Below are positions 1 to 64,000 of a stretch of 64,000 nucleotides of DNA, piece after piece. Each line of letters starts with the position of its first letter. Position 1 is the stretch's first letter. The translations under genes and the position numbers were made by a program. This stretch comes from Robiginitalea sp. SC105 (lineage in GTDB: Bacteria > Bacteroidota > Bacteroidia > Flavobacteriales > Flavobacteriaceae). Location of the stretch: assembly GCF_014243345.1 (NCBI RefSeq), contig NZ_JACLZF010000001.1, positions 186,001 to 250,000 on the forward strand. The letters are read 5' to 3'. The notes beneath the pieces were generated by a model. It was not told the origin of the DNA, did not search any database, and saw only the letters and a program-made list of their open reading frames with translations.

Positions 1-1
1 T

Positions 2-3000
2 TTCGGCGTGGCTCAGGCCCAAGAAGTATCAGGTACTGTTTCTGATGCGACCGGACCCCTTCCAGGGGCTAGTGTTGTGGTAAAGGGAACAACCACTGGT
101 ACACAAACGGATTTTGACGGGAACTATACCCTGGATGGAGTTGACGGCGATGCCGTGCTGGTGTTCAGCTACATCGGCTACGCCACCCAGGAAGTGCCGG
201 TCAACGGTCGTTCCACCATCAATGTAACGATGGAGGAAGATGCTCAGGCTCTGGACGAAGTTGTAATCATCGGGTACGGTCAGACTACCGTTAAGGATGC
301 GACCGGATCGGTGACTGCAGTAACTTCTGAAGACTTCAACGGCGGGGTAATCTCCTCCCCGGAACAATTGATCCAGGGTAAAACTGCCGGGGTGAACATC
401 TCCGAAACAAGCGGGGAGCCCGGTGCCGGCATTCAGGTAAACATCCGTGGATCCAACTCCGTGCGCGGTAACAACGCGCCACTCTTCGTGGTTGACGACG
501 TACCGCTTTTCGGTCAGAATACCGATGCCCAGGGGGATTCCGGACAGGGTGGAAGCGACGTGGGTAACCCGTTGAACTTCCTAAACCCGAATGACATTGA
601 AAGCATCAGTATCCTGAAGGATGCCTCCGCAACGGCCATTTACGGGTCGCGGGGAGCCAACGGTGTGGTCATCATCACCACCAAAAGCGGACGGAAGGCC
701 GCGGGTGGCAAAATTGAGTGGAATTCGAATTTGAGCATGGCTACTCCCGTTCGGGAGTACAATTTGTTGAACCGGGAGCAATTCCTCGATGCGGTTGAAC
801 TCTACGGAGGGGACCGCAATGGGGTCGATTTCGGAGGCAATACGGACTGGCAGCAACTGGTCCTTCGCTCAGCGGCTTCATCCAACCACAACCTGGCGTA
901 TTCACGGGCCTATGGATCCGGCAACGTCCGGGCGACCTTCGGGTACCAGAAGCAATTCGGGGTGGTGGAAAAATCCGAATTCGAACGGATTACCGGGAGG
1001 ATCAACCTGAACCAGCTCTTTTTTGACGACAAGCTCATCTTCGGGCTTCAGGCATCCATTTCCCGTATCAACCGCGAACAGCCTCCCCTTGCATCGGGAG
1101 CCGGTTTCCAGGGGGATGTCCTCGGGGCAGCCTATTCGGCCAACCCGACCTGGCCCGCCAATCAAGATTTTAACCCCGGTGGAAACCTCATCAATCCACT
1201 TAACTATCTGAACTCTACCCAGAATATCACTAACACGGACCGGGTACTTATCAATGGTTCCGTCGAATACAAGTTTACGCCGGAACTGCGGGGTAAGGTC
1301 AATTTGGGATATGACAAATCCGAAAGCGAGAATACATCGGTGCTGAATTCCAACCTTCAGATCATCGGTATCTCCGGGAATGGATTTGGAACCTATAATA
1401 TTCTGGACCGGGAAAACAAGACGCTAGAGGCAACGCTGTCCTATGCCAAGCAATTTGACAACTCCAATTTGGACGCCCTGGTCGGTTACGCCTATCAGGA
1501 TTTCCGCACCGTAGGAAGAAATGCTGCGGGACGCGGGTTCTCACGCTCGGAACTAAATGGAATGGGTGAGACGCTCAGGAATACCGTCAATACCATAGCC
1601 GGTCTAATTCCGGGATCCTACCAGCAATTCTATTATGGCACAAACACAGGCAACCTGGTTGTGAACCGCCTGTTCGACGCACAGGGTCAGCCGAACGCTG
1701 TAACCGAAACCCTGGGTGATGTTGGGTTCGAAAAAGGGATACAGGCAATCGTCGCTGATAATTATGACAACACGGACGAATTGCAGTCTTTCTTTGGACG
1801 GGTAAATTACAGTATCGCCGGCAAGTACCTCTTTACAGCTACCATGCGGGCGGACGGGTCTTCCCGTTTTGGCCCCGAAAACCAGTACGGGTACTTCCCT
1901 TCCGGTGCATTTGCCTGGCAGATAGGCGAAGAGGACTTCATCGGGGAGAGCATCTCTACGCTGAAACTTCGTCTCAGTGCGGGTATTACAGGTAACCAGG
2001 ACGGACTGGGCTACGGAAACTTCGTAGCGCGCCAGCGTTTTGCCGGATTGGGCATCAATAACGACAATACGGTGAACGGAAGTGGTTTATCGATCGTCGC
2101 TACGGATGTGCCGGACCTGAAGTGGGAGTCAACCGTCAACTTCAACGTCGGTCTGGATTTCGGATTCAACAATGACCGGTTCAACGGTAGCATCGATGTC
2201 TACCAGAATACGACGCAGGACCTGCTGCTGCAGACTCCGCCGGCTGCCCCGTCGACCAACCCTTTCCAGTTTGGAAATGTGGATGCCGAAGTGGTTAACC
2301 AGGGGGTTGAATTGGCCCTGTCATACGATTTTGTACAATCCGAGGACTTTAATATGAGCGCCTCTTTCAATATTGCCTACAACGACAATGAGATCCAGAA
2401 TTTCGACGGATCCATCAATACGGGGGCTATTAACGGACCTGGTCTTTCAGGGGCCTTTGCCCAGCGTTTCGAAGCCGGGCAGTCGCTCTTTGCCTATTAC
2501 ATGGCGGAGTTCACCGGCTTTGATGCCGATGGCAACCCGCAGTATGTGGATGTAGACGGCAACGGTGTCGGTGACCCGGATTCAGACAAGAAGTTTACCG
2601 GCGAAGATGCGCTTCCGGATGTAACTTCGGGCCTTAGCCTGAATGCCAGCTATAAGAACTGGGACTTCGGTGCCTTCTTCAGCGGGCAGTTCGGATTCTC
2701 CGTCTACAACAACACGGCGAACTCCTTTTTCAACGCGGGTCAGTTGACCACTTCCCGTAACGTTACGCAAAGCGTAGTTGCCAGTGGTGAGAACGGTGCG
2801 GCATCCACTGCCGTATCCACCCGCTTCCTGGAAAAAGGTGATTTTGTCCGCTTTCAGAACGCAACCATTGGCTATAATGTGCCTCTAAGTGGTGAAGGGT
2901 TCTTCGATACTATGCGTTTCTCCCTGACGGGTCAGAACCTGGCCCTCTGGACGGATTACAGTGGTATCGATCCGGAAGTAACCGTAGCAACCGGCCAGCT

Positions 3001-3088
3001 CGGTTCCGGAGTTCCTTCCCGCGGTATCGACTGGGCTGCGTTCCCAAGGCCGCTTACAGTAACCTTTGGCATTAATGCCTCCTTTTAA
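2..3088 (+). CDS. SusC/RagA-like TonB-dependent outer-membrane receptor, 5' truncated
   Basis: Outer-membrane transporter that with its SusD partner imports oligomeric nutrients using TonB energy. The frame is already open at the window edge (FGVAQAQE, the end of a signal peptide), so the true start lies upstream; a GTG at 8 is not a credible start. Visible order: carboxypeptidase-regulatory-like domain (about residues 5-80), a DEVVIIGYG segment typical of SusC TonB boxes, plug domain with the SusC signature IESISILKDASATAIYG, then a long beta-barrel ending in an aromatic residue (INASF). About 1,026 residues are present, normal for the family. It lies 18 nt before the SusD-like gene. Substrate cannot be told: no glycoside hydrolase, sulfatase or lyase is next to it in this window. 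Confidence 0.95.
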   Translation, partial: FGVAQAQEVSGTVSDATGPLPGASVVVKGTTTGTQTDFDGNYTLDGVDGDAVLVFSYIGYATQEVPVNGRSTINVTMEEDAQALDEVVIIGYGQTTVKDATGSVTAVTSEDFNGGVISSPEQLIQGKTAGVNISETSGEPGAGIQVNIRGSNSVRGNNAPLFVVDDVPLFGQNTDAQGDSGQGGSDVGNPLNFLNPNDIESISILKDASATAIYGSRGANGVVIITTKSGRKAAGGKIEWNSNLSMATPVREYNLLNREQFLDAVELYGGDRNGVDFGGNTDWQQLVLRSAASSNHNLAYSRAYGSGNVRATFGYQKQFGVVEKSEFERITGRINLNQLFFDDKLIFGLQASISRINREQPPLASGAGFQGDVLGAAYSANPTWPANQDFNPGGNLINPLNYLNSTQNITNTDRVLINGSVEYKFTPELRGKVNLGYDKSESENTSVLNSNLQIIGISGNGFGTYNILDRENKTLEATLSYAKQFDNSNLDALVGYAYQDFRTVGRNAAGRGFSRSELNGMGETLRNTVNTIAGLIPGSYQQFYYGTNTGNLVVNRLFDAQGQPNAVTETLGDVGFEKGIQAIVADNYDNTDELQSFFGRVNYSIAGKYLFTATMRADGSSRFGPENQYGYFPSGAFAWQIGEEDFIGESISTLKLRLSAGITGNQDGLGYGNFVARQRFAGLGINNDNTVNGSGLSIVATDVPDLKWESTVNFNVGLDFGFNNDRFNGSIDVYQNTTQDLLLQTPPAAPSTNPFQFGNVDAEVVNQGVELALSYDFVQSEDFNMSASFNIAYNDNEIQNFDGSINTGAINGPGLSGAFAQRFEAGQSLFAYYMAEFTGFDADGNPQYVDVDGNGVGDPDSDKKFTGEDALPDVTSGLSLNASYKNWDFGAFFSGQFGFSVYNNTANSFFNAGQLTTSRNVTQSVVASGENGAASTAVSTRFLEKGDFVRFQNATIGYNVPLSGEGFFDTMRFSLTGQNLALWTDYSGIDPEVTVATGQLGSGVPSRGIDWAAFPRPLTVTFGINASF

Positions 3089-3106
3089 ATAAAAAAATTG
3101 TATATC

Positions 3107-4744
3107 ATGAAAAGATATCATCTCAAATATTTCTTAACTCTAATTGCGGTTGCCGGCCTCAGTGCCTGTACCAACCTGGAGATCGAGGAAACCGACTCAT
3201 TTATCTCTGAAGGTTTCCAGGGGATCCAGGAACCCGCCTCTGCCCTGAGCCAGCTCTACAACCAGGTAGACGGCGCACTGGGTGACCAGGCGAATACCTT
3301 TGCCCTGAACGAAGTAACCACTGACGAACAGCTCGTACCCACGCGGGGTGCCGACTGGGGAGACAATGGTCGCTGGCGGAAACTCCACCAGCACGAATGG
3401 GGCCTGGAAGAGACCGACATCATCACCCCGTTTGACCAGTGGAATGCCAACCAGCTGTTGGCTTCGCAAATCCTGGATGACCGGAGTAACGCCTCACCGG
3501 ATGTCGCTGCCCAGGCGCGCTTCCTCAGGGCCTTTAGTATGTATTTGGTCCTGGACCTCTACGGACAGGTACCTTATCGGGATGTTACCCTGTCTTCCTC
3601 CGAAGTACCTACAGTTCTTACCGGAGCTGCTGCAGTGGACTTTATTTTGAGCGACCTCGATGCTGCTATTGCCGAATTGCCCGCATTGTCTGCCGGCACG
3701 GGCGAACAGAACCGGGCTAGCAAGGCATCCGCAAGGTACCTGAAGGCTAAAGTGCTCCTGAACCGGCATATTTTTGAAAACCAGCTGACTGGCGGGGGCG
3801 GAACCCCGAATGCTGCGGATATGCAGGAGGTGGTCAACCTGGTAGACGCTATTGCCGACGATGGTTATGCCCTTCAGGAAGGCTATTTTGAAATTTTCGA
3901 AAGCTCTGCTGACACCGAAACCATCTGGTTCGGGGATGCAGCCAATACCGGGAACCGGATCTACAACGGGTTGCACTACAACAATATCGGAGAAGGTGCC
4001 GGAGGCTGGAACGGATTCAGTACCCTGGCGGAATTCTACGACCTTTTCGAAGGCGACCCGAATCAAAACCGGTTTGAATCTTCGCTGTTCACCGCCCAGA
4101 TCGACGGACAGGAAGAGCGCCGCGGTGGTGTGCCTTCCATTGGCGTGCCATTCACCGGAGCTCCGGGAACTTCAGACAAAAACGGTTTTGAACTCGGTTC
4201 CGACGTGGGAGTCGGTTTCCTTGTAGGTCAACAGTACGGGGTTGAAGGAAATGCGCTCCAGGACAGGCAGGCCAACCCGCTCGTGTTCTCCCGTGGATTT
4301 GTGGACGGAAACGGCCAACCCAGCCTGATCAACAACAGCGAGCGTACGGGGATCCGGGTGATGAAATACCAGGCCCGCTTTGACGGCGCTTTTACGGGCC
4401 ACGTTATCTGGTTCCGGTATTCTGATGCCCACCTCATGAAGGCTGAAGCCATCCTGAGGGGTGCCAGCGGCGGTGACGCCCTGGCCCTGGTCAATGAGCT
4501 TCGCGTACTCCGCGGTGCCACCTTACTGGGTTCCCTCAGCGAGCAGGATCTGCTCGATGAACGCGGCCGGGAACTCTACGTTGAGCACTGGAGGCGGAAC
4601 GATATGATCCGTTTTGGACAGTACCTGCGCAACTGGGAATTTAAAGGAGATGCGGAAATCGGTAACGCGACCCGGAACCTCTTCCCGATCCCGCTGCCGC
4701 AATTGCTGGCAAACCCGAACCTGCAACAGAACCCGGGTTACTAG
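3107..4744 (+). CDS. SusD/RagB-like nutrient-binding surface lipoprotein
   Basis: Surface lipoprotein that forms the lid of a SusC transporter. A signal peptide with lipobox LSAC puts the lipidated cysteine at residue 21 from the ATG at 3107; the frame could also open at a TTG at 3098, but the ATG gives a clean signal peptide. About 545 residues, usual for SusD. The helical TPR-like core is recognisable (ARFLRAFSMYLVLDLYG, SDAHLMKAEAILR, RGRELYVEHWRR), with the family's typical C-terminus (LFPIPLPQLLANPNL). It follows the SusC gene directly and is closed by a strong terminator, so susC-susD form one transcription block and the FG-GAP genes downstream probably start separately or depend on read-through. 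Confidence 0.95.
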   Translation: MKRYHLKYFLTLIAVAGLSACTNLEIEETDSFISEGFQGIQEPASALSQLYNQVDGALGDQANTFALNEVTTDEQLVPTRGADWGDNGRWRKLHQHEWGLEETDIITPFDQWNANQLLASQILDDRSNASPDVAAQARFLRAFSMYLVLDLYGQVPYRDVTLSSSEVPTVLTGAAAVDFILSDLDAAIAELPALSAGTGEQNRASKASARYLKAKVLLNRHIFENQLTGGGGTPNAADMQEVVNLVDAIADDGYALQEGYFEIFESSADTETIWFGDAANTGNRIYNGLHYNNIGEGAGGWNGFSTLAEFYDLFEGDPNQNRFESSLFTAQIDGQEERRGGVPSIGVPFTGAPGTSDKNGFELGSDVGVGFLVGQQYGVEGNALQDRQANPLVFSRGFVDGNGQPSLINNSERTGIRVMKYQARFDGAFTGHVIWFRYSDAHLMKAEAILRGASGGDALALVNELRVLRGATLLGSLSEQDLLDERGRELYVEHWRRNDMIRFGQYLRNWEFKGDAEIGNATRNLFPIPLPQLLANPNLQQNPGY

Positions 4745-4765
4745 GGATCAATTGAATCTAATTGT

Positions 4766-4794
4766 AAAGGCCGCCTTCGGGCGGCCTTTTTTTT
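4766..4794 (+). terminator. Intrinsic terminator after the SusC/SusD pair
   Basis: A 10-bp perfect stem (AAAGGCCGCC / GGCGGCCTTT) around a TTCG tetraloop runs into eight T. It lies about 22 nt after the SusD stop codon. This is the clearest bidirectional-quality hairpin in the window. Confidence 0.9.
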
Positions 4795-4935
4795 ATAGAA
4801 TTCCCGGGTCAAAGCAATTAGTATTAATGATTGATTAATAAGGCTAACAGATGGTTAATGTCTTACAGTTCAACCCCTTGTGGCTGGGCCTTCCAGGCAA
4901 TATTCCGTAATTTAGCGAGCTGTTCCACAGCGGTT

Positions 4936-7900
4936 ATGAAAAAGATTTACGGCGTAGTACTGGCACTCGTGGCACTGGGCAGTTGTCGGGGAAGGGAAGA
5001 TTACCTGTTCCGGGAACTGGACCCTTCAGAAACAGGGGTCACCTTTGCCAATACGCTCGCGGAATCCCCCGAACTCAATATCCTGAACTACCTCTATTAC
5101 TACAACGGGGCCGGGGTGGCTGTGGCCGATTTCAACGGCGACGGGTTGCCGGACCTTTATTTCGTTTCCAACCAGCAAGCCGACGCCCTGTACCTGAACA
5201 GGGGCCACCTGCAATTCGAGGATATTACCACCAAAGCCGGGATCCGGAATGACCAGGGGTGGACCACAGGGGTCACCCATGTGGATATCAACGCGGACGG
5301 GTTGCTGGACCTGTATGTCTGCAAAGCCTCGGGATATCGTTCCCTGAACGGTCGGAACATGCTGTATGTGAACCAGGGGCCCGACAAGAACGGCATTCCC
5401 CGTTTCGAGGAACAGGCGGCAGACTACGGCCTCGACTTCTCCGGCCTGTCCACCCAGGCCGCATTCCTGGACTACGACCTGGATGGAGACCTGGACCTGT
5501 TCCTGATGAACCATTCCGTACACCCCAACCGCAACTACGGACGGGGTTCCCAGCGGGAGGGCTACGATGCCCTGTCCGGGGATAGGCTGTTTCGCAATGA
5601 CGCGGGATCCTTTACCGATGTCAGCCGGGAAGCCGGCATTTTCCAGGGCAAGGCGGGGTACGGCCTGGGATTGAGCGTGGGAGACCTGGACAACGACGGC
5701 TACCCGGACATCTATATCGGCAACGACTTCTTTGAGAACGATTACCTGTACATGAACCAGGGCGACGGCAGTTTCCGGGAGGTGATTTCCGGTGACCACT
5801 CCCCCATCGGGCATACCACGCATTTCAGTATGGGGAACGACATTGCAGATGTGAACAATGACGGGCTGGCGGATATTATCTCCCTGGACATGTTGCCGGA
5901 AGACCTGGTAACTTACAAAACCTCCGGCCTGGAATACGGCTACCCCATCTACCAGCAATACCTGAAGAACGGGTTCTCCCCCCAGTACATGCAGAATACC
6001 CTCCAACTGAACGCGGGGGACGGCCATTATTCGGAAATCGGCTTCCTGGGTGGCCTCGCCAGTACCGAATGGTCCTGGGGGACCCTGCTTGCCGACCTGG
6101 ACAACGACGGCATGAAGGACGTGTTTATTACCAATGGTATCAAGGGGGCCACCAACGACATGGACTATATGAACTTTATCGCGAATGAAGACATACAGCG
6201 CCGGATTGACGCGGGCATGTCCGATTCCGATATGCCGCTCACCCGGGAAATCCCCGCCAAAAAAGTGCCGAATTATATCTTCCGCAACACGGGGGAACTC
6301 CGCTTCGAAGACATGGCCGGTAAATGGATGCAAACGACCCCTACCTACAGCCACGGCTGCGTCTATGCCGACCTGGACCGGGATGGCGACCTGGACCTGG
6401 TGGTCAACCATATGGACCAAACGGCATCCGTATACCAGAATACGCTCTCTGGAAACACCTCCCTCAGGGTGACCTTCAAAGGCGACGCGGGCAATCCATT
6501 CGGGATTGGCGCCCGGGTACTCGTCTATTCCGGGCAACAGACCATGGCCCAGGAGAATTTCCCCACCCGGGGATACCTGTCGGCCGTTGCCCCGGAGCTG
6601 ACCTTTGGCCTGGGTGCTCAGGCCGCCGCCGATTCCCTGCTGGTTATCTGGCCCGGGGGGGCTTTCCAGAGGTTAACCAACCTGCCTGCTGGCGGGAACC
6701 TCCTGCTGGACCAGAAAGCTGCGGGTGGGCACTACTACCGGGAGGTAAAATACGGAAAGGCCCCATGGGTGGTGCGCGATAGCCTGATCCCTTTTGTGCA
6801 CCTGGAAAACCCAACCCTCGACTTTGACCGGGAACCCCTGATCCCGTATGCCTACTCCAACCAGGGCCCGGACCTTTCCATTGTTGATTTTAACCGGGAC
6901 GGCCTGGACGATGTATTCATCGGCGGGGCAAAACGACAGGCATCCGCCCTGTTCCTGCAGGAAGCAGGCGGGGTGTTTGCCGCAGCATTTGAGAAACTCT
7001 TTGAAGAAGATGCCCTGAGCGAGGACACAGCCCATGTATTTTTTGACGCCGACGGGGACTCCTGGCCCGACCTCCTGGTTGCGAGCGGCGGAAATGAGTT
7101 CCGACAGGGCGATCCGGTACGGCCACGGCTCTATATGAACCGTGAAGGCATTCCCTTCAGGGACCACAGCGCTTTTGAAGGGGTCGAACTGAATGCCTCC
7201 GACCTGGTTATCTTTGACCTGGAAGGGGACGGGGACCCGGATATCCTGATCACCTCCGACGCCGTACCCGGGGCCTACGGGGATGTACCCCGGCATTATG
7301 TCCTGGAGAATGATGGAGCGGGGCATTTTACGGATGTCACCGCCCGGCGGTTCCCGGGCCTCCTGGATTTTGGTGCGGTCAGCGCTGCGGTCAGCGGTGA
7401 CTTTGACGGGGATGGGCAGGCGGAACTCGCTGTCGCCGGACACTGGACCCCGGTCAGCATTTTCAAAAGCCGGGACGGGATATGGCAGCGGGAAAATACC
7501 CCGGGCCTTGGAGGGTCGGCCGGGTGGTGGAACACCCTGGAAGCCGTTGACATCGATTCGGACGGGGACCTCGACCTGCTCGGGGGGAACTGGGGGCTGA
7601 ACAGTAAATTCCGGGCTTCCGCTGAAGCACCCTTGCGCTTGTATCGGAATGACTTTGATGGGAACGGGGCAGCGGAACCCCTTGTCACCTACTACCACAA
7701 CGGCGTGGAGACCCCATTTGCCTCCCGGGATGAACTGGGAAAGCAAATGCCGTTCCTGAACAAGAAGTTCCGGACCTACAAGGGCTTTGCCGAGGCCTCT
7801 TTGGACGACCTCTTCGGGGCGGATGCCCTGGAGCAATCCAGGCAAACGCAAGTCACCGAACTCCGGAGCACCCTGTACCTGAACCAGGGGGACGGGAGTT

Positions 7901-8226
7901 TCCGGCCACAACCCTTGCCGCGAATTGCCCAGGCTTCGGCCGTTTTTGATATTTTCGTGGACGATTTGGACGGGGATGCCGACCCGGACGTACTGCTGGT
8001 GGGCAACCTGTATGAGATCAGCACACAACTCGGCAGGCTGGACGCCCTCAACGGGCTGGTGCTCACCAATGACGGCAAGGGCGGCCTGAGCTGGGCCCCG
8101 GAGCTGTCCCTGCCCCTGTCGGGGGCGGCCCGGAAAGTCGATACCCTGAGAGTTGACGGTAAAAAAACCTACATAATCGGCAGGAACGACATGGCTCCTG
8201 CCCTGTTTCAAAAAGATGAAAAGTAA
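4936..8226 (+). CDS. FG-GAP/VCBS-repeat and ASPIC/UnbV lipoprotein, paralogue 1
   Basis: Large exported lipoprotein of unknown exact role. The ATG at 4936 gives a lipoprotein signal (VALGSC, Cys17); the frame is open to 4831 but that extension is not signal-like. Domains: a first propeller block of FG-GAP/VCBS repeats (about residues 60-500) with repeated calcium-loop motifs such as DFNGDGLPD and DLDRDGDLD, an ASPIC/UnbV domain near 510-590 (NPFGIGARV...), then a second FG-GAP block to the end. The segment TEWSWGTLLADLDNDG and a following F-[IV]-T-N-G-I are shared by all three paralogues here. Its stop overlaps the next start, so the three are translationally coupled. Such proteins are thought to bind calcium and ligands at the surface; enzymatic activity is not evident. 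Confidence 0.9.
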   Translation: MKKIYGVVLALVALGSCRGREDYLFRELDPSETGVTFANTLAESPELNILNYLYYYNGAGVAVADFNGDGLPDLYFVSNQQADALYLNRGHLQFEDITTKAGIRNDQGWTTGVTHVDINADGLLDLYVCKASGYRSLNGRNMLYVNQGPDKNGIPRFEEQAADYGLDFSGLSTQAAFLDYDLDGDLDLFLMNHSVHPNRNYGRGSQREGYDALSGDRLFRNDAGSFTDVSREAGIFQGKAGYGLGLSVGDLDNDGYPDIYIGNDFFENDYLYMNQGDGSFREVISGDHSPIGHTTHFSMGNDIADVNNDGLADIISLDMLPEDLVTYKTSGLEYGYPIYQQYLKNGFSPQYMQNTLQLNAGDGHYSEIGFLGGLASTEWSWGTLLADLDNDGMKDVFITNGIKGATNDMDYMNFIANEDIQRRIDAGMSDSDMPLTREIPAKKVPNYIFRNTGELRFEDMAGKWMQTTPTYSHGCVYADLDRDGDLDLVVNHMDQTASVYQNTLSGNTSLRVTFKGDAGNPFGIGARVLVYSGQQTMAQENFPTRGYLSAVAPELTFGLGAQAAADSLLVIWPGGAFQRLTNLPAGGNLLLDQKAAGGHYYREVKYGKAPWVVRDSLIPFVHLENPTLDFDREPLIPYAYSNQGPDLSIVDFNRDGLDDVFIGGAKRQASALFLQEAGGVFAAAFEKLFEEDALSEDTAHVFFDADGDSWPDLLVASGGNEFRQGDPVRPRLYMNREGIPFRDHSAFEGVELNASDLVIFDLEGDGDPDILITSDAVPGAYGDVPRHYVLENDGAGHFTDVTARRFPGLLDFGAVSAAVSGDFDGDGQAELAVAGHWTPVSIFKSRDGIWQRENTPGLGGSAGWWNTLEAVDIDSDGDLDLLGGNWGLNSKFRASAEAPLRLYRNDFDGNGAAEPLVTYYHNGVETPFASRDELGKQMPFLNKKFRTYKGFAEASLDDLFGADALEQSRQTQVTELRSTLYLNQGDGSFRPQPLPRIAQASAVFDIFVDDLDGDADPDVLLVGNLYEISTQLGRLDALNGLVLTNDGKGGLSWAPELSLPLSGAARKVDTLRVDGKKTYIIGRNDMAPALFQKDEK

Positions 8227-11200
8227 TATGAGTTATTTAAGATATTTCCTGACTGTTTGGGTTGCCTGTATGCTGGGATGTACCGATGCAGAGACGGAGC
8301 CTGCCGCGAAACCCGAGAAGGCTACCCTGTTTACCCTGCTCCCTTCGGACAGTACCGGCATCGACTTTGTCAACCAGGTGGAGAACCAGAAGGATTTCAA
8401 CATATTCAAGTACCGGAATTTTTATAACGGCGGCGGAGTGGCCCTGGGGGATATCAACAACGACGGACTTACCGACATTTTCCTGACCGGGAACATGGTA
8501 CAGAACAAACTCTACCTGAACCGGGGTGGTTTCCGGTTCGAGGACATCACCGAATCGGCCGGGGTGGGCGGCAACAAACCCTGGTCTACCGGGGTGACCA
8601 TGGCCGACATCAACGCCGATGGCCTGCTGGACATCTATGTGAGCAACGCGGGAAACATGGAGGGCAACAACCACGACAACGACCTGTATATCAACAACGG
8701 GGACCTGACCTTTACGGAGCGCGCCGCGGAGTTCAACCTGGCTGAGACGGGCTTCAGCACTCACGCCACCTTTTTTGACTATGACAAGGATGGCGACCTG
8801 GACGCCTATATCCTCAACAACAGCAATATCCCCGTGAGCAGCCTGGGGTATGCGGAACAACGGGAAGTGCGGGCCCAGGACTGGGAAGGCGTGCCCCATA
8901 TCTTCCGCGGGGTCGGCGACATGCTCCTACGGAACGACGGGGGGACCTTCACGGACGTAAGCGAGGAGGCAGGGATCTACGGCAGCCTCATCGGATTCGG
9001 CCTGGGGGTACTGGTTTCCGATTTCAACCAGGACCTGTATCCCGACATCTACGTCTCCAACGACTTCTATGAACGGGATTACCTCTATATCAACAACCAG
9101 GACGGTACGTTTTCCGAGCAAATCAAGGAATGGACAGGCCACCTGAGCCTTTCCGCCATGGGGATCGACATCGGGGACATCAACAACGACGGCCACCAGG
9201 ACGTATTTATCACCGATATGCTCCCCGAGCCCGAAGAACGGGTCAAATCTGTCATGGAATTCGAGGGTTACAACGTGTACAATCTGAAACAGGGCAAGGA
9301 TTTTTACCAGCAATACATCCAGAACACACTCCAGCTCAACAACGGCAACGGTTCCTTTTCGGAAGTGGCCTATTTCAGCGGGGTGGATGCCACGGACTGG
9401 AGTTGGGCGGGATTGCTGTTCGACATGGACAACGACGGCCTGCGGGATATCTTCGTGACCAACGGGATCAACCACGACCTGACAGACCTGGATTTCGTGG
9501 ACTTCTTTGCCAATGAGATCATCCAGAAAATGGCCCTTACCGGCAAAAAGGAGTCCATCGATTCCATCATCCAGAAAATGCCGATCAAGCCACAGCCCAA
9601 TTACGCCTTCCGCAACAACGGGGACATCACCTTTGACAATGCCAATGCCGACTGGGGCTTTGAGATGCCGACCCGTTCCAACGGGGCTGCTTACGGGGAC
9701 CTGGACAATGACGGGGACCTGGACCTGGTCATCAACAACGTCAACATGCCTGCCTTTGTCTACCGGAATGAAACGGATAACCAGAAAGAAAACCACTACA
9801 TCCGCCTCCGCCTTAAGGGGCCTGCAAAAAACCCGTTCGGGATCGGGGCTACGGTACGCCTGTTTGCAGGTGACAAGATCCTGGTACAGGAGCTCATCCC
9901 TTCCCGGGGTTTTCAGTCCAGCATCGATTATGTCCTGGCCCTGGGATTGGGAGATTCGGACACCGTGGACTCCCTGCGCGTGGTCTGGCCCGACGACCGG
10001 ACCCAGTTGCTGACAAGCCTGGAAGCCGACCGGGAATGGGTACTCGACCATGCCGAGGCCGGGGATACCTATACGCCCCCCGGACAAAAACCCATAACCC
10101 CACTGCTCCGGGAGCTGCCGCTGGCCGGAGTGTCGCCGCACCGGGAAGATGCCTATAACGATTTTGACCACGAGGGGTTGATCTACAGCAAATTGTCGCA
10201 GGAGGGCCCTGCCCTGGCCGTGGCCGATGTCAATGGGGATGGAAACGACGATTTCTACCTGGGCGGGGGATCCGGACAGGAAGGGGCGCTCTACCTCCAC
10301 CAGGGCGGCGGAAAAGTAACCCGGTCCCGGATCCCGGCCTTTGAAACAGACAGCCCCTACGAGGATACGGCTGCCGCCTTCTTCGATGCAGACGGGGACG
10401 GCGATCCCGACCTCCTGGTCGCATCCGGGGGGAACCAGGCCGACCAGTACCGGAATTACCGCCCGAGATTATACCTCAATGACGGTAAGGGCAGCTTTAC
10501 GAAGGCACCCGGGGAATTACCCACCCGCGTCAAGAACATGTCGGTGGTGGCCCCCCAGGATTTTGACCAGGATGGCGATATGGACGTCTTTATCGGTTCC
10601 CGGTCTGTGGTGGGGATATACGGGGTCAACCCGGACCACCTGTTCCTGGAAAACGACGGCACTGGACAATTCCGGGATGTTTCCGAACGTGTGGCCAATG
10701 ACCTGAAAGATGCCGGAATGATTACCGGGGCGGTCTGGGCCGACATGGACGGGGACGGCCGCAACGACCTGGTCACCGTTTCGGACTGGGGTATTCCGGG
10801 CATCTACCGGAACAACGGCCGCAGGGTCAGCAAGGTCCCTACTTCCCTGGACAGCCTGGACGGGTGGTGGAGTTCGGTGGCTGCCGCAGACCTGGACGGG
10901 GACGGGGACCTGGACCTGGTGCTTGGAAACCAGGGCTCCAACCTGCACTACAAGCCCTCCCCCGGAAAACCCATGAAGATGTGGGTAAACGATTTTGACA
11001 GCAACGGTACGCTGGAACAGGTGGTGACCCTCAGCACAGAATCCGGGGATTACCCGCTGCACCAGAAAAAGGAGCTCACTGCCCAGGTGGTCTCCCTGAA
11101 AAAGGAAAACCTGAAGGCATCGGTCTACGCCCAGCGCACGATACAGGAATTGTTTCCCCCGGAACTGGTGAGTCGCTCCATCGTAAAATCTTCCCGTATA

Positions 11201-11572
11201 TCAGAGTCGGTGATTGCTATCAATGAAGGAAACGGCTCCTTCCGCATTCAGCCCCTGCCCTCCCGGGTACAACTGTCCTGTATTTGCGGGATCAGCTGCG
11301 AAGATATCAACGGGGACGGCAACCTTGACCTGGTCATGGCCGGCAACAATTTTGAATTCAAGCCCCAATTTTCACGCCTTGACGCGGGCTACGGCAACGT
11401 ACTGCTGGGGAACGGCCAGATGGATTTCCAATGGCAGCCCTACGAAAAAAGCGGCTTCTTTTTGCGGGAAGAAGTGAAATACCTGCAGACCCTGCGCGAT
11501 GCCGCGGGCAGGCGCTACCTGCTTGCCGCACTAAACGAAAGCCAACCCAGATTGTATGCCCTCAATGACTGA
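8216..11572 (+). CDS. FG-GAP/VCBS-repeat and ASPIC/UnbV lipoprotein, paralogue 2
   Basis: Second of three tandem paralogues. The ATG at 8216 overlaps the previous gene by 11 nt; an in-frame ATG at 8228 is almost as good. Both leave a lipoprotein signal ending in CMLGC (Cys22 from 8216). The architecture repeats that of paralogue 1: FG-GAP repeats with DINNDGLTD and DYDKDGDLD loops, the signature TDWSWAGLLFDMDNDG, ASPIC/UnbV near residues 525-615, then a second propeller block. Divergence from its neighbours is large along the whole length, so this is an old duplication rather than a recent tandem copy. The conserved order suggests that the three proteins act together or on related ligands; that is inference. 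Confidence 0.9.
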   Translation: MKSNMSYLRYFLTVWVACMLGCTDAETEPAAKPEKATLFTLLPSDSTGIDFVNQVENQKDFNIFKYRNFYNGGGVALGDINNDGLTDIFLTGNMVQNKLYLNRGGFRFEDITESAGVGGNKPWSTGVTMADINADGLLDIYVSNAGNMEGNNHDNDLYINNGDLTFTERAAEFNLAETGFSTHATFFDYDKDGDLDAYILNNSNIPVSSLGYAEQREVRAQDWEGVPHIFRGVGDMLLRNDGGTFTDVSEEAGIYGSLIGFGLGVLVSDFNQDLYPDIYVSNDFYERDYLYINNQDGTFSEQIKEWTGHLSLSAMGIDIGDINNDGHQDVFITDMLPEPEERVKSVMEFEGYNVYNLKQGKDFYQQYIQNTLQLNNGNGSFSEVAYFSGVDATDWSWAGLLFDMDNDGLRDIFVTNGINHDLTDLDFVDFFANEIIQKMALTGKKESIDSIIQKMPIKPQPNYAFRNNGDITFDNANADWGFEMPTRSNGAAYGDLDNDGDLDLVINNVNMPAFVYRNETDNQKENHYIRLRLKGPAKNPFGIGATVRLFAGDKILVQELIPSRGFQSSIDYVLALGLGDSDTVDSLRVVWPDDRTQLLTSLEADREWVLDHAEAGDTYTPPGQKPITPLLRELPLAGVSPHREDAYNDFDHEGLIYSKLSQEGPALAVADVNGDGNDDFYLGGGSGQEGALYLHQGGGKVTRSRIPAFETDSPYEDTAAAFFDADGDGDPDLLVASGGNQADQYRNYRPRLYLNDGKGSFTKAPGELPTRVKNMSVVAPQDFDQDGDMDVFIGSRSVVGIYGVNPDHLFLENDGTGQFRDVSERVANDLKDAGMITGAVWADMDGDGRNDLVTVSDWGIPGIYRNNGRRVSKVPTSLDSLDGWWSSVAAADLDGDGDLDLVLGNQGSNLHYKPSPGKPMKMWVNDFDSNGTLEQVVTLSTESGDYPLHQKKELTAQVVSLKKENLKASVYAQRTIQELFPPELVSRSIVKSSRISESVIAINEGNGSFRIQPLPSRVQLSCICGISCEDINGDGNLDLVMAGNNFEFKPQFSRLDAGYGNVLLGNGQMDFQWQPYEKSGFFLREEVKYLQTLRDAAGRRYLLAALNESQPRLYALND

Positions 11573-14500
11573 CGCCCGATACATAGCTGCCCTACTTATC
11601 TTTCTGCTGGCCTCCTGCGGCCAGGGAGGCGACCGCTTTGATGCCCCCCCGGCTTCCAGGACCGGGGTGGATTTTGCCAATACCCTGCAGGAATCCAACG
11701 AGCTGAACATCCTGGATTACCTGTACTTCTACAACGGCGGGGGGGTGGCCGTAGGGGATATCAACGGAGACGGCCTGCCGGATATTTACTTCTCCGGCAA
11801 CCAGGTCAAAAACCGGCTCTACCTCAATGAGGGGGGTATGCGGTTCCGGGACATTACCGAATCGGCGGGCGTGGGGGGCAACAGCACCTGGAATACCGGG
11901 GCTGTGATGGCCGATGTAAATGCCGACGGGCTGCTGGATATCTATGTCTGCGCCGTGGTAGGCATCAACGGGTTTACCGGGCACAACGAGTTATTCATCA
12001 ACAACGGGGACAACACCTTTACCGAAAGCGCGGGGAAATACGGGCTGGATTTTGACACCTTCAGCTCCAATGCCGCCTTTTTTGACTATGACGGGGACGG
12101 GGACCTGGACATGTACCTCCTGAACCATGCCGTGCACACACAGGATTCCTACGGGAAGGCCCAGCTGCGCTACGAGCGGAATTACGATACGGGAGACAAG
12201 CTGTTGCGCAATGACAACGGCCGGTTTACAGAGGTGAGCGAGGAGGCCGGGATTTTTGGCGGGATCAACGGTTATGGCCTGGGACTCGCCGTTTCCGACT
12301 TCAACCAGGACGGCCTCCCCGACCTGTATATCGGAAACGATTTCCACGAGGACGACTACTTCTACCTGAACAACGGGGACGGGACATTCACCGAAAGCCT
12401 CCGGGCCTATTTCGGGCACACCAGCCGCTTTTCCATGGGAAGCGACGTGGCGGATATCAACAACGACGGCCGGCCCGACCTCATCTCCCTGGATATGCTG
12501 CCCGAAGATGAGGTGCCGCTAAAGTCCTCTGAAGGGGACGATAAACTCCAAACCCAGCAAATGCGGACGGAAGAATATGGCTACTACTACCAGTTCACCC
12601 GGAACATGCTGTACGTCAACCAGCCCGATGGCCGCTTCCTGGAGACGGCCCTGATGAGCGGGGTGGCAGCCACGGACTGGAGCTGGAGTGCCCTGTTCGC
12701 AGATTACGACCTGGACGGCTACCAGGACCTGTTCATCTCCAACGGCATCCCCAAACGGCCCAACGACCTGGATTTTGTCCGGTTTATCTCCAATGAGCAG
12801 ATCAGCAACAAAATGGACAATACCCGCCTTGTGGACCAGAAAGCCCTGGACATGATGCCCTCGGGTGCCGTGCACAACTACATCTACCAGGGAGGGGGAG
12901 ACCTGCAATTCACCGACCGGACCCAGGCATGGATCGGTTTGGACACCACGCTCTCCGGGGCCACCGCCACGGCCGACCTCGACAATGACGGGGACCTGGA
13001 CCTGGTGATCAGCAATATCAACGGGGAGGCCACCCTGTTGGTAAACCAGAGCCAGGGGGAGAACCATTATCTCAAGCTGCGACTCGAATTTTCAGCGGCC
13101 AATCCTTATGGGATTGGAACCAAGGCCTATGCGTATTCAAACGGGGAGGTCCGCTACCGGGAGCTCTACCCGGTGCGCGGGTTCCAGGCCTCTTCGGAGC
13201 CCCTGCTGCACTTTGGCTTCCCGAAAGGGGCCAGGCTGGATTCCCTGCGGGTCGTGTGGCCGGACAATCGCTACCAAACCCTGAGACAGCCCGGCCTGGA
13301 CCAGACACTGACCCTGCGTCCGGAAGCTACCCGCCCCTACCGGGATCCTGCAAAGAAGGGAACCGGACAACCCGTCTTCCGGAAAGTAGCGGGCAACCTG
13401 GGCCTGAATTACGCCCACCTCGAAGACCGGTATACCGACTTCAACCGCGAAAAACTCCTGCCGTATAGCCTGGCAGACCGGGGGCCGGCCCTGGCCGCCG
13501 GCGACCTGGACGGGGACGGCAGGGAAGATCTGTTCCTGGGCGGGTCCAAACGCATTCCCCCAAAGATCTTCCTGCAGCGTGATACCACCTATGCCGAAGC
13601 TGCCCGGGCAGGTTCTGGCTGGACGGGGATCCTGCAGGACAGTGTACAGGAAAACATCGATGCCGCCATCGCCGATTTCAGCGGTGACGGGCGCAATGAC
13701 CTGATTGTCCTCAACGGGGGGGCCGATTATTTCGGCTCCTCGGAATTCCTGCTGAACGGCTATTACCGGCGGGATGCCGACGGCTTCCTCCGGCAATCGC
13801 TTCCGGAGGACTTTGCAAACGCTTCCGTGGTGCGTCCCTATGACGTGGACGGGGACGGCGACCTGGACCTCTTTGTGGGGAACCAGTCCGAAACCGGGGT
13901 ATTCGGGAAACGTCCGGAATCGTTTTTGCTGATCAACGAGGAGGGGCATTTCAGCCCGGCACCGGAATTTGAAGGGAAACAACTGGGGATGGTGACGGAC
14001 GCGGTCTGGAGCGACTTCAACGGGGACGGGCAATCCGACCTGATCGTCGTGGGAGAATGGATGGCGCCCCGGTTTTTTGCAAACCGCCAGGGGCGGCTGG
14101 TGGAAGAAGCGGTTACTGCCCCCGCCGGGCTCTGGCAGGATATTGCCCCCTTTGACATGGATGGGGACGGGGACCTGGACTATGCGCTGGGTAACTGGGG
14201 GTCCAATTCAAAGTTCACCGCTTCCGCGGCCTCCCCGATGCGGCTTTACCTTGGCGACCTGGACGATTCCGGCGCTACCGACCCGGTTGTGGCAACCGCC
14301 AAGAAGGGCCGTTACTACCCCCTGGCCGGCCTGGATGAACTGGCATCCCAAATGGTTTTCCTTCGAAAGAAATACCCGAATTACAAAGACTTTGCCGGAA
14401 AGACCCTGGAGGAGATCTTCCCCGAAGAACAGCTGGAAAAGGCCGAGATCCTGGAGGTTTCCGAACTGCGTTCGGGTTTCCTGCGCAACGAAGGGGGGCG

Positions 14501-14840
14501 TTTTGAGTTTGTGGCCTTCCCGCTGGTAATGCAGGTGGCCCCCATCATGGAATTCCTGTCCTTCGATTTTGACGGGGACGGTCAGGAAGAACTCCTGGCC
14601 GCGGGGAATTACTTCGGGGTCAAACCCTACCAGGGCCGGTTAGATTCTTTTCCGGGGGCATTGATTGGCGGTGAAAATAAAATACTTTTGGCCAATAGTT
14701 CGGGCCTGGACCTGATCCACAAATCCGTCCGGCACCTGGAGATTATCCGGATGGGCCAAACCCCTTACCTGCTGGTGGTATTCAACAATGCCCCGGCGGC
14801 AGTTTACGAAATGACAAATACTAAAATAGCATACCCATGA
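11556..14840 (+). CDS. FG-GAP/VCBS-repeat and ASPIC/UnbV lipoprotein, paralogue 3
   Basis: Third paralogue, starting inside the end of the previous gene (17-nt overlap from ATG 11556; ATG 11565 is an alternative). Lipobox LLASC, Cys21 from 11556. FG-GAP calcium-loop motifs (DINGDGLPD, DYDGDGDLD) cover residues about 60-490, the signature TDWSWSALFADYDLDG is present, ASPIC/UnbV lies near 500-590 (NPYGIGTKA), and a second repeat block follows. Its first mature residues resemble those of paralogue 1 (TGVDFANTLQES against TGVTFANTLAES), so 1 and 3 look closer to each other than to 2. The stop overlaps the next gene's start as ATGA, tying it to the haloperoxidase-like gene. Confidence 0.9.
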   Translation: MPSMTDARYIAALLIFLLASCGQGGDRFDAPPASRTGVDFANTLQESNELNILDYLYFYNGGGVAVGDINGDGLPDIYFSGNQVKNRLYLNEGGMRFRDITESAGVGGNSTWNTGAVMADVNADGLLDIYVCAVVGINGFTGHNELFINNGDNTFTESAGKYGLDFDTFSSNAAFFDYDGDGDLDMYLLNHAVHTQDSYGKAQLRYERNYDTGDKLLRNDNGRFTEVSEEAGIFGGINGYGLGLAVSDFNQDGLPDLYIGNDFHEDDYFYLNNGDGTFTESLRAYFGHTSRFSMGSDVADINNDGRPDLISLDMLPEDEVPLKSSEGDDKLQTQQMRTEEYGYYYQFTRNMLYVNQPDGRFLETALMSGVAATDWSWSALFADYDLDGYQDLFISNGIPKRPNDLDFVRFISNEQISNKMDNTRLVDQKALDMMPSGAVHNYIYQGGGDLQFTDRTQAWIGLDTTLSGATATADLDNDGDLDLVISNINGEATLLVNQSQGENHYLKLRLEFSAANPYGIGTKAYAYSNGEVRYRELYPVRGFQASSEPLLHFGFPKGARLDSLRVVWPDNRYQTLRQPGLDQTLTLRPEATRPYRDPAKKGTGQPVFRKVAGNLGLNYAHLEDRYTDFNREKLLPYSLADRGPALAAGDLDGDGREDLFLGGSKRIPPKIFLQRDTTYAEAARAGSGWTGILQDSVQENIDAAIADFSGDGRNDLIVLNGGADYFGSSEFLLNGYYRRDADGFLRQSLPEDFANASVVRPYDVDGDGDLDLFVGNQSETGVFGKRPESFLLINEEGHFSPAPEFEGKQLGMVTDAVWSDFNGDGQSDLIVVGEWMAPRFFANRQGRLVEEAVTAPAGLWQDIAPFDMDGDGDLDYALGNWGSNSKFTASAASPMRLYLGDLDDSGATDPVVATAKKGRYYPLAGLDELASQMVFLRKKYPNYKDFAGKTLEEIFPEEQLEKAEILEVSELRSGFLRNEGGRFEFVAFPLVMQVAPIMEFLSFDFDGDGQEELLAAGNYFGVKPYQGRLDSFPGALIGGENKILLANSSGLDLIHKSVRHLEIIRMGQTPYLLVVFNNAPAAVYEMTNTKIAYP

Positions 14841-16204
14841 AGACGAGAATTGCACTACTAGCGACCCTGGGCCTCCTGGCACTTTCCTGTGCCAAAAAGA
14901 CGGAACCCATCGCAATATCAGCGGAGGATTACCACGCCTCGGTAGACAAGGTAACGGAGGTGATGGTCCACGACATCTTCAGCCCGCCCGTCGCCAGCCG
15001 GATCTATGTCTACCCGAACATTGCGGCCTATGAAATCATGGCCCTGCAGAATACCGCCTACCAGTCGCTGAGCGGGCAGGTTTCCGGGTTGGGGAACATC
15101 CCCGAACCAGCCGACGGTGCCGGGGTGAACTATCCCCTGGCCGCCATGGTTGCCCACATGGACCTGAGCCGGCAGCTGATCTTCTCAGAGGACCGGATTA
15201 TTGCATTCCGCGACAGCCTGTACGCAGAGTGGGTAGACAGGAACCCGGACGAATTCGAGGTTTCCCGTGATTACGGGATGGAAGTAGCCTCCTATATCGC
15301 CAACTGGATGGACAAGGATAACTACAAACAGACACGGACCATGTCCAAATTCACGGTCAACACGGACGAACCCTCCCGCTGGCAACCCACTCCCCCTGCC
15401 TATATGGAAGGGATTGAGCCCCACTGGAGCAAGATCCGGACCCTGGTAATCGATTCTGCGGCCCAGTTCAAGCCCGCGCCCCCTGCCCCGTTTTCCATGG
15501 AGCCGGGTTCGGATTTCCACAGGGAACTGATGGAGGTCTATGAGGTGGGCAATGCCATCACCGAAAAAGGCGATGAGTCCGAAGAGGTTGCCATTGCCCG
15601 TTTCTGGGATTGCAACCCCTATGTCTCGGTGACCCGGGGCCACCTGATGTTCGCCACGAAAAAGATCAGTCCCGGGGCCCATTGGATCGGGATCACGAAA
15701 ATAGCCTGCCGGAAGGATGGGAGCGACTTTGACAAAACGGTTTTTGCGTATACCAAGACCTCCATGGCCATATTCGACGGCTTTATCAGTTGCTGGGACG
15801 AAAAATACCGCAGCAACCTGATCCGGCCGGAAACCCTGATCAACCAGCATATCGACGACAGCTGGAAACCTGTGCTTCAGACCCCGCCCTTCCCGGAATA
15901 CACCAGCGGCCACAGCGTGGTGTCCGGTGCGGCGGCAACGGCCCTCACCAGTATATTCGGGGACCAGTTCGCCTTTGATGACGACACCGAACTGCCGTAC
16001 GGGCTGCCGGTGAGGTCGTACGATTCGTTTAACCAGGCCTCGGCCGAAGCGGCCATCAGCCGGATGTACGGGGGTATCCACTACCGTATGGCCATCGAGG
16101 TGGGACTGCAGCAGGGGCGTTCCCTGGGCGACTTTGTCGTCGACAACCTCCAGATGACACAGCCGCAGACCGCCATGGCGCAACAGGCGGATTCCGGCCA
16201 GTAA
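14837..16204 (+). CDS. Vanadium-dependent haloperoxidase / PAP2-family lipoprotein
   Basis: Exported lipoprotein (LALSC, Cys18) of the PAP2 superfamily, closest in layout to bacterial vanadium haloperoxidase-like proteins. The oxyanion-binding set is present in order: KYRSNLIRP near residue 322, PEYTSGHS near 352, and SRMYGGIHYRMAIEVG near 408. Known members either oxidise halides with vanadate and peroxide or hydrolyse phosphate esters, and sequence alone does not separate these. Length (455 residues) suits the family. It overlaps the third FG-GAP gene by 4 nt (ATGA), so it is probably co-translated with it and acts at the same envelope location. Confidence 0.85.
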   Translation: MKTRIALLATLGLLALSCAKKTEPIAISAEDYHASVDKVTEVMVHDIFSPPVASRIYVYPNIAAYEIMALQNTAYQSLSGQVSGLGNIPEPADGAGVNYPLAAMVAHMDLSRQLIFSEDRIIAFRDSLYAEWVDRNPDEFEVSRDYGMEVASYIANWMDKDNYKQTRTMSKFTVNTDEPSRWQPTPPAYMEGIEPHWSKIRTLVIDSAAQFKPAPPAPFSMEPGSDFHRELMEVYEVGNAITEKGDESEEVAIARFWDCNPYVSVTRGHLMFATKKISPGAHWIGITKIACRKDGSDFDKTVFAYTKTSMAIFDGFISCWDEKYRSNLIRPETLINQHIDDSWKPVLQTPPFPEYTSGHSVVSGAAATALTSIFGDQFAFDDDTELPYGLPVRSYDSFNQASAEAAISRMYGGIHYRMAIEVGLQQGRSLGDFVVDNLQMTQPQTAMAQQADSGQ

Positions 16205-16258
16205 ATAGCGATAAAACAACCCTGACCAAAAGCTGTAATCGCCAAAAGGTTCAACCAA

Positions 16259-17173
16259 ATGAAAAAAGTATTGCTGCTTGCCGGCCTCCTGATCGTATTG
16301 GGGGCCACCGGGTACTTCTTCGTTTACCCTCATGATTATATTGTGCGCTACGAGGCCCCGAGTTTCCCGGGGACCATCAACCAGTCGATCAAGATCTGGA
16401 ACCTGGAAGTGGGCGCGAAAGGCACAGAGATTCAACAGGAAGACCTGCTGCACCTGGAACAGCAGATCCAGGCTGGTGACTCCGTATTGCGGTGCCGGTG
16501 GGAAATCCAACCCCTGACAGCCTCCACCTCCCTGGTGGTAGCCAAATTCAGGGACCGGGACCACAGCCTGGCGAACAAATGGGAGGTGCTTTTCGGGAAC
16601 AGTACGGTCGAACGGGTCAGTACGCAGCTGGTCCGGGATTTTGCCGAGCGCCTGCAGGCCCATACCGAGGAATTCGAAGTGGAAGTCGTAGGCGAGGCGG
16701 AACTGCCTTCCACCTTCTATGCCTATGTGCCCCTGGAAACCTCCCAGCAAGGGAAAGCCGCCGGGATGATGAACAATTATAACCTGCTCTCCGGCATACT
16801 GGTCAACAACGGGGTAAGGTTAAACGGGCCACCCATGATTGTGGTGAACCAGTGGGACCGGGAGAAAGACAGCCTGGACTACAATTTCTGCTTCCCGATC
16901 ATCCGGTCCACCCACCTGCCTGAGAACCCGCTGATCCAATACAAGCGGATCTTCCCGAAAAGGGCCCTCAAGGCTATCTACCACGGAAATTACATCACCT
17001 CGGACCGGGCCTGGTACGCATTGATGGACTATGCGGAAAAAAATGGCATCGAAGTGGACCCCGAGCCTGTTGAGGTCTTCTTAAACAACCCGAACATGGG
17101 TGGGGATGTCCTGAGGTGGACGGCGGAAATCTACCTGCCTATTAAGGAAACAGGCAGGGCTGCCGGCCCGTGA
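16259..17173 (+). CDS. Membrane-anchored GyrI-like (effector-binding) protein
   Basis: 304 residues: one N-terminal membrane segment or uncleaved signal (about residues 2-22), a middle region of about 110 residues without a recognised family, and a C-terminal GyrI-like/SRPBCC ligand-binding domain (about 140-300). The last shows family hallmarks: KAIYHGNY, AWYALMDYAEKNGIEVDPEP, VEVFLNN and a final EIYLPIKE. GyrI-like domains bind small, often cationic or hydrophobic compounds; here the domain has no DNA-binding partner and should lie outside the cytoplasmic membrane. It starts 54 nt after the haloperoxidase-like gene and is probably its operon neighbour. Function is unknown. Confidence 0.75.
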   Translation: MKKVLLLAGLLIVLGATGYFFVYPHDYIVRYEAPSFPGTINQSIKIWNLEVGAKGTEIQQEDLLHLEQQIQAGDSVLRCRWEIQPLTASTSLVVAKFRDRDHSLANKWEVLFGNSTVERVSTQLVRDFAERLQAHTEEFEVEVVGEAELPSTFYAYVPLETSQQGKAAGMMNNYNLLSGILVNNGVRLNGPPMIVVNQWDREKDSLDYNFCFPIIRSTHLPENPLIQYKRIFPKRALKAIYHGNYITSDRAWYALMDYAEKNGIEVDPEPVEVFLNNPNMGGDVLRWTAEIYLPIKETGRAAGP

Positions 17174-17258
17174 TCGCCTGAAACGCCCCGGAAGAGGTCT
17201 CTGACAACCCGGGGCCGCCGCCTTCGCAGGAGACTCCCGGACAGGAACCGTCCCGTCC

Positions 17259-18911
17259 TTATTTCGCGAATCCGATATAGATCAGTATCACGACCACCAC
17301 CACGGCCAGGCCCACCTGCTTCACGTATTTGTAAGGGGTAATCTCCACCTGCCGGGTGTATTCCAGCACATAGGGGTCTTTCTTGGGCCTCAGTTTCCCG
17401 ATCAATAGCATGATCCCCACGTTCAGCAGGAAGAGGATGGCCATGATGTGCAGGTAATGGGGGTAGGCTTCCGCTTCCACCTTGCGCAGGGCGGTCAGGT
17501 CGGTAACCCCGGCTTCCCGGGCCGCTTCCAGGGCGGATTCCACCATCCCCGGGCCAATGATGAACTGGCTCAGGATATAGAGTCCCGAACCGAGGAAGAT
17601 GGCCACCTTGGCTGCAATGGCCGGAACGCGCTGGGTCAGGTACCCCACCACGATGATGGTGAGGATCGGGATGTTGTAGATACCGTTGACCTCCTGCAGG
17701 TAATCAAAGATACTCCCGGCGTTTTCGATCACCGGGGCAACCAGCATCGCCGCAAGCGCCAGGATGATCCCGAAGATCTTCCCGTATTTGACGACGGTGG
17801 CCTCCGAGGCCTCCCTGTTGATGTGCTGCTTGTAGATGTCGATGCCGAAGAGCGTCACGGAAGAGTTCAGCACGCTGTTGAACGAACTGAGGATGGCCCC
17901 GAAAAGCACGGCTGCAAAGAAGCCCACAAGCGGACCAGGCAATACGGCCCGGACGAGTTCCGGATAGGCATCGTTGCTGGAGGCCAGGTTGCCCTCAAAG
18001 TAATAGTAGGCGATCATTCCGGGCAATACCAGGATGATCGGGCCGAGGATTTTGATAAAGGATGCCAGCAGGAGGCCCTTCTGCCCCTCTGCCAGGTTTT
18101 TGGCCCCGAGGGCCCGCTGGATGATCTGCTGGTTGGTTCCCCAATAAAAGAGCTGCACCAGCATCATCCCCGTAAAAATCGTACTGAAAGGGACTTCCTG
18201 ATAAAATTCCCCCGTTGAGTCGAAGCGCTCCGGGCTGGAATCGATCAGCGTATTGATTCCATCCATCACGCTGCCGTCCCCGATCGCCATCAGGCCGAAG
18301 ACCGGTATCATTACCCCGCCGATGAGCAGGCCGATTGCATTGATACTGTCTGAAACGGCTACCGCCTTGAGCCCCCCGAAAACGGCGTAAATAGACCCGA
18401 CAATGCCGATACCCCAGATACAGATGACGCGGGCGGTTGCTTCAGGGACATTGAGCAGTTCCGCCACATTGAACATCCCGCTGATTGCCACCGACCCTGA
18501 ATACAGGATCACCGGCAACAGGACCACTACGTAGCCGGTGAGGAAAAGGCCGGAAGTGATGGTTTTGGTGGTGGTGTCAAACCGCTTTGCAAGGAAACCG
18601 GGTACGGTGGTAAGCCCCCCCTTCAGGTAGCGCGGCAACAGGAACACGGCCGTGATGACCATGGTGATTGCCGCGAGGGTTTCCCAGGCCATTACAGATA
18701 ACCCGTCCAGGTATGCGCTTCCATTGAGCCCGACGATCTGTTCGGTGGAAAGGTTGGTGAGCAGGAGGGAACCGGCAATCACCCCGGCGGTCAGGCTCCT
18801 GCCACCCAGAAAATACCCATCGGAGGTGGATTCATTGGTTTTGCGGGTGGCTATATAGGAGATAACGGCGACGAGCAGGGTGAAACCCACGAAGGAAAGG
18901 ATACCGATCAT
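17259..18911 (-). CDS. Sodium:solute symporter (SSS/SLC5 family)
   Basis: Inner-membrane transporter of 550 residues with about 14 hydrophobic segments. It shows SSS hallmarks: FLGGRSLTAGVIAGSLLLTNLS at the start of the core (core part GGRSLTAGV), and AVFGGLKAVAVSDSINAIG in the sodium-symporter consensus region. The overall pattern resembles YidK/SGLT-like sugar or inositol carriers, but the substrate is not determined. It stands alone on the minus strand, converging with the surface operon. A -7-like element (TATTTTTA) lies at 18940-18947 on the same strand about 30 nt before the start. Confidence 0.9.
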   Translation of the reverse strand: MIGILSFVGFTLLVAVISYIATRKTNESTSDGYFLGGRSLTAGVIAGSLLLTNLSTEQIVGLNGSAYLDGLSVMAWETLAAITMVITAVFLLPRYLKGGLTTVPGFLAKRFDTTTKTITSGLFLTGYVVVLLPVILYSGSVAISGMFNVAELLNVPEATARVICIWGIGIVGSIYAVFGGLKAVAVSDSINAIGLLIGGVMIPVFGLMAIGDGSVMDGINTLIDSSPERFDSTGEFYQEVPFSTIFTGMMLVQLFYWGTNQQIIQRALGAKNLAEGQKGLLLASFIKILGPIILVLPGMIAYYYFEGNLASSNDAYPELVRAVLPGPLVGFFAAVLFGAILSSFNSVLNSSVTLFGIDIYKQHINREASEATVVKYGKIFGIILALAAMLVAPVIENAGSIFDYLQEVNGIYNIPILTIIVVGYLTQRVPAIAAKVAIFLGSGLYILSQFIIGPGMVESALEAAREAGVTDLTALRKVEAEAYPHYLHIMAILFLLNVGIMLLIGKLRPKKDPYVLEYTRQVEITPYKYVKQVGLAVVVVVILIYIGFAK

Positions 18912-19079
18912 GGCAAATTGGATGGTTTGGTTCAGTATCTAAAAATAGGGGATTAATCATTAACTGCACACCCAAAATCGTTATTCTGGCAGTTGCAGCC
19001 GGTTTTTGATGGAAACGGGTTGGGTGCCCATCCCGTTAAATCCTTAATTTAGACCTTTGAAAAGAAAAACTTGCCCGCC

Positions 19080-19946
19080 ATGCCCACCCCGATCCGAAAA
19101 TCCCTGATGCTCCTGGCCGGGCTGCTTGGATTCAGCTGTACCCAATACGGCCAACTGGACTATGTCTGCAGGTTGCCGGGGGGGGTCAACGAGGCTTCCG
19201 GGATGGTGACCTACAACGGGCAAACCATCTGGGTCATAGAGGACGGCAGTAACCCGGACAAAATCCGGGAGGTAGACACCACGGGGAACCTGCTGAGGGA
19301 GTACGAGGTAAAGGATGCCCGGAATAAGGATTGGGAAGCACTCACTACGGATACACTGGGCCGCCTTTACATAGGGGATTTCGGGAATAACCTGAATTCC
19401 CGGGACGACCTGGTGATTTACCGCCTGCCTGACCCCCGCCAGGAACCCGGGGACAAGATAGATGCAGAGGCCATCCGGTTCTCCTATCCCGACCAAAAGC
19501 ACTTCCCCCCGGAGAAAAACGCCCGCTTCTTTGACGCGGAAGGGTTCTTCCACCTGGATGGGCATTTGTACATTATCACCAAGAACCGGGCGCGGCCCTT
19601 TAACGGGATGGCCACCATTTATCGCGTACCGGATGAACCGGGGGAGTACAAGGCCGAACTGGTCACCCGAATATTTATCTGTGGGGACCGCAGGGGGTGC
19701 CAGGTAACCGACGCAGCCCTGTCGCCAAGCGGTAACCGGCTGGCCTTGTTGGGTTACGGTTTTATCTGGGTATACGATTCTTTTGGCACCACGGGATTTG
19801 CCGGGACGCCCCGCAAGTTTTCCCTGGAGTCCAACACCCAGCTGGAAGGTATCTGTTTTGTCGACGAGACCGAGGTGTATTTAACCGATGAGAAGAGCGT
19901 GGGGCGCGGCGGCAATATTTACCGCTATTCCCTCCCGCTCCCTTAA
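19080..19946 (+). CDS. Predicted beta-propeller lipoprotein of unknown function
   Basis: 288 residues from the ATG at 19080 (a TTG at 19071 also keeps the frame). The signal peptide ends at a lipobox-like GFSC. The mature part looks like a propeller of SdiA-regulated or phytase-esterase-like type: blades with WVIEDGSNPDKI, RLYIGDFGNN, LYIITKNRA, and a late LEGICFVDETEVYLTDE. Conserved acidic and aromatic positions agree with a metal-binding propeller, but I know no assigned reaction. It converges on the following minus-strand gene, with the two stop codons overlapping by four bases. Upstream a TTG-22 nt-TAATTTAG pair resembles a Bacteroidota promoter. Confidence 0.7.
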   Translation: MPTPIRKSLMLLAGLLGFSCTQYGQLDYVCRLPGGVNEASGMVTYNGQTIWVIEDGSNPDKIREVDTTGNLLREYEVKDARNKDWEALTTDTLGRLYIGDFGNNLNSRDDLVIYRLPDPRQEPGDKIDAEAIRFSYPDQKHFPPEKNARFFDAEGFFHLDGHLYIITKNRARPFNGMATIYRVPDEPGEYKAELVTRIFICGDRRGCQVTDAALSPSGNRLALLGYGFIWVYDSFGTTGFAGTPRKFSLESNTQLEGICFVDETEVYLTDEKSVGRGGNIYRYSLPLP

Positions 19947-22900
19947 AATGAGAACCCCAGGCCAAAGGAGAACCGGAGGCCGTCTTCCCCCTGGAACAAA
20001 GCGGTATTCAGGGTAACCACATCGATGCCATTGAGGAATAAACCGCCGCCATAGGAAGTATGCCAGCGGGAGGATGAATCCCCGGGCTGCCAGACGCGGC
20101 CGTAGTCAAAGCCCCCGAATAGCCCAATGGACAGGGGAACAATCCCGGTGCGCATTTGCGCGAACTGCAACCGAAGGTCGGTGAGTTGATAATAGGCGGT
20201 CTTCCCAGAAAAACGCTCGTTCCGGTAACTCCTGGGACCATCATTGGCGCCTATCCGGGCTGCCTGGAAGAATTCGTATCCCTGCCCCAGGTTAAAGTGC
20301 GCTTTCCACCGGGTGGCGAGAACCAGTTGGCCCGATGGCAGCAGGCGATGGTCGAGGCTGAGGGCGGGAATGACGTACCCGAAGCCTGTGCCCCAGGAAT
20401 CCGCCCGCTCCTTATAGCCAAGTTCCAGGCTGGAGGACATCCCGAGGGTCGGGAAGGCCTCATTGTCGCGGTTTTCGTAAAAATACTTCGCGCTGACCCC
20501 CAGGAACTGGCTGCTGTTCTCCTCCCCATTGGCCTGGTAGAATGTATTGATATACCGGTCACTTGTTTCCTCTACCTTAAAGCGCTCGTACCCCAGGCCC
20601 AACCGGAGGCTGCCTCCCAGCGGGCCCCGCCAGATCAGCGCCGGCTTCAGGCTCAGCACGCTCAGGCGGATCCGGTTGTAATCCAAACCCAATTCGTCAT
20701 CTGGGTTCAGGGACTCGTTGCCGAAGCCGAAGAAATTCTGGCTGAAGTTCGGACTGGTGTTCCGCGCCTGCACCTGCAGGTTCCATTTCCCGAATACATT
20801 GGCGAACTCCCCCTCGTATCCCAGGTCAAAGCCACTGGTGGCAAAATAGAAGGAACCGGTAACCGAATGGCGGTAGGTAAAGGGGTTCCGCCGGAAACCA
20901 TAGCGCGAAAAACTGTATCCCAACCCCAGGCGCATGCCGTCATCGGGGTTAAATCCCGCCGTCGGCAGGAGGTGGCTGTTGAAGGTGGCCAGGTCCAGGG
21001 ATTGGAAGGTATTTACCTGGTAATGGTCCGTAAGCACCCGGCGTGCGTGCCCCGGCCCCTCAAAGCGGTTCTCCCTGGTTTTGTAGTCATAGATCACCGC
21101 CTTGTTTCCCGATGTGGTGATATAGCGGTCCCTTCCAAGGCCCCCGACGATACGCACCTTGATTTTTGTGCCTTTTGCCAGGTCGATTTCAAAGCGGTCC
21201 CGGTCGTCCAGGCCGTAAATCCAGACTTCGCGGGTGAGGTCGGGGAGGAGGGTCCGCTCGAAGAACAGTTTGCTTTTCTCCCCGTGAATGATCCGGTAAG
21301 CGCGGACAACCACCCCTCCCTCCGGGCCCGATTGGATTTCGAACCAGTCGTCCTTGTCCGTACCCCGGACAACAAGGTAGCGCTGCAACACCTCAAAATA
21401 ATCATTAGCAATATCCTCCAGGCGGTCGAGTCGGGCCAGGAGTGTCCGGCGGATCTTATCGCTGGTGGCCCCACGCACTTCGGGGGGGATGCCCAGGAGG
21501 GAGGCGTCGATCACCTCCGGGGTTATCCGCTGGCGAATCTGCCGGGCCTGCTGCTGCCACTGGGAACGGGTCGTCCCGCCCAGCAGGGTCATATCCAGGG
21601 AAAGGGGGTTGCTGTTGAAGGTGCGGACATTCCGGATCTCCTCGTTAAAACCCTCCATTTTCTTGACCCCGGGGACCAGGCGGGTCAGGAGATTCCCTAT
21701 AAACCCGTCCCCCATTACGGAAAAGGCCTGGTCGCGGTCGCGGGGGATCGGCCGGTAGATGACCTCCCCCGTTACCTTGTCTTCGAATTCCGCCCAGCGC
21801 CACTGGTCCTGGTGCCGGTCCCAGTCGCCGATCAGCATGTCGAACAAGCGGGCGCGGATATAGGCTTCCGTATCCACCCGGTACTTTTCATCATCCCTGA
21901 GAGAATGGATCAGGTCAAAGGTGCTCTTGATATCCTCTGCAAATCCGAAGCTGGGCAGGTCTTCATGCCCTTCGGAAGGATGTTCCTCGATCATGTACAA
22001 CTCGTCCCCGAAATCCTCGTTGTACTTGCCGAGTGCCGGCTGGCGGGGGACATAAAAAAGCCTTGGGTTGGTGTGATAGATGCCCAGGGTATCCATCAGG
22101 GGGGATAGCGCAAAGGGGGCGTAGGGGTGTGCCCCGGTGTACAGGTCTTCCAGAAGCTCCTCGGGGGCCGTGTTTTCAAGGTCGCCAATGATGTATTGGT
22201 CCATGAATACCATCGCCTGCAGGTTTTGTTCGGCTTGTTTTCGAAGGGCGCGCATCACGAATTCCCTGCCGTCCCGATGCCGTAGCCGCAGGGATTTGGA
22301 CTGCTGCCCACCCCCTTTGCGGATTGGGGTAAGGCCGCCGTAGAGAGTATCGATCCGCACCGTGGACACGTTAATCTTCTCCCCGTAGAGTTCCCGGTAG
22401 CGCGGACCCCACATCCGGGTATAGAACCCCGATTTGGTTACTTCATCCTCCGTGTAGACGGCGGCTTCGACACGGGAAGGGAAATCGGCTTCAAATGCGG
22501 CAGGATCCGGTTCAAAAGGAGGGGCATGGACCATGGTGGTAAAAAGGAATTTTTCCCCACCGGTATCATCCACCCCGTAATAGCGGACGCGGGAACTCTT
22601 GTCCGTATAGACCTCAAGGACCGCGTACCCGCGGAAGCCCGTGGAGAAGGTGCTGCCGCCCAGGAGGTTGGTCGCCCCTTCCTTGGCCCCGGAACCGCTT
22701 ACTATCTGTGCGATCCCTTCCTCCGCTATGTATTGCAGCGTATGCTCGTGGCCGGAGGCAATGACCACCCGCTCCCCGAAGCGGGCCAAAGTAAGCATCC
22801 GCTTTTGCAGTTCCAGGTACCGCTTGTTTTGCATATCCTCTATGGACACCCCTGCGGTCCGGCGGAACAGATTGACCAGGGTGCCGATTACAGGGAGCGG

Positions 22901-23671
22901 GACCTTTCCCGAATAGGGGTAGAATTGTTGCCGGAGCGTAAACTGCCCACCGTGATTCCCGTAGCTCCGCATTGGGTGGTGCATGGCCAGCAGGATGGTC
23001 TTGTCCGCGTGTTGCTTGATCTCACTGCCAAGGGTTTCCCAGAAAACCTCCCGGTCCTTTATCTCGCAATCGTCGTTTATGGCCGGCCGCTTGTCCCAGT
23101 CAGTCAGGTACCATTCTGTATCGACCAGGATCATCATCAGGTCGTTGGAGAGGCTTACCACTTCGATGGGACAGCCATTCTCCGGCAGGAAGACATTCTT
23201 CCGGTCCAGGTAGTCTTCCACGTATTCCTCCTGCCGCTTCAGCCCCTTGATCCCTTCGTTGTACCAATCGTGGTTGCCGGGGATAAATACGGGCCGGCCC
23301 TCAAACTGGTCCAGGGTCCGTAGCTGGGCTTCGAGGTGGCTGGCAGCCAATTGGAATTCCTGGGGGGAATCCTTTGGGTCTGGCAGGCCAGCCGGATAGA
23401 TATTGTCTCCAAGAAAAAGGGCCGTGCTATTGGGCCCGGCCTGGCTCAGGCGGTCCTGGAACCGCTGCAGGACCGGGTTCATGCCCCCCGGAGGCGACAG
23501 GCCCGCATCACCGATAAGGTAAAACGTGTGGGCAACCTCAGACCGGCCTGCCAAATCCGTAGCCTGCCCGGGGCTGGCATATTTAGGGGCGTAAGTGGCG
23601 CAGGAGGCCAAAAGGCACCCCCATGCCGCGATCAGGAGAACTTGTTTTAGAAAAGCAATTCTGGGAGACAT
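19943..23671 (-). CDS. Metallophosphoesterase / FAM20-like kinase-fold / outer-membrane barrel fusion lipoprotein
   Basis: 1,242-residue exported protein, lipobox LLASC (Cys24). Three parts can be read. Residues about 48-330 form a calcineurin-like metallophosphoesterase with GDAG, GDNIYP, GNHDW, HHP and SGHEH metal motifs. Residues about 450-720 hold a region I read as an atypical kinase fold: EFVMRALRKQ resembles the FAM20 Lys strand (Arg474 where Lys is expected), FDMLIGDWDRHQDQW (610-624) closely resembles FAM20C DFLMGNMDRHHYETF, and PRDRDQAF (643-650) could be the metal-binding DNG equivalent. Residues about 870-1242 look like a BamA/TamA-type barrel ending FGLGFSF. The phosphoesterase plus barrel arrangement is seen in Bacteroidota; the kinase-like reading is my inference. 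The start faces the HD gene across 37 nt. Confidence 0.8.
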   Translation of the reverse strand: MSPRIAFLKQVLLIAAWGCLLASCATYAPKYASPGQATDLAGRSEVAHTFYLIGDAGLSPPGGMNPVLQRFQDRLSQAGPNSTALFLGDNIYPAGLPDPKDSPQEFQLAASHLEAQLRTLDQFEGRPVFIPGNHDWYNEGIKGLKRQEEYVEDYLDRKNVFLPENGCPIEVVSLSNDLMMILVDTEWYLTDWDKRPAINDDCEIKDREVFWETLGSEIKQHADKTILLAMHHPMRSYGNHGGQFTLRQQFYPYSGKVPLPVIGTLVNLFRRTAGVSIEDMQNKRYLELQKRMLTLARFGERVVIASGHEHTLQYIAEEGIAQIVSGSGAKEGATNLLGGSTFSTGFRGYAVLEVYTDKSSRVRYYGVDDTGGEKFLFTTMVHAPPFEPDPAAFEADFPSRVEAAVYTEDEVTKSGFYTRMWGPRYRELYGEKINVSTVRIDTLYGGLTPIRKGGGQQSKSLRLRHRDGREFVMRALRKQAEQNLQAMVFMDQYIIGDLENTAPEELLEDLYTGAHPYAPFALSPLMDTLGIYHTNPRLFYVPRQPALGKYNEDFGDELYMIEEHPSEGHEDLPSFGFAEDIKSTFDLIHSLRDDEKYRVDTEAYIRARLFDMLIGDWDRHQDQWRWAEFEDKVTGEVIYRPIPRDRDQAFSVMGDGFIGNLLTRLVPGVKKMEGFNEEIRNVRTFNSNPLSLDMTLLGGTTRSQWQQQARQIRQRITPEVIDASLLGIPPEVRGATSDKIRRTLLARLDRLEDIANDYFEVLQRYLVVRGTDKDDWFEIQSGPEGGVVVRAYRIIHGEKSKLFFERTLLPDLTREVWIYGLDDRDRFEIDLAKGTKIKVRIVGGLGRDRYITTSGNKAVIYDYKTRENRFEGPGHARRVLTDHYQVNTFQSLDLATFNSHLLPTAGFNPDDGMRLGLGYSFSRYGFRRNPFTYRHSVTGSFYFATSGFDLGYEGEFANVFGKWNLQVQARNTSPNFSQNFFGFGNESLNPDDELGLDYNRIRLSVLSLKPALIWRGPLGGSLRLGLGYERFKVEETSDRYINTFYQANGEENSSQFLGVSAKYFYENRDNEAFPTLGMSSSLELGYKERADSWGTGFGYVIPALSLDHRLLPSGQLVLATRWKAHFNLGQGYEFFQAARIGANDGPRSYRNERFSGKTAYYQLTDLRLQFAQMRTGIVPLSIGLFGGFDYGRVWQPGDSSSRWHTSYGGGLFLNGIDVVTLNTALFQGEDGLRFSFGLGFSF

Positions 23672-23708
23672 ATAAAATTTGTACTTTGTATAATCAATCT
23701 CCTTCTGT

Positions 23709-24911
23709 ATGACAAAGCTTACGGAAAACGCGGCTGTCTATGTATCCCAGTTACTATCCGAAAAATTGGACGAGCGGTACCTATACCACAACCTCAGGCA
23801 TACGCAGCTGGTTGTACAAAGTACAAAAGAATTGCTGGATCACCATGAGCTGAATAAAGAGGAAGCGGAGGACCTCCTGCTCGCTGCCTGGATGCATGAT
23901 GCCGGGTATGCCATTGACAATCAGGACCATGAAGAAAAGAGCTGCGAGATAGCACGGTCCTTCCTGCAGGAGCAGGGCCTGGCCAATAAGCGAATCGAGA
24001 GTGTCTGTCAACTGATCCGGGCTACCCGTCGCCATCATTCCCCGGAAAACACGGCAGAAAAAATCCTCCGGGATGCGGATTCCTCCCACCTGAGCCAGAA
24101 GGATTACCGGGAAATTGCCGAGCTGCTCCGGGAGGAGCTCTCCCTCCTGGATATCGCGCATTACAACCAGGAAGATTGGCGGGAAATGAATATCAATATG
24201 TTCCAGTCCGAACACCAGTTTTACACGGATTATGCCAGGGAAAACTGGCAGGAAGGCAAGGACGATAATTTGCGCAAACTGGTCAAGGACAAAAAAAAGC
24301 GCGGGCAACTGGCCAAGAAGGAAAAATTGAAGGCCCAGTTCAAAAGTGAAAGCCCCGAGCGGGGGATACAGACCATGTACCGGGTATCCATGCGAAACCA
24401 CCTGAAGCTCAGCGACATTGCGGATACCAAAGCGAATATCCTGTTATCGGTGAATGCGATCATCATTTCCCTGGTCATCGCGAACCTGATCCCGAAACTG
24501 GACAACCCCAACAACGATTACCTCATCTACCCCACGCTGATATTTATCGTTTTCAGCATCGCCTCCATGATACTTTCCATCCTGGCTACCCGGCCCAATG
24601 TAACCAGCGGGAAATTTACCAAGGAGGACGTTGCCCAGAAAAAAGTGAACCTGCTGTTCTTCGGGAATTTCCACCAAATGGCGTTACCGGAATACGAATG
24701 GGCCATGCGGGAACTGATCAAGGATAAATTCTACGTGTACAACACACTCACCAAGGATTTGTATTTCCTCGGCCTGGTCCTGCAACGGAAATACAAGTTG
24801 CTGCGCTGGACCTATACCATATTTATGGTGGGGATGATTCTTTCGGTGATTGCGTTTTTCGTGGCGCTGAAGTTCTACGGCCCTGACCGGATCCTCGAGC
24901 TGCCCGAATGA
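23709..24911 (+). CDS. HD-domain hydrolase fused to Pycsar-type (DUF5706) membrane domain
   Basis: 400 residues. The N-terminal HD phosphohydrolase domain shows His31, the HD pair at 63-64, HH at 109-110 and Asp122/124, so the metal site seems complete. A charged linker (about 180-215) leads to a C-terminal membrane domain: the stretch LSDIADTKANILLSVNA (235-250) is the signature of Pycsar-effector TM proteins, with membrane helices near 246-262, 273-293 and 370-392. In Pycsar defence such TM domains respond to cyclic pyrimidine nucleotides made by a neighbouring cyclase. No cyclase is found here, and the HD domain could itself cleave a nucleotide signal. It ends exactly where the convergent GAF gene ends. 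Confidence 0.85.
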   Translation: MTKLTENAAVYVSQLLSEKLDERYLYHNLRHTQLVVQSTKELLDHHELNKEEAEDLLLAAWMHDAGYAIDNQDHEEKSCEIARSFLQEQGLANKRIESVCQLIRATRRHHSPENTAEKILRDADSSHLSQKDYREIAELLREELSLLDIAHYNQEDWREMNINMFQSEHQFYTDYARENWQEGKDDNLRKLVKDKKKRGQLAKKEKLKAQFKSESPERGIQTMYRVSMRNHLKLSDIADTKANILLSVNAIIISLVIANLIPKLDNPNNDYLIYPTLIFIVFSIASMILSILATRPNVTSGKFTKEDVAQKKVNLLFFGNFHQMALPEYEWAMRELIKDKFYVYNTLTKDLYFLGLVLQRKYKLLRWTYTIFMVGMILSVIAFFVALKFYGPDRILELPE

Positions 24912-27281
24912 TCAGGAGTTGAGTTCCTCCATCAATTGGTCGTAGTTGTAGAATTCCTTTGCCTCTCCCTGCGGGTCGCTTTTCCGGTAAAGGATTCCGG
25001 CGCGGATAGCCTTGAGGCCGGAGACCCCCTGCAGGCCTTCCAGTTCCACAATTTCCATCTCATCGGTGAAGTAGCCCTTTGATTTCAGGAACCGGATATA
25101 CCTGAGGTATTCCTGTTCGTCCTTTTTCTGTGAGTAGACAATGACCAGTTTCCCGGACTGCGTCAGCCGCTCCCCGGTCCCCTTGACCCGGGATTTGTCG
25201 ATCCGCTTCTTGATCACTTCATACCGGGCATTATAGGTGCCGTCCACATCGAACCGCTTTTCGTCCATGCGGAACCGGATGCTCAGGGAGGTGTTGTACA
25301 CCAGGATCAGGGAGGCTACGTCGAGCTGTATGGGCAATTCCGATTTGATGTCGTAGTAGGCATTTTCCATCTCGCACATTACCTGCAGCTGCCAGAGGCG
25401 CAAATTGCTCAGGTAGAGGGGGTCGTACTCCCGCTCCGAGGCAATGGAGCCCCCGATGTACATATTGTGTTCCACCCCGTCGGTCTTATAGCGCTCAAAG
25501 TAATGCGGGAACATCTGCTGGGCATCTTCCTGCCTTTTGTCAAGAAGGGAAGCCAGCGTCTTGTTGATCTGCATAACGGTCTCATCGTAATTCCGCCGGT
25601 GGTCATAATAGGACTCGGTCCCCACGTCGATCCCGGCCTCATAGGAGCCGATCTCGGCAGCCAGCTCACTGTCCAGGCCCTTGAGGTGCTCCAGCACAGG
25701 TGTGATTTCCTCATGTACAAAATTGAAAATGGCCTGCTCGCTGTTGGTGTGCAGCACTTCTTTGATATCTTCGATATGCCTGCTTACCCGGAAAGTCAGC
25801 TCCTCGTAGATAGGCAACTGGGTTTTGCCAAACGCTAATTCAAGCACGGCCCGGATCCTGGAGAGCTGGATCATCAGGTCCCGCTGTATGGCAGCGTTTC
25901 GGGCGTGGGAGGATTCCCGGATGTCCACCTGCCCGTAAAGCGGATGCACGTCCTGGAAGGCAATTTCCCTGAACGCCGGTTCCCTGCCCTCGAGCTGGTC
26001 GATGATGAATTTCCTGGCCTCCTCCTGAAACCGCCAAAGGACGGATTCGTGCACAGAGGTGCACTCATGCTGGATGATGGCGTCGATCAGGTTCTCCTCC
26101 TCGATGCGCGAACGCACAACAGCCGAAACAATGAACGGCATCACATCATCCAGCTTGGTCGCATTGACCGCATTCAGGGCGTTGGTCCTGGTGGAAACCA
26201 CCTCTAGCAGACCCAGTACTTCGTCCTTGTCCGCAATGGGCGCAAATATTGCACTGCGGATCCCCTGGTCAAAAAGGTTCTGGTAAAATCCCTCCCCCCC
26301 GGAGTTTTCATGGTACCTGGCGACGTCCGGTATGACAAAATAGGCCTTTTCGTTCAAAAGCTTTTCGTAGGATTCGCTGCAGAGGGACTCGTTGCATTTG
26401 CACGCATGGGAATCCCCAAGGATAAAGCTTTCCATCCCCTTGCCATAGACTTTCTCGAACTGCCCGTCCTTGCGGTTGTAGGTAATAAAACCCACCCTCA
26501 GGTCCTTCAGGCGGAAAAACGACCGGAAGGTGCTCTGGAGTTCGCTCATGAAACTGTCACTCCCCCGTTTATCGCTCGCAATCAATTCGGATTTTATGGC
26601 CGAGATGGCGTACTCCGCAGTTACGTCGAACATATTGGCGATTACGAATCCTTTGATCGTAAAGCTTCCCGGGGGTATTTTGGACTTCCAGAAATCCAGG
26701 TCTTCCGGATGCGATAGCAATTCGTCCACGTCGTCCTGGGTAATCTCCGGGGCTTCCGCGTTCGGGATGATTTCCATAAAATCCGCATTGTAAAGGATGC
26801 GGTAATGGTGCATTACCCCGTTGGCATCCGGAAATTCGAAGAAATAGGGCCGGCTGAAGTCAAGTTTAAAGCCGTAGTGGTGATTCAGTATAACCGTGCT
26901 GGCCATGATATAGTCCTGCCCGTCGGACCGTCGCATCAGGATAGGGTTGAAATCATCACCCGCATTTTCGATGATGCGTCTTAGGCGCGCCGATGGGTGA
27001 AAGAGCATGTCCACATAGGGCAGGGAAAGCGCCTTGATTTCATTGCGGCTGAGCACCTCGGAGAATGCGTCCTGCAGTATGATGTCCAGCACCTCCTTGT
27101 GGGTCTCGAGTTTTTCGACTTCTTCAAATCCCTCCCGAAGCTCGGGGTAGGGTGCCTGGGCCTCCAGGATCCGATTTGCCTTGGCCCGCTGGTCGGGCGT
27201 ACCGTTTTCTGCCAGCTGGTCGTAAAACCGCAGGAACTTGTCAAAGCTTATCAGAAATTTTACGGGCAGTTCCTGATCCAT
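24912..27281 (-). CDS. Large GAF-domain signalling protein
   Basis: 789 residues from the ATG at 27281; a TTG at 27311 would add ten residues. A GAF domain occupies roughly residues 225-400 (GVEKVYGKGM-like region, then YFVIPDVARYHE, IFAPIADKDEVLGLLEVVS). Inside it lies a cysteine-rich turn, HACKCNESLC, unusual for GAF. The remaining regions are helical with no recognised catalytic domain: no HisKA, GGDEF or helix-turn-helix. The protein seems cytoplasmic. Stop codons of this gene and the HD-Pycsar gene abut with no spacer, and its start diverges from the metallophosphoesterase gene. Homologues of this layout occur in other Bacteroidota, but I know no function. Confidence 0.75.
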   Translation of the reverse strand: MDQELPVKFLISFDKFLRFYDQLAENGTPDQRAKANRILEAQAPYPELREGFEEVEKLETHKEVLDIILQDAFSEVLSRNEIKALSLPYVDMLFHPSARLRRIIENAGDDFNPILMRRSDGQDYIMASTVILNHHYGFKLDFSRPYFFEFPDANGVMHHYRILYNADFMEIIPNAEAPEITQDDVDELLSHPEDLDFWKSKIPPGSFTIKGFVIANMFDVTAEYAISAIKSELIASDKRGSDSFMSELQSTFRSFFRLKDLRVGFITYNRKDGQFEKVYGKGMESFILGDSHACKCNESLCSESYEKLLNEKAYFVIPDVARYHENSGGEGFYQNLFDQGIRSAIFAPIADKDEVLGLLEVVSTRTNALNAVNATKLDDVMPFIVSAVVRSRIEEENLIDAIIQHECTSVHESVLWRFQEEARKFIIDQLEGREPAFREIAFQDVHPLYGQVDIRESSHARNAAIQRDLMIQLSRIRAVLELAFGKTQLPIYEELTFRVSRHIEDIKEVLHTNSEQAIFNFVHEEITPVLEHLKGLDSELAAEIGSYEAGIDVGTESYYDHRRNYDETVMQINKTLASLLDKRQEDAQQMFPHYFERYKTDGVEHNMYIGGSIASEREYDPLYLSNLRLWQLQVMCEMENAYYDIKSELPIQLDVASLILVYNTSLSIRFRMDEKRFDVDGTYNARYEVIKKRIDKSRVKGTGERLTQSGKLVIVYSQKKDEQEYLRYIRFLKSKGYFTDEMEIVELEGLQGVSGLKAIRAGILYRKSDPQGEAKEFYNYDQLMEELNS

Positions 27282-27407
27282 GGTGAATGGTTTGTCGGTG
27301 CTGAGTCGCAACGCAGCAAATAAAATTACAAAATATTGCGGTTCCTATTTGAGCATCCCTACTGTACAATTCCGCTCAAATTTTGGATATTTATCGAAAA
27401 TCGCCCT

Positions 27408-28313
27408 ATGTTCTCCAAGCGCCGACTTGACCGTGCCTATAAACAGGCCCCCGTCATACCCTTCGACGACCATTCGCGGTTTATCTTCTTCAGTGACTGC
27501 CACCGGGGCGACAACAGCTTTGCGGACGAATTTGCCAATAACCGGAACATCTACTACCACGCACTGAAACACTATTACCAGCAGGGCTTCGACTATTTTG
27601 AACTGGGCGACGGGGACGAACTCTGGGAAAACCTGAATTTCGAATCGATTTTTGAGGCCCACAAGAACGTCTACACGCTGCTGCGCGACTTCCACCTGGA
27701 AAACAGGCTCCACATGATCTGGGGCAACCACGACATGGTCTACAAGAACCCCGACTATGTGGCCGAAAACCTGAGCAGTTACTTTGAGCCCATCGACGGC
27801 CGGGACCGCGAACTCTTCGAGGGGATCCGGTATGAAGAGGGGATTGTCCTCAGGCATAAGGAGACCGGGCAGGAACTCTTCCTCTGCCACGGGCACCAGG
27901 CCGATTGGTGGAACTACACCTTCTGGCGCTGGAGCCGGTTCCTGGTCCGGGTACTCTGGAAGCCGCTGCAGGTCTGGGGGATTGCGGACCCCACCTCCCC
28001 GGCCCGGAACTACAAGGAACTGATCCGGATCGAAAAGCGCATCAAAAAATGGATCCTGGCCAACGACATGCTGCCCGTTATCGTAGGGCACACCCACAGG
28101 CCACGGTTTCCGGAGCCCGGGGAAATCCCGCTTTTCAATGACGGCAGTTGTGTCCACCCCAGGAGCATCACCGGGCTGGAAATCGAGGACGGGCAAATAA
28201 GCCTGATCAAATGGCAGATTGCCACCACGGACGACGGGGTGCTGAAGGTGGTCCGCATACTGCTCGAAGGACCGGAAAAGCTCGCAAACTATTCCCTTAA
28301 ACAATCGGGATGA
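27408..28313 (+). CDS. Calcineurin-like metallophosphoesterase
   Basis: 301 residues from the ATG at 27408 (MFSKRRLDRA); upstream in-frame codons to 27336 look non-coding. Metal-site motifs are in order: FFSDCHRGDN, GDGDELWE, WGNHDM, CHGHQ and VGHTHRPRF, so the dinuclear site should be active. No signal peptide. The family includes UDP-diacylglucosamine pyrophosphatase and diverse nucleotidases; the substrate here is not evident. The gene overlaps the next (ATGA), so it is translated together with a membrane AraC regulator. Confidence 0.85.
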   Translation: MFSKRRLDRAYKQAPVIPFDDHSRFIFFSDCHRGDNSFADEFANNRNIYYHALKHYYQQGFDYFELGDGDELWENLNFESIFEAHKNVYTLLRDFHLENRLHMIWGNHDMVYKNPDYVAENLSSYFEPIDGRDRELFEGIRYEEGIVLRHKETGQELFLCHGHQADWWNYTFWRWSRFLVRVLWKPLQVWGIADPTSPARNYKELIRIEKRIKKWILANDMLPVIVGHTHRPRFPEPGEIPLFNDGSCVHPRSITGLEIEDGQISLIKWQIATTDDGVLKVVRILLEGPEKLANYSLKQSG

Positions 28314-29503
28314 CTGCCTCCGTACAGCCAAGTGACCTCAGCCAGTTGATAGCGGCCATCCCAATCCGGCACGACCTGGTATCCTACCTCATGTTCTCCG
28401 GCGTGTTGCTGGGCTTCCTGCTTTCCGGGGTCATTTGGTTGCGGGGCCCCAGGGAAAACCGGGCGCTCTTCTATTTTGCACTGCTGATCTGCTGCCTGTC
28501 GGTCACCAACCTGGATACTTTCCTGTGCTATACCGGGTGGATGAAATACACCCTTGCCTGGAATGATTCCACCGAGCCCCTGACCCTGCTCTTTGCCCCC
28601 CTACTCTACCTGAGTATCCGCCACCTGGTGATAAAAAAACCCCTGCCGCCCGGGATCCTCTTCCTGCATTTCCTCCCGGCAATCGGCTACGGGCTGTCTC
28701 AGATCGGGTATTATACCGAACCGCTTCCCGTAAAGTTCAACGCCTATAAGGATGCCTATTTCTCCCATATCCCGTTTGCGGAAGTACCTGAAGGGACCAG
28801 CTACGGATATCAGTGGATCAAAGACAAGCAGCGGTGGCTGCTGCTCATAGGATTTACATTTTACGGGCTCCTTTCCGTCCGGTTATGGCAACGGTCGCGC
28901 AAAGACTTCCGCGACCCGGCCTCCGGAGTGCGCATATCCAAATACCGGTTCGGCCGGTTTGCCCTTGTGACCTTCCTGCTCAGCCTGGGCCTGATGCTGC
29001 TGGTGTACCTGAATTACGAAGACGACGGCGGAGACCACTACCTGTCGCTCTTCACGTTTGCAGTCACCCTGTCCTCCACGATTGCCTTCCTGACTGAAAC
29101 CCGGTTCTTCCAGCGCTCCTGGCTCCTCGACAAATACGAGACCTCCGCCTCCCGGGGAGGGGACATTACCCTGGAACAATTGCGGGAAGCGGCAGGGAGG
29201 GAATCCTTCTTCACTTCCCCCGAGGCCTCCCTGAAATCCCTTGCCAACCATTTTGATATCCACCCCAACCTGGTCTCCCGTCTCATCAATGAGGAAACCA
29301 GCGGGAATTTCAATGATTTCATCAACGGATTCCGCGTGGACCTGGCCAAATCCCAGCTCCGATCCGGGAAATTCCGGCACCTGACCATTGAAGCCATCGG
29401 CAGGAATGTGGGTTTCCGCTCAAGGTCGTCCTTTTACGAGGCTTTCAGGAAGCAAACCGGCCATTCCCCATCTCAATTCATGAAATCTGCCGGAAAAAGT
29501 TAA
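28310..29503 (+). CDS. Membrane-bound AraC-family regulator (7TM N-terminus)
   Basis: 397 residues. About seven hydrophobic helices (residues about 24-260) precede a cytoplasmic AraC-type helix-turn-helix domain at 290-395: SLKSLANHFDIHPNLVSRLINEE (first helix pair) and IEAIGRNVGFRSRSSFYEAFRKQ (second; core GFRSRSSFYEAF). This is the Bacteroidota class in which a 7TM sensor is fused to an AraC output domain. The ATGA overlap with the metallophosphoesterase suggests a shared role or control. Its target is unknown. Confidence 0.85.
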   Translation: MTASVQPSDLSQLIAAIPIRHDLVSYLMFSGVLLGFLLSGVIWLRGPRENRALFYFALLICCLSVTNLDTFLCYTGWMKYTLAWNDSTEPLTLLFAPLLYLSIRHLVIKKPLPPGILFLHFLPAIGYGLSQIGYYTEPLPVKFNAYKDAYFSHIPFAEVPEGTSYGYQWIKDKQRWLLLIGFTFYGLLSVRLWQRSRKDFRDPASGVRISKYRFGRFALVTFLLSLGLMLLVYLNYEDDGGDHYLSLFTFAVTLSSTIAFLTETRFFQRSWLLDKYETSASRGGDITLEQLREAAGRESFFTSPEASLKSLANHFDIHPNLVSRLINEETSGNFNDFINGFRVDLAKSQLRSGKFRHLTIEAIGRNVGFRSRSSFYEAFRKQTGHSPSQFMKSAGKS

Positions 29504-29602
29504 AGCCCCGGTTGTCCGGAATTGCAAAAACAGACGGATTGGAACTGATAATTAAGGGGTTACAACCGGAGAGTTTTCATCTTTGCCTAAAACAACGAAC
29601 CG

Positions 29603-30754
29603 ATGAAAGCAAAAAGACGGTATGATCTTGACTGGCTGCGGGTGGGGGTATTTGCCCTGCTGATCCTCTACCATGTGGGTATGTTCTTCGTGCCCTGGGG
29701 CTGGCACCTGAAAAACGACATCATTTACCCGGAGCTGCGGTGGCCCATGCTATTCGTAAACCAGTGGCGCCTGCCCATCCTGTTTGTGATCTCCGGCATG
29801 GGAACCTATTACGCCTATTCCTACCGCAGCCCCGGGGCCTATGCGGGGGAGCGGCTCCTCAGGCTGGGGATCCCCCTCCTTTTCGGGATGCTGGTCATCG
29901 TGCCCCCACAGGTCTACCTGGAACGCCTGGCTTCGGGGGCCTTTTACGGATCATATTGGGAATACCTCTCGGGCCCCGCCTTTAAGGGGGTTTACCCCGA
30001 AGGAAATATCAGCTGGCACCACCTTTGGTTCCTGCCTTACCTGCTGCTCTTCTCCCTGGTACTCGCCCGTGTTTTCAGGCGCCTCCGGGATCGTCCGGGC
30101 AAACAGGTGGCGTGGGTTCGCAAGCGGCTAAGAAGCAAATGGGGCTTGCTCCTGTTCATCCTTCCCCTGTATTTCTACGAGGCCTTCATGGAACCCTTTT
30201 TCAACGTAACGCATGCACTGGTCGGGGACTGGTTTGCCCTGGCCAACTACGGTACCCTGTTTTTTTACGGCTTCCTGCTGACGGCAGCCGGGGAAGACTT
30301 CTGGCAGGCCGCGGTCCGGTACCGCCGCAGGAACCTGCTATTGGGGATTGCCAGCTTTGCCGGCCTCCTGTTTATCTGGCAATTCGAGGATAACGCGTAC
30401 CGGCACTTCAGCGAAGCGGGTCTCAAAGTCCTGAACCTCTGGACATGGATCTTTGTGCTTTTCGGCTATGCCGCCGTATACCTGAACCGCCCCAGCCGGC
30501 TGCTGAGCTATTGCAACCGGGCCGTTTATCCTTTTTACATCCTGCACCAGACAGTGACCGTGATCCTTGCCTATTTTCTCATGGATACAGACCTGGGCCT
30601 GGGGTTGGAGTTTTTCCTGTTGACGTTGGGCACCTTCGGGGGCAGCTGGCTGATTTACCATTTTATCATCCGCCCCGTAAAATTCCTGCACCCGCTGATG
30701 GGCCTGAAAAGCAAAAAGGCTGCCCCCGAGAAACAACTGCAACGCACCGCCTGA
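29603..30754 (+). CDS. Membrane acyltransferase (acyltransferase_3 family)
   Basis: 383 residues with about ten membrane helices. The N-terminus has the family pattern RRYDLDWLRVGVFALLILYHVGMF, with a conserved His after the first helix (core ILYHVGM), followed by NQWRLPILFVISG. Members transfer acyl groups (acetyl, succinyl) to carbohydrates or glucans, OpgC being one example; the acceptor here is unknown. The gene seems monocistronic, with a 99-nt leader containing CATCTTTG, one base off the TAnnTTTG -7 box. Confidence 0.85.
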   Translation: MKAKRRYDLDWLRVGVFALLILYHVGMFFVPWGWHLKNDIIYPELRWPMLFVNQWRLPILFVISGMGTYYAYSYRSPGAYAGERLLRLGIPLLFGMLVIVPPQVYLERLASGAFYGSYWEYLSGPAFKGVYPEGNISWHHLWFLPYLLLFSLVLARVFRRLRDRPGKQVAWVRKRLRSKWGLLLFILPLYFYEAFMEPFFNVTHALVGDWFALANYGTLFFYGFLLTAAGEDFWQAAVRYRRRNLLLGIASFAGLLFIWQFEDNAYRHFSEAGLKVLNLWTWIFVLFGYAAVYLNRPSRLLSYCNRAVYPFYILHQTVTVILAYFLMDTDLGLGLEFFLLTLGTFGGSWLIYHFIIRPVKFLHPLMGLKSKKAAPEKQLQRTA

Positions 30755-30781
30755 GGTAGCGGGCGGCCCCTGTATCGTGCA

Positions 30782-31486
30782 TCAGGTCAGCGGGATGGGG
30801 AGGTTCTTGTAATGGACCGGGTCCAGCATGCTTTCATAGCAGATATTCCGGTTGTACAATTCACGGGCAATGGGATGCGCGACCAGTTCGGGGGATCCGG
30901 GATGGCTGAGCAGGTGCTGCAGCCCATTGCTGTCCGCACGCCCAAGCCATACGCTCCTTTCGTCCGGGCCCAGGATGACGGGCATCCCGTTATCCAGGTT
31001 CTGGATCTGCCGGAGCATGGGGCTGGCTGTGCCCACCAGCAGGGAGCAGGTAAGGAACCCGTCATCCAGCATATTGTAGATGCCGGCTATCGCGAAGGGC
31101 TTCTTATCGCGCCGGTAAATGTAATAGGGATAGAGTTCCCCGTCGTAATGGTGCATGGTAAAGTAACCATTGGCAATAATCAGGCAGCGCTTGTTTGCCA
31201 GGCATTCGCGCAGCCACCCCACTTCCTCTATCAATTCATGTCTCAGGTTGAGGGTGTTCAGGCTGTTCTGGAAAAGGTGCCAGTCTTCACGGAATTTATC
31301 CGGGAGCAATCCCCAGATGCTGTTCTGGATATATTCCGGGGATTCCTGGGTGATCACCGGCAGCGATTCCTCACTGAGCCCGTCGATGACAGACCGGGGT
31401 TGATAGATCCTGGGATATTTGAATGGTGTACCGAATTCCTTTTCAATTTTCCCTCGCTTTGCCGTATTCGATAACCTGTAAAACAT
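30782..31486 (-). CDS. SRAP (HMCES/YedK)-family protein lacking the catalytic residues
   Basis: 234 residues with clear SRAP fold landmarks: SIWGLLPDKF, LNLRHELIEE (for NARAET), RCLIIANGYF (for RCLIPADGFYEW), PFAIAGIYNML and GMPVILGPDE. Active SRAP enzymes begin with Met-Cys and use Cys2 to crosslink to abasic sites; here the start is MFYRLSN, so residue 2 is Phe. The Glu of GFYEW is replaced (GYFTM), and the His of HDRMPVIL is absent (LDNGMPVIL). All three catalytic positions are therefore lost while the fold is conserved. It may still bind DNA or have another role. The start is well placed, so a mis-called N-terminus is unlikely. Confidence 0.8.
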   Translation of the reverse strand: MFYRLSNTAKRGKIEKEFGTPFKYPRIYQPRSVIDGLSEESLPVITQESPEYIQNSIWGLLPDKFREDWHLFQNSLNTLNLRHELIEEVGWLRECLANKRCLIIANGYFTMHHYDGELYPYYIYRRDKKPFAIAGIYNMLDDGFLTCSLLVGTASPMLRQIQNLDNGMPVILGPDERSVWLGRADSNGLQHLLSHPGSPELVAHPIARELYNRNICYESMLDPVHYKNLPIPLT

Positions 31487-31831
31487 TGGGAATCTTTTTA
31501 TGCAAGTAACAGGATAACCCGGTGTTTTCCTGACCGTAACGAAAAGAATGTTAGTCCTTTTACCCAGAATTGTCTAACAAAACCGGTCCTTTTCATCAGA
31601 AATCCCCAATACTGTTAAACATTTTCCGAAAACCATCAAGGTCCGCGAAGGGGATCCTGTAAGTTTACCCTACCCCGAAAAGCAAACGCCTTGGGGTAAA
31701 AGACTTGTTCAGTGCCAGTTGGGCAGTAATACCCGTTCCGGCATGTGAAAGTTATAATAACTAATGAAGGTTCTGTAACAGGGCTGGGGCTAATCCTTTT
31801 GACCTTTGAAAGAACAGATAACGACAATAAA
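31487..31831. other. Intergenic region between divergent SRAP and AraC genes, with a hairpin
   Basis: 345 nt without a convincing gene. It must hold promoters for both flanking genes. At about 31665-31700 an inverted repeat (TTTACCC ... GGGGTAAA, about 20-nt loop) could form two alternative stems. No TAnnTTTG box with good spacing was found. The region is AT-richer than its surroundings. Confidence 0.4.
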
Positions 31832-32869
31832 ATGGAATTGACTATAAAACGAGCTGAAAAGCACCTGCATGCCCTCAACGAGCAATTACAGGGAACCATC
31901 AGCCAGCAGAAAGGGTTGTTCCGGCTCGATATCGGGACACATATCGGCAGCGGCTCGATCAACTGCATTTGCTTTAACAAATGCATGACGGCGCTTGAGT
32001 ACGACATTACGCTCGAAGAAGATCAGTATATCCCCCTGAATGCACCGGATATGGATATGTTGTATTTCGTGTACTGCCTGGAAGGCCACGGGGCGGTACG
32101 GCTCCGGGAATCCGGGAATTTCATCCAGCTGGACAAACTGCAAACCGCAGTAATATACAACAACCGGGAAACCGAAGGATTGCTCAAGGTGGATAAGGGA
32201 CAGCGCTTTGTCTTCAACGTGATTGGGATCGACAAAAAGCGGTACGAAGAACACTTCCGGAATAATTTCCACGGCCTGGAGGGAAAACTCCGCCAATTGC
32301 TGGAACATTTCGGGAATGGCAAAAAACACATCCACCTGGGTGCCTACAACCTGAAGATCGGCGAACAGATCAAGATGTTGGCAAAACAGCGGCAGGACAA
32401 TGACATTGCCTCCTACCTGAGATTTGAGGGGATCTGCAACCTGATCCTATCCAACCAGATCACGCAGTTTTATCTGGATGTGGATCAGAAGTCCAATACG
32501 ACCTCACTTACCGGGCAGGAGCTGCAGTTGATCCACCAGGTGAGCGAATTTATAGTGAACTACCCGGAGGTGCAGCACGCGATCAAATCCCTGTGCAAAA
32601 AGTCCGGCCTTTCGCCCAACAAACTGCAGGAAGGATTCAAGTTTATGCACGGACGCACCGTTTCCGACTATGTCCGGAATGTCCGGGTGGAAAAGGCAGA
32701 GGAATTGCTGCGGACCACGGACATGAACATCTCCGAAGTTGTCTATTCGGTCGGGCTCACCAGCAGGAGCTACTTTTGCAAGATTTTCAAGAACAAATAC
32801 AATTGCAGCCCGAAGCAATACAAAAGCAAGCGCCTGAACAAGGTAGACCTGCCGGAGGCTGCGGCCTGA
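31832..32869 (+). CDS. AraC-family transcriptional regulator
   Basis: 345 residues from the ATG at 31832 (MELTIKRAEK); the frame is open to 31745, but the extra residues look unlike protein. The N-terminal half has a cupin-like sensing region (LYFVYCLEGHGAVRLRESG). The C-terminal AraC helix-turn-helix lies at about residues 245-335: VQHAIKSLCKKSGLSPNKLQ, then ISEVVYSVGLTSRSYFCKIF and NCSPKQYKSKR (core GLTSRSYFCKIFK). It faces the degenerate SRAP gene across a 345-nt intergenic region. No signal-specific residues can be assigned. Confidence 0.85.
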   Translation: MELTIKRAEKHLHALNEQLQGTISQQKGLFRLDIGTHIGSGSINCICFNKCMTALEYDITLEEDQYIPLNAPDMDMLYFVYCLEGHGAVRLRESGNFIQLDKLQTAVIYNNRETEGLLKVDKGQRFVFNVIGIDKKRYEEHFRNNFHGLEGKLRQLLEHFGNGKKHIHLGAYNLKIGEQIKMLAKQRQDNDIASYLRFEGICNLILSNQITQFYLDVDQKSNTTSLTGQELQLIHQVSEFIVNYPEVQHAIKSLCKKSGLSPNKLQEGFKFMHGRTVSDYVRNVRVEKAEELLRTTDMNISEVVYSVGLTSRSYFCKIFKNKYNCSPKQYKSKRLNKVDLPEAAA

Positions 32870-32886
32870 AAGCGGGCCGGAGGCGC

Positions 32887-33822
32887 TTAGGTATTGCTGC
32901 CCGGATCTGAGGTGTGTTCCACCCGCAACGGACCGGAAAAATCCAGGGTACGGATCGGGAACGGGATATTGATCCCCTCCGAATCAAAGGCGCCCTTGAT
33001 GGCGATCATCGCCCGGGTCTTCGAGTTGGCCACCTGAAGGGCCGAAGTCGATTCGATCCAGAATCGCGTTTCAAAATTGATGGAACTCGAGCCGAATTCG
33101 GTATACAGAAAAATGATGTCTTCCGCGCTGCCCACCTCCTCGAAGGTCTGTACTATGGTCTCCTGTACCACCTGCCTCACCTGTTCCAGGTCCGAACTGT
33201 AGCCCACGCCGCAGGAAAGGATTACCCGGGATTGGGCCGTGGTGCTGTAATTTTTGATCGGGTTTTCGACTACGATTTTGTTCGGGATGTACACCATATT
33301 GTTGTCGGGTTGCCTCAGGGTGACGGAACGCAGGTCGATGTTGACCACCTCCCCCTCATACCCGTTGGTGTGAATCCAGTCTCCGAATTTGATGTACTTC
33401 ACATAGGAAAGCACGATGCCCGAATAGGTATTGGCCAAAGCCCCCTGCAGGGCCAGGCCCACGGCCAGGCCGGCTACACCGGCTCCCGCCAGGATCGTAT
33501 TCAGTGCCCGGCTCAGGTTCAGGATCCCCAGCACCAGGAAAAGCCCAAGGAGGATCACCACAATCGACACCAGGCGGGAAATGAGGTTTCTCATCGAATC
33601 CTGCATGCTGGATCGCTGCAGCAACTTGTCAACGGCCCGGCTGATATACTTGGACAGGATCACCGAGATGATGAAAACCACCAAAGCGATCAGGAAGTTC
33701 GGCAGGTTGAGTATCAGGGTATCTACCCAGCCAAGGAGTTTTTCCTTCATTTTTCCCCAAGCCTGGGCAAATTCAGATTCCATAGATAAAGGTATTTCAG
33801 GGGTATTGGATGTGGCAGCCAT
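32887..33822 (-). CDS. MscS-family mechanosensitive ion channel
   Basis: 311 residues from the ATG at 33822, or 298 from the ATG at 33783 (MESEFAQ). Three membrane helices (about residues 38-60, 80-102, 110-135); the pore helix is the Gly/Ala-rich AGAGVAGLAVGLALQGALAN (core GVAGLAVGLALQG), followed by the beta domain (KYIKFGDWIHTNGYEGEV) and a cytoplasmic alpha/beta domain. It should release solutes during hypo-osmotic shock. The start at 33822 lies directly after the T-run of a minus-strand terminator, so expression either uses a promoter inside that gap or depends on read-through. Confidence 0.9.
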   Translation of the reverse strand: MAATSNTPEIPLSMESEFAQAWGKMKEKLLGWVDTLILNLPNFLIALVVFIISVILSKYISRAVDKLLQRSSMQDSMRNLISRLVSIVVILLGLFLVLGILNLSRALNTILAGAGVAGLAVGLALQGALANTYSGIVLSYVKYIKFGDWIHTNGYEGEVVNIDLRSVTLRQPDNNMVYIPNKIVVENPIKNYSTTAQSRVILSCGVGYSSDLEQVRQVVQETIVQTFEEVGSAEDIIFLYTEFGSSSINFETRFWIESTSALQVANSKTRAMIAIKGAFDSEGINIPFPIRTLDFSGPLRVEHTSDPGSNT

Positions 33823-33862
33823 AAAAAAAGACTCCGGCCTAGCAGCAAACCGGAATCCTTTT
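33823..33862 (-). terminator. Intrinsic terminator/attenuator immediately before mscS
   Basis: On the minus strand AAAAGGATTCCGG pairs with CCGGAGTCTTTT (12 bp, one bulged G, one G-T pair) across a 12-nt loop and ends in seven T. The T-run touches the ATG at 33822. It terminates transcripts entering mscS from upstream, which suits attenuation. Confidence 0.75.
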
Positions 33863-33886
33863 AACTAACCAACTAAACTTCAAAGC

Positions 33887-33931
33887 TTAAAGGACAGGCG
33901 CCTCTGTGTAGTAGTAAGAACAGCGCGCCAT
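33887..33931 (-). CDS. Possible 14-residue leader peptide upstream of mscS
   Basis: An ATG...TAA mini-ORF encodes MARCSYYYTEAPVL. It ends 25 nt before the minus-strand terminator. The run of three Tyr codons, the short length and the hairpin downstream match the layout of a translational-attenuation leader. No Shine-Dalgarno site is visible; the ATG overlaps a small hairpin (ATACC/GGTAT). Chance occurrence of a 14-codon ORF is easy, so this rests on the context. No aromatic-amino-acid gene follows. Confidence 0.35.
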   Translation of the reverse strand: MARCSYYYTEAPVL

Positions 33932-34173
33932 ACCTGCTTCTGGTATATGCTGCCAGTGAAGGTAAGTTACCTGAAATGAACGCTCGGAACGTGCTCATTC
34001 GGATGAAACCTTGATCCAATTCCGTCTCGGGCTGTAACCCTGTAACCCCGGATATTGGCCCGATATTGGACCCGGCTGCCGGCGCCCGATTCGATCCGAT
34101 TAAAAATTATGCCTCTCCGGGACGCCTGTAACGCACATAGAATGTACATTTTCATAGCAAAACCGTACATCCC
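33932..34173. other. Intergenic region with palindrome and short duplications
   Basis: 242 nt with no recognised gene. It contains a perfect 13-nt palindrome AGGTAAGTTACCT (33960-33972) and two small tandem duplications at about 34032-34071 (TGTAACCC twice, GATATTGG twice). Just before the next gene, ATGTAC and GTACAT form an 18-nt-spaced inverted repeat. These are operator-like but unassigned. Confidence 0.4.
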
Positions 34174-34350
34174 ATGGATAAAAAACAAGGAGAAGAATCC
34201 ACTGAATTCATCAAGGAACCCGGGGAGGATAAACCGGGTTATATCTTCCAGAAAAACAGCAAGACCCAGATTGCCATCCTGATCATCGCGGTCGCCATCC
34301 TGCTCATCATAGCCGCCCTCTTTAAATCCGGGATGTTCCTGACCGAATAG
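34174..34350 (+). CDS. Small single-pass membrane protein
   Basis: 58 residues: a charged hydrophilic N-terminus (MDKKQGEESTEF), a single hydrophobic helix at about 32-50 (TQIAILIIAVAILLIIAALF; core LIIAVAILLIIAAL) and a short tail ending FLTE. ATG start and stop are clear and codon use matches neighbours. It lies 70 nt before the gntP-like start, with a possible promoter between. No family is recognised. Confidence 0.6.
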   Translation: MDKKQGEESTEFIKEPGEDKPGYIFQKNSKTQIAILIIAVAILLIIAALFKSGMFLTE

Positions 34351-34383
34351 GTGGCCTTTGGATCGGCGGTTTCCGGAAAATGC

Positions 34384-34391
34384 TATCTTTA
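34384..34391 (+). promoter_or_regulatory. Candidate promoter of the GntP cluster (-7 TATCTTTA)
   Basis: TATCTTTA matches the Bacteroidota -7 box TAnnTTTG at seven of eight positions. A TTTG at 34357-34360 lies 23 nt upstream, the upper end of allowed spacing. It is 30 nt before the ATG at 34421. Confidence 0.45.
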
Positions 34392-34420
34392 GCGGAACGA
34401 ACCAATCCACAACCGACCCA

Positions 34421-35737
34421 ATGCCATTACTCATCGTAATCGGGGGCATCCTGCTGCTGTTCCTGCTGGTTGCCCGCCTGAAACTCAATGCCTTTATTGC
34501 CTTCATCATCGTTTGCCTCCTGGTTGGGTTCGGGGAAGGCATGTCCGTCGAAGGCGTAATTACCGCCATCCAGAACGGCATCGGAAATACCCTGGGCTTT
34601 TTGATACTGATCCTGGGATTCGGCGCCATGCTCGGAAAACTGGTGGCCGACAGCGGGGCCGCCCAGCGCATCACCTCGGCCCTGATCGCAAAATTCGGCC
34701 GCCGGTACATCCAATGGGCTGTGGTGCTTACGGGCTTTATCGTAGGGATCCCCATGTTTTATTCCGTGGGGTTCGTGATCCTCGTCCCTCTGGTATTTAC
34801 GGTGGCGGCTTCCACCCGGCTTCCCTTGTTGTATGTGGGGATTCCCATGCTGGCCTCCCTGTCGGTTACCCATGGATACCTGCCCCCCCATCCGGCCCCC
34901 ACGGCAATTGTCGGTATGTTCGGGGCCGATTTTGGCAAGACGCTCTTATATGGGATCCTGGTGGCCATCCCGGCGATTATCGTAGCAGGACCCTTGTTGT
35001 CCAGGACATTTAAAAACATACACGCTACCCCGATGAAGGAATTTGTCAATCCCGTGATCCTCGAGGAGGACCAGATGCCCGGGATTGGCGTAAGTATATT
35101 CACTGCCCTGCTCCCGGTACTCCTCATAGCGGTGGCAACCCTGGCGGAATACGTACTCCCACAGGGGAATACGGTCCTTGAAATCCTGAAATTTGCAGGC
35201 AACCCCGTCATCGCCATGTTGCTGGCCGTACTGGTGGCGATCTATACCCTCGGGCTGGCAAGGGGAAGGAATATGAAGGAAGTGATGGGCACCGCCGCCG
35301 AAGGAGTAACCGGGATTACCATGGTAACCCTGGTCATTGCCGGGGCCGGTGCCCTGAAACAGGTGCTGGTAGACAGTGGCGTGAGCGATTATATCGCAGA
35401 CCTCCTGAAGGACAGCACGATTTCCCCCCTGATTCTGGCCTGGGGTATCGCTACCGTGATCCGTGTCTGCGTCGGGTCTGCGACGGTAGCCGGCCTTACC
35501 GCTGCAGGTATTGCCCTGCCGCTGATACAGGGAACCGGTGTATCCCCCGAGCTGATGGTCCTGGCCATCGGCTCTGGGAGTTTGATGCTTTCCCATGTGA
35601 ACGACAGCGGATTCTGGCTTTTCAAGGAGTACTTCAACCTCTCGGTGAATGATACGTTGCGCACCTGGACGGTAATGGAAACCACGGTGGGCATCATGGG
35701 CCTGATCGGGGTCCTGATATTGAATGTAATCCTCTAA
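34421..35737 (+). CDS. GntP-family permease (gluconate/D-serine type)
   Basis: 438 residues from the ATG at 34421 (MPLLIVIGG). About twelve membrane helices; family landmarks include LGFGAMLGKLVADSGAAQRI (core GAMLGKLVADSG), HGYLPPHPAPTAI, and VNDSGFWLFKEYF near the end. GntP members import gluconate, and DsdX imports D-serine. The genes that follow favour an amino-acid substrate. First gene of a four-gene run; the last codons and stop lie within an octamer repeat that continues to the next gene. Confidence 0.9.
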   Translation: MPLLIVIGGILLLFLLVARLKLNAFIAFIIVCLLVGFGEGMSVEGVITAIQNGIGNTLGFLILILGFGAMLGKLVADSGAAQRITSALIAKFGRRYIQWAVVLTGFIVGIPMFYSVGFVILVPLVFTVAASTRLPLLYVGIPMLASLSVTHGYLPPHPAPTAIVGMFGADFGKTLLYGILVAIPAIIVAGPLLSRTFKNIHATPMKEFVNPVILEEDQMPGIGVSIFTALLPVLLIAVATLAEYVLPQGNTVLEILKFAGNPVIAMLLAVLVAIYTLGLARGRNMKEVMGTAAEGVTGITMVTLVIAGAGALKQVLVDSGVSDYIADLLKDSTISPLILAWGIATVIRVCVGSATVAGLTAAGIALPLIQGTGVSPELMVLAIGSGSLMLSHVNDSGFWLFKEYFNLSVNDTLRTWTVMETTVGIMGLIGVLILNVIL

Positions 35738-35780
35738 TCCTCTAATCCTCTAATCCTCTAATCCTCTAATCCTCTAATCA
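35727..35780 (+). repeat. Six tandem TAATCCTC octamers plus partial unit
   Basis: Six perfect copies of TAATCCTC run from 35727 to 35774 and end in TAATCA. The first overlaps the last codons of the GntP gene, whose TAA stop is at 35735-35737; the rest fill almost the whole gap to the RidA start at 35788. Perfect short repeats of this kind can change copy number by slippage, here altering the spacing between two co-transcribed genes, not the reading frame. Confidence 0.95.
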
Positions 35781-35787
35781 GAAAATA

Positions 35788-36252
35788 ATGAACCAAACAC
35801 CCGCACAGGTCCTCGAATCCCTGAAATCCGAATTGCCCCCTGCCCCGCCGCCGGCAGGGCTCTATAAACCCGTCCTGGTCCTGGACGGCTTCCTCTACGT
35901 TTCCGGGCAGGGACCGATGCAACGGGACGGCACGCTGATGAAAGGCCGGGCCGGGGACGACCTGGACCTCGGGCAGGCAAAGGCTGCCGCCCGGCAGGTG
36001 GGCCTGACCATGTTGTCGACCATACTGACCCATTTTGGCCCTGTGGACCCGATCGAGCGGCTGGTTAAAACCTTCGGAATGGTCAATGCCACCCCTGATT
36101 TCCCGGACCACCCCCTGGTGATCAACGGGTTCAGCGAGCTCATGGCAAGTGTTTTCGGCCCCGATAAAGGGGTAGGTGTACGCAGTGCCGTGGGAATGAT
36201 GCTGCCCGGGAATATCCCGGTGGAAATTGAGGCCATATTTAAGTTGCGCTGA
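35788..36252 (+). CDS. RidA/YjgF-family enamine deaminase-like protein
   Basis: 154 residues, RidA fold: FLYVSGQGPM, MLSTILTHFGP, FPDHPLVINGFSELM, and the C-terminal signature VRSAVGMMLPGNIPVEIEAIF (core RSAVGMMLPGNIPVEI), where the Arg (near residue 132) matches the substrate-binding Arg of active RidA. RidA hydrolyses reactive enamines such as 2-aminoacrylate released by PLP dehydratases. Two bases separate it from a PLP-enzyme gene, which fits a partnership in which the PLP enzyme makes an enamine. Confidence 0.85.
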   Translation: MNQTPAQVLESLKSELPPAPPPAGLYKPVLVLDGFLYVSGQGPMQRDGTLMKGRAGDDLDLGQAKAAARQVGLTMLSTILTHFGPVDPIERLVKTFGMVNATPDFPDHPLVINGFSELMASVFGPDKGVGVRSAVGMMLPGNIPVEIEAIFKLR

Positions 36253-36253
36253 G

Positions 36254-37429
36254 ATGGCAATTAATCAGGCGGATAAGGCAGCAGGCGATCAGGAAAAGGA
36301 AAAATCCCCCGGAGCAGGGGCCGCTTTGGCCTGGTACGAAATTGAAAATGCTGCGGAAGTCCCCTCCCCGGCCCTGCTGGTCTATCCTGAGAGGATACGG
36401 GAAAACATCGACGCCATGGTCCGGATAGCCGGGAGCCCGACCAGGCTGCGCCCGCATATTAAAACCCACAAAACGGCCGAAATCATCCGGATGCAGCTGG
36501 ATCGGGGCATCACCCGGTTTAAATGCGCCACCATAGCCGAAGCCGAACTGCTGGGCCAATGCGGGGCCGGGGACATCCTGCTTGCCTATCAACCGGTAGG
36601 GCCGGACCAGGAGCGCTTCCTGAAATTGCAGGCCGCCTTTCCCAACGCCCGGTTTGCAGCCCTTGCCGACCATCCGGAAACCGTTGCCCAAATGGGGAAG
36701 CTGGCAGGGGAATCGGGGAGTAAAATCCGCCTTTTCCTGGACCTGAATACCGGAATGGACCGGACCGGTATCCCCCCGGGACCGGAGGCCGAAGCCCTGT
36801 ATAAAAAAATTGCCGGGCACCCGGCCCTGGAGGCATGCGGATTGCATGCCTACGACGGCCACATCCGCCCGACCGACCCGAGGGAGCGGCAGGCGGCCTG
36901 TGATATGGCATTTGCCGGGGTAACCAGGCTGAAGGCCAGCCTCGAAGCCGCGGGCCTGCCCGTGCCCACCGTCATCGCCGGGGGGTCCCCCAGTTTTCCG
37001 ATGCATGCCAAACGGAAAGGGGTGGAACTGAGCCCGGGGACTACCCTGCTTTGGGACGCCCGCTATCAGGAACTTTTCCCGGAAATGCCCTTTAAGATTG
37101 CTGCCGTATTGCTGACACGCGTAATCAGCCATCCCGGGCCCGGCACGATCTGCCTGGACCTGGGCCACAAGGCGATCGCCCCAGAAATGGATTTTCCGAG
37201 GGTGGTGCTTCCAGCCCTGCCGAGTTGCCGGCAATCCGGCCAGAGCGAAGAACACCTGGTCCTCTCCTGCGGCATCGGGGAGCCACCCGCCGTCGGGGAG
37301 GTCATCTACGGCTTCCCGATGCATATCTGTCCCACAGTGGCCAAGTACCCCGAACTGCTGGTCGTTCAGGGACACCGCGTCCAGTCATCCTGGCGGGTCG
37401 CAGCCCGGGATTACAAACTCACCATATAG
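36254..37429 (+). CDS. D-serine dehydratase / D-threonine aldolase-like PLP enzyme
   Basis: 391 residues from the ATG at 36254. Fold-type III (alanine-racemase N-terminal) PLP enzyme: RPHIKTHKTAEI holds the PLP lysine (Lys70), with CATIAEAELL and LDLNTGMDRTG following. The C-terminus contains FPMHICPTV, with His357 and Cys359 as a likely metal pair. I recall a His-x-Cys zinc site in eukaryotic-type D-serine dehydratase; D-threonine aldolases have a related site, so the reaction is not settled. Position just after RidA and before a dipeptidase fits D-serine or D-threonine breakdown. Confidence 0.8.
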   Translation: MAINQADKAAGDQEKEKSPGAGAALAWYEIENAAEVPSPALLVYPERIRENIDAMVRIAGSPTRLRPHIKTHKTAEIIRMQLDRGITRFKCATIAEAELLGQCGAGDILLAYQPVGPDQERFLKLQAAFPNARFAALADHPETVAQMGKLAGESGSKIRLFLDLNTGMDRTGIPPGPEAEALYKKIAGHPALEACGLHAYDGHIRPTDPRERQAACDMAFAGVTRLKASLEAAGLPVPTVIAGGSPSFPMHAKRKGVELSPGTTLLWDARYQELFPEMPFKIAAVLLTRVISHPGPGTICLDLGHKAIAPEMDFPRVVLPALPSCRQSGQSEEHLVLSCGIGEPPAVGEVIYGFPMHICPTVAKYPELLVVQGHRVQSSWRVAARDYKLTI

Positions 37430-37437
37430 CACTGCCT

Positions 37438-38502
37438 ATGTTCCTTTTCGACATCCACCTTGACCTTGCCATGAATGCCATGGAATGGAACCGGGACCTC
37501 ACCCGTCCCATAGGGGAAATCCGCCGGCGGGAAGCGGGCCTTGCCGATAAACCGGACCGGGGCCAGGGGACTGTCTGTTTTCCGGAGATGCGACGGGGGT
37601 CCATCGGCCTTTGCGTCGCGACGCTCATAGCCCGGCACGTGAAAATGGGAAACCCGCTGCCGGGGTGGCATTCCCCGGCCCAGGCATGGGCCCAAACCCA
37701 GGGACAGCTCGCCTGGTACCAGGAGATGGAGCGACAGGGACACCTGCGCTGCATCACCTCTGCAAACCTGCTGGAAGAGCATGTGCGCAACTGGGAGGAC
37801 GGGGATACTTCCGGGCCGATTGGCTACGTGCTGAGCCTGGAAGGCGCCGACTCCATTGTGGAGCCCCGACTGCTGCAACGCTCCTGGGATATGGGATTGA
37901 GGATACTCGGCCCTGCCCACTACGGCCCGGGCACCTATGCCCGTGGGACACATGCCAAAGGAGGCCTGGGAGCCCAGGGACGGGAGCTCCTGCAGGAGAT
38001 GGACCGCCTGGGCATGATCCTGGACGTCACCCACCTCAGCGATGAAAGCTTCTGGGAGGCCCTCGAATGTTTCAAAGGCCCCGTTTGGGCCAGCCATTCG
38101 AACTCACGGACCCTGGTGCCCGACCAGCGGCAATTTTCGGACGAGCAGTTCCGGGCCCTCCTCACACGCGGGGCAGTCATCGGGACAGCCCTGGATGCCT
38201 GGATGCTCGTGCCTGGTTGGATAAAAAGGGAATCGCACCCGGATACCACCGATGTCCGGCTGAAACACGTGGCAGACCATATACAGTACCTGTGCGACCT
38301 TGCGGGGAATACCCGGCATGCGGCCCTGGGCACGGACCTGGACGGGGGCTTTGGCCGCGAACAGGGGCCCTCGGACCTGGACACGATTGCAGACTTGCAG
38401 CAATTGGTCCCCTTGCTCGAAGAACGCGGGTTTTCCGGGGAGGACATCGCCGGCATCTTCCACGGCAATGCGATCCGTTTTCTGAAGGCCGCCTGGCGTT
38501 GA
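37438..38502 (+). CDS. Membrane-dipeptidase-like enzyme (peptidase family M19)
   Basis: 354 residues from the ATG at 37438; the frame is open well upstream but that part is an artefact. M19 zinc-site landmarks: FDIHLDLAMN (His7, Asp9), LSLEGADSI (bridging Glu near 138), LDVTHLSDESF, WASHSNSR and LGTDLDGGFG. No signal peptide is visible, so it is probably cytoplasmic. M19 enzymes cleave dipeptides, often with a D-residue at the C-terminal side. With the permease, RidA and the PLP enzyme it could release and consume D-amino acids; that pathway is inferred. Confidence 0.85.
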   Translation: MFLFDIHLDLAMNAMEWNRDLTRPIGEIRRREAGLADKPDRGQGTVCFPEMRRGSIGLCVATLIARHVKMGNPLPGWHSPAQAWAQTQGQLAWYQEMERQGHLRCITSANLLEEHVRNWEDGDTSGPIGYVLSLEGADSIVEPRLLQRSWDMGLRILGPAHYGPGTYARGTHAKGGLGAQGRELLQEMDRLGMILDVTHLSDESFWEALECFKGPVWASHSNSRTLVPDQRQFSDEQFRALLTRGAVIGTALDAWMLVPGWIKRESHPDTTDVRLKHVADHIQYLCDLAGNTRHAALGTDLDGGFGREQGPSDLDTIADLQQLVPLLEERGFSGEDIAGIFHGNAIRFLKAAWR

Positions 38503-38596
38503 CCGCCTGCAGGTTCCCGGCATTTGATCTAATTTAACAGCAATTTATATCGGTCCGGCAAGGTATTTGCTACTTTTACGGCATGCGTAAGAAGCT

Positions 38597-39238
38597 ATGC
38601 GTATAGTCTATTTCTTCCTGGTGCTCCTACTTTGCGGGGCAGGGGCGAAAGCCCAGACGGATGTCCCACAGACCCGCAGGCTGGATATTTCGGCCGAGCC
38701 GGACAAGGATGTCACAGTCAAACCCGACGGACTCCCCGCACCAAACCTTCTCGACAAAAAACCAGAATATGACCTGGGGTTGTCCGACCGGAAAAACACG
38801 GTACGGATGCTGCCCGAACGCGACCTGAAGCAGGCAGGCCACGACCTGGTACTCAAACCGAAGATCGGGGAAACCGAAAAAGGATCCTCCGGAAAGCATT
38901 TTGGGGATATGTACCTGGGCGATGTTAAAACCTCCTCAAAGTTCGTGGGCGTTGTATGCCGCGACCACGAATTTGTGGACGGAGACCGGGTGCGCATCCT
39001 GGTAAACGGCGTGGTGGCAGACCCGAACATCCTGCTGACCGGAGCCTTCAAAGGCGTAAACCTGGAGCTGGACAAGGGGTTCAACCGAATCGATTTCGAA
39101 GCCCTGAACCAGGGTTCCACCGGCCCAAATACCGCACAGGTGGACGTCTATGACGACAAGGGCCAACTGATCTACTCCAACAAGTGGCTGTTGTCAACGG
39201 GTTCCAAGGCCAGCCTGATCATCGTCAAGGACGAATAG
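38597..39238 (+). CDS. Secreted protein of unknown function
   Basis: 213 residues. Signal peptide MRIVYFFLVLLLCGAGAKAQ, cleavage after AKA. The mature part is a proline-rich stretch (about 25-100) followed by a compact beta-like domain (VGVVCRDHEFVDGDRVRILVNG, then FNRIDFEALNQGSTGPNTAQ; cores DHEFVDGDRVRILVNG and FNRIDFEALNQG), similar to domains I see in other Bacteroidota secreted proteins. No catalytic motif. It stands alone between two operons, converging with the acylase gene with a 3-nt gap. Confidence 0.6.
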   Translation: MRIVYFFLVLLLCGAGAKAQTDVPQTRRLDISAEPDKDVTVKPDGLPAPNLLDKKPEYDLGLSDRKNTVRMLPERDLKQAGHDLVLKPKIGETEKGSSGKHFGDMYLGDVKTSSKFVGVVCRDHEFVDGDRVRILVNGVVADPNILLTGAFKGVNLELDKGFNRIDFEALNQGSTGPNTAQVDVYDDKGQLIYSNKWLLSTGSKASLIIVKDE

Positions 39239-39241
39239 GCG

Positions 39242-41428
39242 CTACTTTTCCCGGTGCCCCGGGCGATAGGTTTCCTCCGCCCTGGCCACCACATCCTCAC
39301 GGTAATAAGGCACATCCTTGAATTCCGCACGGCGGTACATCTGCGCCTGATCGTCGAAATGGGGCGACTCCGGGTCCCCGCTCTGACCGCCTGCCAGCAG
39401 CGATTTGGCCTGCACCTTCTCCCCGAATTCCACCACAGCCACGAAACTGTTGCCGCGGGTCCCGTAGATCCTTTTGGTGCCGTTGTCGTACCGCGCCCCG
39501 AAAGCGGCCAGGGCACCCCATCGCCCGGAGGCCAGCCCGATGGGAAGGCTGGGTTTACCGTCGTCGAATGGCTGGCGCAGCTCCCCGTTGATCCGCTGGT
39601 ACCTGTTGACCTCCCCCCAGGGGAGTTCCCAGCTCCCAAAATCCGCATTGAGCTGGTCGACCACCCGGCTGAATACCTGCAAACGCTCTTCCGGGGGGGA
39701 GGCCGCCCCCAGGTATTCCATCAGTTCCATATCGCTGTTTATCCCCTCCGGCCGGTTGGCGGACCGCCCATATTGGGTGCCGTAAAAATGGGCCAGGGTC
39801 ATTGCCACACTCGTTTCGGAGGTCCGGAAATCCCAACCGGCGAGTACCCGGATGGGCGCCTCCAGGGCGGGGTATTCGCTGCCATGCGTTTTATAGGCCT
39901 CCACCAGGCCGGGGATCAGCACCTCAAAGGCCGGGAGGGTCGGTTCATACGCCAGGGAGATGAGGCTGTCGAGGGTATATCCCGAGCGGCCGGTAAGCAG
40001 CCGGATGGCGTGGATCCCCCGGAAGTTCTCTCGGTCCAGGGACATATACTCCGGGTAATCTTCCCGATTGGGGCTGAATTCCAGGGCGGCCGTATAGGGG
40101 GTGGAATTGCAGTTCTGTATCCAGCCATTGGCCGGGTTGAGGATCAGGATGTTTTCATCCACCGAGTGCAGCCCCTGCCAGTCTGTTGCGGGGTCGCTCC
40201 CGTCTACCGGCTCCCGGTAATCAAAAGCCGGACTGCGCCTGGGGATAAAGTTCCCGTGGAAGTAGGCAATGTTGCCTTCGGCATCGGCGTAGACCGTATT
40301 GTTCGAGGAATTCGTGCGGATATCCATCATTTCCCGGAACCCCTTGTACCCCTCCTGTTTGGTCCGCACAAAGGACTGCTCCAAAGCCCTCGCCGGGTCC
40401 CACATCATGGCCGTAGCCACGGGCTGCCCGTCTGAAAGATGGGTCAGCGGCCCGTGGTGGGTGCGGTAAATGGGGAAGGTACGCCGGGACATGCTGTCCC
40501 CTGCCCGGTAGCTCAGGGTGACTTCCGATTGGGCCACCGGCCGCAGCTCCTCCCCGTACCGGTACAGCAGGCGGTCTCCCGTTTCCTCGACCACCTCCCG
40601 GAATTCATCCAGGACATCCGTGTAGGTGGAGGTATGCATCCAACCAGTTTTTTCGTTAAAGCCCTGGTAGATAAAAAACTGCCCCCAGGTTACCGCCCCG
40701 TAGGCATTCAGGCCTTCCTCACTTACCGCATGGATTTCCCCACGGAAATAAAAAGAAGTATGCGGGTTGATCAGCAACATCGGATTTCCCGAAGCCGTCA
40801 GCGCCCCCGAAATGGCGATGCCGTTGGACCCCTGGGGCTCGAGTTCCGCTTCCTTTTTGCCGGCTTCCTGCAGCCGGGCCTCCGGAAATTCGATTCCAGC
40901 CTCGTACCAGGCGGCGATTTTGTCCGTGTTGACCCGTTCGATATCCCCGCCAATGGAACCTTCGCTGAAATACATGGGCATCCAGGGCTCAAACCGCGTA
41001 AGCAGTTTTGGCGTCACCTCCGGGTGGGTATAGAGGTAATAGTTGATCCCATCCGCAAAGGCCTCGCAAAGTTCCCGGAGCCAGGGCGGGCTGTTTTCAT
41101 AGGCGGCCATGGCCTCCTCCCGGCTCATGAACATCCTTGCGCGCAGGTCGCTGTAAAGCGCCTCCTTCCCCTCGACTTCCGCAAGGCGCCCGATCGCCCA
41201 GATATAGTTGCGCTCCACCCGGTTGAAATCGTCCTCGCACTGGGCGTAGAGCATCCCGAATACCGCATCGGCATCGGTCTTCCCGTAAATGTGGGGCACG
41301 CCAAAATCGTCCCGGTATATGGTAATCCTTTCGGCCTGTTCCTCCCATCTGGCAACTTCGGGGTCGGTGGTTGCCGGGTTACAGGCAAACTGGAGTATTG
41401 CCAGTCCCAGCAGCAGAGCGTATTTCAT
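39242..41428 (-). CDS. Penicillin acylase-family (Ntn hydrolase) lipoprotein
   Basis: 728 residues from the ATG at 41428 (LQFAC lipobox, Cys16); the longer frame to 41521 is not signal-like. Layout: an A-chain with DDFGVPHIYGKTDADAVFG near residue 40 (core GVPHIYGKTDADA), then the self-cleavage site QGSNGIAISG with Ser201 as the N-terminal nucleophile of the B-chain, and LLINPHTSF downstream. The site is intact, so autoprocessing is expected. Family members cleave amides from penicillins, N-acyl-homoserine lactones or other acyl amino acids; the true substrate is unknown. It diverges from the rseC-rnf operon. Confidence 0.9.
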   Translation of the reverse strand: MKYALLLGLAILQFACNPATTDPEVARWEEQAERITIYRDDFGVPHIYGKTDADAVFGMLYAQCEDDFNRVERNYIWAIGRLAEVEGKEALYSDLRARMFMSREEAMAAYENSPPWLRELCEAFADGINYYLYTHPEVTPKLLTRFEPWMPMYFSEGSIGGDIERVNTDKIAAWYEAGIEFPEARLQEAGKKEAELEPQGSNGIAISGALTASGNPMLLINPHTSFYFRGEIHAVSEEGLNAYGAVTWGQFFIYQGFNEKTGWMHTSTYTDVLDEFREVVEETGDRLLYRYGEELRPVAQSEVTLSYRAGDSMSRRTFPIYRTHHGPLTHLSDGQPVATAMMWDPARALEQSFVRTKQEGYKGFREMMDIRTNSSNNTVYADAEGNIAYFHGNFIPRRSPAFDYREPVDGSDPATDWQGLHSVDENILILNPANGWIQNCNSTPYTAALEFSPNREDYPEYMSLDRENFRGIHAIRLLTGRSGYTLDSLISLAYEPTLPAFEVLIPGLVEAYKTHGSEYPALEAPIRVLAGWDFRTSETSVAMTLAHFYGTQYGRSANRPEGINSDMELMEYLGAASPPEERLQVFSRVVDQLNADFGSWELPWGEVNRYQRINGELRQPFDDGKPSLPIGLASGRWGALAAFGARYDNGTKRIYGTRGNSFVAVVEFGEKVQAKSLLAGGQSGDPESPHFDDQAQMYRRAEFKDVPYYREDVVARAEETYRPGHREK

Positions 41429-41585
41429 GATAAGTTTTGGGAAAAAGATACGGAAATTCCCCCTGAGGGCCTGAGGCTTCCCGACCGGTCGGTTCCCGTG
41501 TATTTCTTCCCCCGCTGACATTTGTCATGAAATAGCATAAGTAAATGATATAGATTCACTTAGCGAATCATTCGCGCGGATTACC

Positions 41586-42014
41586 ATGGAAGCCAGTCAA
41601 TTACAGCCCAAAGCCTATACCCACCCGGGGAGGATTGCCCGTACGGACGGCAGTTCGGTCACCGTATTGCTGGAAGGCAACCTCCATTGTGAAACGTGTC
41701 ATGCACGGGGAGCCTGCGGCATTTCGGAGGCATCCCCGAGGCAGGTCCGGATATCCGACCCCGGCATTGCCTGTGAAATCGGTGAGCCGGTTACCCTGGT
41801 CCTGCGGAAGGGGTTGGGACGTACGGCCGTTTTCTGGGCCTATGTCTTTCCCTTCCTGCTCATGGTGCTGACCCTCCTCGCTGCGTCCGCATTTATGGCG
41901 GAATGGCTGGCTGGCACATTGTCCCTGCTGGTCCTGCTGCCCTATTATGCCTCCCTGTACCTGTTGAGGGGGTATTTCAGGAATAAATTCAGGATAGAGA
42001 TCCTGAAAAATTGA
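41586..42014 (+). CDS. RseC/MucC-family protein (SoxR-reducing-type)
   Basis: 142 residues: N-terminal cytoplasmic part with a cysteine cluster (HCETCHARGACG, residues 34-45), two membrane helices (about 82-100 and 103-123). RseC proteins accompany Rnf complexes and take part in redox reduction of SoxR in enterobacteria. The gene begins the rnf operon and its TGA overlaps the TTG-open frame of rnfB, whose real ATG is at 42020. Upstream a 5-bp inverted repeat GATTC/GAATC (41553-41569) lies just before the start. Confidence 0.85.
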   Translation: MEASQLQPKAYTHPGRIARTDGSSVTVLLEGNLHCETCHARGACGISEASPRQVRISDPGIACEIGEPVTLVLRKGLGRTAVFWAYVFPFLLMVLTLLAASAFMAEWLAGTLSLLVLLPYYASLYLLRGYFRNKFRIEILKN

Positions 42015-42019
42015 CGATT

Positions 42020-42910
42020 ATGACGGACTCCATCTTAAATAGTGTGCTCCTACTGGCCGGCCTCGGGACCCTGGCAGCCCTGATCCTGTATCTGGTGTCC
42101 AAAAGGTTCTATGTCTTCGATGACCCGATGATTGGCCGGGTGGAGGAATTGCTGCCTGCTGCCAACTGTGCGGGCTGCGGTTCCCCTGGGTGCCGGGCAT
42201 TTGCCGAGAAACTGGTGAAATCGGAGGATATCTCGGATCTGTTCTGCCCGGTTGGCGGCAATGAGGTCATGAAACTCGTGGCGGAAGCCCTTGGGAAAGA
42301 GGTCGTGGAGAAAGACCCCACCGTGGCGGTCGTACGCTGCCAGGGAAGCTGTGAGGTCCGCCCCAAAACCACGGTATACCAGGGACCCAGGACTTGCGCC
42401 ATCTCCGCCCTCATCTACAGTGGGGAAACCGATTGCCAGTATGGCTGCCTGGGGGATGGGGATTGTGTGGCGGCCTGCAAGTTCGACGCCATGTACATGG
42501 ATGAAGCCACGGGGCTTCCCGTGGTCATCACCGATAAGTGCACCTCCTGTGGGATGTGCGTCGAGGCCTGCCCGCGCGATATCATCGAGATGCGGCCCAA
42601 AAAAAAGCGGGACCTGAAGATTTATGTCGGCTGCCTGAACGAAGAAAAGGGGGGGATCGCGAAAAGGGCTTGTTCGGTTGCCTGCATCGGATGTTCCAAA
42701 TGCCTGGATGTCTGCCCCAAGGAAGCTATTGTCATCGAAAACAACCTGGCCTATATCGACCCGGCTTATTGTACGCTCTGCCGGAAATGCGTACCGGTGT
42801 GCCCCACCCATTCCATCATCGAGACCAATTTCCCCCCGAGAAAGGAGAAAAACCCGGTGGCCGATACCCTGGCGGGCGATCAGGGGGTTAAATCTGGAAG
42901 TGATGCTTAG
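42020..42910 (+). CDS. rnfB: Ion-translocating ferredoxin oxidoreductase subunit B
   Basis: 296 residues from the ATG at 42020. One N-terminal membrane helix, then the RnfB cluster motif CAGCGSPGCRAFAEK with the later FCPVGG, followed by several 4Fe-4S binding sites: CQYGCLGDGDCVAAC, CTSCGMCVEACP, CIGCSKCLDVCP and CTLCRKCVPVCP. It is the entry point of electrons from ferredoxin. It sits between the RseC-like gene and rnfC and overlaps rnfC by 8 nt. Confidence 0.95.
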   Translation: MTDSILNSVLLLAGLGTLAALILYLVSKRFYVFDDPMIGRVEELLPAANCAGCGSPGCRAFAEKLVKSEDISDLFCPVGGNEVMKLVAEALGKEVVEKDPTVAVVRCQGSCEVRPKTTVYQGPRTCAISALIYSGETDCQYGCLGDGDCVAACKFDAMYMDEATGLPVVITDKCTSCGMCVEACPRDIIEMRPKKKRDLKIYVGCLNEEKGGIAKRACSVACIGCSKCLDVCPKEAIVIENNLAYIDPAYCTLCRKCVPVCPTHSIIETNFPPRKEKNPVADTLAGDQGVKSGSDA

Positions 42911-44237
42911 AACATTCCCAAAAGGGGGTATCCATCCCCCGGAAAACAAACTGACTTCGGGCAGGCCCATCCGGCGGTTGCCTTTGCCAAAAGAGGTCTA
43001 TGTGCCGGTTTCGCAACACATCGGCATCCCGGCCGAAATCGTCGTGGACCGGAAGGATAAGGTACAGCGGGGTCAGGTCATCGCAAAATCCGGGGGTTTT
43101 GTCTCTTCAAATATCCATGCGCCGGTATCGGGCACCGTAACCAAACTCGACAAGATCATCGACACCCGGGGCTATAAGAAGCAGTGTATCGTAATCCGTA
43201 CCGACCCCAGGGACCCCTCCAACCTGGAAGAGGCCAACTATCCCTTGATAGATGAAATCACTACAGAACCATCGGAAATCCTGGAGCGGATTTCCCAATC
43301 CGGGATCGTGGGGCTTGGGGGGGCCACCTTTCCCTCCCACGTAAAATTACATCTCCGGGAAGGGCAACACCTGGATTGCCTGATCATCAACGGGGTCGAA
43401 TGCGAACCCTACCTGACGGCAGACCACCGGCTCATGCTGGAGAAAGGCCCGGAGATCCTGGTGGGAATCCGCATCCTCATGCACGCCCTTGGCGTACCCC
43501 GGGCGATAATCGGTATTGAAAACAACAAAAGAGACGCCATCGCCATCTTCGGGGAACTCACCCGTGGCAACCCGGACATCCGGGTGGCAGCCTTACAGGT
43601 AAAATACCCGCAGGGCGGGGAAAAACAACTGGTTCGCGCCCTGCTGAACCGGGAGGTTCCTAAAAACGGACTCCCCCTGGATGTTGGGGTCGTCGTCCAC
43701 AATGTGGGCACCATCTTTGCCATCTACCAGGCGGTGCAGCACAACCGCCCGCTCACCGAGCGCGTGGTTACGGTTACCGGCAAACGACTGGCAAACCCTT
43801 CGAATTTCTGGGTGAGGATAGGCACCCCGGTCGCCGACCTGATTGCGGCTGCAGGGGGGCTGCCGGAAGGAACCCGGAAGATTGTCAGCGGGGGCCCCAT
43901 GATGGGGAAAGCCCTGAAAAGCACCGACGTGCCCGTCACCAAGGGCACCTCGGGTATCCTGATTATCCCCGAAGATGAAGCCAGCCGGGGCGAACCGGCA
44001 GCCTGCATCCGGTGCGGGGAATGCGTCAGCGTATGCCCGATGGGCCTGGAGCCCCACCTGCTGATGAACCTGACGGAGAAAAGCATGTTCAAGCGGGCAG
44101 CGGCCGAGGATATCCTCACCTGTATTGAATGTGGTTCCTGCAGCTATGTCTGCCCATCGCACCGGCCGCTCCTGGATTATATCCGCTTCGGGAAGAGTAT
44201 CACAAAACAACTGGAGCCCAAAAATCCCGCACCATGA
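42903..44237 (+). CDS. rnfC: Ion-translocating ferredoxin oxidoreductase subunit C
   Basis: 444 residues from the ATG at 42903. Peripheral subunit that binds FMN and NAD(H), as in NuoF-like proteins: the region LGGATFPSHVKLHLRE and INGVECEPYLTADHRLM are typical, and two 4Fe-4S motifs lie near the end (CIRCGECVSVCPMG, CIECGSCSYVCPSH). It is shorter than gammaproteobacterial RnfC because the long C-terminal repeat tail is absent. Stop and next start overlap as ATGA. Confidence 0.95.
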   Translation: MLRTFPKGGIHPPENKLTSGRPIRRLPLPKEVYVPVSQHIGIPAEIVVDRKDKVQRGQVIAKSGGFVSSNIHAPVSGTVTKLDKIIDTRGYKKQCIVIRTDPRDPSNLEEANYPLIDEITTEPSEILERISQSGIVGLGGATFPSHVKLHLREGQHLDCLIINGVECEPYLTADHRLMLEKGPEILVGIRILMHALGVPRAIIGIENNKRDAIAIFGELTRGNPDIRVAALQVKYPQGGEKQLVRALLNREVPKNGLPLDVGVVVHNVGTIFAIYQAVQHNRPLTERVVTVTGKRLANPSNFWVRIGTPVADLIAAAGGLPEGTRKIVSGGPMMGKALKSTDVPVTKGTSGILIIPEDEASRGEPAACIRCGECVSVCPMGLEPHLLMNLTEKSMFKRAAAEDILTCIECGSCSYVCPSHRPLLDYIRFGKSITKQLEPKNPAP

Positions 44238-45244
44238 GCGACGCCCCCATCATCGTATCTGCCTCCCCTCATGTACATTCGGACCGCACCTCCCGGAAAC
44301 TGATGTACGATGTGGTCATCGCCCTGGTTCCGGCTTTCCTCGTATCGGTTTACGTATTCGGAATCCCGGCACTGATTACCACGGTAACCGCAGTGGCAGC
44401 CTGTCTGATTTTTGAATACCTCATTCAGAAGTATTTAATGAAAGTCCCGGTGACGATAGCCGACGGTTCGGCCCTGATCACAGGGATCCTGCTCGCCTTC
44501 AACCTGCCGGCAGGCATCCCCCTTTGGATGATCGCCGTCGGGGGCCTGGTCGCCATCGGTATAGCGAAACTGTCCTTTGGGGGGCTGGGCTACAACGTCT
44601 TCAACCCCGCCATGGCCGGGCGGGTGTTCCTGTTGGTATCCTTCCCGGTTCAAATGACCTTGTGGCCTACTGCACTGGAGAATAATACCTCCCTGGTGGA
44701 TGCCATTACCGGGGCCACACCGCTTGGGATGATAAAGGAAGGTGTGCAATACGGGCAGAGCATGAGCGAGATCAGTGCTTCCCTGCCTTCCGCCCTGGAG
44801 ATGTTCCTGGGGGTGACCGGGGGGTCCCTGGGGGAAATGTCTGCCCTTGCCTTGCTTTTAGGGGGTGCTTACCTGATTATCAGGCGCGTGATCTCCTGGC
44901 ACATTCCGGTAACCGTACTGGCTACCATTGCGGTAATGACGGCCATTTTCTGGTGGCTGGACCCGGAGCACTATGCCAATCCGCTGATCCATATACTTTC
45001 CGGGGGGGCAATTTTAGGCGCATTCTACATGGCAACAGACCTGGTGACCAGCCCGGTAACCAAAAAAGGCATGGTGGTCTTTGCGGTGGGTATCGGGGCG
45101 CTTACGGTGGTCATCCGGTTATTCGGGGCCTACCCGGAGGGCATCTCCTTTGCCATCCTGATCATGAACGCATTTGTACCGCTGATCAATACCTATTTCA
45201 AACCCAGGAGGTTCGGGTCCCGGATAAAAGCAAAGATGCTATGA
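44234..45244 (+). CDS. rnfD: Ion-translocating ferredoxin oxidoreductase subunit D
   Basis: 336 residues from the ATG at 44234. Polytopic membrane subunit with about nine helices; the covalent FMN site is the Thr in ITGATPLGM (near residue 160), and GLGYNVFNPAMAGRVFL is the other family landmark. With RnfG it carries flavins across the membrane side of the complex. Overlaps rnfC and rnfG by ATGA junctions. Confidence 0.95.
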   Translation: MSDAPIIVSASPHVHSDRTSRKLMYDVVIALVPAFLVSVYVFGIPALITTVTAVAACLIFEYLIQKYLMKVPVTIADGSALITGILLAFNLPAGIPLWMIAVGGLVAIGIAKLSFGGLGYNVFNPAMAGRVFLLVSFPVQMTLWPTALENNTSLVDAITGATPLGMIKEGVQYGQSMSEISASLPSALEMFLGVTGGSLGEMSALALLLGGAYLIIRRVISWHIPVTVLATIAVMTAIFWWLDPEHYANPLIHILSGGAILGAFYMATDLVTSPVTKKGMVVFAVGIGALTVVIRLFGAYPEGISFAILIMNAFVPLINTYFKPRRFGSRIKAKML

Positions 45245-45840
45245 CTGCACAAAAGAAAGATTCCACATTGATCAACATGGTGCTGGCACTTTTTATCATC
45301 ACCGGGGCAGCCGGTTTGTCCCTTGGATATGTCAATGAACTTACCCGGGGGCCAAAGGCAGCGGCGAAACTGGCCAGGAAAGTCCAGGCGGTGGAAACGG
45401 TATTGCCGGAATTCGATAACCAGCCCGTGTCGGAGGTGGTCAGGGTAATGGCCGGGGAACCCGGAGACAGCACTGAAATCTATCCCGCCTACCTGCAGGG
45501 GGAATTCGTGGGGGCGGCAGTGACAGGCGCCTCGGAAAAGGGTTACAACGGCCTGATCCGCCTACTGGTGGGCTTTCATGCCGATGGAAGCATGGAGAAT
45601 ATCGCAGTTTTGGAACAAAAGGAAACCCCCGGGCTGGGCACCAAAATGAAAGGCGAACGTTTTCTGCGCCAATTCCGGGGGAAAGATCCATCGGAATTTG
45701 AGTTGAAAGCCGTCAAGGACGGGGGGGACGTAGATGCGCTGACCGGGGCCACCATCACCACCCGGGCGTTTTCAGAGGCGGTGCAACAGGCCTGCGAAGC
45801 ATACAGGGGATACAAAGAATCCCTGCCAACCGAAAATTGA
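45241..45840 (+). CDS. rnfG: Ion-translocating ferredoxin oxidoreductase subunit G
   Basis: 199 residues. One N-terminal membrane helix and a periplasmic flavin domain. The covalent FMN acceptor is in DALTGATITTRAF (SGATxT-type motif, near residue 165). The segment LEQKETPGLGTKM is typical of the FMN-binding domain. Starts within the rnfD stop, six bases before rnfE. Confidence 0.95.
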   Translation: MTAQKKDSTLINMVLALFIITGAAGLSLGYVNELTRGPKAAAKLARKVQAVETVLPEFDNQPVSEVVRVMAGEPGDSTEIYPAYLQGEFVGAAVTGASEKGYNGLIRLLVGFHADGSMENIAVLEQKETPGLGTKMKGERFLRQFRGKDPSEFELKAVKDGGDVDALTGATITTRAFSEAVQQACEAYRGYKESLPTEN

Positions 45841-45846
45841 GCGGAC

Positions 45847-46452
45847 ATGAGCAATGCATCCAAATACAAAAGCACATTCCTGAGGGGTATCATCCGGGAG
45901 AACCCCGTATTTGTCATGTTGCTGGGGATGTGCCCCACCCTGGGGGTGACCTCATCGGCATTCAACGGCCTGGGGATGGGGGTGGCCACCTTATTCGTGC
46001 TCCTGATGTCAAATACGGTGGTTTCCCTTGTAAAATCGCAGATTCCGGCCAAGGTGCGCATCCCCGCATTCATCGTGATCATCGCGGCCTTCGTTACGGT
46101 GGTGGAAATGATCCTGGAAGCCTATATCCCCCTCCTCTATGAACAACTCGGGATCTTTATACCGCTTATCGTGGTCAATTGCCTGATCCTTGGGAGGGCG
46201 GAAGCCTTCGCTTCAAAGCACTCCGTGGCATCCTCCGCAGTCGACGCACTGGGGATGGGGTTGGGGTTTACGATGGCACTCACGGTCCTGGGGGGCACCC
46301 GGGAGATCCTGGGAAGCGGAAGTTTGTTCGGGTTCCCCTTTGTAGGGGAGGAAGCGAACATGCTGATCCTGTTCATCCTGCCCCCGGGCGCATTTATCGC
46401 TCTGGCCTACCTGGCTGCAGTATTTAACAAACTAACCCGTAAAATAGCATAA
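45847..46452 (+). CDS. rnfE: Ion-translocating ferredoxin oxidoreductase subunit E
   Basis: 201 residues, about six membrane helices. Hallmarks: RENPVFVMLLGMCPTLGVTSSA, where the conserved cysteine of the membrane Fe-S site sits in GMCPTLG, and IPLIVVNCLILGRAEAFAS (core VVNCLILGRAEAFA), the second cysteine. It pairs with RnfA as pseudo-symmetric halves of the ion path. Confidence 0.95.
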   Translation: MSNASKYKSTFLRGIIRENPVFVMLLGMCPTLGVTSSAFNGLGMGVATLFVLLMSNTVVSLVKSQIPAKVRIPAFIVIIAAFVTVVEMILEAYIPLLYEQLGIFIPLIVVNCLILGRAEAFASKHSVASSAVDALGMGLGFTMALTVLGGTREILGSGSLFGFPFVGEEANMLILFILPPGAFIALAYLAAVFNKLTRKIA

Positions 46453-46453
46453 G

Positions 46454-47029
46454 ATGGAATTCTGGGTCATTTTTGTCGGTGCCGTATTTGTGAATAACAT
46501 CGTACTGTCCCAGTTCCTGGGGATCTGCCCGTTTTTAGGGGTATCCAGCAAGGTATCCACCTCCCTGGGAATGGCTGCGGCCGTCCTTTTTGTGATGACT
46601 ATCGCCACCACGGTCACGTATTTGCTGCACCAGTATATCCTGGTACCCATGGGCCTGGAATACCTGCGGACGATTGCGTTTATACTGGTCATAGCAGCCC
46701 TGGTCCAGATGGTGGAGATTGTCTTAAAGAAAGTCAGTCCGTCCCTCTACCAGGCCCTCGGGGTATTCCTGCCGCTGATCACCACCAATTGCGCAGTGCT
46801 TGGGGTCGCCATCCTGGCCCTTGGGATGGAAGACGGGAATTTGATCAAGGCGGTATTCTTTGCCGTATCCAGTTCGGCAGGCTTTGCCCTGGCGCTGATC
46901 GTTTTTGCCAGCATCCGCGAATACCTGGAACTGGCAGACCTGCCCGAAGGCATGAAAGGGGTCCCCATCAACCTGCTTGTGGCAGGCTTGCTGTCCCTGG
47001 CCTTCCTCGGGTTTGCCAACCTGGTCTAG
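46454..47029 (+). CDS. rnfA: Ion-translocating ferredoxin oxidoreductase subunit A
   Basis: 191 residues, six membrane helices. SQFLGICPFLGVSS and PLITTNCAVLGVAIL hold the two conserved cysteines that with RnfE make the buried Fe-S site. Last gene of the operon (order rseC-like, B, C, D, G, E, A). It converges with korB across 22 nt with no visible terminator. Confidence 0.95.
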   Translation: MEFWVIFVGAVFVNNIVLSQFLGICPFLGVSSKVSTSLGMAAAVLFVMTIATTVTYLLHQYILVPMGLEYLRTIAFILVIAALVQMVEIVLKKVSPSLYQALGVFLPLITTNCAVLGVAILALGMEDGNLIKAVFFAVSSSAGFALALIVFASIREYLELADLPEGMKGVPINLLVAGLLSLAFLGFANLV

Positions 47030-47051
47030 AAGCGGGGTATCCGTCTTAAGG

Positions 47052-48062
47052 TCAGTGTACTTCGTAAGTCTCCCCTGAAAAAAACAGGTCGTCCGTTTTT
47101 CTGAAATCCGAGTTGGATTTTACCTGTCGGGTCAGGGCGTCTTCGCGCTGCTCAAAGGTCACGTCCCCGTAACTCCGGATAATCCCGGTAACCAGCGGAT
47201 CCTCCAGGCGAATCAGCATCTGGTGCAGGGTCGGGTCCTGTTCGCAGGCGTCGTGGACCAGAATGTCTTCGGGGGTCACCCCGTTCTCCCCCAGCTTCAC
47301 CACCCGCAACCGGAGCCCCTCGAGTACCAGGCCCTTATCCCGGTCTTTTCCGAAAATCATGGGTTTTCCGTGTTCCACGTAGAGCTGTTTGTCTGCGCGA
47401 ACGGACTTGTCCGTATACTCCGCATAACACCCGTCGTTGAAGATGACGCAATTCTGCAGTACCTCGATCAGGGAGGTACCCTCAAAACGCCCGGCGGCCG
47501 TAAATATCTCGGCCATTTCTGCGGGCATGTTGCCCGCCACCCGGGCAAAAAAACGGGCTTGTGCCCCAATGGCCAGTTCCCCGGCATGGAATGGGGGCTG
47601 GGTATTGCCGTAGGGCGAGGACTTGGTTTTCTGCCCCACGAACGAGGTGGGCGAGAACTGCCCTTTTGTTAGGCCGTAAATCCGGTTGTTGAATAAAATC
47701 ATGTTCAGGTCAATGTTCCGCCGGAGTACGTGTATGAAATGATTCCCCCCGATGGCCAGGCTATCGCCGTCCCCAGTGATCACCCAAACGCTGAGGTCCG
47801 GGTTTGCCAGCTTCACCCCGGAAGCAATTGCCGGCGCCCTGCCGTGGATGCCATGCATGCCATAGGTATCCATATAATAGGGGAAACGGGAGGAACACCC
47901 GATACCGGAAATAAACACGACATCCTCCTTGGGAATCTCGAGGTCGGCCAGTGCCTTTTGCACGGAGCGCAGGATCACATAGTCATCGCATCCAGGGCAC
48001 CAGCGGATTTCCTGGTCGCTGGCGAAATCCTTATAGGTATACTTTTTCGTTTTGGTTTCCAT
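47052..48062 (-). CDS. korB: 2-oxoacid:ferredoxin oxidoreductase, beta subunit
   Basis: 336 residues. TPP-binding subunit: WCPGCDDYVIL and FISGIGCSSRFPYY provide the cluster/cofactor cysteines, ITGDGDSLAIGGNHF and NNRIYGLTKGQ form the GDG...NN thiamine motif. Together with KorA it should oxidise 2-oxoglutarate to succinyl-CoA, passing electrons to ferredoxin, or run in reverse as a carboxylase. Two bases separate it from korA. Substrate preference (2-oxoglutarate over other 2-oxoacids) is by family resemblance. Confidence 0.9.
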   Translation of the reverse strand: METKTKKYTYKDFASDQEIRWCPGCDDYVILRSVQKALADLEIPKEDVVFISGIGCSSRFPYYMDTYGMHGIHGRAPAIASGVKLANPDLSVWVITGDGDSLAIGGNHFIHVLRRNIDLNMILFNNRIYGLTKGQFSPTSFVGQKTKSSPYGNTQPPFHAGELAIGAQARFFARVAGNMPAEMAEIFTAAGRFEGTSLIEVLQNCVIFNDGCYAEYTDKSVRADKQLYVEHGKPMIFGKDRDKGLVLEGLRLRVVKLGENGVTPEDILVHDACEQDPTLHQMLIRLEDPLVTGIIRSYGDVTFEQREDALTRQVKSNSDFRKTDDLFFSGETYEVH

Positions 48063-48064
48063 AG

Positions 48065-49945
48065 CTAAGACAAAAGTTGTTTGAATTTATCCATCAGTTC
48101 ATCGTTTCCAAAGGGCAGTCCCTGCACCTTGTTGAACTGTTCCGGTTCCAGTCCGGAAAAATTGATCCGGAGCAGTTTGGCAAACTGTCCGGTGTTTAAT
48201 TCGCAAACCAGGATCTTTTTAAATGCTCTCAAAACCTCTCCGGTGTTCCCGGGCAGGGGATTGATGTAATTGAAATGGGCCAGGCCGATATTCCCGTACC
48301 CTTCCTGCTGCATTTGCTTGACCGCGGTATGCAGCGCACCATAGGTACCTCCCCAGCCGACGACCAGCAGGTCCCCTTCCGAGGCAAACTCCGGGACCAC
48401 ATCGGGGATGCGGTGTTGAACGCGCCGTATTTTCTCGGACCGGATACGGGTCATTTCCTCATGGTTCCCCGGGACGTAGGACACATTGCCCGTGGGGTTG
48501 TCCTTTTCCAGCCCCCCCAGCCGGTGTTCAAGGCCCGGTGTCCCGGGGAGCACCCAGGACCTGGCCAGTGTTTCGGGGTCCCGCTGGTAGGGTTGCCAGT
48601 CCTCCCGGGCCTCCCGGAGGATCCGGTTCCCGATCTCCGGCAGGCTGGCGGCCGATTCGATCTTCCAGGGAGCCGACCCGTTGGCGATGTAGCCATCCGT
48701 CATGAGGATGACAGGGGTCATGTGTTCCAGGGCGAGGCGGCAGGCTTCAAATGCAAAATGAAAACAGTTGGCCGGGGTACTGGCGGCAATAACGATCAAC
48801 GGGCTGTCCCCGTTGCGGCCATACATGGCTTGCAGCAGGTCCGATTGTTCTGTTTTGGTGGGAAGCCCTGTCGACGGCCCGCCCCTTTGCACATCCACCA
48901 CCACCAGCGGCAGTTCCAGCATCAGTGCGAGTCCAAGGGCCTCCCCCTTCAGCGCAAGGCCCGGCCCGGAAGTCGTGGTTATGGCCAGGTCGCCCGCAAA
49001 GGCGGCACCGATTGCGGAGGATATCCCGGCAATTTCGTCTTCGGCCTGCAGGGTTTTTACTCCAAAATGCTTGTGTTTGACCAGTTCGTGCAGGATCTCC
49101 GATGCGGGGGTGATCGGGTAGGATCCCAGGAAAAGCTCCCGACCCGATTTTTCGGCGGCAGCGAGGAAACCCCAGGCTGTGGCCGTGTTCCCCATGATCA
49201 CCCGGTAGGTGCCCGAAGGCATTTTAGCAGGGGCGATGCTGTAGGAATTCGGGATGAGCTCCAGGGTTTCCGAGTAGTAGTACCCTGCGTTCAGGACCTT
49301 GGTGTTGGCTTCAATCAGATGGGGTTGCTTCCGGAATTTCTTGCGGAAGAAATCTATGGTGTGTTCGGGGGAGCGGTGGTACATCCAGTAAACCATCCCA
49401 AGGGCGAACATATTCTTGCTGCGGGTAATGGATTTGTTGTCCAGTCCCTCCACGCCTTTGAGGGCTTCTTTGGTCAGGGAAGTCATGGCCACCTCGATCA
49501 CCCGGTAATTTTCCAGGGAACCGTCCCGGAGCGGGTTGGTTTCGTACTGGGCTTTCTCCAGGTTTTTCTTGGTAAACGAATCCGAGTCGGCGATAATGGT
49601 GTGTCCGGGTTTGACGGCATAGAGGTTTGTCTTGAGGCCTGCGGGGTTCATGGCGACCAGCAGGTCCACATTGTCCCCCGGGGTACTGACCTCGATGCTT
49701 CCGATATGCACCTGGTAACCGGAAACGCCGTAAAGGCTCCCCTGTGGGGCCCGGATTTCGGATGGATAATTGGGGAATGTGGCCACATCATTGCCAAACA
49801 TGGCCGAGGTATCCGTGAACTGGGTCCCTGTAAGCTGCATCCCGTCACCGGAATCGCCCACAAAACGTACGACAACTGCTTCAAGGGATTGGATATCCCT
49901 GGCCTCTGGAGATGTTTTGATCATGGCATAATTGCTTTTAGGCAT
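48065..49945 (-). CDS. korA: 2-oxoacid:ferredoxin oxidoreductase, fused gamma-alpha subunit
   Basis: 626 residues. The N-terminal gamma domain (about 25-190; FVGDSGDGMQLTGTQF, RAPQGSLYGVSGYQVHIGS in part) is fused to the alpha subunit (about 215-626; GSYPITPASEILHELV, TTTSGPGLALKGEA). This two-subunit arrangement is typical of aerobic and microaerophilic bacteria. The ATG at 49945 is used; ATG 49924 is an alternative. It diverges from the ferredoxin gene, and a near -7 box (TATATTTA) lies on the minus strand in the shared 129-nt gap. Confidence 0.9.
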   Translation of the reverse strand: MPKSNYAMIKTSPEARDIQSLEAVVVRFVGDSGDGMQLTGTQFTDTSAMFGNDVATFPNYPSEIRAPQGSLYGVSGYQVHIGSIEVSTPGDNVDLLVAMNPAGLKTNLYAVKPGHTIIADSDSFTKKNLEKAQYETNPLRDGSLENYRVIEVAMTSLTKEALKGVEGLDNKSITRSKNMFALGMVYWMYHRSPEHTIDFFRKKFRKQPHLIEANTKVLNAGYYYSETLELIPNSYSIAPAKMPSGTYRVIMGNTATAWGFLAAAEKSGRELFLGSYPITPASEILHELVKHKHFGVKTLQAEDEIAGISSAIGAAFAGDLAITTTSGPGLALKGEALGLALMLELPLVVVDVQRGGPSTGLPTKTEQSDLLQAMYGRNGDSPLIVIAASTPANCFHFAFEACRLALEHMTPVILMTDGYIANGSAPWKIESAASLPEIGNRILREAREDWQPYQRDPETLARSWVLPGTPGLEHRLGGLEKDNPTGNVSYVPGNHEEMTRIRSEKIRRVQHRIPDVVPEFASEGDLLVVGWGGTYGALHTAVKQMQQEGYGNIGLAHFNYINPLPGNTGEVLRAFKKILVCELNTGQFAKLLRINFSGLEPEQFNKVQGLPFGNDELMDKFKQLLS

Positions 49946-50074
49946 TCAAATTTCAAAAGGAGTCAGATTGGAATAAATATACCGTCTATCTAGCGGGTGG
50001 CACCTGATAATTATCATGAATAGAGCGGGTTGCGTATCCTAATTTTATGAATCAACCCATTAAACCAGCGAATC

Positions 50075-50428
50075 ATGGCTATTGTAATTACCGATGAATG
50101 CATCAATTGTGACGCCTGTATTTCGGAGTGTCCCAACAATGCCATTTACGAACCCGGGGAGGAATGGTCCTACTCGGATGAAACCGCCCTCAGTGGAAGG
50201 GTCAGTATGCCGGTCACGGGGCAAGAAGTCGATGCAGATGCCGAAAACGACCCCATTTCAGATGAGTTTTACTACATCGTGCCGGGCAAGTGCACCGAGT
50301 GCAAAGGCTTCCACGACGAACCCCAGTGCGCCTCCGTTTGCCCGGTGGATTGCTGTGTACCGGATGAGGACCATGTGGAAACCGAAGAGCAGTTACTGGC
50401 TAAGAAGGCCTGGATGCACGGGGAATAA
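50075..50428 (+). CDS. 2[4Fe-4S] ferredoxin
   Basis: 117 residues. First cluster Cys9, 12, 15, 19 (CINCDACISECP); second Cys73, 76, 85, 89 (CTECKGFHDEPQCASVCP), with the eight-residue gap inside the second motif that marks the YfhL/Allochromatium-type low-potential ferredoxins. An acidic insert of about 35 residues between the clusters is longer than usual. Placed between korA (divergent) and nifJ, so it is the likely electron carrier of both enzymes and of Rnf. Confidence 0.9.
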   Translation: MAIVITDECINCDACISECPNNAIYEPGEEWSYSDETALSGRVSMPVTGQEVDADAENDPISDEFYYIVPGKCTECKGFHDEPQCASVCPVDCCVPDEDHVETEEQLLAKKAWMHGE

Positions 50429-50571
50429 AAATGATTCCCGGGGCCGCCGGGCCAAAGACGTTTTACGCCATGCATTACCCGATTAAGCAGGTACGTGGCG
50501 CGGTGTGGAAGCCTGTGCAAACAGGCTGGCTTTCCCCCCAATCTAATGAAGCATATAACAACCTTCCCGTC

Positions 50572-53500
50572 ATGAAAAAAGAATTTCCAAAACTGATTTG
50601 CGATGCAAATGAAGCCGTAGCCCGGATAGCCCATAAAACAAACGAGGTCTGTGCCATATACCCCATCACCCCGGCGTCCCCGATGGGGGAACACGTAGAC
50701 GTGTTCAGCGCCAGGGGAGAAAAAAATATCTGGGGCAATGTCCCCAGGATCGTGGAGATGCAGAGCGAAGGGGGTGCGGCCGGGGCGGTCCACGGTTCCC
50801 TGCAGGGGGGTGCCCTGACCACGACCTTCACGGCTTCCCAGGGGCTGCTGCTGATGATCCCGAACCTGTATAAGATTGCCGGGGAGCTGCTCCCCGGGGT
50901 AATCCATATAGCGGCCCGTACGGTCGCCACACATGCCTTGTCCATATTCGGCGACCATTCGGATGTTATGGCCGCGCGCCAAACCGGGTTCGCCATGCTC
51001 TTCGGGGGGTCTGTACAGGAAGCCATGGACTTTGCCCTGATCGCCCAGGTGGCCTCCCTTAAATCCAGGGTGCCCTTCCTGAATATCTTTGACGGTTTCC
51101 GAACCTCCCACGAGATTTCGAAAATCGACGCCATCCCCGACGACATCATCAAAACCATGATGCCGGAAGAAGCCATCATTGCCCACAAACAGCGCTCCCT
51201 GGACCCGGACCACCCGGTCGTTAGGGGAACTTCCCAAAACCCGGATGTCTTCTTCCAGGCGCGGGAAGCAGCCAACCCCTTCTATGAAAAGGTACCCGGC
51301 ATCGTGGCGGAAACCATGGACGAATTCTACCAGCATACCGGTCGGAGGTACAGCCCCTTTTATTACATCGGCCACCCGGAAGCGGAAAGGCTGATCGTTA
51401 TTATGGGATCCGGGCAGGGGCCGGTAATTGAAGCAGTGGAAACCCTGGTGGAACAGGGCGAAAAGGTCGGGGCCATCATCGTGCGGCTGTTCAGGCCGTT
51501 TTCCGTGTCCCACTTTATCGGTTCCATCCCGGAGACTGTCCGTAAAATTGCCGTTCTGGACAGGACTAAGGAACCGGGTAGTACGGGCGAACCCCTGTAC
51601 CTGGATGTAGTCACGTCGTTTGCGGAAAGCAGCAGGCAAATGCCCCGGATCATCGGGGGAAGGTACGGGCTGTCCAGCAAGGAATTCGACCCCGCCATGG
51701 TGCGTGCCGTTTACGATGAACTCGACAAGGCCGCGCCCAAAAACCACTTTACGGTGGGAATCCTGGACGACGTGACCCACAACAGCCTGGAAGTCGGCCA
51801 ACGGATGCAGACCGTGAAGCATACGTTCAATTGCATGTTCTACGGCCTCGGTTCTGACGGTACCGTGGGGGCCAACAAGAATTCCATCAAGATCATCGGG
51901 GAAACCACCGACAATTTCGTTCAGGGGTATTTTGTCTATGACTCCAAAAAGGCCGGGGTGCGCACGGTATCCCACCTGCGATTTGGCCCCGAACCCATCT
52001 ATTCGACCTACCTGATCCACCAGGCGGATTTCATCGCCTGTCACCAGTTCAATTTCATCGAGAAATTCGACCTGCTGAAAAACATTAAAAAAGGGGGCAC
52101 CTTTTTGTTGAATGCCCCCTACCCGAATACCGAAATCTGGGACAAACTCCCGCGGAAAATGCAGTCAGCGATCATTGAGAACCAATTGGATTTCTACGTG
52201 ATCGATGCGACGCGGGTTGCCCAAGAGGCCAACCTGGGCAAACGGACAAATACCATCCTGCAAACCTGCTTCTTCGCCATTTCCGGGATTTTACCGAAGG
52301 AGGAAGCGATTGAGAAGATCAAGAATGCCATCGTCAAGACGTACTCCCACAAGGGAGACCGGATTGTACAGATGAACTTTGACGCAGTGGATGCCTCCCT
52401 GCAGAACCTTCAGAAGGTGAACTATCCGGACCGGGTAACCAGCAACACGGGGCTCAAACCCATGATGACGGGCACCGAGGATCCCTTTGTCCGGGAAGTC
52501 CTGGGCCGCATACTCGCCGGCGAGGGCGATTTGCTTCCCGTCAGTGCCTTCCCCGTGGATGGCACCTTCCCGACGGGGACCACCCAGTATGAAAAAAGGG
52601 GGATAGCCGATTTCATCCCTGTTTGGGATGACGCGGACCTGTGTACCCAGTGCAACAAGTGCGTGGCCATTTGTCCGCACGCCGCGATACGGGCCAAGGT
52701 GGTTCCGAACGACCTGCTGGCAGATGCACCGGATGCCCTGAAGGCAGTCCCTGCAAAGGGCCGGCCTTTTGACAGCTCGGCGGAATCCTACATCCTGCAG
52801 GTATCACCTGAGGACTGTACGGGTTGCGACCTGTGCGTCGCAGTTTGCCCGGCAGTCAGCAAGGAGGTTGAAGACTTCAAGTCCATCAACATGCACCGCA
52901 AGCTGGAAGTGGAGGCCGAACAGGACAGGAACTGGGATTACTTCATCAACCTGCCGGATTACGACCGGGCCGCCCTGCAGATAACCAATGTCAAGGGATC
53001 CCAATTCCTGGAGCCCCTGTTTGAATTCTCGGGAGCCTGTTCCGGTTGCGGGGAAACCCCCTATATCAAGATGCTTACCCAGCTCTTTGGCGACAGCATC
53101 CTGATTGCCAATGCCACCGGGTGTTCCTCCATCTATGGCGGAAACCTGCCCACCACCCCCTACAAGACCAACAAGGAAGGCAGGGGACCTGCCTGGGCCA
53201 ATTCGCTGTTCGAGGACAATGCAGAATTCGGGTTTGGGATGAAACTGGCCCTGAGCAAGAAACAGGAAATCGCGGTGGACCTGCTACAATCCCTGAAATC
53301 ACAAATTGGGGAGGACCTGGCAGAGGCCATCCTCAATAACCCGGAAGAATCCGAAGCGGACCGCAACCGGAAATTCTCAGATCTGGAAAAACTCCGGAAA
53401 GTCCTCGAAACCGTGGATGATCCAAAAGCCCAAAAACTGCTCCGCCTCGCCGACTATCTCCGCAGGAAAGCCGTATGGATCGTGGGCGGGGACGGATGGG

Positions 53501-54102
53501 CCTACGATATCGGCTACGGAGGCCTGGATCATGTGCTGGCATCCGGGGAGGACATCAACGTGATGGTCCTGGATACCGAGGTATATTCCAATACCGGCGG
53601 ACAGACTTCCAAAGCGACCCCCCTGGGCGCGAGCGCCAAATTTTCGGTTTCCGGCAAAAAAACCGGCAAGAAGAGCCTTGCGCTCCAGGCGATATCCTAT
53701 GAAAACGTCTATGTCGCCCAGGTTGCCATGGGCGCCAGGGACCTTCAGACCCTGAAGGCCATCGAGGAGGCTGCGGCCTATCCGGGGCCTTCCCTTATCG
53801 TAGCCTACTCCCATTGCGGGGAACACGGCTATGACCTGAAAGACGGGGCCTTGCAGCAACAAAAGGCCGTCGAAACGGGCTATTGGCCGTTATTCAGGTT
53901 TGATCCTTCCAAACCCAAAGGCAAGAAATTCCGGCTGGATTCCAAAGAACCTGCCGCGCCACTGAGTGATTTCATGTACAATGAAACCCGGTTCAGGCGC
54001 GTGGTCAAAGAGAATGCAGCATTGGGTGAAGAGCTGTTGAAAAAAGCTCAGGAAGAAGTGGACACCCGGTGGGAGCGGCTCGAGCTTTTCAGTAGCATGT
54101 AA
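50572..54102 (+). CDS. nifJ: Pyruvate:ferredoxin (flavodoxin) oxidoreductase
   Basis: 1,176 residues from the ATG at 50572 (MKKEFPKLICDANEAVA); the frame opens at 50431 but family length fits this start. Single-chain PFOR with all domains: N-terminal AIYPITPASPMGEHVD, domain with two 4Fe-4S motifs (CTQCNKCVAICPH near residue 690, CTGCDLCVAVCPA), the CSGCGETPY cysteine and thiamine site GGDGWAYDIGYGG with LDTEVYSNTGGQTS. Oxidises pyruvate plus CoA to acetyl-CoA, reducing ferredoxin. It follows the ferredoxin gene. In a flavobacterium with presumably aerobic life this is noteworthy. Confidence 0.95.
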   Translation: MKKEFPKLICDANEAVARIAHKTNEVCAIYPITPASPMGEHVDVFSARGEKNIWGNVPRIVEMQSEGGAAGAVHGSLQGGALTTTFTASQGLLLMIPNLYKIAGELLPGVIHIAARTVATHALSIFGDHSDVMAARQTGFAMLFGGSVQEAMDFALIAQVASLKSRVPFLNIFDGFRTSHEISKIDAIPDDIIKTMMPEEAIIAHKQRSLDPDHPVVRGTSQNPDVFFQAREAANPFYEKVPGIVAETMDEFYQHTGRRYSPFYYIGHPEAERLIVIMGSGQGPVIEAVETLVEQGEKVGAIIVRLFRPFSVSHFIGSIPETVRKIAVLDRTKEPGSTGEPLYLDVVTSFAESSRQMPRIIGGRYGLSSKEFDPAMVRAVYDELDKAAPKNHFTVGILDDVTHNSLEVGQRMQTVKHTFNCMFYGLGSDGTVGANKNSIKIIGETTDNFVQGYFVYDSKKAGVRTVSHLRFGPEPIYSTYLIHQADFIACHQFNFIEKFDLLKNIKKGGTFLLNAPYPNTEIWDKLPRKMQSAIIENQLDFYVIDATRVAQEANLGKRTNTILQTCFFAISGILPKEEAIEKIKNAIVKTYSHKGDRIVQMNFDAVDASLQNLQKVNYPDRVTSNTGLKPMMTGTEDPFVREVLGRILAGEGDLLPVSAFPVDGTFPTGTTQYEKRGIADFIPVWDDADLCTQCNKCVAICPHAAIRAKVVPNDLLADAPDALKAVPAKGRPFDSSAESYILQVSPEDCTGCDLCVAVCPAVSKEVEDFKSINMHRKLEVEAEQDRNWDYFINLPDYDRAALQITNVKGSQFLEPLFEFSGACSGCGETPYIKMLTQLFGDSILIANATGCSSIYGGNLPTTPYKTNKEGRGPAWANSLFEDNAEFGFGMKLALSKKQEIAVDLLQSLKSQIGEDLAEAILNNPEESEADRNRKFSDLEKLRKVLETVDDPKAQKLLRLADYLRRKAVWIVGGDGWAYDIGYGGLDHVLASGEDINVMVLDTEVYSNTGGQTSKATPLGASAKFSVSGKKTGKKSLALQAISYENVYVAQVAMGARDLQTLKAIEEAAAYPGPSLIVAYSHCGEHGYDLKDGALQQQKAVETGYWPLFRFDPSKPKGKKFRLDSKEPAAPLSDFMYNETRFRRVVKENAALGEELLKKAQEEVDTRWERLELFSSM

Positions 54103-54175
54103 CCATCGACACCACTGCGATCCGCGACGCCTTCATAAAAGGCGCTCCCGGGTTTCACCAAAATATTTGTCAGTC

Positions 54176-54553
54176 ATGAAAGATAAAGCCAACGTATTAT
54201 TCAAGGAAGGTCTCCGGAAATTAAGGGAAGCCAATGACGAACTCAGCAGGCCTGAAGAGGATGTGGTTACCGCCCTGGTCTGCAGTAACTCCCACGCAGC
54301 CATCGAGAATTACCTCAAAGGGTTCCTGATGCTCCATGCTGTTAAACCGGCAGAAGATGCCTCCATTGAAAACCTGTATGAACAATGCAAATCATTGAAC
54401 AGGCAATTTGAAGAGGTCCACCTTTCCGGTTTTGAATGCACTGCCCACAAGGAGGAATCCCGGTTCTGCCAGGAATCGTCCCGGTACAGCCGGTGCTTTG
54501 ACATAGCGGACAGCCTGGACACCTTCCTCAGGAGGACGAAAATCATCGCCTGA
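54176..54553 (+). CDS. HEPN-like small protein next to nifJ
   Basis: 125 residues from the ATG at 54176. Helical throughout; ALVCSNSHAAIENYLKGFLML and IENLYEQCKSL (cores SHAAIENYLKGF and NLYEQCKSL) match the HEPN fold, in which helix 2 carries such a pattern. The RNase motif RxxxxH of toxin HEPN proteins is not visible, so catalysis is doubtful. Several cysteines are present (residues about 42, 74, 89, 98, 108) but not in a standard cluster motif. It lies 73 nt after nifJ on the same strand and may be cotranscribed. Function unknown. Confidence 0.6.
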   Translation: MKDKANVLFKEGLRKLREANDELSRPEEDVVTALVCSNSHAAIENYLKGFLMLHAVKPAEDASIENLYEQCKSLNRQFEEVHLSGFECTAHKEESRFCQESSRYSRCFDIADSLDTFLRRTKIIA

Positions 54554-54562
54554 GGCCGCGGG

Positions 54563-54895
54563 TTACGAACCTTCGGGGGCCAGCTCCACCTCGAGGCCGT
54601 CCAGACCCTTCGTCAGGTGGATCTGGCACCCGAGCCGGCTGCTGGTCTCCACGTAAAACGCTTCGGACAACATGGCCTCCTCCTCGTCGGATTTCTCAGG
54701 CAGGGGATGCCCGCTTTTCACATAGCACTGGCAGGAGGCGCACATGGCAATGCCGCCGCATACCCCGATCGTACCTTCCGGGGCCAGTTCATACACCTTT
54801 ACCAGCTCCATCAGGTTCATATTCATATCGGTAGGCGCGGTAACCCTGTGGACCTCGCCGTGCCGGTCGGTAATTGTTATTTGTATATCACTCAT
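54563..54895 (-). CDS. Adrenodoxin-type 2Fe-2S ferredoxin
   Basis: 110 residues with Cys46, Cys52, Cys55 and Cys90 in the plant/adrenodoxin spacing (CGGIAMCASC ... RLGCQI). Acidic, cytoplasmic. It lies just after the ferredoxin-NADP reductase gene on the same strand, 18 nt apart, and is probably its electron partner. Confidence 0.9.
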   Translation of the reverse strand: MSDIQITITDRHGEVHRVTAPTDMNMNLMELVKVYELAPEGTIGVCGGIAMCASCQCYVKSGHPLPEKSDEEEAMLSEAFYVETSSRLGCQIHLTKGLDGLEVELAPEGS

Positions 54896-54913
54896 ACCAG
54901 GATCAAATGGGGG

Positions 54914-55975
54914 TTAATCAATGGTGCGGATTACCGCCTTCGGGGCTTCTTTCCTGCTGCCGTCAAATCCGTGGATCCCGCCTACGGTGGTGTATTTCAT
55001 CACGTATTTTTTGTCGGGATAAATCCGCTGGTACGCACTCTGGCACATCAGCGTCGCTTCGTGGAAGCCGCAGAGGATCAGCTTGAGTTTCCCCGGATAG
55101 GTGTTGACATCACCAATGGCGTAGATGCCGGGAATATTTGTCTGGTAATCCAGGGTATTGTCTACCTTGATGGCGTTTTTCTCGATTTCAAGACCCCAGT
55201 TGGAGATGGGGCCCAGTTTGGGGGAAAGCCCGAAAAGCGGCACAAAGGCGTCCGTTTCTATCCGGATGTCCTCGCTGGGTTCCGCCGAGCGCCGCACCAC
55301 CACGGCCTCTAGTTTATCCTTCCCTTCCAGGTGGACCACTTCCGCCGGCGTGAGGAGGCGTATTTTTCCGCAATCCTTCAACACCTGCACCTTCTCCACC
55401 GAATCCAGGGCGCCCCGGAATTCATTCCTGCGGTGTACCAGGGTCACTCCACCGGCAATATCTGCCAGGAAGATACTCCAGTCAAGGGCCGAATCGCCCC
55501 CGCCTGCAATGACCACCTCTTTCCCCCTATATACCTCGGGGTCCCGGATCATATAGGTCAGCCCCCGGCCCTCATAAAACTCCAGGTTTTTCAGCAGGGG
55601 TTTCCGGGGCTCAAAACTGCCCAACCCGCCGGCTATTGCAACCACCGGGGCCTGGTGCCTGGTGCCTTCGCTGGTGGTGACCACAAAGGTCCCGTCCTCC
55701 TGCTTTTCGATGGTCTCGGCCCTTTCGCCAAGGGTAAACCCGGGTTGGAACGGCTCTATCTGGGCCATCAGGTTGTCCACCAGTTCCCCGGCAAGCACCT
55801 CGGGGAACCCGGGAATATCGTAAATGGGTTTCTTGGGGTATATCTCGGCCAGCTGCCCCCCGGGCTGGGGCAGCGCATCGATGATATGGCATCTGAGCTG
55901 CAGGAGGCCGGCTTCAAATACCGCAAAGAGGCCCGTCGGGCCGGCGCCGATAATCAGGATATCCGTCTTTATCAT
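54914..55975 (-). CDS. Ferredoxin--NADP reductase of the TrxB-like (YumC) type
   Basis: 353 residues. FAD site IIGAGPTGLFAVFEAG at the N-terminus, NADP site VVIAGGGDSALDWS near 165, and a C-terminal FAD contact GIYAIGDVNTYPGKLKL. The redox CxxC of thioredoxin reductase is missing, so it is the ferredoxin-reductase subgroup. It overlaps the Nfu gene by ATGA. Likely moves electrons between NADPH and the adjacent 2Fe-2S ferredoxin. Confidence 0.9.
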   Translation of the reverse strand: MIKTDILIIGAGPTGLFAVFEAGLLQLRCHIIDALPQPGGQLAEIYPKKPIYDIPGFPEVLAGELVDNLMAQIEPFQPGFTLGERAETIEKQEDGTFVVTTSEGTRHQAPVVAIAGGLGSFEPRKPLLKNLEFYEGRGLTYMIRDPEVYRGKEVVIAGGGDSALDWSIFLADIAGGVTLVHRRNEFRGALDSVEKVQVLKDCGKIRLLTPAEVVHLEGKDKLEAVVVRRSAEPSEDIRIETDAFVPLFGLSPKLGPISNWGLEIEKNAIKVDNTLDYQTNIPGIYAIGDVNTYPGKLKLILCGFHEATLMCQSAYQRIYPDKKYVMKYTTVGGIHGFDGSRKEAPKAVIRTID

Positions 55976-56211
55976 GAGATATTGATGACCTGTTCGATCT
56001 GGGGGGCGTGTTTTTTAATGGTCATTTCAACACCGCTCTTCAGGGTCATCTGGTTGACGGTGCAACCCACGCAGGCCCCTTCGAGGCGTACCTTGACCCG
56101 GGTGCCGTCCTCGATCCCCACGAGTGTAATATCGCCCCCGTCGCTTTGCAGGAAGGGCCGGATTTCCTCCAGGGCAGCCTCAATTTTAGATTTTAGTTCT
56201 TCAGGTGTCAT
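55972..56211 (-). CDS. NifU C-terminal-like (Nfu) Fe-S scaffold
   Basis: 79 residues from the ATG at 56211. LQSDGGDITLVGIEDG and ACVGCTVNQMTLKSGVE are NFU hallmarks; the CVGC pair would bind a bridging cluster in a dimer. Starts 2 nt after the Mrp stop and overlaps the reductase start, so the three are one operon for cluster assembly and redox flow. Confidence 0.9.
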   Translation of the reverse strand: MTPEELKSKIEAALEEIRPFLQSDGGDITLVGIEDGTRVKVRLEGACVGCTVNQMTLKSGVEMTIKKHAPQIEQVINIS

Positions 56212-56213
56212 GT

Positions 56214-57362
56214 TCACTTCTTTTTTACCGCTTCGCAACCGGCCATGGTTGTAATCTTTATCGCCTCGGTGGGCGGCAGTTCCTCATTCCTGGCCACCAG
56301 CTCCCGGACGGTCTCGCGGGTAAGTTCTTCGAAGGCCTTGCTGGTAGGGGTACCTTCCTGGAGGGCGGCCGGCCTGCCGATATCCGAGGCTTCCCGGATA
56401 CTCTGTACCAGGGGGATCTCTCCGAGGAACGGGATATTGAGGTCTTCCGCAAGGTTTCTTGCCCCGTGCTGCCCGAAGATGTAATACTTGTTATCCGGCA
56501 GTTCCTCCGGGGTGAAGTACGCCATGTTTTCCACCAAACCGAGGACCGGCACCTGTATGGCTTCCTGACGGAACATGGCAACCCCTTTCCTCGCATCGGC
56601 CAGTGCGATTTGTTGGGGGGTGCTGACCACCACGGCCCCGGTTATCGGCAGGGACTGCATGATGCTCAGGTGGATATCGCCCGTACCCGGCGGCAGGTCG
56701 ACGAGGAGGAAATCCAGCTCGCCCCAATGGGCGTCAAATATCATCTGGTTCAGCGCCTTGGCGGCCATCGGGCCCCTCCAGATCACGGCCTGGTCGGGTT
56801 CCGTAAAGAAACCGATGGACAGTACCTTGACCCCGTAGTTTTCTACCGGGCGCATCCTGGATTTGCCGTCGGCCTGCACCGCCAGAGGCTTTTCCCCGGC
56901 CACGTCAAACATGATCGGGATGGAGGGCCCATAGATGTCGGCGTCGAGCAGGCCTACTTCAAAGCCCATTTTCGCCAGGGTCACTGCCAGGTTGGCCGTA
57001 ACCGTGGATTTTCCCACTCCCCCTTTGCCGCTCGCAACGGCAACGATATTCTTTATCCCCGGGATGGCCTTGCCGCGGATGGTATTGGCCTGGGTTTTCC
57101 GGGCCGGTGCGTCGACCGCCACGTTCACCTTGATCTTGGCTTTTTCATACACCTCGCGGTGGATGGCCTGCAGGATGCTGACCTCGGTTTTCTTGCGGGC
57201 CTGCAGGCTGGGGTTGGAAATGGTGATATCCACCACCACCTCATCCCCGAAAACCTGAATGTTCCGCACCGCTCCGCTCGCGACCATGTTCTCTCCTTCA
57301 CCGGGAACCGTAATACTTTCCAGCGCCTTCCGTATCTTCTGCTTATTCAGCTTCACAGCCAT
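56214..57362 (-). CDS. Mrp/ApbC-family Fe-S cluster carrier ATPase
   Basis: 382 residues. N-terminal MIP18/DUF59-like domain (about 8-85) and a P-loop ATPase domain with ASGKGGVGKST (deviant Walker A). DADIYGPSIP and VDLPPGTGD are typical. The C-terminal CPxC pair found in E. coli Mrp (region FVCPHCG) is not present: the equivalent region reads NMAYFTPEELPDNKYYIFG. First gene of the Mrp-Nfu-reductase-ferredoxin operon, with a -7 box 29 nt upstream. Confidence 0.9.
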   Translation of the reverse strand: MAVKLNKQKIRKALESITVPGEGENMVASGAVRNIQVFGDEVVVDITISNPSLQARKKTEVSILQAIHREVYEKAKIKVNVAVDAPARKTQANTIRGKAIPGIKNIVAVASGKGGVGKSTVTANLAVTLAKMGFEVGLLDADIYGPSIPIMFDVAGEKPLAVQADGKSRMRPVENYGVKVLSIGFFTEPDQAVIWRGPMAAKALNQMIFDAHWGELDFLLVDLPPGTGDIHLSIMQSLPITGAVVVSTPQQIALADARKGVAMFRQEAIQVPVLGLVENMAYFTPEELPDNKYYIFGQHGARNLAEDLNIPFLGEIPLVQSIREASDIGRPAALQEGTPTSKAFEELTRETVRELVARNEELPPTEAIKITTMAGCEAVKKK

Positions 57363-57390
57363 AGTAATTATTCAAATTCATTCTAAACAA

Positions 57391-57398
57391 CAAAGATA
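57391..57398 (-). promoter_or_regulatory. Candidate -7 box of the mrp operon (TATCTTTG)
   Basis: Minus-strand TATCTTTG is an exact match to TAnnTTTG, 28 nt before the Mrp ATG. No convincing -33 TTG at the usual spacing was found. Confidence 0.5.
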
Positions 57399-57453
57399 CG
57401 GCTTGGAATCCAAACCGGAAAAGCGAAACTCCCAATAAATAAGGCTTTTAAAC

Positions 57454-57589
57454 CCGGAGATCATGTGCAGCGTTTCTCTGCCGGGTACCGGGAATCCCGC
57501 TCACGGTTCGTCGGCAGGGCCCCGGAAATCCTGTTCCGAGTTTTCCGCAGGGTCCTTGAAATCCCGTTCAGAGTTCCTCTGCAGGGTCC
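57454..57589. repeat. Four tandem imperfect 34-bp repeats
   Basis: Units start at 57454, 57488, 57522 and 57556, each 34 nt, without spacers. They share ccGGAAATCC...GTT...GCaGGGtCC and differ at about a quarter to a third of positions; the first is the most diverged. The last overlaps the C-terminal codons and stop of the MGMT-like gene. Absence of unique spacers rules out CRISPR. Confidence 0.8.
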
Positions 57590-57900
57590 CAGAAATGGCT
57601 TTGGAAATCCACCACCTGGTTGTCCCGGATGCGAACCCCTTCATTCTCGAGCAGTTGCTGCATCAGGTTGGTCCCGTCAAAGTGGTGTTTGCCGGTAAGC
57701 AGCCCCTTCCGGTTCAGTACCCGGTGAGCCGGCACATCTTCCATCCCGTGGGACTGGTTCATGGCCCAGCCTACCACCCGGGCACTGCGGGCAGTGCCGA
57801 GATATCGGGCTATTGCACCGTAGGAGGTTACCCGTCCGTAGGGGATCTGCCGGACAACTTCGTAAACACGGTCAAAAAAATGGGGGTCTTTAGCATCCAT
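57568..57900 (-). CDS. MGMT/alkyltransferase-like protein without acceptor cysteine
   Basis: 110 residues, the DNA-binding (Ada C-terminal) domain only: VYEVVRQIPYGRVTSYGAIA, ARVVGWAMNQ and PAHRVLNRKGLLTG. In O6-methylguanine methyltransferase the site is PCHRV; here Ala replaces Cys, as in alkyltransferase-like proteins, which bind alkylated bases and recruit repair. The final residues (DPAEEL) lie in a 34-bp repeat array. It follows the LysE gene at 4 nt. Confidence 0.85.
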   Translation of the reverse strand: MDAKDPHFFDRVYEVVRQIPYGRVTSYGAIARYLGTARSARVVGWAMNQSHGMEDVPAHRVLNRKGLLTGKHHFDGTNLMQQLLENEGVRIRDNQVVDFQSHFWDPAEEL

Positions 57901-57904
57901 GCCC

Positions 57905-58534
57905 TCAGGTGTAAAATACGCGAATCAGGGTGATGACCAGCAGGATGAGCATCAGCACGGCCAGCACGTAATTGGAATTCTTGGAGAAGGCATTGCTCCG
58001 GGAATCGAGCTTGGTGAAATAGACCGTGTACAGGTACAGTACCGCAAAGGTGCCGCAACCGGCCGAAACGATAAAGACGGCAATGTCCCAGAATTTGAAA
58101 TCGATCCAGCCCGAGGCGTTCCACATGGCGTTCAGCGCGCTGTAGTACGGGATGGTCAACAGGTTCAGGGAGGCCAGCACGATCCCTTTGAGGTAGCTGT
58201 TCCGCTTCCTTACTTCCATAAGCTGACGGGGAGCCTGCTTTTCCTTTCGGGCCTTTACAAAAAAGTAAACGGCAAAAAAGCCGAATACCAGCAAGGCTGC
58301 TTTTTGCAACCAGACGATCACCTCCGGGTTCCGGTAGAGGAATTTCGAGATCAGCACCGCCACATAGGCCTGCAACACCACCATGGTGGACACCCCCAGG
58401 CTGAAGATGATCCCGTTGGACTTGCCTTTTTCCACGCTTATCTTGGCGGCATTCAGGTTCAGCAGGCCCGGTGGCACGGTCGCCATAAAGGCCGCGGAAA
58501 ACGTCGCGAAAAATAAAATCAGCAGGTGTGTCAT
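57905..58534 (-). CDS. LysE-family exporter
   Basis: 209 residues, about six membrane helices. N-terminal AAFMATVPPGLLNLNAAKISVEKG resembles the LysE/RhtB signature (PPGxxN, core TVPPGLLNLNAAK). Family members export amino acids or related small molecules. It overlaps trmB by ATGA and is followed after 4 nt by the MGMT-like gene, forming a three-gene operon. Confidence 0.85.
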   Translation of the reverse strand: MTHLLILFFATFSAAFMATVPPGLLNLNAAKISVEKGKSNGIIFSLGVSTMVVLQAYVAVLISKFLYRNPEVIVWLQKAALLVFGFFAVYFFVKARKEKQAPRQLMEVRKRNSYLKGIVLASLNLLTIPYYSALNAMWNASGWIDFKFWDIAVFIVSAGCGTFAVLYLYTVYFTKLDSRSNAFSKNSNYVLAVLMLILLVITLIRVFYT

Positions 58535-59208
58535 AGGTCATCCAGGCAGAACGCGAGGTAGGTAATGGCTTTCCCCTGTTCAAGATACTGTTTTTCGTAA
58601 AATGTCTGGATTTCCGTTACGGCTGACGGGGCACCGGAATTCCTGTAGATGTCGTGGTTGGCATAACGGACCGGTATCCCGCAACCCTGGAGGAGGCCCA
58701 GGGTGTACCCGTGCATGAACTCGCTGTCTGTTTTGAGGTGGACCACGCCCCCGCCGGCAAGGATGGCCTTATAGCGCCTCAGGAATACCGGGTTGGTCAT
58801 CCGGTGTTTGGTCCGCTTGAACTTGATCTGGGGATCCGGGAAGGTAATCCAGATTTCCGAGACCTCCCCGGGGGCAAACACCCGGTCGATCAACTCGATA
58901 TGCGTCCTGAGGAAGGCGGCATTCGGCACCGGTTCTTCCAGGGCTGTCTTGGCGCCCCTCCAGATCCGCGCCCCCTTTATATCGACCCCGAGGTAGTTGA
59001 CGGCAGGGTTCCGACGCGCCAGTTCCAGGGTATATTCGCCCTTGCCGCAACCGAGCTCCACCACAATGGGGTTGGTATTCCCGAAAAACCCGGACCACTT
59101 CCCCCGGTAATTAAAATCGCCGGCGAGCAGGGTGTCCCGATCCGGCTGGATGACATTGGCAAAACGCTCGTTGTCGCTGAAACGTTTCAGTTTGTTTTTA
59201 CTGCCCAC
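58531..59208 (-). CDS. trmB: tRNA (guanine46-N7)-methyltransferase
   Basis: 225 residues, SAM-dependent Rossmann methyltransferase. Motif I VELGCGKGEYTLELA, LGVDIKGARIWRGAK, and the TrmB-specific IWITFPDPQIKFKRTKHR (core FPDPQ...KHRMTNP). Modifies G46 of tRNA. Starts a minus-strand operon with the LysE and MGMT-like genes. Confidence 0.95.
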   Translation of the reverse strand: MGSKNKLKRFSDNERFANVIQPDRDTLLAGDFNYRGKWSGFFGNTNPIVVELGCGKGEYTLELARRNPAVNYLGVDIKGARIWRGAKTALEEPVPNAAFLRTHIELIDRVFAPGEVSEIWITFPDPQIKFKRTKHRMTNPVFLRRYKAILAGGGVVHLKTDSEFMHGYTLGLLQGCGIPVRYANHDIYRNSGAPSAVTEIQTFYEKQYLEQGKAITYLAFCLDDL

Positions 59209-59230
59209 GAAGTCGCAAGGTTTGGTGGGA

Positions 59231-59238
59231 CAAAGCTA
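59231..59238 (-). promoter_or_regulatory. Candidate -7 box of trmB (TAGCTTTG)
   Basis: Minus-strand TAGCTTTG, an exact TAnnTTTG match, 22 nt before the trmB ATG, in the 41-nt gap after the histidine kinase gene. Confidence 0.5.
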
Positions 59239-59249
59239 CGAAAACGGCA

Positions 59250-60323
59250 TCAGACGGATGCAGGTTCCGGAGCTCCGGCAGCCTTTTCGAGGGTAAAGGA
59301 GAATTCGGAGCCCACATCCACCACGCTTTCCACATATATCTTTTCATTATGGGCCTCGATGATGTGTTTGACAATAGCCAGGCCGAGACCGCTGCCCCCT
59401 TCCTTCCTGCTACCGCTCTTATCGACCCGGTAGAACCGCTCGAACAGGCGGGTGAGGTGTTGCTCGGCGATCCCTTCCCCGTTGTCGGTTACCCGGATGA
59501 TTACCTTGTTCTTTATCAGGTTTTCCACACTGACCTCCGTGGTGCCTTTCGGGTGTCCGTATTTGATGGAATTAACCACCAGGTTGGTCAGCACCTGCTG
59601 GATCTTTTCCTTGTCGGCCCGGACAAAGACCGGCTGGGTGTATTCCATGTCAAAAACCAGGCTGATCTCCTTCTTCGCCGCCTTCATCTCGAGCAGGTCA
59701 AACACGTTCTGTATGAGTTCCACAATGTCGAAGGTCTCCCATTCCAGGTGCAGGTCGCCCACTTCGAGCTTCGTGATCAGGTCCAGGTCCTTGATGATGT
59801 ATATGAGCCGCTCCACCCCTTTGGCAGCGCGGTTGAGGTATTTTTTCCGGACCTTCCGGTCTTCCATCGCGCCGTCGAGGAGGGTGTGGATATAGCCCTG
59901 CACGGTAAACAGGGGGGTCTTCAGCTCATGGGAAACATTCCCCAGGAATTCCTTGCGGTATTCCTCCCTAATCCTCAGGGTGTCGATCTCGATTTTTTTG
60001 GCCCTGGCAAAATTTTCAATCTCTTCGTTGAGCGTCTTCAGGTCGGTGGTGATAGGGCCGGAGGTCAGGGAAGTGGACTCCAGCAGGGACACATCTTCGT
60101 ATATCTGCTCAATCCGCCGGTAGATAAACTGCTCCGCCCGTACCTGGATAACGATAAAAGCAATGAAGAATACCAGAACCGCCAGCACGGGGAGGACATA
60201 CCAATAATCCTGAAGTCCCCCGGCCAGGTACAGGAGGGCGGTGCAGGTCAGGATCAGGAACAGGGTAATGTAGGAGGAGGACCGAAGTGAAAAGCGGTAG
60301 GACCTGCGGAGTTTGGTGGCCAT
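59250..60323 (-). CDS. PhoR-like sensor histidine kinase
   Basis: 357 residues. Two close membrane helices (about 18-36 and 43-61), a short linker, dimerisation domain with phospho-acceptor His132 in LGNVSHELKTPLFT, then an HATPase domain (NLVVNSIKYG, VTDNGEGI, GSGLGLAIVK). Lacks a PAS or HAMP domain that can be recognised. It overlaps the response-regulator gene by one base (TAATG), so they form a pair. PhoR-like by similarity; signal unknown. Confidence 0.9.
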   Translation of the reverse strand: MATKLRRSYRFSLRSSSYITLFLILTCTALLYLAGGLQDYWYVLPVLAVLVFFIAFIVIQVRAEQFIYRRIEQIYEDVSLLESTSLTSGPITTDLKTLNEEIENFARAKKIEIDTLRIREEYRKEFLGNVSHELKTPLFTVQGYIHTLLDGAMEDRKVRKKYLNRAAKGVERLIYIIKDLDLITKLEVGDLHLEWETFDIVELIQNVFDLLEMKAAKKEISLVFDMEYTQPVFVRADKEKIQQVLTNLVVNSIKYGHPKGTTEVSVENLIKNKVIIRVTDNGEGIAEQHLTRLFERFYRVDKSGSRKEGGSGLGLAIVKHIIEAHNEKIYVESVVDVGSEFSFTLEKAAGAPEPASV

Positions 60324-61009
60324 TACTCGACGAACTTATACCCCACCCCTTTCACGGTCTTGAAATGCGACTCCCCGATTTTTTCCCGGAGCTTGCGGAT
60401 GTGGACGTCGATGGTCCGTCCGCCCACGACCACTTCCTGCCCCCAGACCTTGTCCAGGATGACTTCCCTTTTAAACACCTTGTCCGGTTTGGAAGCCAGC
60501 AGGGCCAGCAGTTCAAATTCCTTGCGGGGCAACATGAGTTCCTCGCCTTTGTTGACCACTTTGTACTCTTCCCGGTTGATGACCAGTTTGCCCACTTTCA
60601 GGATGTCGGCAGCTGCCCCGTCCTGGTTTTTCAGGCGCCGCAACAAGGCCTTTACCTTGCTGACGAACACCTTGGGCTTGATGGGCTTGGTGATATAGTC
60701 GTCCGCCCCGGCGTCAAATCCTGCCACCTGGGAATAATCCTCACTGCGGGCCGTCAGAAAGGCGATAATGGTATCCTCCAGCCCTTTTGTTTTCCGGATG
60801 ATGTCGCAGGCTTCTATCCCGTCCATTTCGGGCATCATAACGTCCAGGATGATCAGGTGGGGGTTCTTTTTGCGGGCCTTCTCCACCCCATCTGCCCCGT
60901 TTTTGGCCGTGAACACCTGATAACCCTCCGCGGTGAGGTTGTAGCTGAGGATTTCCAGAATATCGGGTTCGTCGTCTACGAGAAGAATTTTGATATCCTG
61001 ATTTTTCAT
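60323..61009 (-). CDS. OmpR/PhoB-family response regulator
   Basis: 228 residues from the ATG at 61009; the upstream open frame to 61114 is non-coding. Receiver domain with the acidic pocket Asp12/13, phospho-acceptor Asp56 (LIILDVMMPEMDG) and ADDYITKPI; winged-helix domain from about 125 (LMLPRKEFELLALLAS, GGRTIDVHIRKLREKIG). Transcribed with the kinase. Possible autoregulation through an inverted repeat at 61072-61106. Confidence 0.9.
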   Translation of the reverse strand: MKNQDIKILLVDDEPDILEILSYNLTAEGYQVFTAKNGADGVEKARKKNPHLIILDVMMPEMDGIEACDIIRKTKGLEDTIIAFLTARSEDYSQVAGFDAGADDYITKPIKPKVFVSKVKALLRRLKNQDGAAADILKVGKLVINREEYKVVNKGEELMLPRKEFELLALLASKPDKVFKREVILDKVWGQEVVVGGRTIDVHIRKLREKIGESHFKTVKGVGYKFVE

Positions 61010-61036
61010 GGGAAAGACGTTTGGTTGATGTACTCT

Positions 61037-61044
61037 CAAAAATA
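61037..61044 (-). promoter_or_regulatory. Candidate -7 box of the two-component operon (TATTTTTG)
   Basis: Minus-strand TATTTTTG matches TAnnTTTG exactly, 27 nt before the regulator ATG. An inverted repeat lies a further 28 nt upstream. Confidence 0.45.
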
Positions 61045-61071
61045 TAACAAAAGCACTAGTTTGGGGTTCCC

Positions 61072-61106
61072 TTAACCGCAATTTAATACTCCTAACATTG
61101 CGGTAA
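61072..61106. promoter_or_regulatory. Inverted repeat upstream of the response regulator
   Basis: TTAACCGCAAT and ATTGCGGTAA form near-perfect arms around 14 nt (one extra A in the left arm). Within it, CTAACA (61092) and GTAACA (61103) are spaced 11 nt, similar to direct half-sites bound by PhoB-type regulators. Location upstream of a -7 box suits activation or autoregulation. Confidence 0.4.
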
Positions 61107-61208
61107 CACAGCACCGGGCATTTCCGTTAAAGTTTTCCGGATTTATGCATTTCATCGAAAAATGGCGATCTTTAGGGTACCTGCAAGGGGATCGCATGGC
61201 AAAAGAAT

Positions 61209-61216
61209 TATCTTTG
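61209..61216 (+). promoter_or_regulatory. Candidate -7 box of the first sorting-domain gene (TATCTTTG)
   Basis: Plus-strand TATCTTTG is an exact TAnnTTTG match, 27 nt before the ATG at 61244. Confidence 0.5.
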
Positions 61217-61243
61217 CGGCACGCGTTTTGTGAGAATTAGACT

Positions 61244-61552
61244 ATGAAGCACCTCTACACCCTGCTTTTTCTTTTATTCCTTACGGCCGGCTTCTCCCAG
61301 CAGGAGAAAAGCCGTGGGGATATCGAGGGCTTCAAGTTGTATCCCAACCCCGTTACACAGGGCAAAGTCTACATTGTCACGGCGTCCAACGCGCCCAAAA
61401 ACGTCCATATCTACGACGTGCTGGGGACGCCTGTTCTCAAAACCACCATCCTCGGTACAGAGTTAAACCTTACAGGCCTCGACGCCGGGGTCTACCTGAT
61501 CCAGGTATATGAAAAAGACCGGGTGGCGACGCGGAAGCTCATTGTCAAGTAA
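61244..61552 (+). CDS. Minimal T9SS type-A sorting-domain protein 1
   Basis: 102 residues: signal peptide (cleavage near TAGFSQ), ten to fifteen linker residues and a type A T9SS C-terminal domain from about residue 31 (LYPNPVTQGKVYIVT, VHIYDVLGTPVLKT, LDAGVYLIQVYEKD, RKLIVK). In normal cargo this domain is the last 70-80 residues of a larger protein. Here nothing else is encoded, so it has no obvious passenger. Starts with its own -7 box. Confidence 0.8.
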   Translation: MKHLYTLLFLLFLTAGFSQQEKSRGDIEGFKLYPNPVTQGKVYIVTASNAPKNVHIYDVLGTPVLKTTILGTELNLTGLDAGVYLIQVYEKDRVATRKLIVK

Positions 61553-61715
61553 TCGGGTACCGCAGAAATTTCACTCGCTCAAAAGTCCAATTTCATCGAT
61601 GAACGGCACACCGCCATTCATTTACCTACAAAAATTCCAGCTTCACAACAATTTCTGAGTTCCTGGCACCTGCCGTGCTATATTTATTTCATTGATCCCA
61701 AATCAATTCCACCCG

Positions 61716-62030
61716 ATGAAGCAATTATACCTACTGCTGTTCTTCATGGGAACATTCAGCCTTGCCGCCCAACATACCGGTGCGGTTGCCGGCAACGAAG
61801 AGGCCCGGATCCGGGTGCACCCGAACCCGGCCACAGCCGACGTGGTTTATGTTGAATCCGATTCGAACGCCCCCAAGACCGTCCGGGTATTTGACCTGTT
61901 CGGTAAAGTGGTGCTGGAACGGCGCCTGATGGGCGATGCCCTGGTCATTGACCGTTTGGTCCCGGGGGTCTACATGGTGCGCATTGAGCAAAACGGCAAA
62001 TACGCCACCAAGAAACTGGTGGTTCGTTAA
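61716..62030 (+). CDS. Minimal T9SS type-A sorting-domain protein 2
   Basis: 104 residues from the ATG at 61716. Signal peptide MKQLYLLLFFMGTFSLAAQ, then IRVHPNPATADVVYVES and VRVFDLFGKVVLERR with final VPGVYMVRIEQ, KKLVVR. Same layout as protein 1, with about 40-45% visible identity, so probably tandem paralogues. A near -7 box TATATTTA sits at 61679-61686. Confidence 0.8.
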   Translation: MKQLYLLLFFMGTFSLAAQHTGAVAGNEEARIRVHPNPATADVVYVESDSNAPKTVRVFDLFGKVVLERRLMGDALVIDRLVPGVYMVRIEQNGKYATKKLVVR

Positions 62031-62079
62031 CTGATCCCCCATCCGGTCCCGACTGGAAAGCCCGGAGCGGCAAAATGGT

Positions 62080-62087
62080 TACTTTTG
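62080..62087 (+). promoter_or_regulatory. Candidate -7 box of the LuxE-like gene (TACTTTTG)
   Basis: Plus-strand TACTTTTG, an exact TAnnTTTG match, 17 nt before the ATG at 62105. It argues for that start, because the longer open frame begins at 62075, upstream of the box. Confidence 0.5.
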
Positions 62088-62104
62088 CGCCATGGCCCCA
62101 CGGT

Positions 62105-63088
62105 ATGGACCCTTTCGAAACCCTGCGAATAGAAAATAACAATGCCTTTGAGCAACGCGCCCTGGCGCTTTTCCGGGAGCAATGCCGGGAAGTCCCGGTA
62201 TACGCTGAATTCTGTCGCCACCTCGGGGTACTTCCCCAGGGCGTTACCCGCCTGGCGGACATCCCCTTCCTGCCCATTGCCTGCTTCAAGGACCACCGCG
62301 TACTGCGAAGCGGCCTGACCGGGGAAATCGTTTTTCAAAGCAGCGGGACCACCGACAGCGGCCTGAGCCGACACCACGTGCCGGACACCGCCCTGTACGA
62401 GGCGAGTTTCTCCCATGGCTTTGAATACTTCTACGGACCGGTTCAGGACTGGTGCATCCTGGCCCTGCTACCCTCCTATCAGGAACGGCCGGGTTCTTCC
62501 CTGATTTACATGGTAGAGGGCTTGATTGCACAGGGGGCGGCAGCAGGCAGCGGGTTCCTCAGCGGGGAACCGGGGACAATCGCCCGCCGCGTGCAGGAGG
62601 CGGACCGCGGCGGCAAACAGGTGTTGCTCATCGGGGTTTCCTTTGCCCTGCTGGATCTGGCGGAAGCCTGCCCTATGCAACTCAGGAACACCGCCGTTAT
62701 GGAAACCGGGGGGATGAAGGGCCGGCGGAAGGAAATTGTCCGGGAGGAATTGCACCAAAGGCTTTGCAAGGGGTTTGGCCTGGATCGGATCCACTCGGAA
62801 TACGGCATGACCGAGCTGCTTTCCCAGGCCTATTCTGCAGGCCACGGGATCTTCCGGTGTCCGCCCTGGATGCAGGTACTCATCAGGGATACCGAAGACC
62901 CCCTGAGCCTGAACCCGCCGGGCAAAACCGGGGGCATCAACGTGGTTGACCTGGCCAACAGGGATTCCTGTGCCTTTATCGCCACCCAGGACCTGGGCAA
63001 ACTGCTGCCGGATAATGGGTTTGAAGTACTTGGCCGCTTTGACCATTCGGACATCCGGGGGTGCAACCTGCTAGCCATCAGCCCGTGA
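62105..63088 (+). CDS. LuxE/PaaK-like acyl-protein synthetase
   Basis: 327 residues from the ATG at 62105. ANL-type adenylating fold of the LuxE group: IVFQSSGTTDSGLSRHHV is the phosphate-binding loop (core FQSSGTTDSG), YGMTELLSQAY the adenine/metal region, and DLGKLLPDNGFEVLGRFDHSDIRGC the hinge (core LGRFDHSDIRGC). LuxE activates fatty acids for luminescence, but no luxCDAB genes are here. Homologues occur in Bacteroidota without luminescence. Substrate unknown. Confidence 0.85.
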   Translation: MDPFETLRIENNNAFEQRALALFREQCREVPVYAEFCRHLGVLPQGVTRLADIPFLPIACFKDHRVLRSGLTGEIVFQSSGTTDSGLSRHHVPDTALYEASFSHGFEYFYGPVQDWCILALLPSYQERPGSSLIYMVEGLIAQGAAAGSGFLSGEPGTIARRVQEADRGGKQVLLIGVSFALLDLAEACPMQLRNTAVMETGGMKGRRKEIVREELHQRLCKGFGLDRIHSEYGMTELLSQAYSAGHGIFRCPPWMQVLIRDTEDPLSLNPPGKTGGINVVDLANRDSCAFIATQDLGKLLPDNGFEVLGRFDHSDIRGCNLLAISP

Positions 63089-63109
63089 ATACCCGGGGCA
63101 GAAGCAGGG

Positions 63110-64000
63110 TTATTCGCCTTCGGCCACCAGCACGAAATAATTTTTTTTGCCCCGCTGCAGCAGGACAAACTTCCCGCTGATAAGGTCCTTTTCATCTATG
63201 GTGTAGGAATCGTCCACCTTGTTTTTGTTCACGGAAATGGATTGCTGCTTCAGCTCGCGTAGCGCTTCCCCGTTGGATTTCAGGAATCCGGTGCGTGCCG
63301 ACAGGGCGGCGACCATATCCAGGCCGGAGCGGATTTCACCAACGGGCAGGTGGTACTGGGGCACCCCTTCAAAGACCTCCATAAAGGTCTCCTCCCCCAG
63401 GGATTTCAGGGCCGCTTCGGTCGATTTGCCAAAGAGGATGGAACTCGCCGTCACTGCGTTGTCGAGGTCCTGTTGGGAGTGGACCATCACAGTCAGCTCC
63501 TCGGCAAGGCGCCGCTGGAGTTCCCGCTTGTGCGGCGCCGCCTTGTGCGAAGCCACCAGGGCCTCGATTTCCTCCCGGCTCAGGAAGGTGAAAATCTTGA
63601 TGTATTTTTCGGCATCGTCATCCGAGGTGTTTAGCCAGTACTGGTAGAATTTATACGGGCTCGTCTTGTGCGCGTCCAGCCAGACGTTGCCGCTTTCGGT
63701 CTTGCCGAATTTGGTGCCGTCTGCCTTGGTGATCAGCGGACAGGTGAGCGCATAGCCCTTGCCCCCGTCAATGCGCCGGATCAGCTCGGTGCCCGTGGTA
63801 ATGTTTCCCCACTGGTCACTGCCGCCCATCTGCAGCGTGCAATTGTATTTCCGGTACAGGTGGAGAAAGTCATACCCCTGTACGAGCTGGTAGGTAAACT
63901 CGGTGAAAGACATCCCCTCCCCCGACTCGTCGGAGACGCGCTTCCGGACGGAATCCTTGGCCATCATGTAATTGACCGTGATATGCTTGCCGACATCCCG
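63110..64000 (-). CDS. tyrS: Tyrosyl-tRNA synthetase, 5' end beyond the window
   Basis: The 3' part of TyrRS. The frame continues to the window edge with [17 protein letters not shown], so the start (HIGH region) is outside. Visible: [12 protein letters not shown], the KMSKS equivalent KFGKT, and a C-terminal S4-like RNA-binding domain (about the last 60 residues, [12 protein letters not shown]). Charges tRNA-Tyr. It converges with the LuxE-like gene. Confidence 0.95.

What the first reader, a model, noticed from the sequence alone, without database searches (positions are those of the whole stretch)
19943..23671. Metallophosphoesterase, FAM20-like kinase fold and outer-membrane barrel in one lipoprotein
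Seen: complete metallophosphoesterase motifs at residues 48-330, a C-terminal barrel, and between them FDMLIGDWDRHQDQW and PRDRDQAF, which I match from memory to the FAM20C catalytic NMDRHHYE and DNGRGF motifs. Phosphatase and kinase-like domains on the same exported chain, fixed to an outer-membrane barrel, would be a new layout for phosphorylating and dephosphorylating surface or periplasmic targets. The expected Lys is Arg474, so it could be a pseudokinase or a non-phosphorylating relative.
Basis: partly seen in the sequence, partly recalled or inferred. Interest (0 to 1): 0.8.

Follow-up and report, generated by a model that had tools for sequence, protein, structure and literature searches.

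The report
Phosphatase, kinase-fold and barrel outer-membrane protein
One bacterial outer-membrane protein joins a phosphatase, a domain folded like a protein kinase and a membrane barrel, and in related bacteria it often sits beside genes of phosphate-chain metabolism, which suggests a phosphate-transfer enzyme at the cell envelope.

The parts
19943..23671 (-). whole gene, 1242-aa outer-membrane lipoprotein
   Evidence: homologues in 145 of 395 phylum genomes
23600..23671 (-). lipoprotein signal peptide, residues 1-24 (LLASC)
   Evidence: sequence; a simple lipobox pattern was found in 37 of 66 phosphatase-bearing homologues, at least one of them spurious; none of the 37 has two or more acidic residues at +2 to +6
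22517..23539 (-). purple-acid-phosphatase-type phosphoesterase, residues 45-385
21383..22372 (-). kinase-fold domain, residues 434-763
22298..22315 (-). glycine-rich loop GGGxQS, residues 453-458, between two strands
   Evidence: conservation, DSSP
22238..22252 (-). Arg474 to Lys478 on the next strand
   Evidence: both invariant in 82 of 82 rows with Asp618 and Asp645 intact
21800..21826 (-). catalytic-loop-like motif DWDRHxDQW, residues 616-624
   Evidence: Asp618 in register with the Asp of CotH and HipA and CtkA
21731..21745 (-). metal-Asp-like motif PRDRD, residues 643-647
   Evidence: in register with CotH, not aligned to the second Asp of HipA there, and one column off in CtkA
20987..21382 (-). 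beta-rich linker, residues 764-895, fold not tested separately
   Evidence: DSSP of the models
19952..20986 (-). 16-strand Omp85 barrel, residues 896-1240
23709..24911 (+). divergent neighbour: HD domain plus PycTM membrane domain
   Evidence: PF18967 E 3.1e-37 and PF01966 E 6.3e-8; recurrent neighbour
19071..19946 (+). convergent neighbour: lipoprotein-like protein with weak SdiA-regulated similarity
   Evidence: PF06977 E 0.005, below cut-off
24912..27311 (-). neighbour: 799-aa protein with weak GAF_2 match
   Evidence: PF13185 E 0.003, below cut-off; a related gene lies in 10 of 40 diverse loci

Best explanation
This is an outer-membrane-tethered phosphate-transfer enzyme. A 16-strand Omp85 barrel carries, in place of the usual POTRA arm, a CotH/PI4KII-type kinase-fold domain, to which a purple-acid-phosphatase domain and a lipid anchor are attached. 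Shown (by prediction and conservation): the three folds, the linked conservation of the kinase-like site, and the natural splitting of the modules. Inferred: the N-terminal domains hang in the periplasm, since an Omp85 barrel with an even strand number has both ends inside and I saw no acidic surface-export signal. Also inferred: the kinase-fold domain is catalytically competent, using Arg474 and/or Lys478, Asp618 and Asp645, and transfers a phosphoryl (or nucleotidyl) group to an envelope protein, lipid or glycan. The phosphatase would remove such groups from the same or a related substrate, working together with the inner-membrane HD-PycTM protein and, in several families, a polyphosphate kinase.
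For: Folds. Profile-profile: CotH score 39.0 and HipA 34.4, against at most 24.9 for 33 neighbour-gene families and about 16 for reversed decoys; Asp618 falls on the catalytic Asp of both, and Asp645 on the second Asp of CotH. Active-site set intact in 82 of 87 kinase-bearing rows: 68 of 68 with the phosphatase and 14 of 19 without; Arg474 and Lys478 invariant in the 82. CotH is inactivated by D228Q and D251A, 23 residues apart (passages of PMC7821199); here the two Asp are 27 apart. Genome G055 encodes a kinase-fold lipoprotein, a phosphatase lipoprotein and a barrel as three consecutive same-strand genes. Neighbours: PycTM within 15 kb in 101 of the 114 genomes with both a listed position and a strong PycTM gene; PPK1 within 10 kb in 23 of 123 genomes.
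Against: The periplasm is not known to hold ATP (recalled). The usual kinase Lys position may be Arg474, and the usual Asn of the catalytic loop is Gln623. No kinase family of Pfam passes its cut-off among the listed matches: CotH reached E 0.03 in 1 of 87 members (25 of 43 families shown) and E 0.021 in 1 of 38. hhalign probabilities are low (27.5% and 21.0%), and in the HipA alignment the second Asp motif is not in register. Foldseek alone gave one hit at E <= 0.001, Rio2 kinase. The CtkA profile hit is only E 0.17. PPK1 is near the gene in 0 of 42 genomes of families f1 and f2, the window's family and the other family of its order. A fold shows no activity, and no substrate is known.
Confidence: 0.5

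Rival explanations
1. Pseudokinase or ligand sensor: the kinase-fold domain binds a phosphate-rich ligand (nucleotide, polyphosphate) without transferring it and gates the Omp85 barrel or positions the phosphatase, which is the only enzyme.
For: Arg at 474 and Gln at 623; ATP-poor compartment (recalled); degenerate relatives exist (L119, L121, L132, L134 and the second copy in L127).
Against: The set of four residues is kept in 82 of 87 rows, from 22 family labels by my count, and 14 of 19 relatives without any phosphatase keep it.
Confidence: 0.25
2. Envelope lipid or glycan kinase: like PI4KII, the domain phosphorylates a lipid head group or a part of lipid A at the inner leaflet of the outer membrane, and the phosphatase trims it.
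Against: Among the clusters that I looked at, only a PAP2-like one (named from its sequence by recall) could be a lipid gene, in 6 of 40 diverse loci; no substrate evidence.
Confidence: 0.12
3. Outer-membrane assembly or secretion factor of the Omp85 family in which the extra domains serve as substrate-binding arms in place of POTRA.
For: The barrel is clearly Omp85; the authors of PMC4104836 call a role in protein assembly the most conservative hypothesis for unknown subfamilies (section 10).
Against: Conserved enzyme motifs in both other domains; in G055 both enzyme-like domains are separate lipoproteins, so they need no covalent barrel.
Confidence: 0.1

Closest known systems
Omp85 'Metallo' subfamily (Heinz and Lithgow 2014, PMC4104836)
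   Same: PF00149 domain N-terminal to an Omp85 barrel; this protein very likely belongs there (not checked against their list)
   Different: The paper calls PF00149 a metalloprotease and does not contain the word kinase (term search; section 10 read); here the domain is a purple-acid-phosphatase type and a kinase-fold domain lies between it and the barrel
CotH spore-coat kinase (Bacillus)
   Different: 12-13% identity; below the Pfam cut-off; Arg474 and Gln623; fused to phosphatase and barrel; envelope location
PI4K type II / CtkA / HipA kinases
   Different: cytoplasmic or host-acting enzymes (recalled), no barrel
FAM20C secretory kinase
   Same: same broad kinase superfamily; secretory compartment (recalled)
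   Different: no Pfam match for the query at E <= 1; not among the 50 rows of the fold comparison, which does not exclude it
Tartrate-resistant / purple acid phosphatase
   Different: here fused to a kinase-fold domain and a barrel
PlpD (patatin-like Omp85)
   Same: enzyme domain attached to an Omp85 barrel (PMC4104836 section 10)
   Different: lipolytic domain, and POTRA (recalled); no kinase fold, no phosphatase

Membership tests
Protein-kinase-like (PKL) fold | kinase fold | tested here: met
Protein-kinase-like (PKL) fold | catalytic-loop Asp and metal-binding Asp | tested here: met
   Asp618 and Asp645 both present in 82 of 87 kinase-bearing rows; both in register with CotH, only the first with HipA
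Protein-kinase-like (PKL) fold | beta-3 Lys | tested here: inconclusive
   Arg474 and Lys478 both invariant on one strand; no coordinates available to tell which faces the cleft
CotH (PF08757) | Pfam score over the curated cut-off | tested here: not met
   query: no match at E <= 1; best member E 0.03 in 1 of 87 and 0.021 in 1 of 38
FAM20C (PF06702) | Pfam profile match | tested here: not met
   not listed at E <= 1 for the query, nor among the 25 families shown of 43 for the members
FAM20C (PF06702) | closest structural neighbour | tested here: inconclusive
   not among the 50 rows
HipA_C (PF07804) | Pfam profile match | tested here: not met
   not listed at E <= 1 for the query, nor among the 25 of 43 families shown for the members
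Omp85 superfamily | 16-strand Omp85-type barrel | tested here: met
Omp85 superfamily | POTRA domain(s) | tested here: inconclusive
   no POTRA match in Pfam at E <= 1; residues 45-763 are phosphatase and kinase fold; the linker 764-895 has almost no helix but was not folded alone. POTRA-less Omp85 subfamilies are known
Purple acid phosphatase | fold and metal-ligand motifs including the GDNxY Tyr | tested here: met
Protein kinase (activity) | ATP-dependent phosphotransfer | not testable with these tools
   needs biochemistry

The most novel reading that the evidence does not exclude
An outer-membrane phosphorylation system that runs without ATP: the CotH-like domain, with an invariant Arg/Lys pair on one N-lobe strand, uses polyphosphate (or pyrophosphate) as donor in the ATP-free periplasm. 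A PPK1 gene supplies the chain, a purple acid phosphatase on the same polypeptide reverses the mark, and the HD-PycTM protein links it to the inner membrane.
Probability: 0.1. Interest if true: 0.92.

Novelty: new variant of a known kind. Interest (0 to 1): 0.68.

Why it matters
Phosphorylation of the bacterial envelope outside the cytoplasm is hardly known (recalled). A widespread protein of this phylum that carries kinase-fold and phosphatase domains on one outer-membrane barrel makes it directly testable. It would also correct a subfamily filed as 'metalloprotease-Omp85' and tie an orphan Omp85 group to PycTM membrane proteins and to polyphosphate metabolism.

Tried and rejected
Pfam, NCBIfam and PDB sequence searches did not name the middle domain; the fold comparison did. 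FAM20C is absent from the 50 rows, which does not exclude it. Pseudokinase decay was considered and lowered because of the joint conservation. Phage or plasmid origin: no match in phage records and 5 plasmid records with a match, so nothing points to a phage gene. A Riemerella 'metallophosphoesterase' virulence paper: only its title was seen, in a reference list, and the paper is not held, so its relation is unknown. PycTM as proof of an anti-phage system: not accepted, since the pairing recurs over many families; a cyclase-like gene (one member scored PycC) is a neighbour in 4 of 40 diverse loci. The beta-rich linker (764-895) was not folded alone. The 33 families used as hhalign background are neighbour-gene clusters that I did not annotate one by one.

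Full report
THE SEQUENCE. The ORF at 19943-23671 (minus) encodes 1242 residues with a lipoprotein signal (LLASC). Single-sequence searches see only PF00149 (E 2.1e-9), a weak Omp85 match and a BamA trace; the middle 500 residues match nothing at a meaningful level. The window lies in a 3.58-Mb genome; the nearest row in the tree is a Zeaxanthinibacter, with other Flavobacteriaceae next.

RELATIVES. A search of 395 genomes of the phylum found relatives at E <= 1e-20 in 145, own genome included. There are two main forms: about 1240 aa with the phosphatase, and about 855-950 aa beginning near query residue 400-420, so without it. In a quick tree of 87 rows (68 with, 19 without the phosphatase) the label needs three changes, so the phosphatase was lost or gained more than once. 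In genome G055 the three modules are three consecutive same-strand genes: a 545-aa kinase-fold protein and a 403-aa phosphatase, both with a lipobox by eye, and a 395-aa barrel. The modules are therefore separable units.

ACTIVE SITE. Leaving out one row that holds only the phosphatase, 82 of 87 rows keep both Asp618 and Asp645; in all 82 position 474 is Arg and 478 is Lys. These are 68 of 68 rows with the phosphatase and 14 of 19 without. The five others (L119, L121, L132, L134 and the second copy in L127) all lack the phosphatase and are changed at one or more of these positions. This is the pattern of a working site with some degenerate relatives. Arg474 sits in the strand that follows the glycine-rich hairpin and Lys478 at its end; which one plays the Lys role is open. 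In CotH, D228Q and D251A are inactive (passages of PMC7821199); the comparison of spacing (23 against 27 residues) is mine. The Asp618-Asp645 distance could not be measured because no coordinates are handed out; the strand pair between them makes closeness likely.

TOPOLOGY (inference). An Omp85 barrel with 16 strands has both ends on the periplasmic side. Of 66 phosphatase-bearing relatives, 37 match a simple lipobox pattern (at least one spuriously), and none of the 37 has two acidic residues at +2 to +6, the kind of signal that I recall for surface lipoproteins of this phylum. Of 19 rows without the phosphatase 1 has a lipobox; the others look by eye like ordinary signal peptides. So the enzyme domains probably face the periplasm.

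NEIGHBOURS. In 120 loci (79 named relatives, 40 diverse loci and the window) a protein of the PycTM cluster lies nearby in 106, and in 28 of the 40 diverse loci (15 of 21 families). In 23 of those 28 it is 389-437 aa long, like the window's HD-PycTM protein (PF18967 3.1e-37, PF01966 6.3e-8); HD was tested only in the window. Over 395 genomes the barrel protein and a strong PycTM gene (about 81 bits or more) give 116 both, 29 barrel only, 11 PycTM only, 239 neither (relatedness not corrected). A PPK1 gene (PF02503) lies within 10 kb in 23 of 123 genomes with both positions listed, where about 1.1 is expected, and in 9 of 24 families, but in 0 of 42 genomes of f1 and f2. By my count, 21 of the 23 hold two PPK1 genes. 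In two loci (L189, L192) PycTM, PPK1, SdiA-like, this gene and the GAF-like gene stand in one row on one strand. A cluster whose tested member is SdiA-regulated (L160, E 1.3e-8) occurs in 23 of 40 diverse loci, and one that I name SixA from its sequence by recall in 8 of 40.

KNOWN OR NEW. Heinz and Lithgow 2014 (PMC4104836; passages, section 10 read) defined an Omp85 'Metallo' subfamily with PF00149, which they called a metalloprotease, and a 'noNterm' group with partly similar barrels. The present protein fits 'Metallo'; the short forms may be part of 'noNterm', which I could not check. A term search of the main text for 'kinase' found none. Searches of the open-access library for Omp85 or BamA with metallophosphoesterase, CotH or kinase terms listed no paper that by title or abstract start describes a kinase domain on an Omp85 barrel; most subscription papers are not held. 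A 2025 paper on outer-membrane protein biogenesis in this phylum (PMC12611786, term search only) holds neither 'phosphatase' nor 'kinase'.

VERDICT. The three-domain architecture is solid; the kinase fold is well supported by prediction; the FAM20 label should become 'CotH/PI4KII/HipA-like'. Activity, phosphoryl donor and substrate are open. The lack of ATP in the periplasm is the main objection, and the link to PPK1 in other families offers a testable way round it.

Noticed in passing
window 23709-24911: HD domain fused to a PycTM (Pycsar effector-type) membrane domain, whose HD part also weakly resembles domain III of Ppx/GppA (E 0.003); a frequent chromosomal partner of the barrel protein rather than an obvious defence island.
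   Followed up: partly
L178:5751-9797 (G055): Phosphatase, kinase-fold and barrel modules as three adjacent separate genes; barrel keeps an LRGY-type loop motif.
   Followed up: yes
L170 and L127 (G345), L175 and L128 (G140), L172 (G066): Tandem copies of the short form; in G345 one copy is degenerate at the kinase-like site.
   Followed up: partly
L187:9821-11791 and L191: A cyclase-like gene (L187 copy: PADLOC PycC E 2e-6) lies right after the barrel gene in family f24, followed in L187 by a 199-aa PycTM protein.
   Followed up: no
genomes G005, G066, G087, G152, G359: A PPK1 copy sits about 1 kb from PycTM although the barrel gene lies on another contig or far away (hand-picked subset in 99).
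   Followed up: partly
window 20987-21382: Beta-rich region between kinase fold and barrel (residues 764-895) with DDxF-like and GGxxxD-like stretches; fold not tested alone.
   Followed up: no
L198 (G081): A stand-alone 422-aa relative of the phosphatase domain without kinase fold or barrel in the same gene.
   Followed up: no
window 27336-28313: A second metallophosphoesterase (PF00149 E 2.2e-5) close by.
   Followed up: no
L180 (G254): The PPK1 gene beside the barrel gene is read as two ORFs of 332 and 330 aa.
   Followed up: no
G355, G320, G353, G019, G254 (second copy): One in-frame stop was reported inside the matched stretch of these relatives; gene decay or assembly error not examined.
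   Followed up: no
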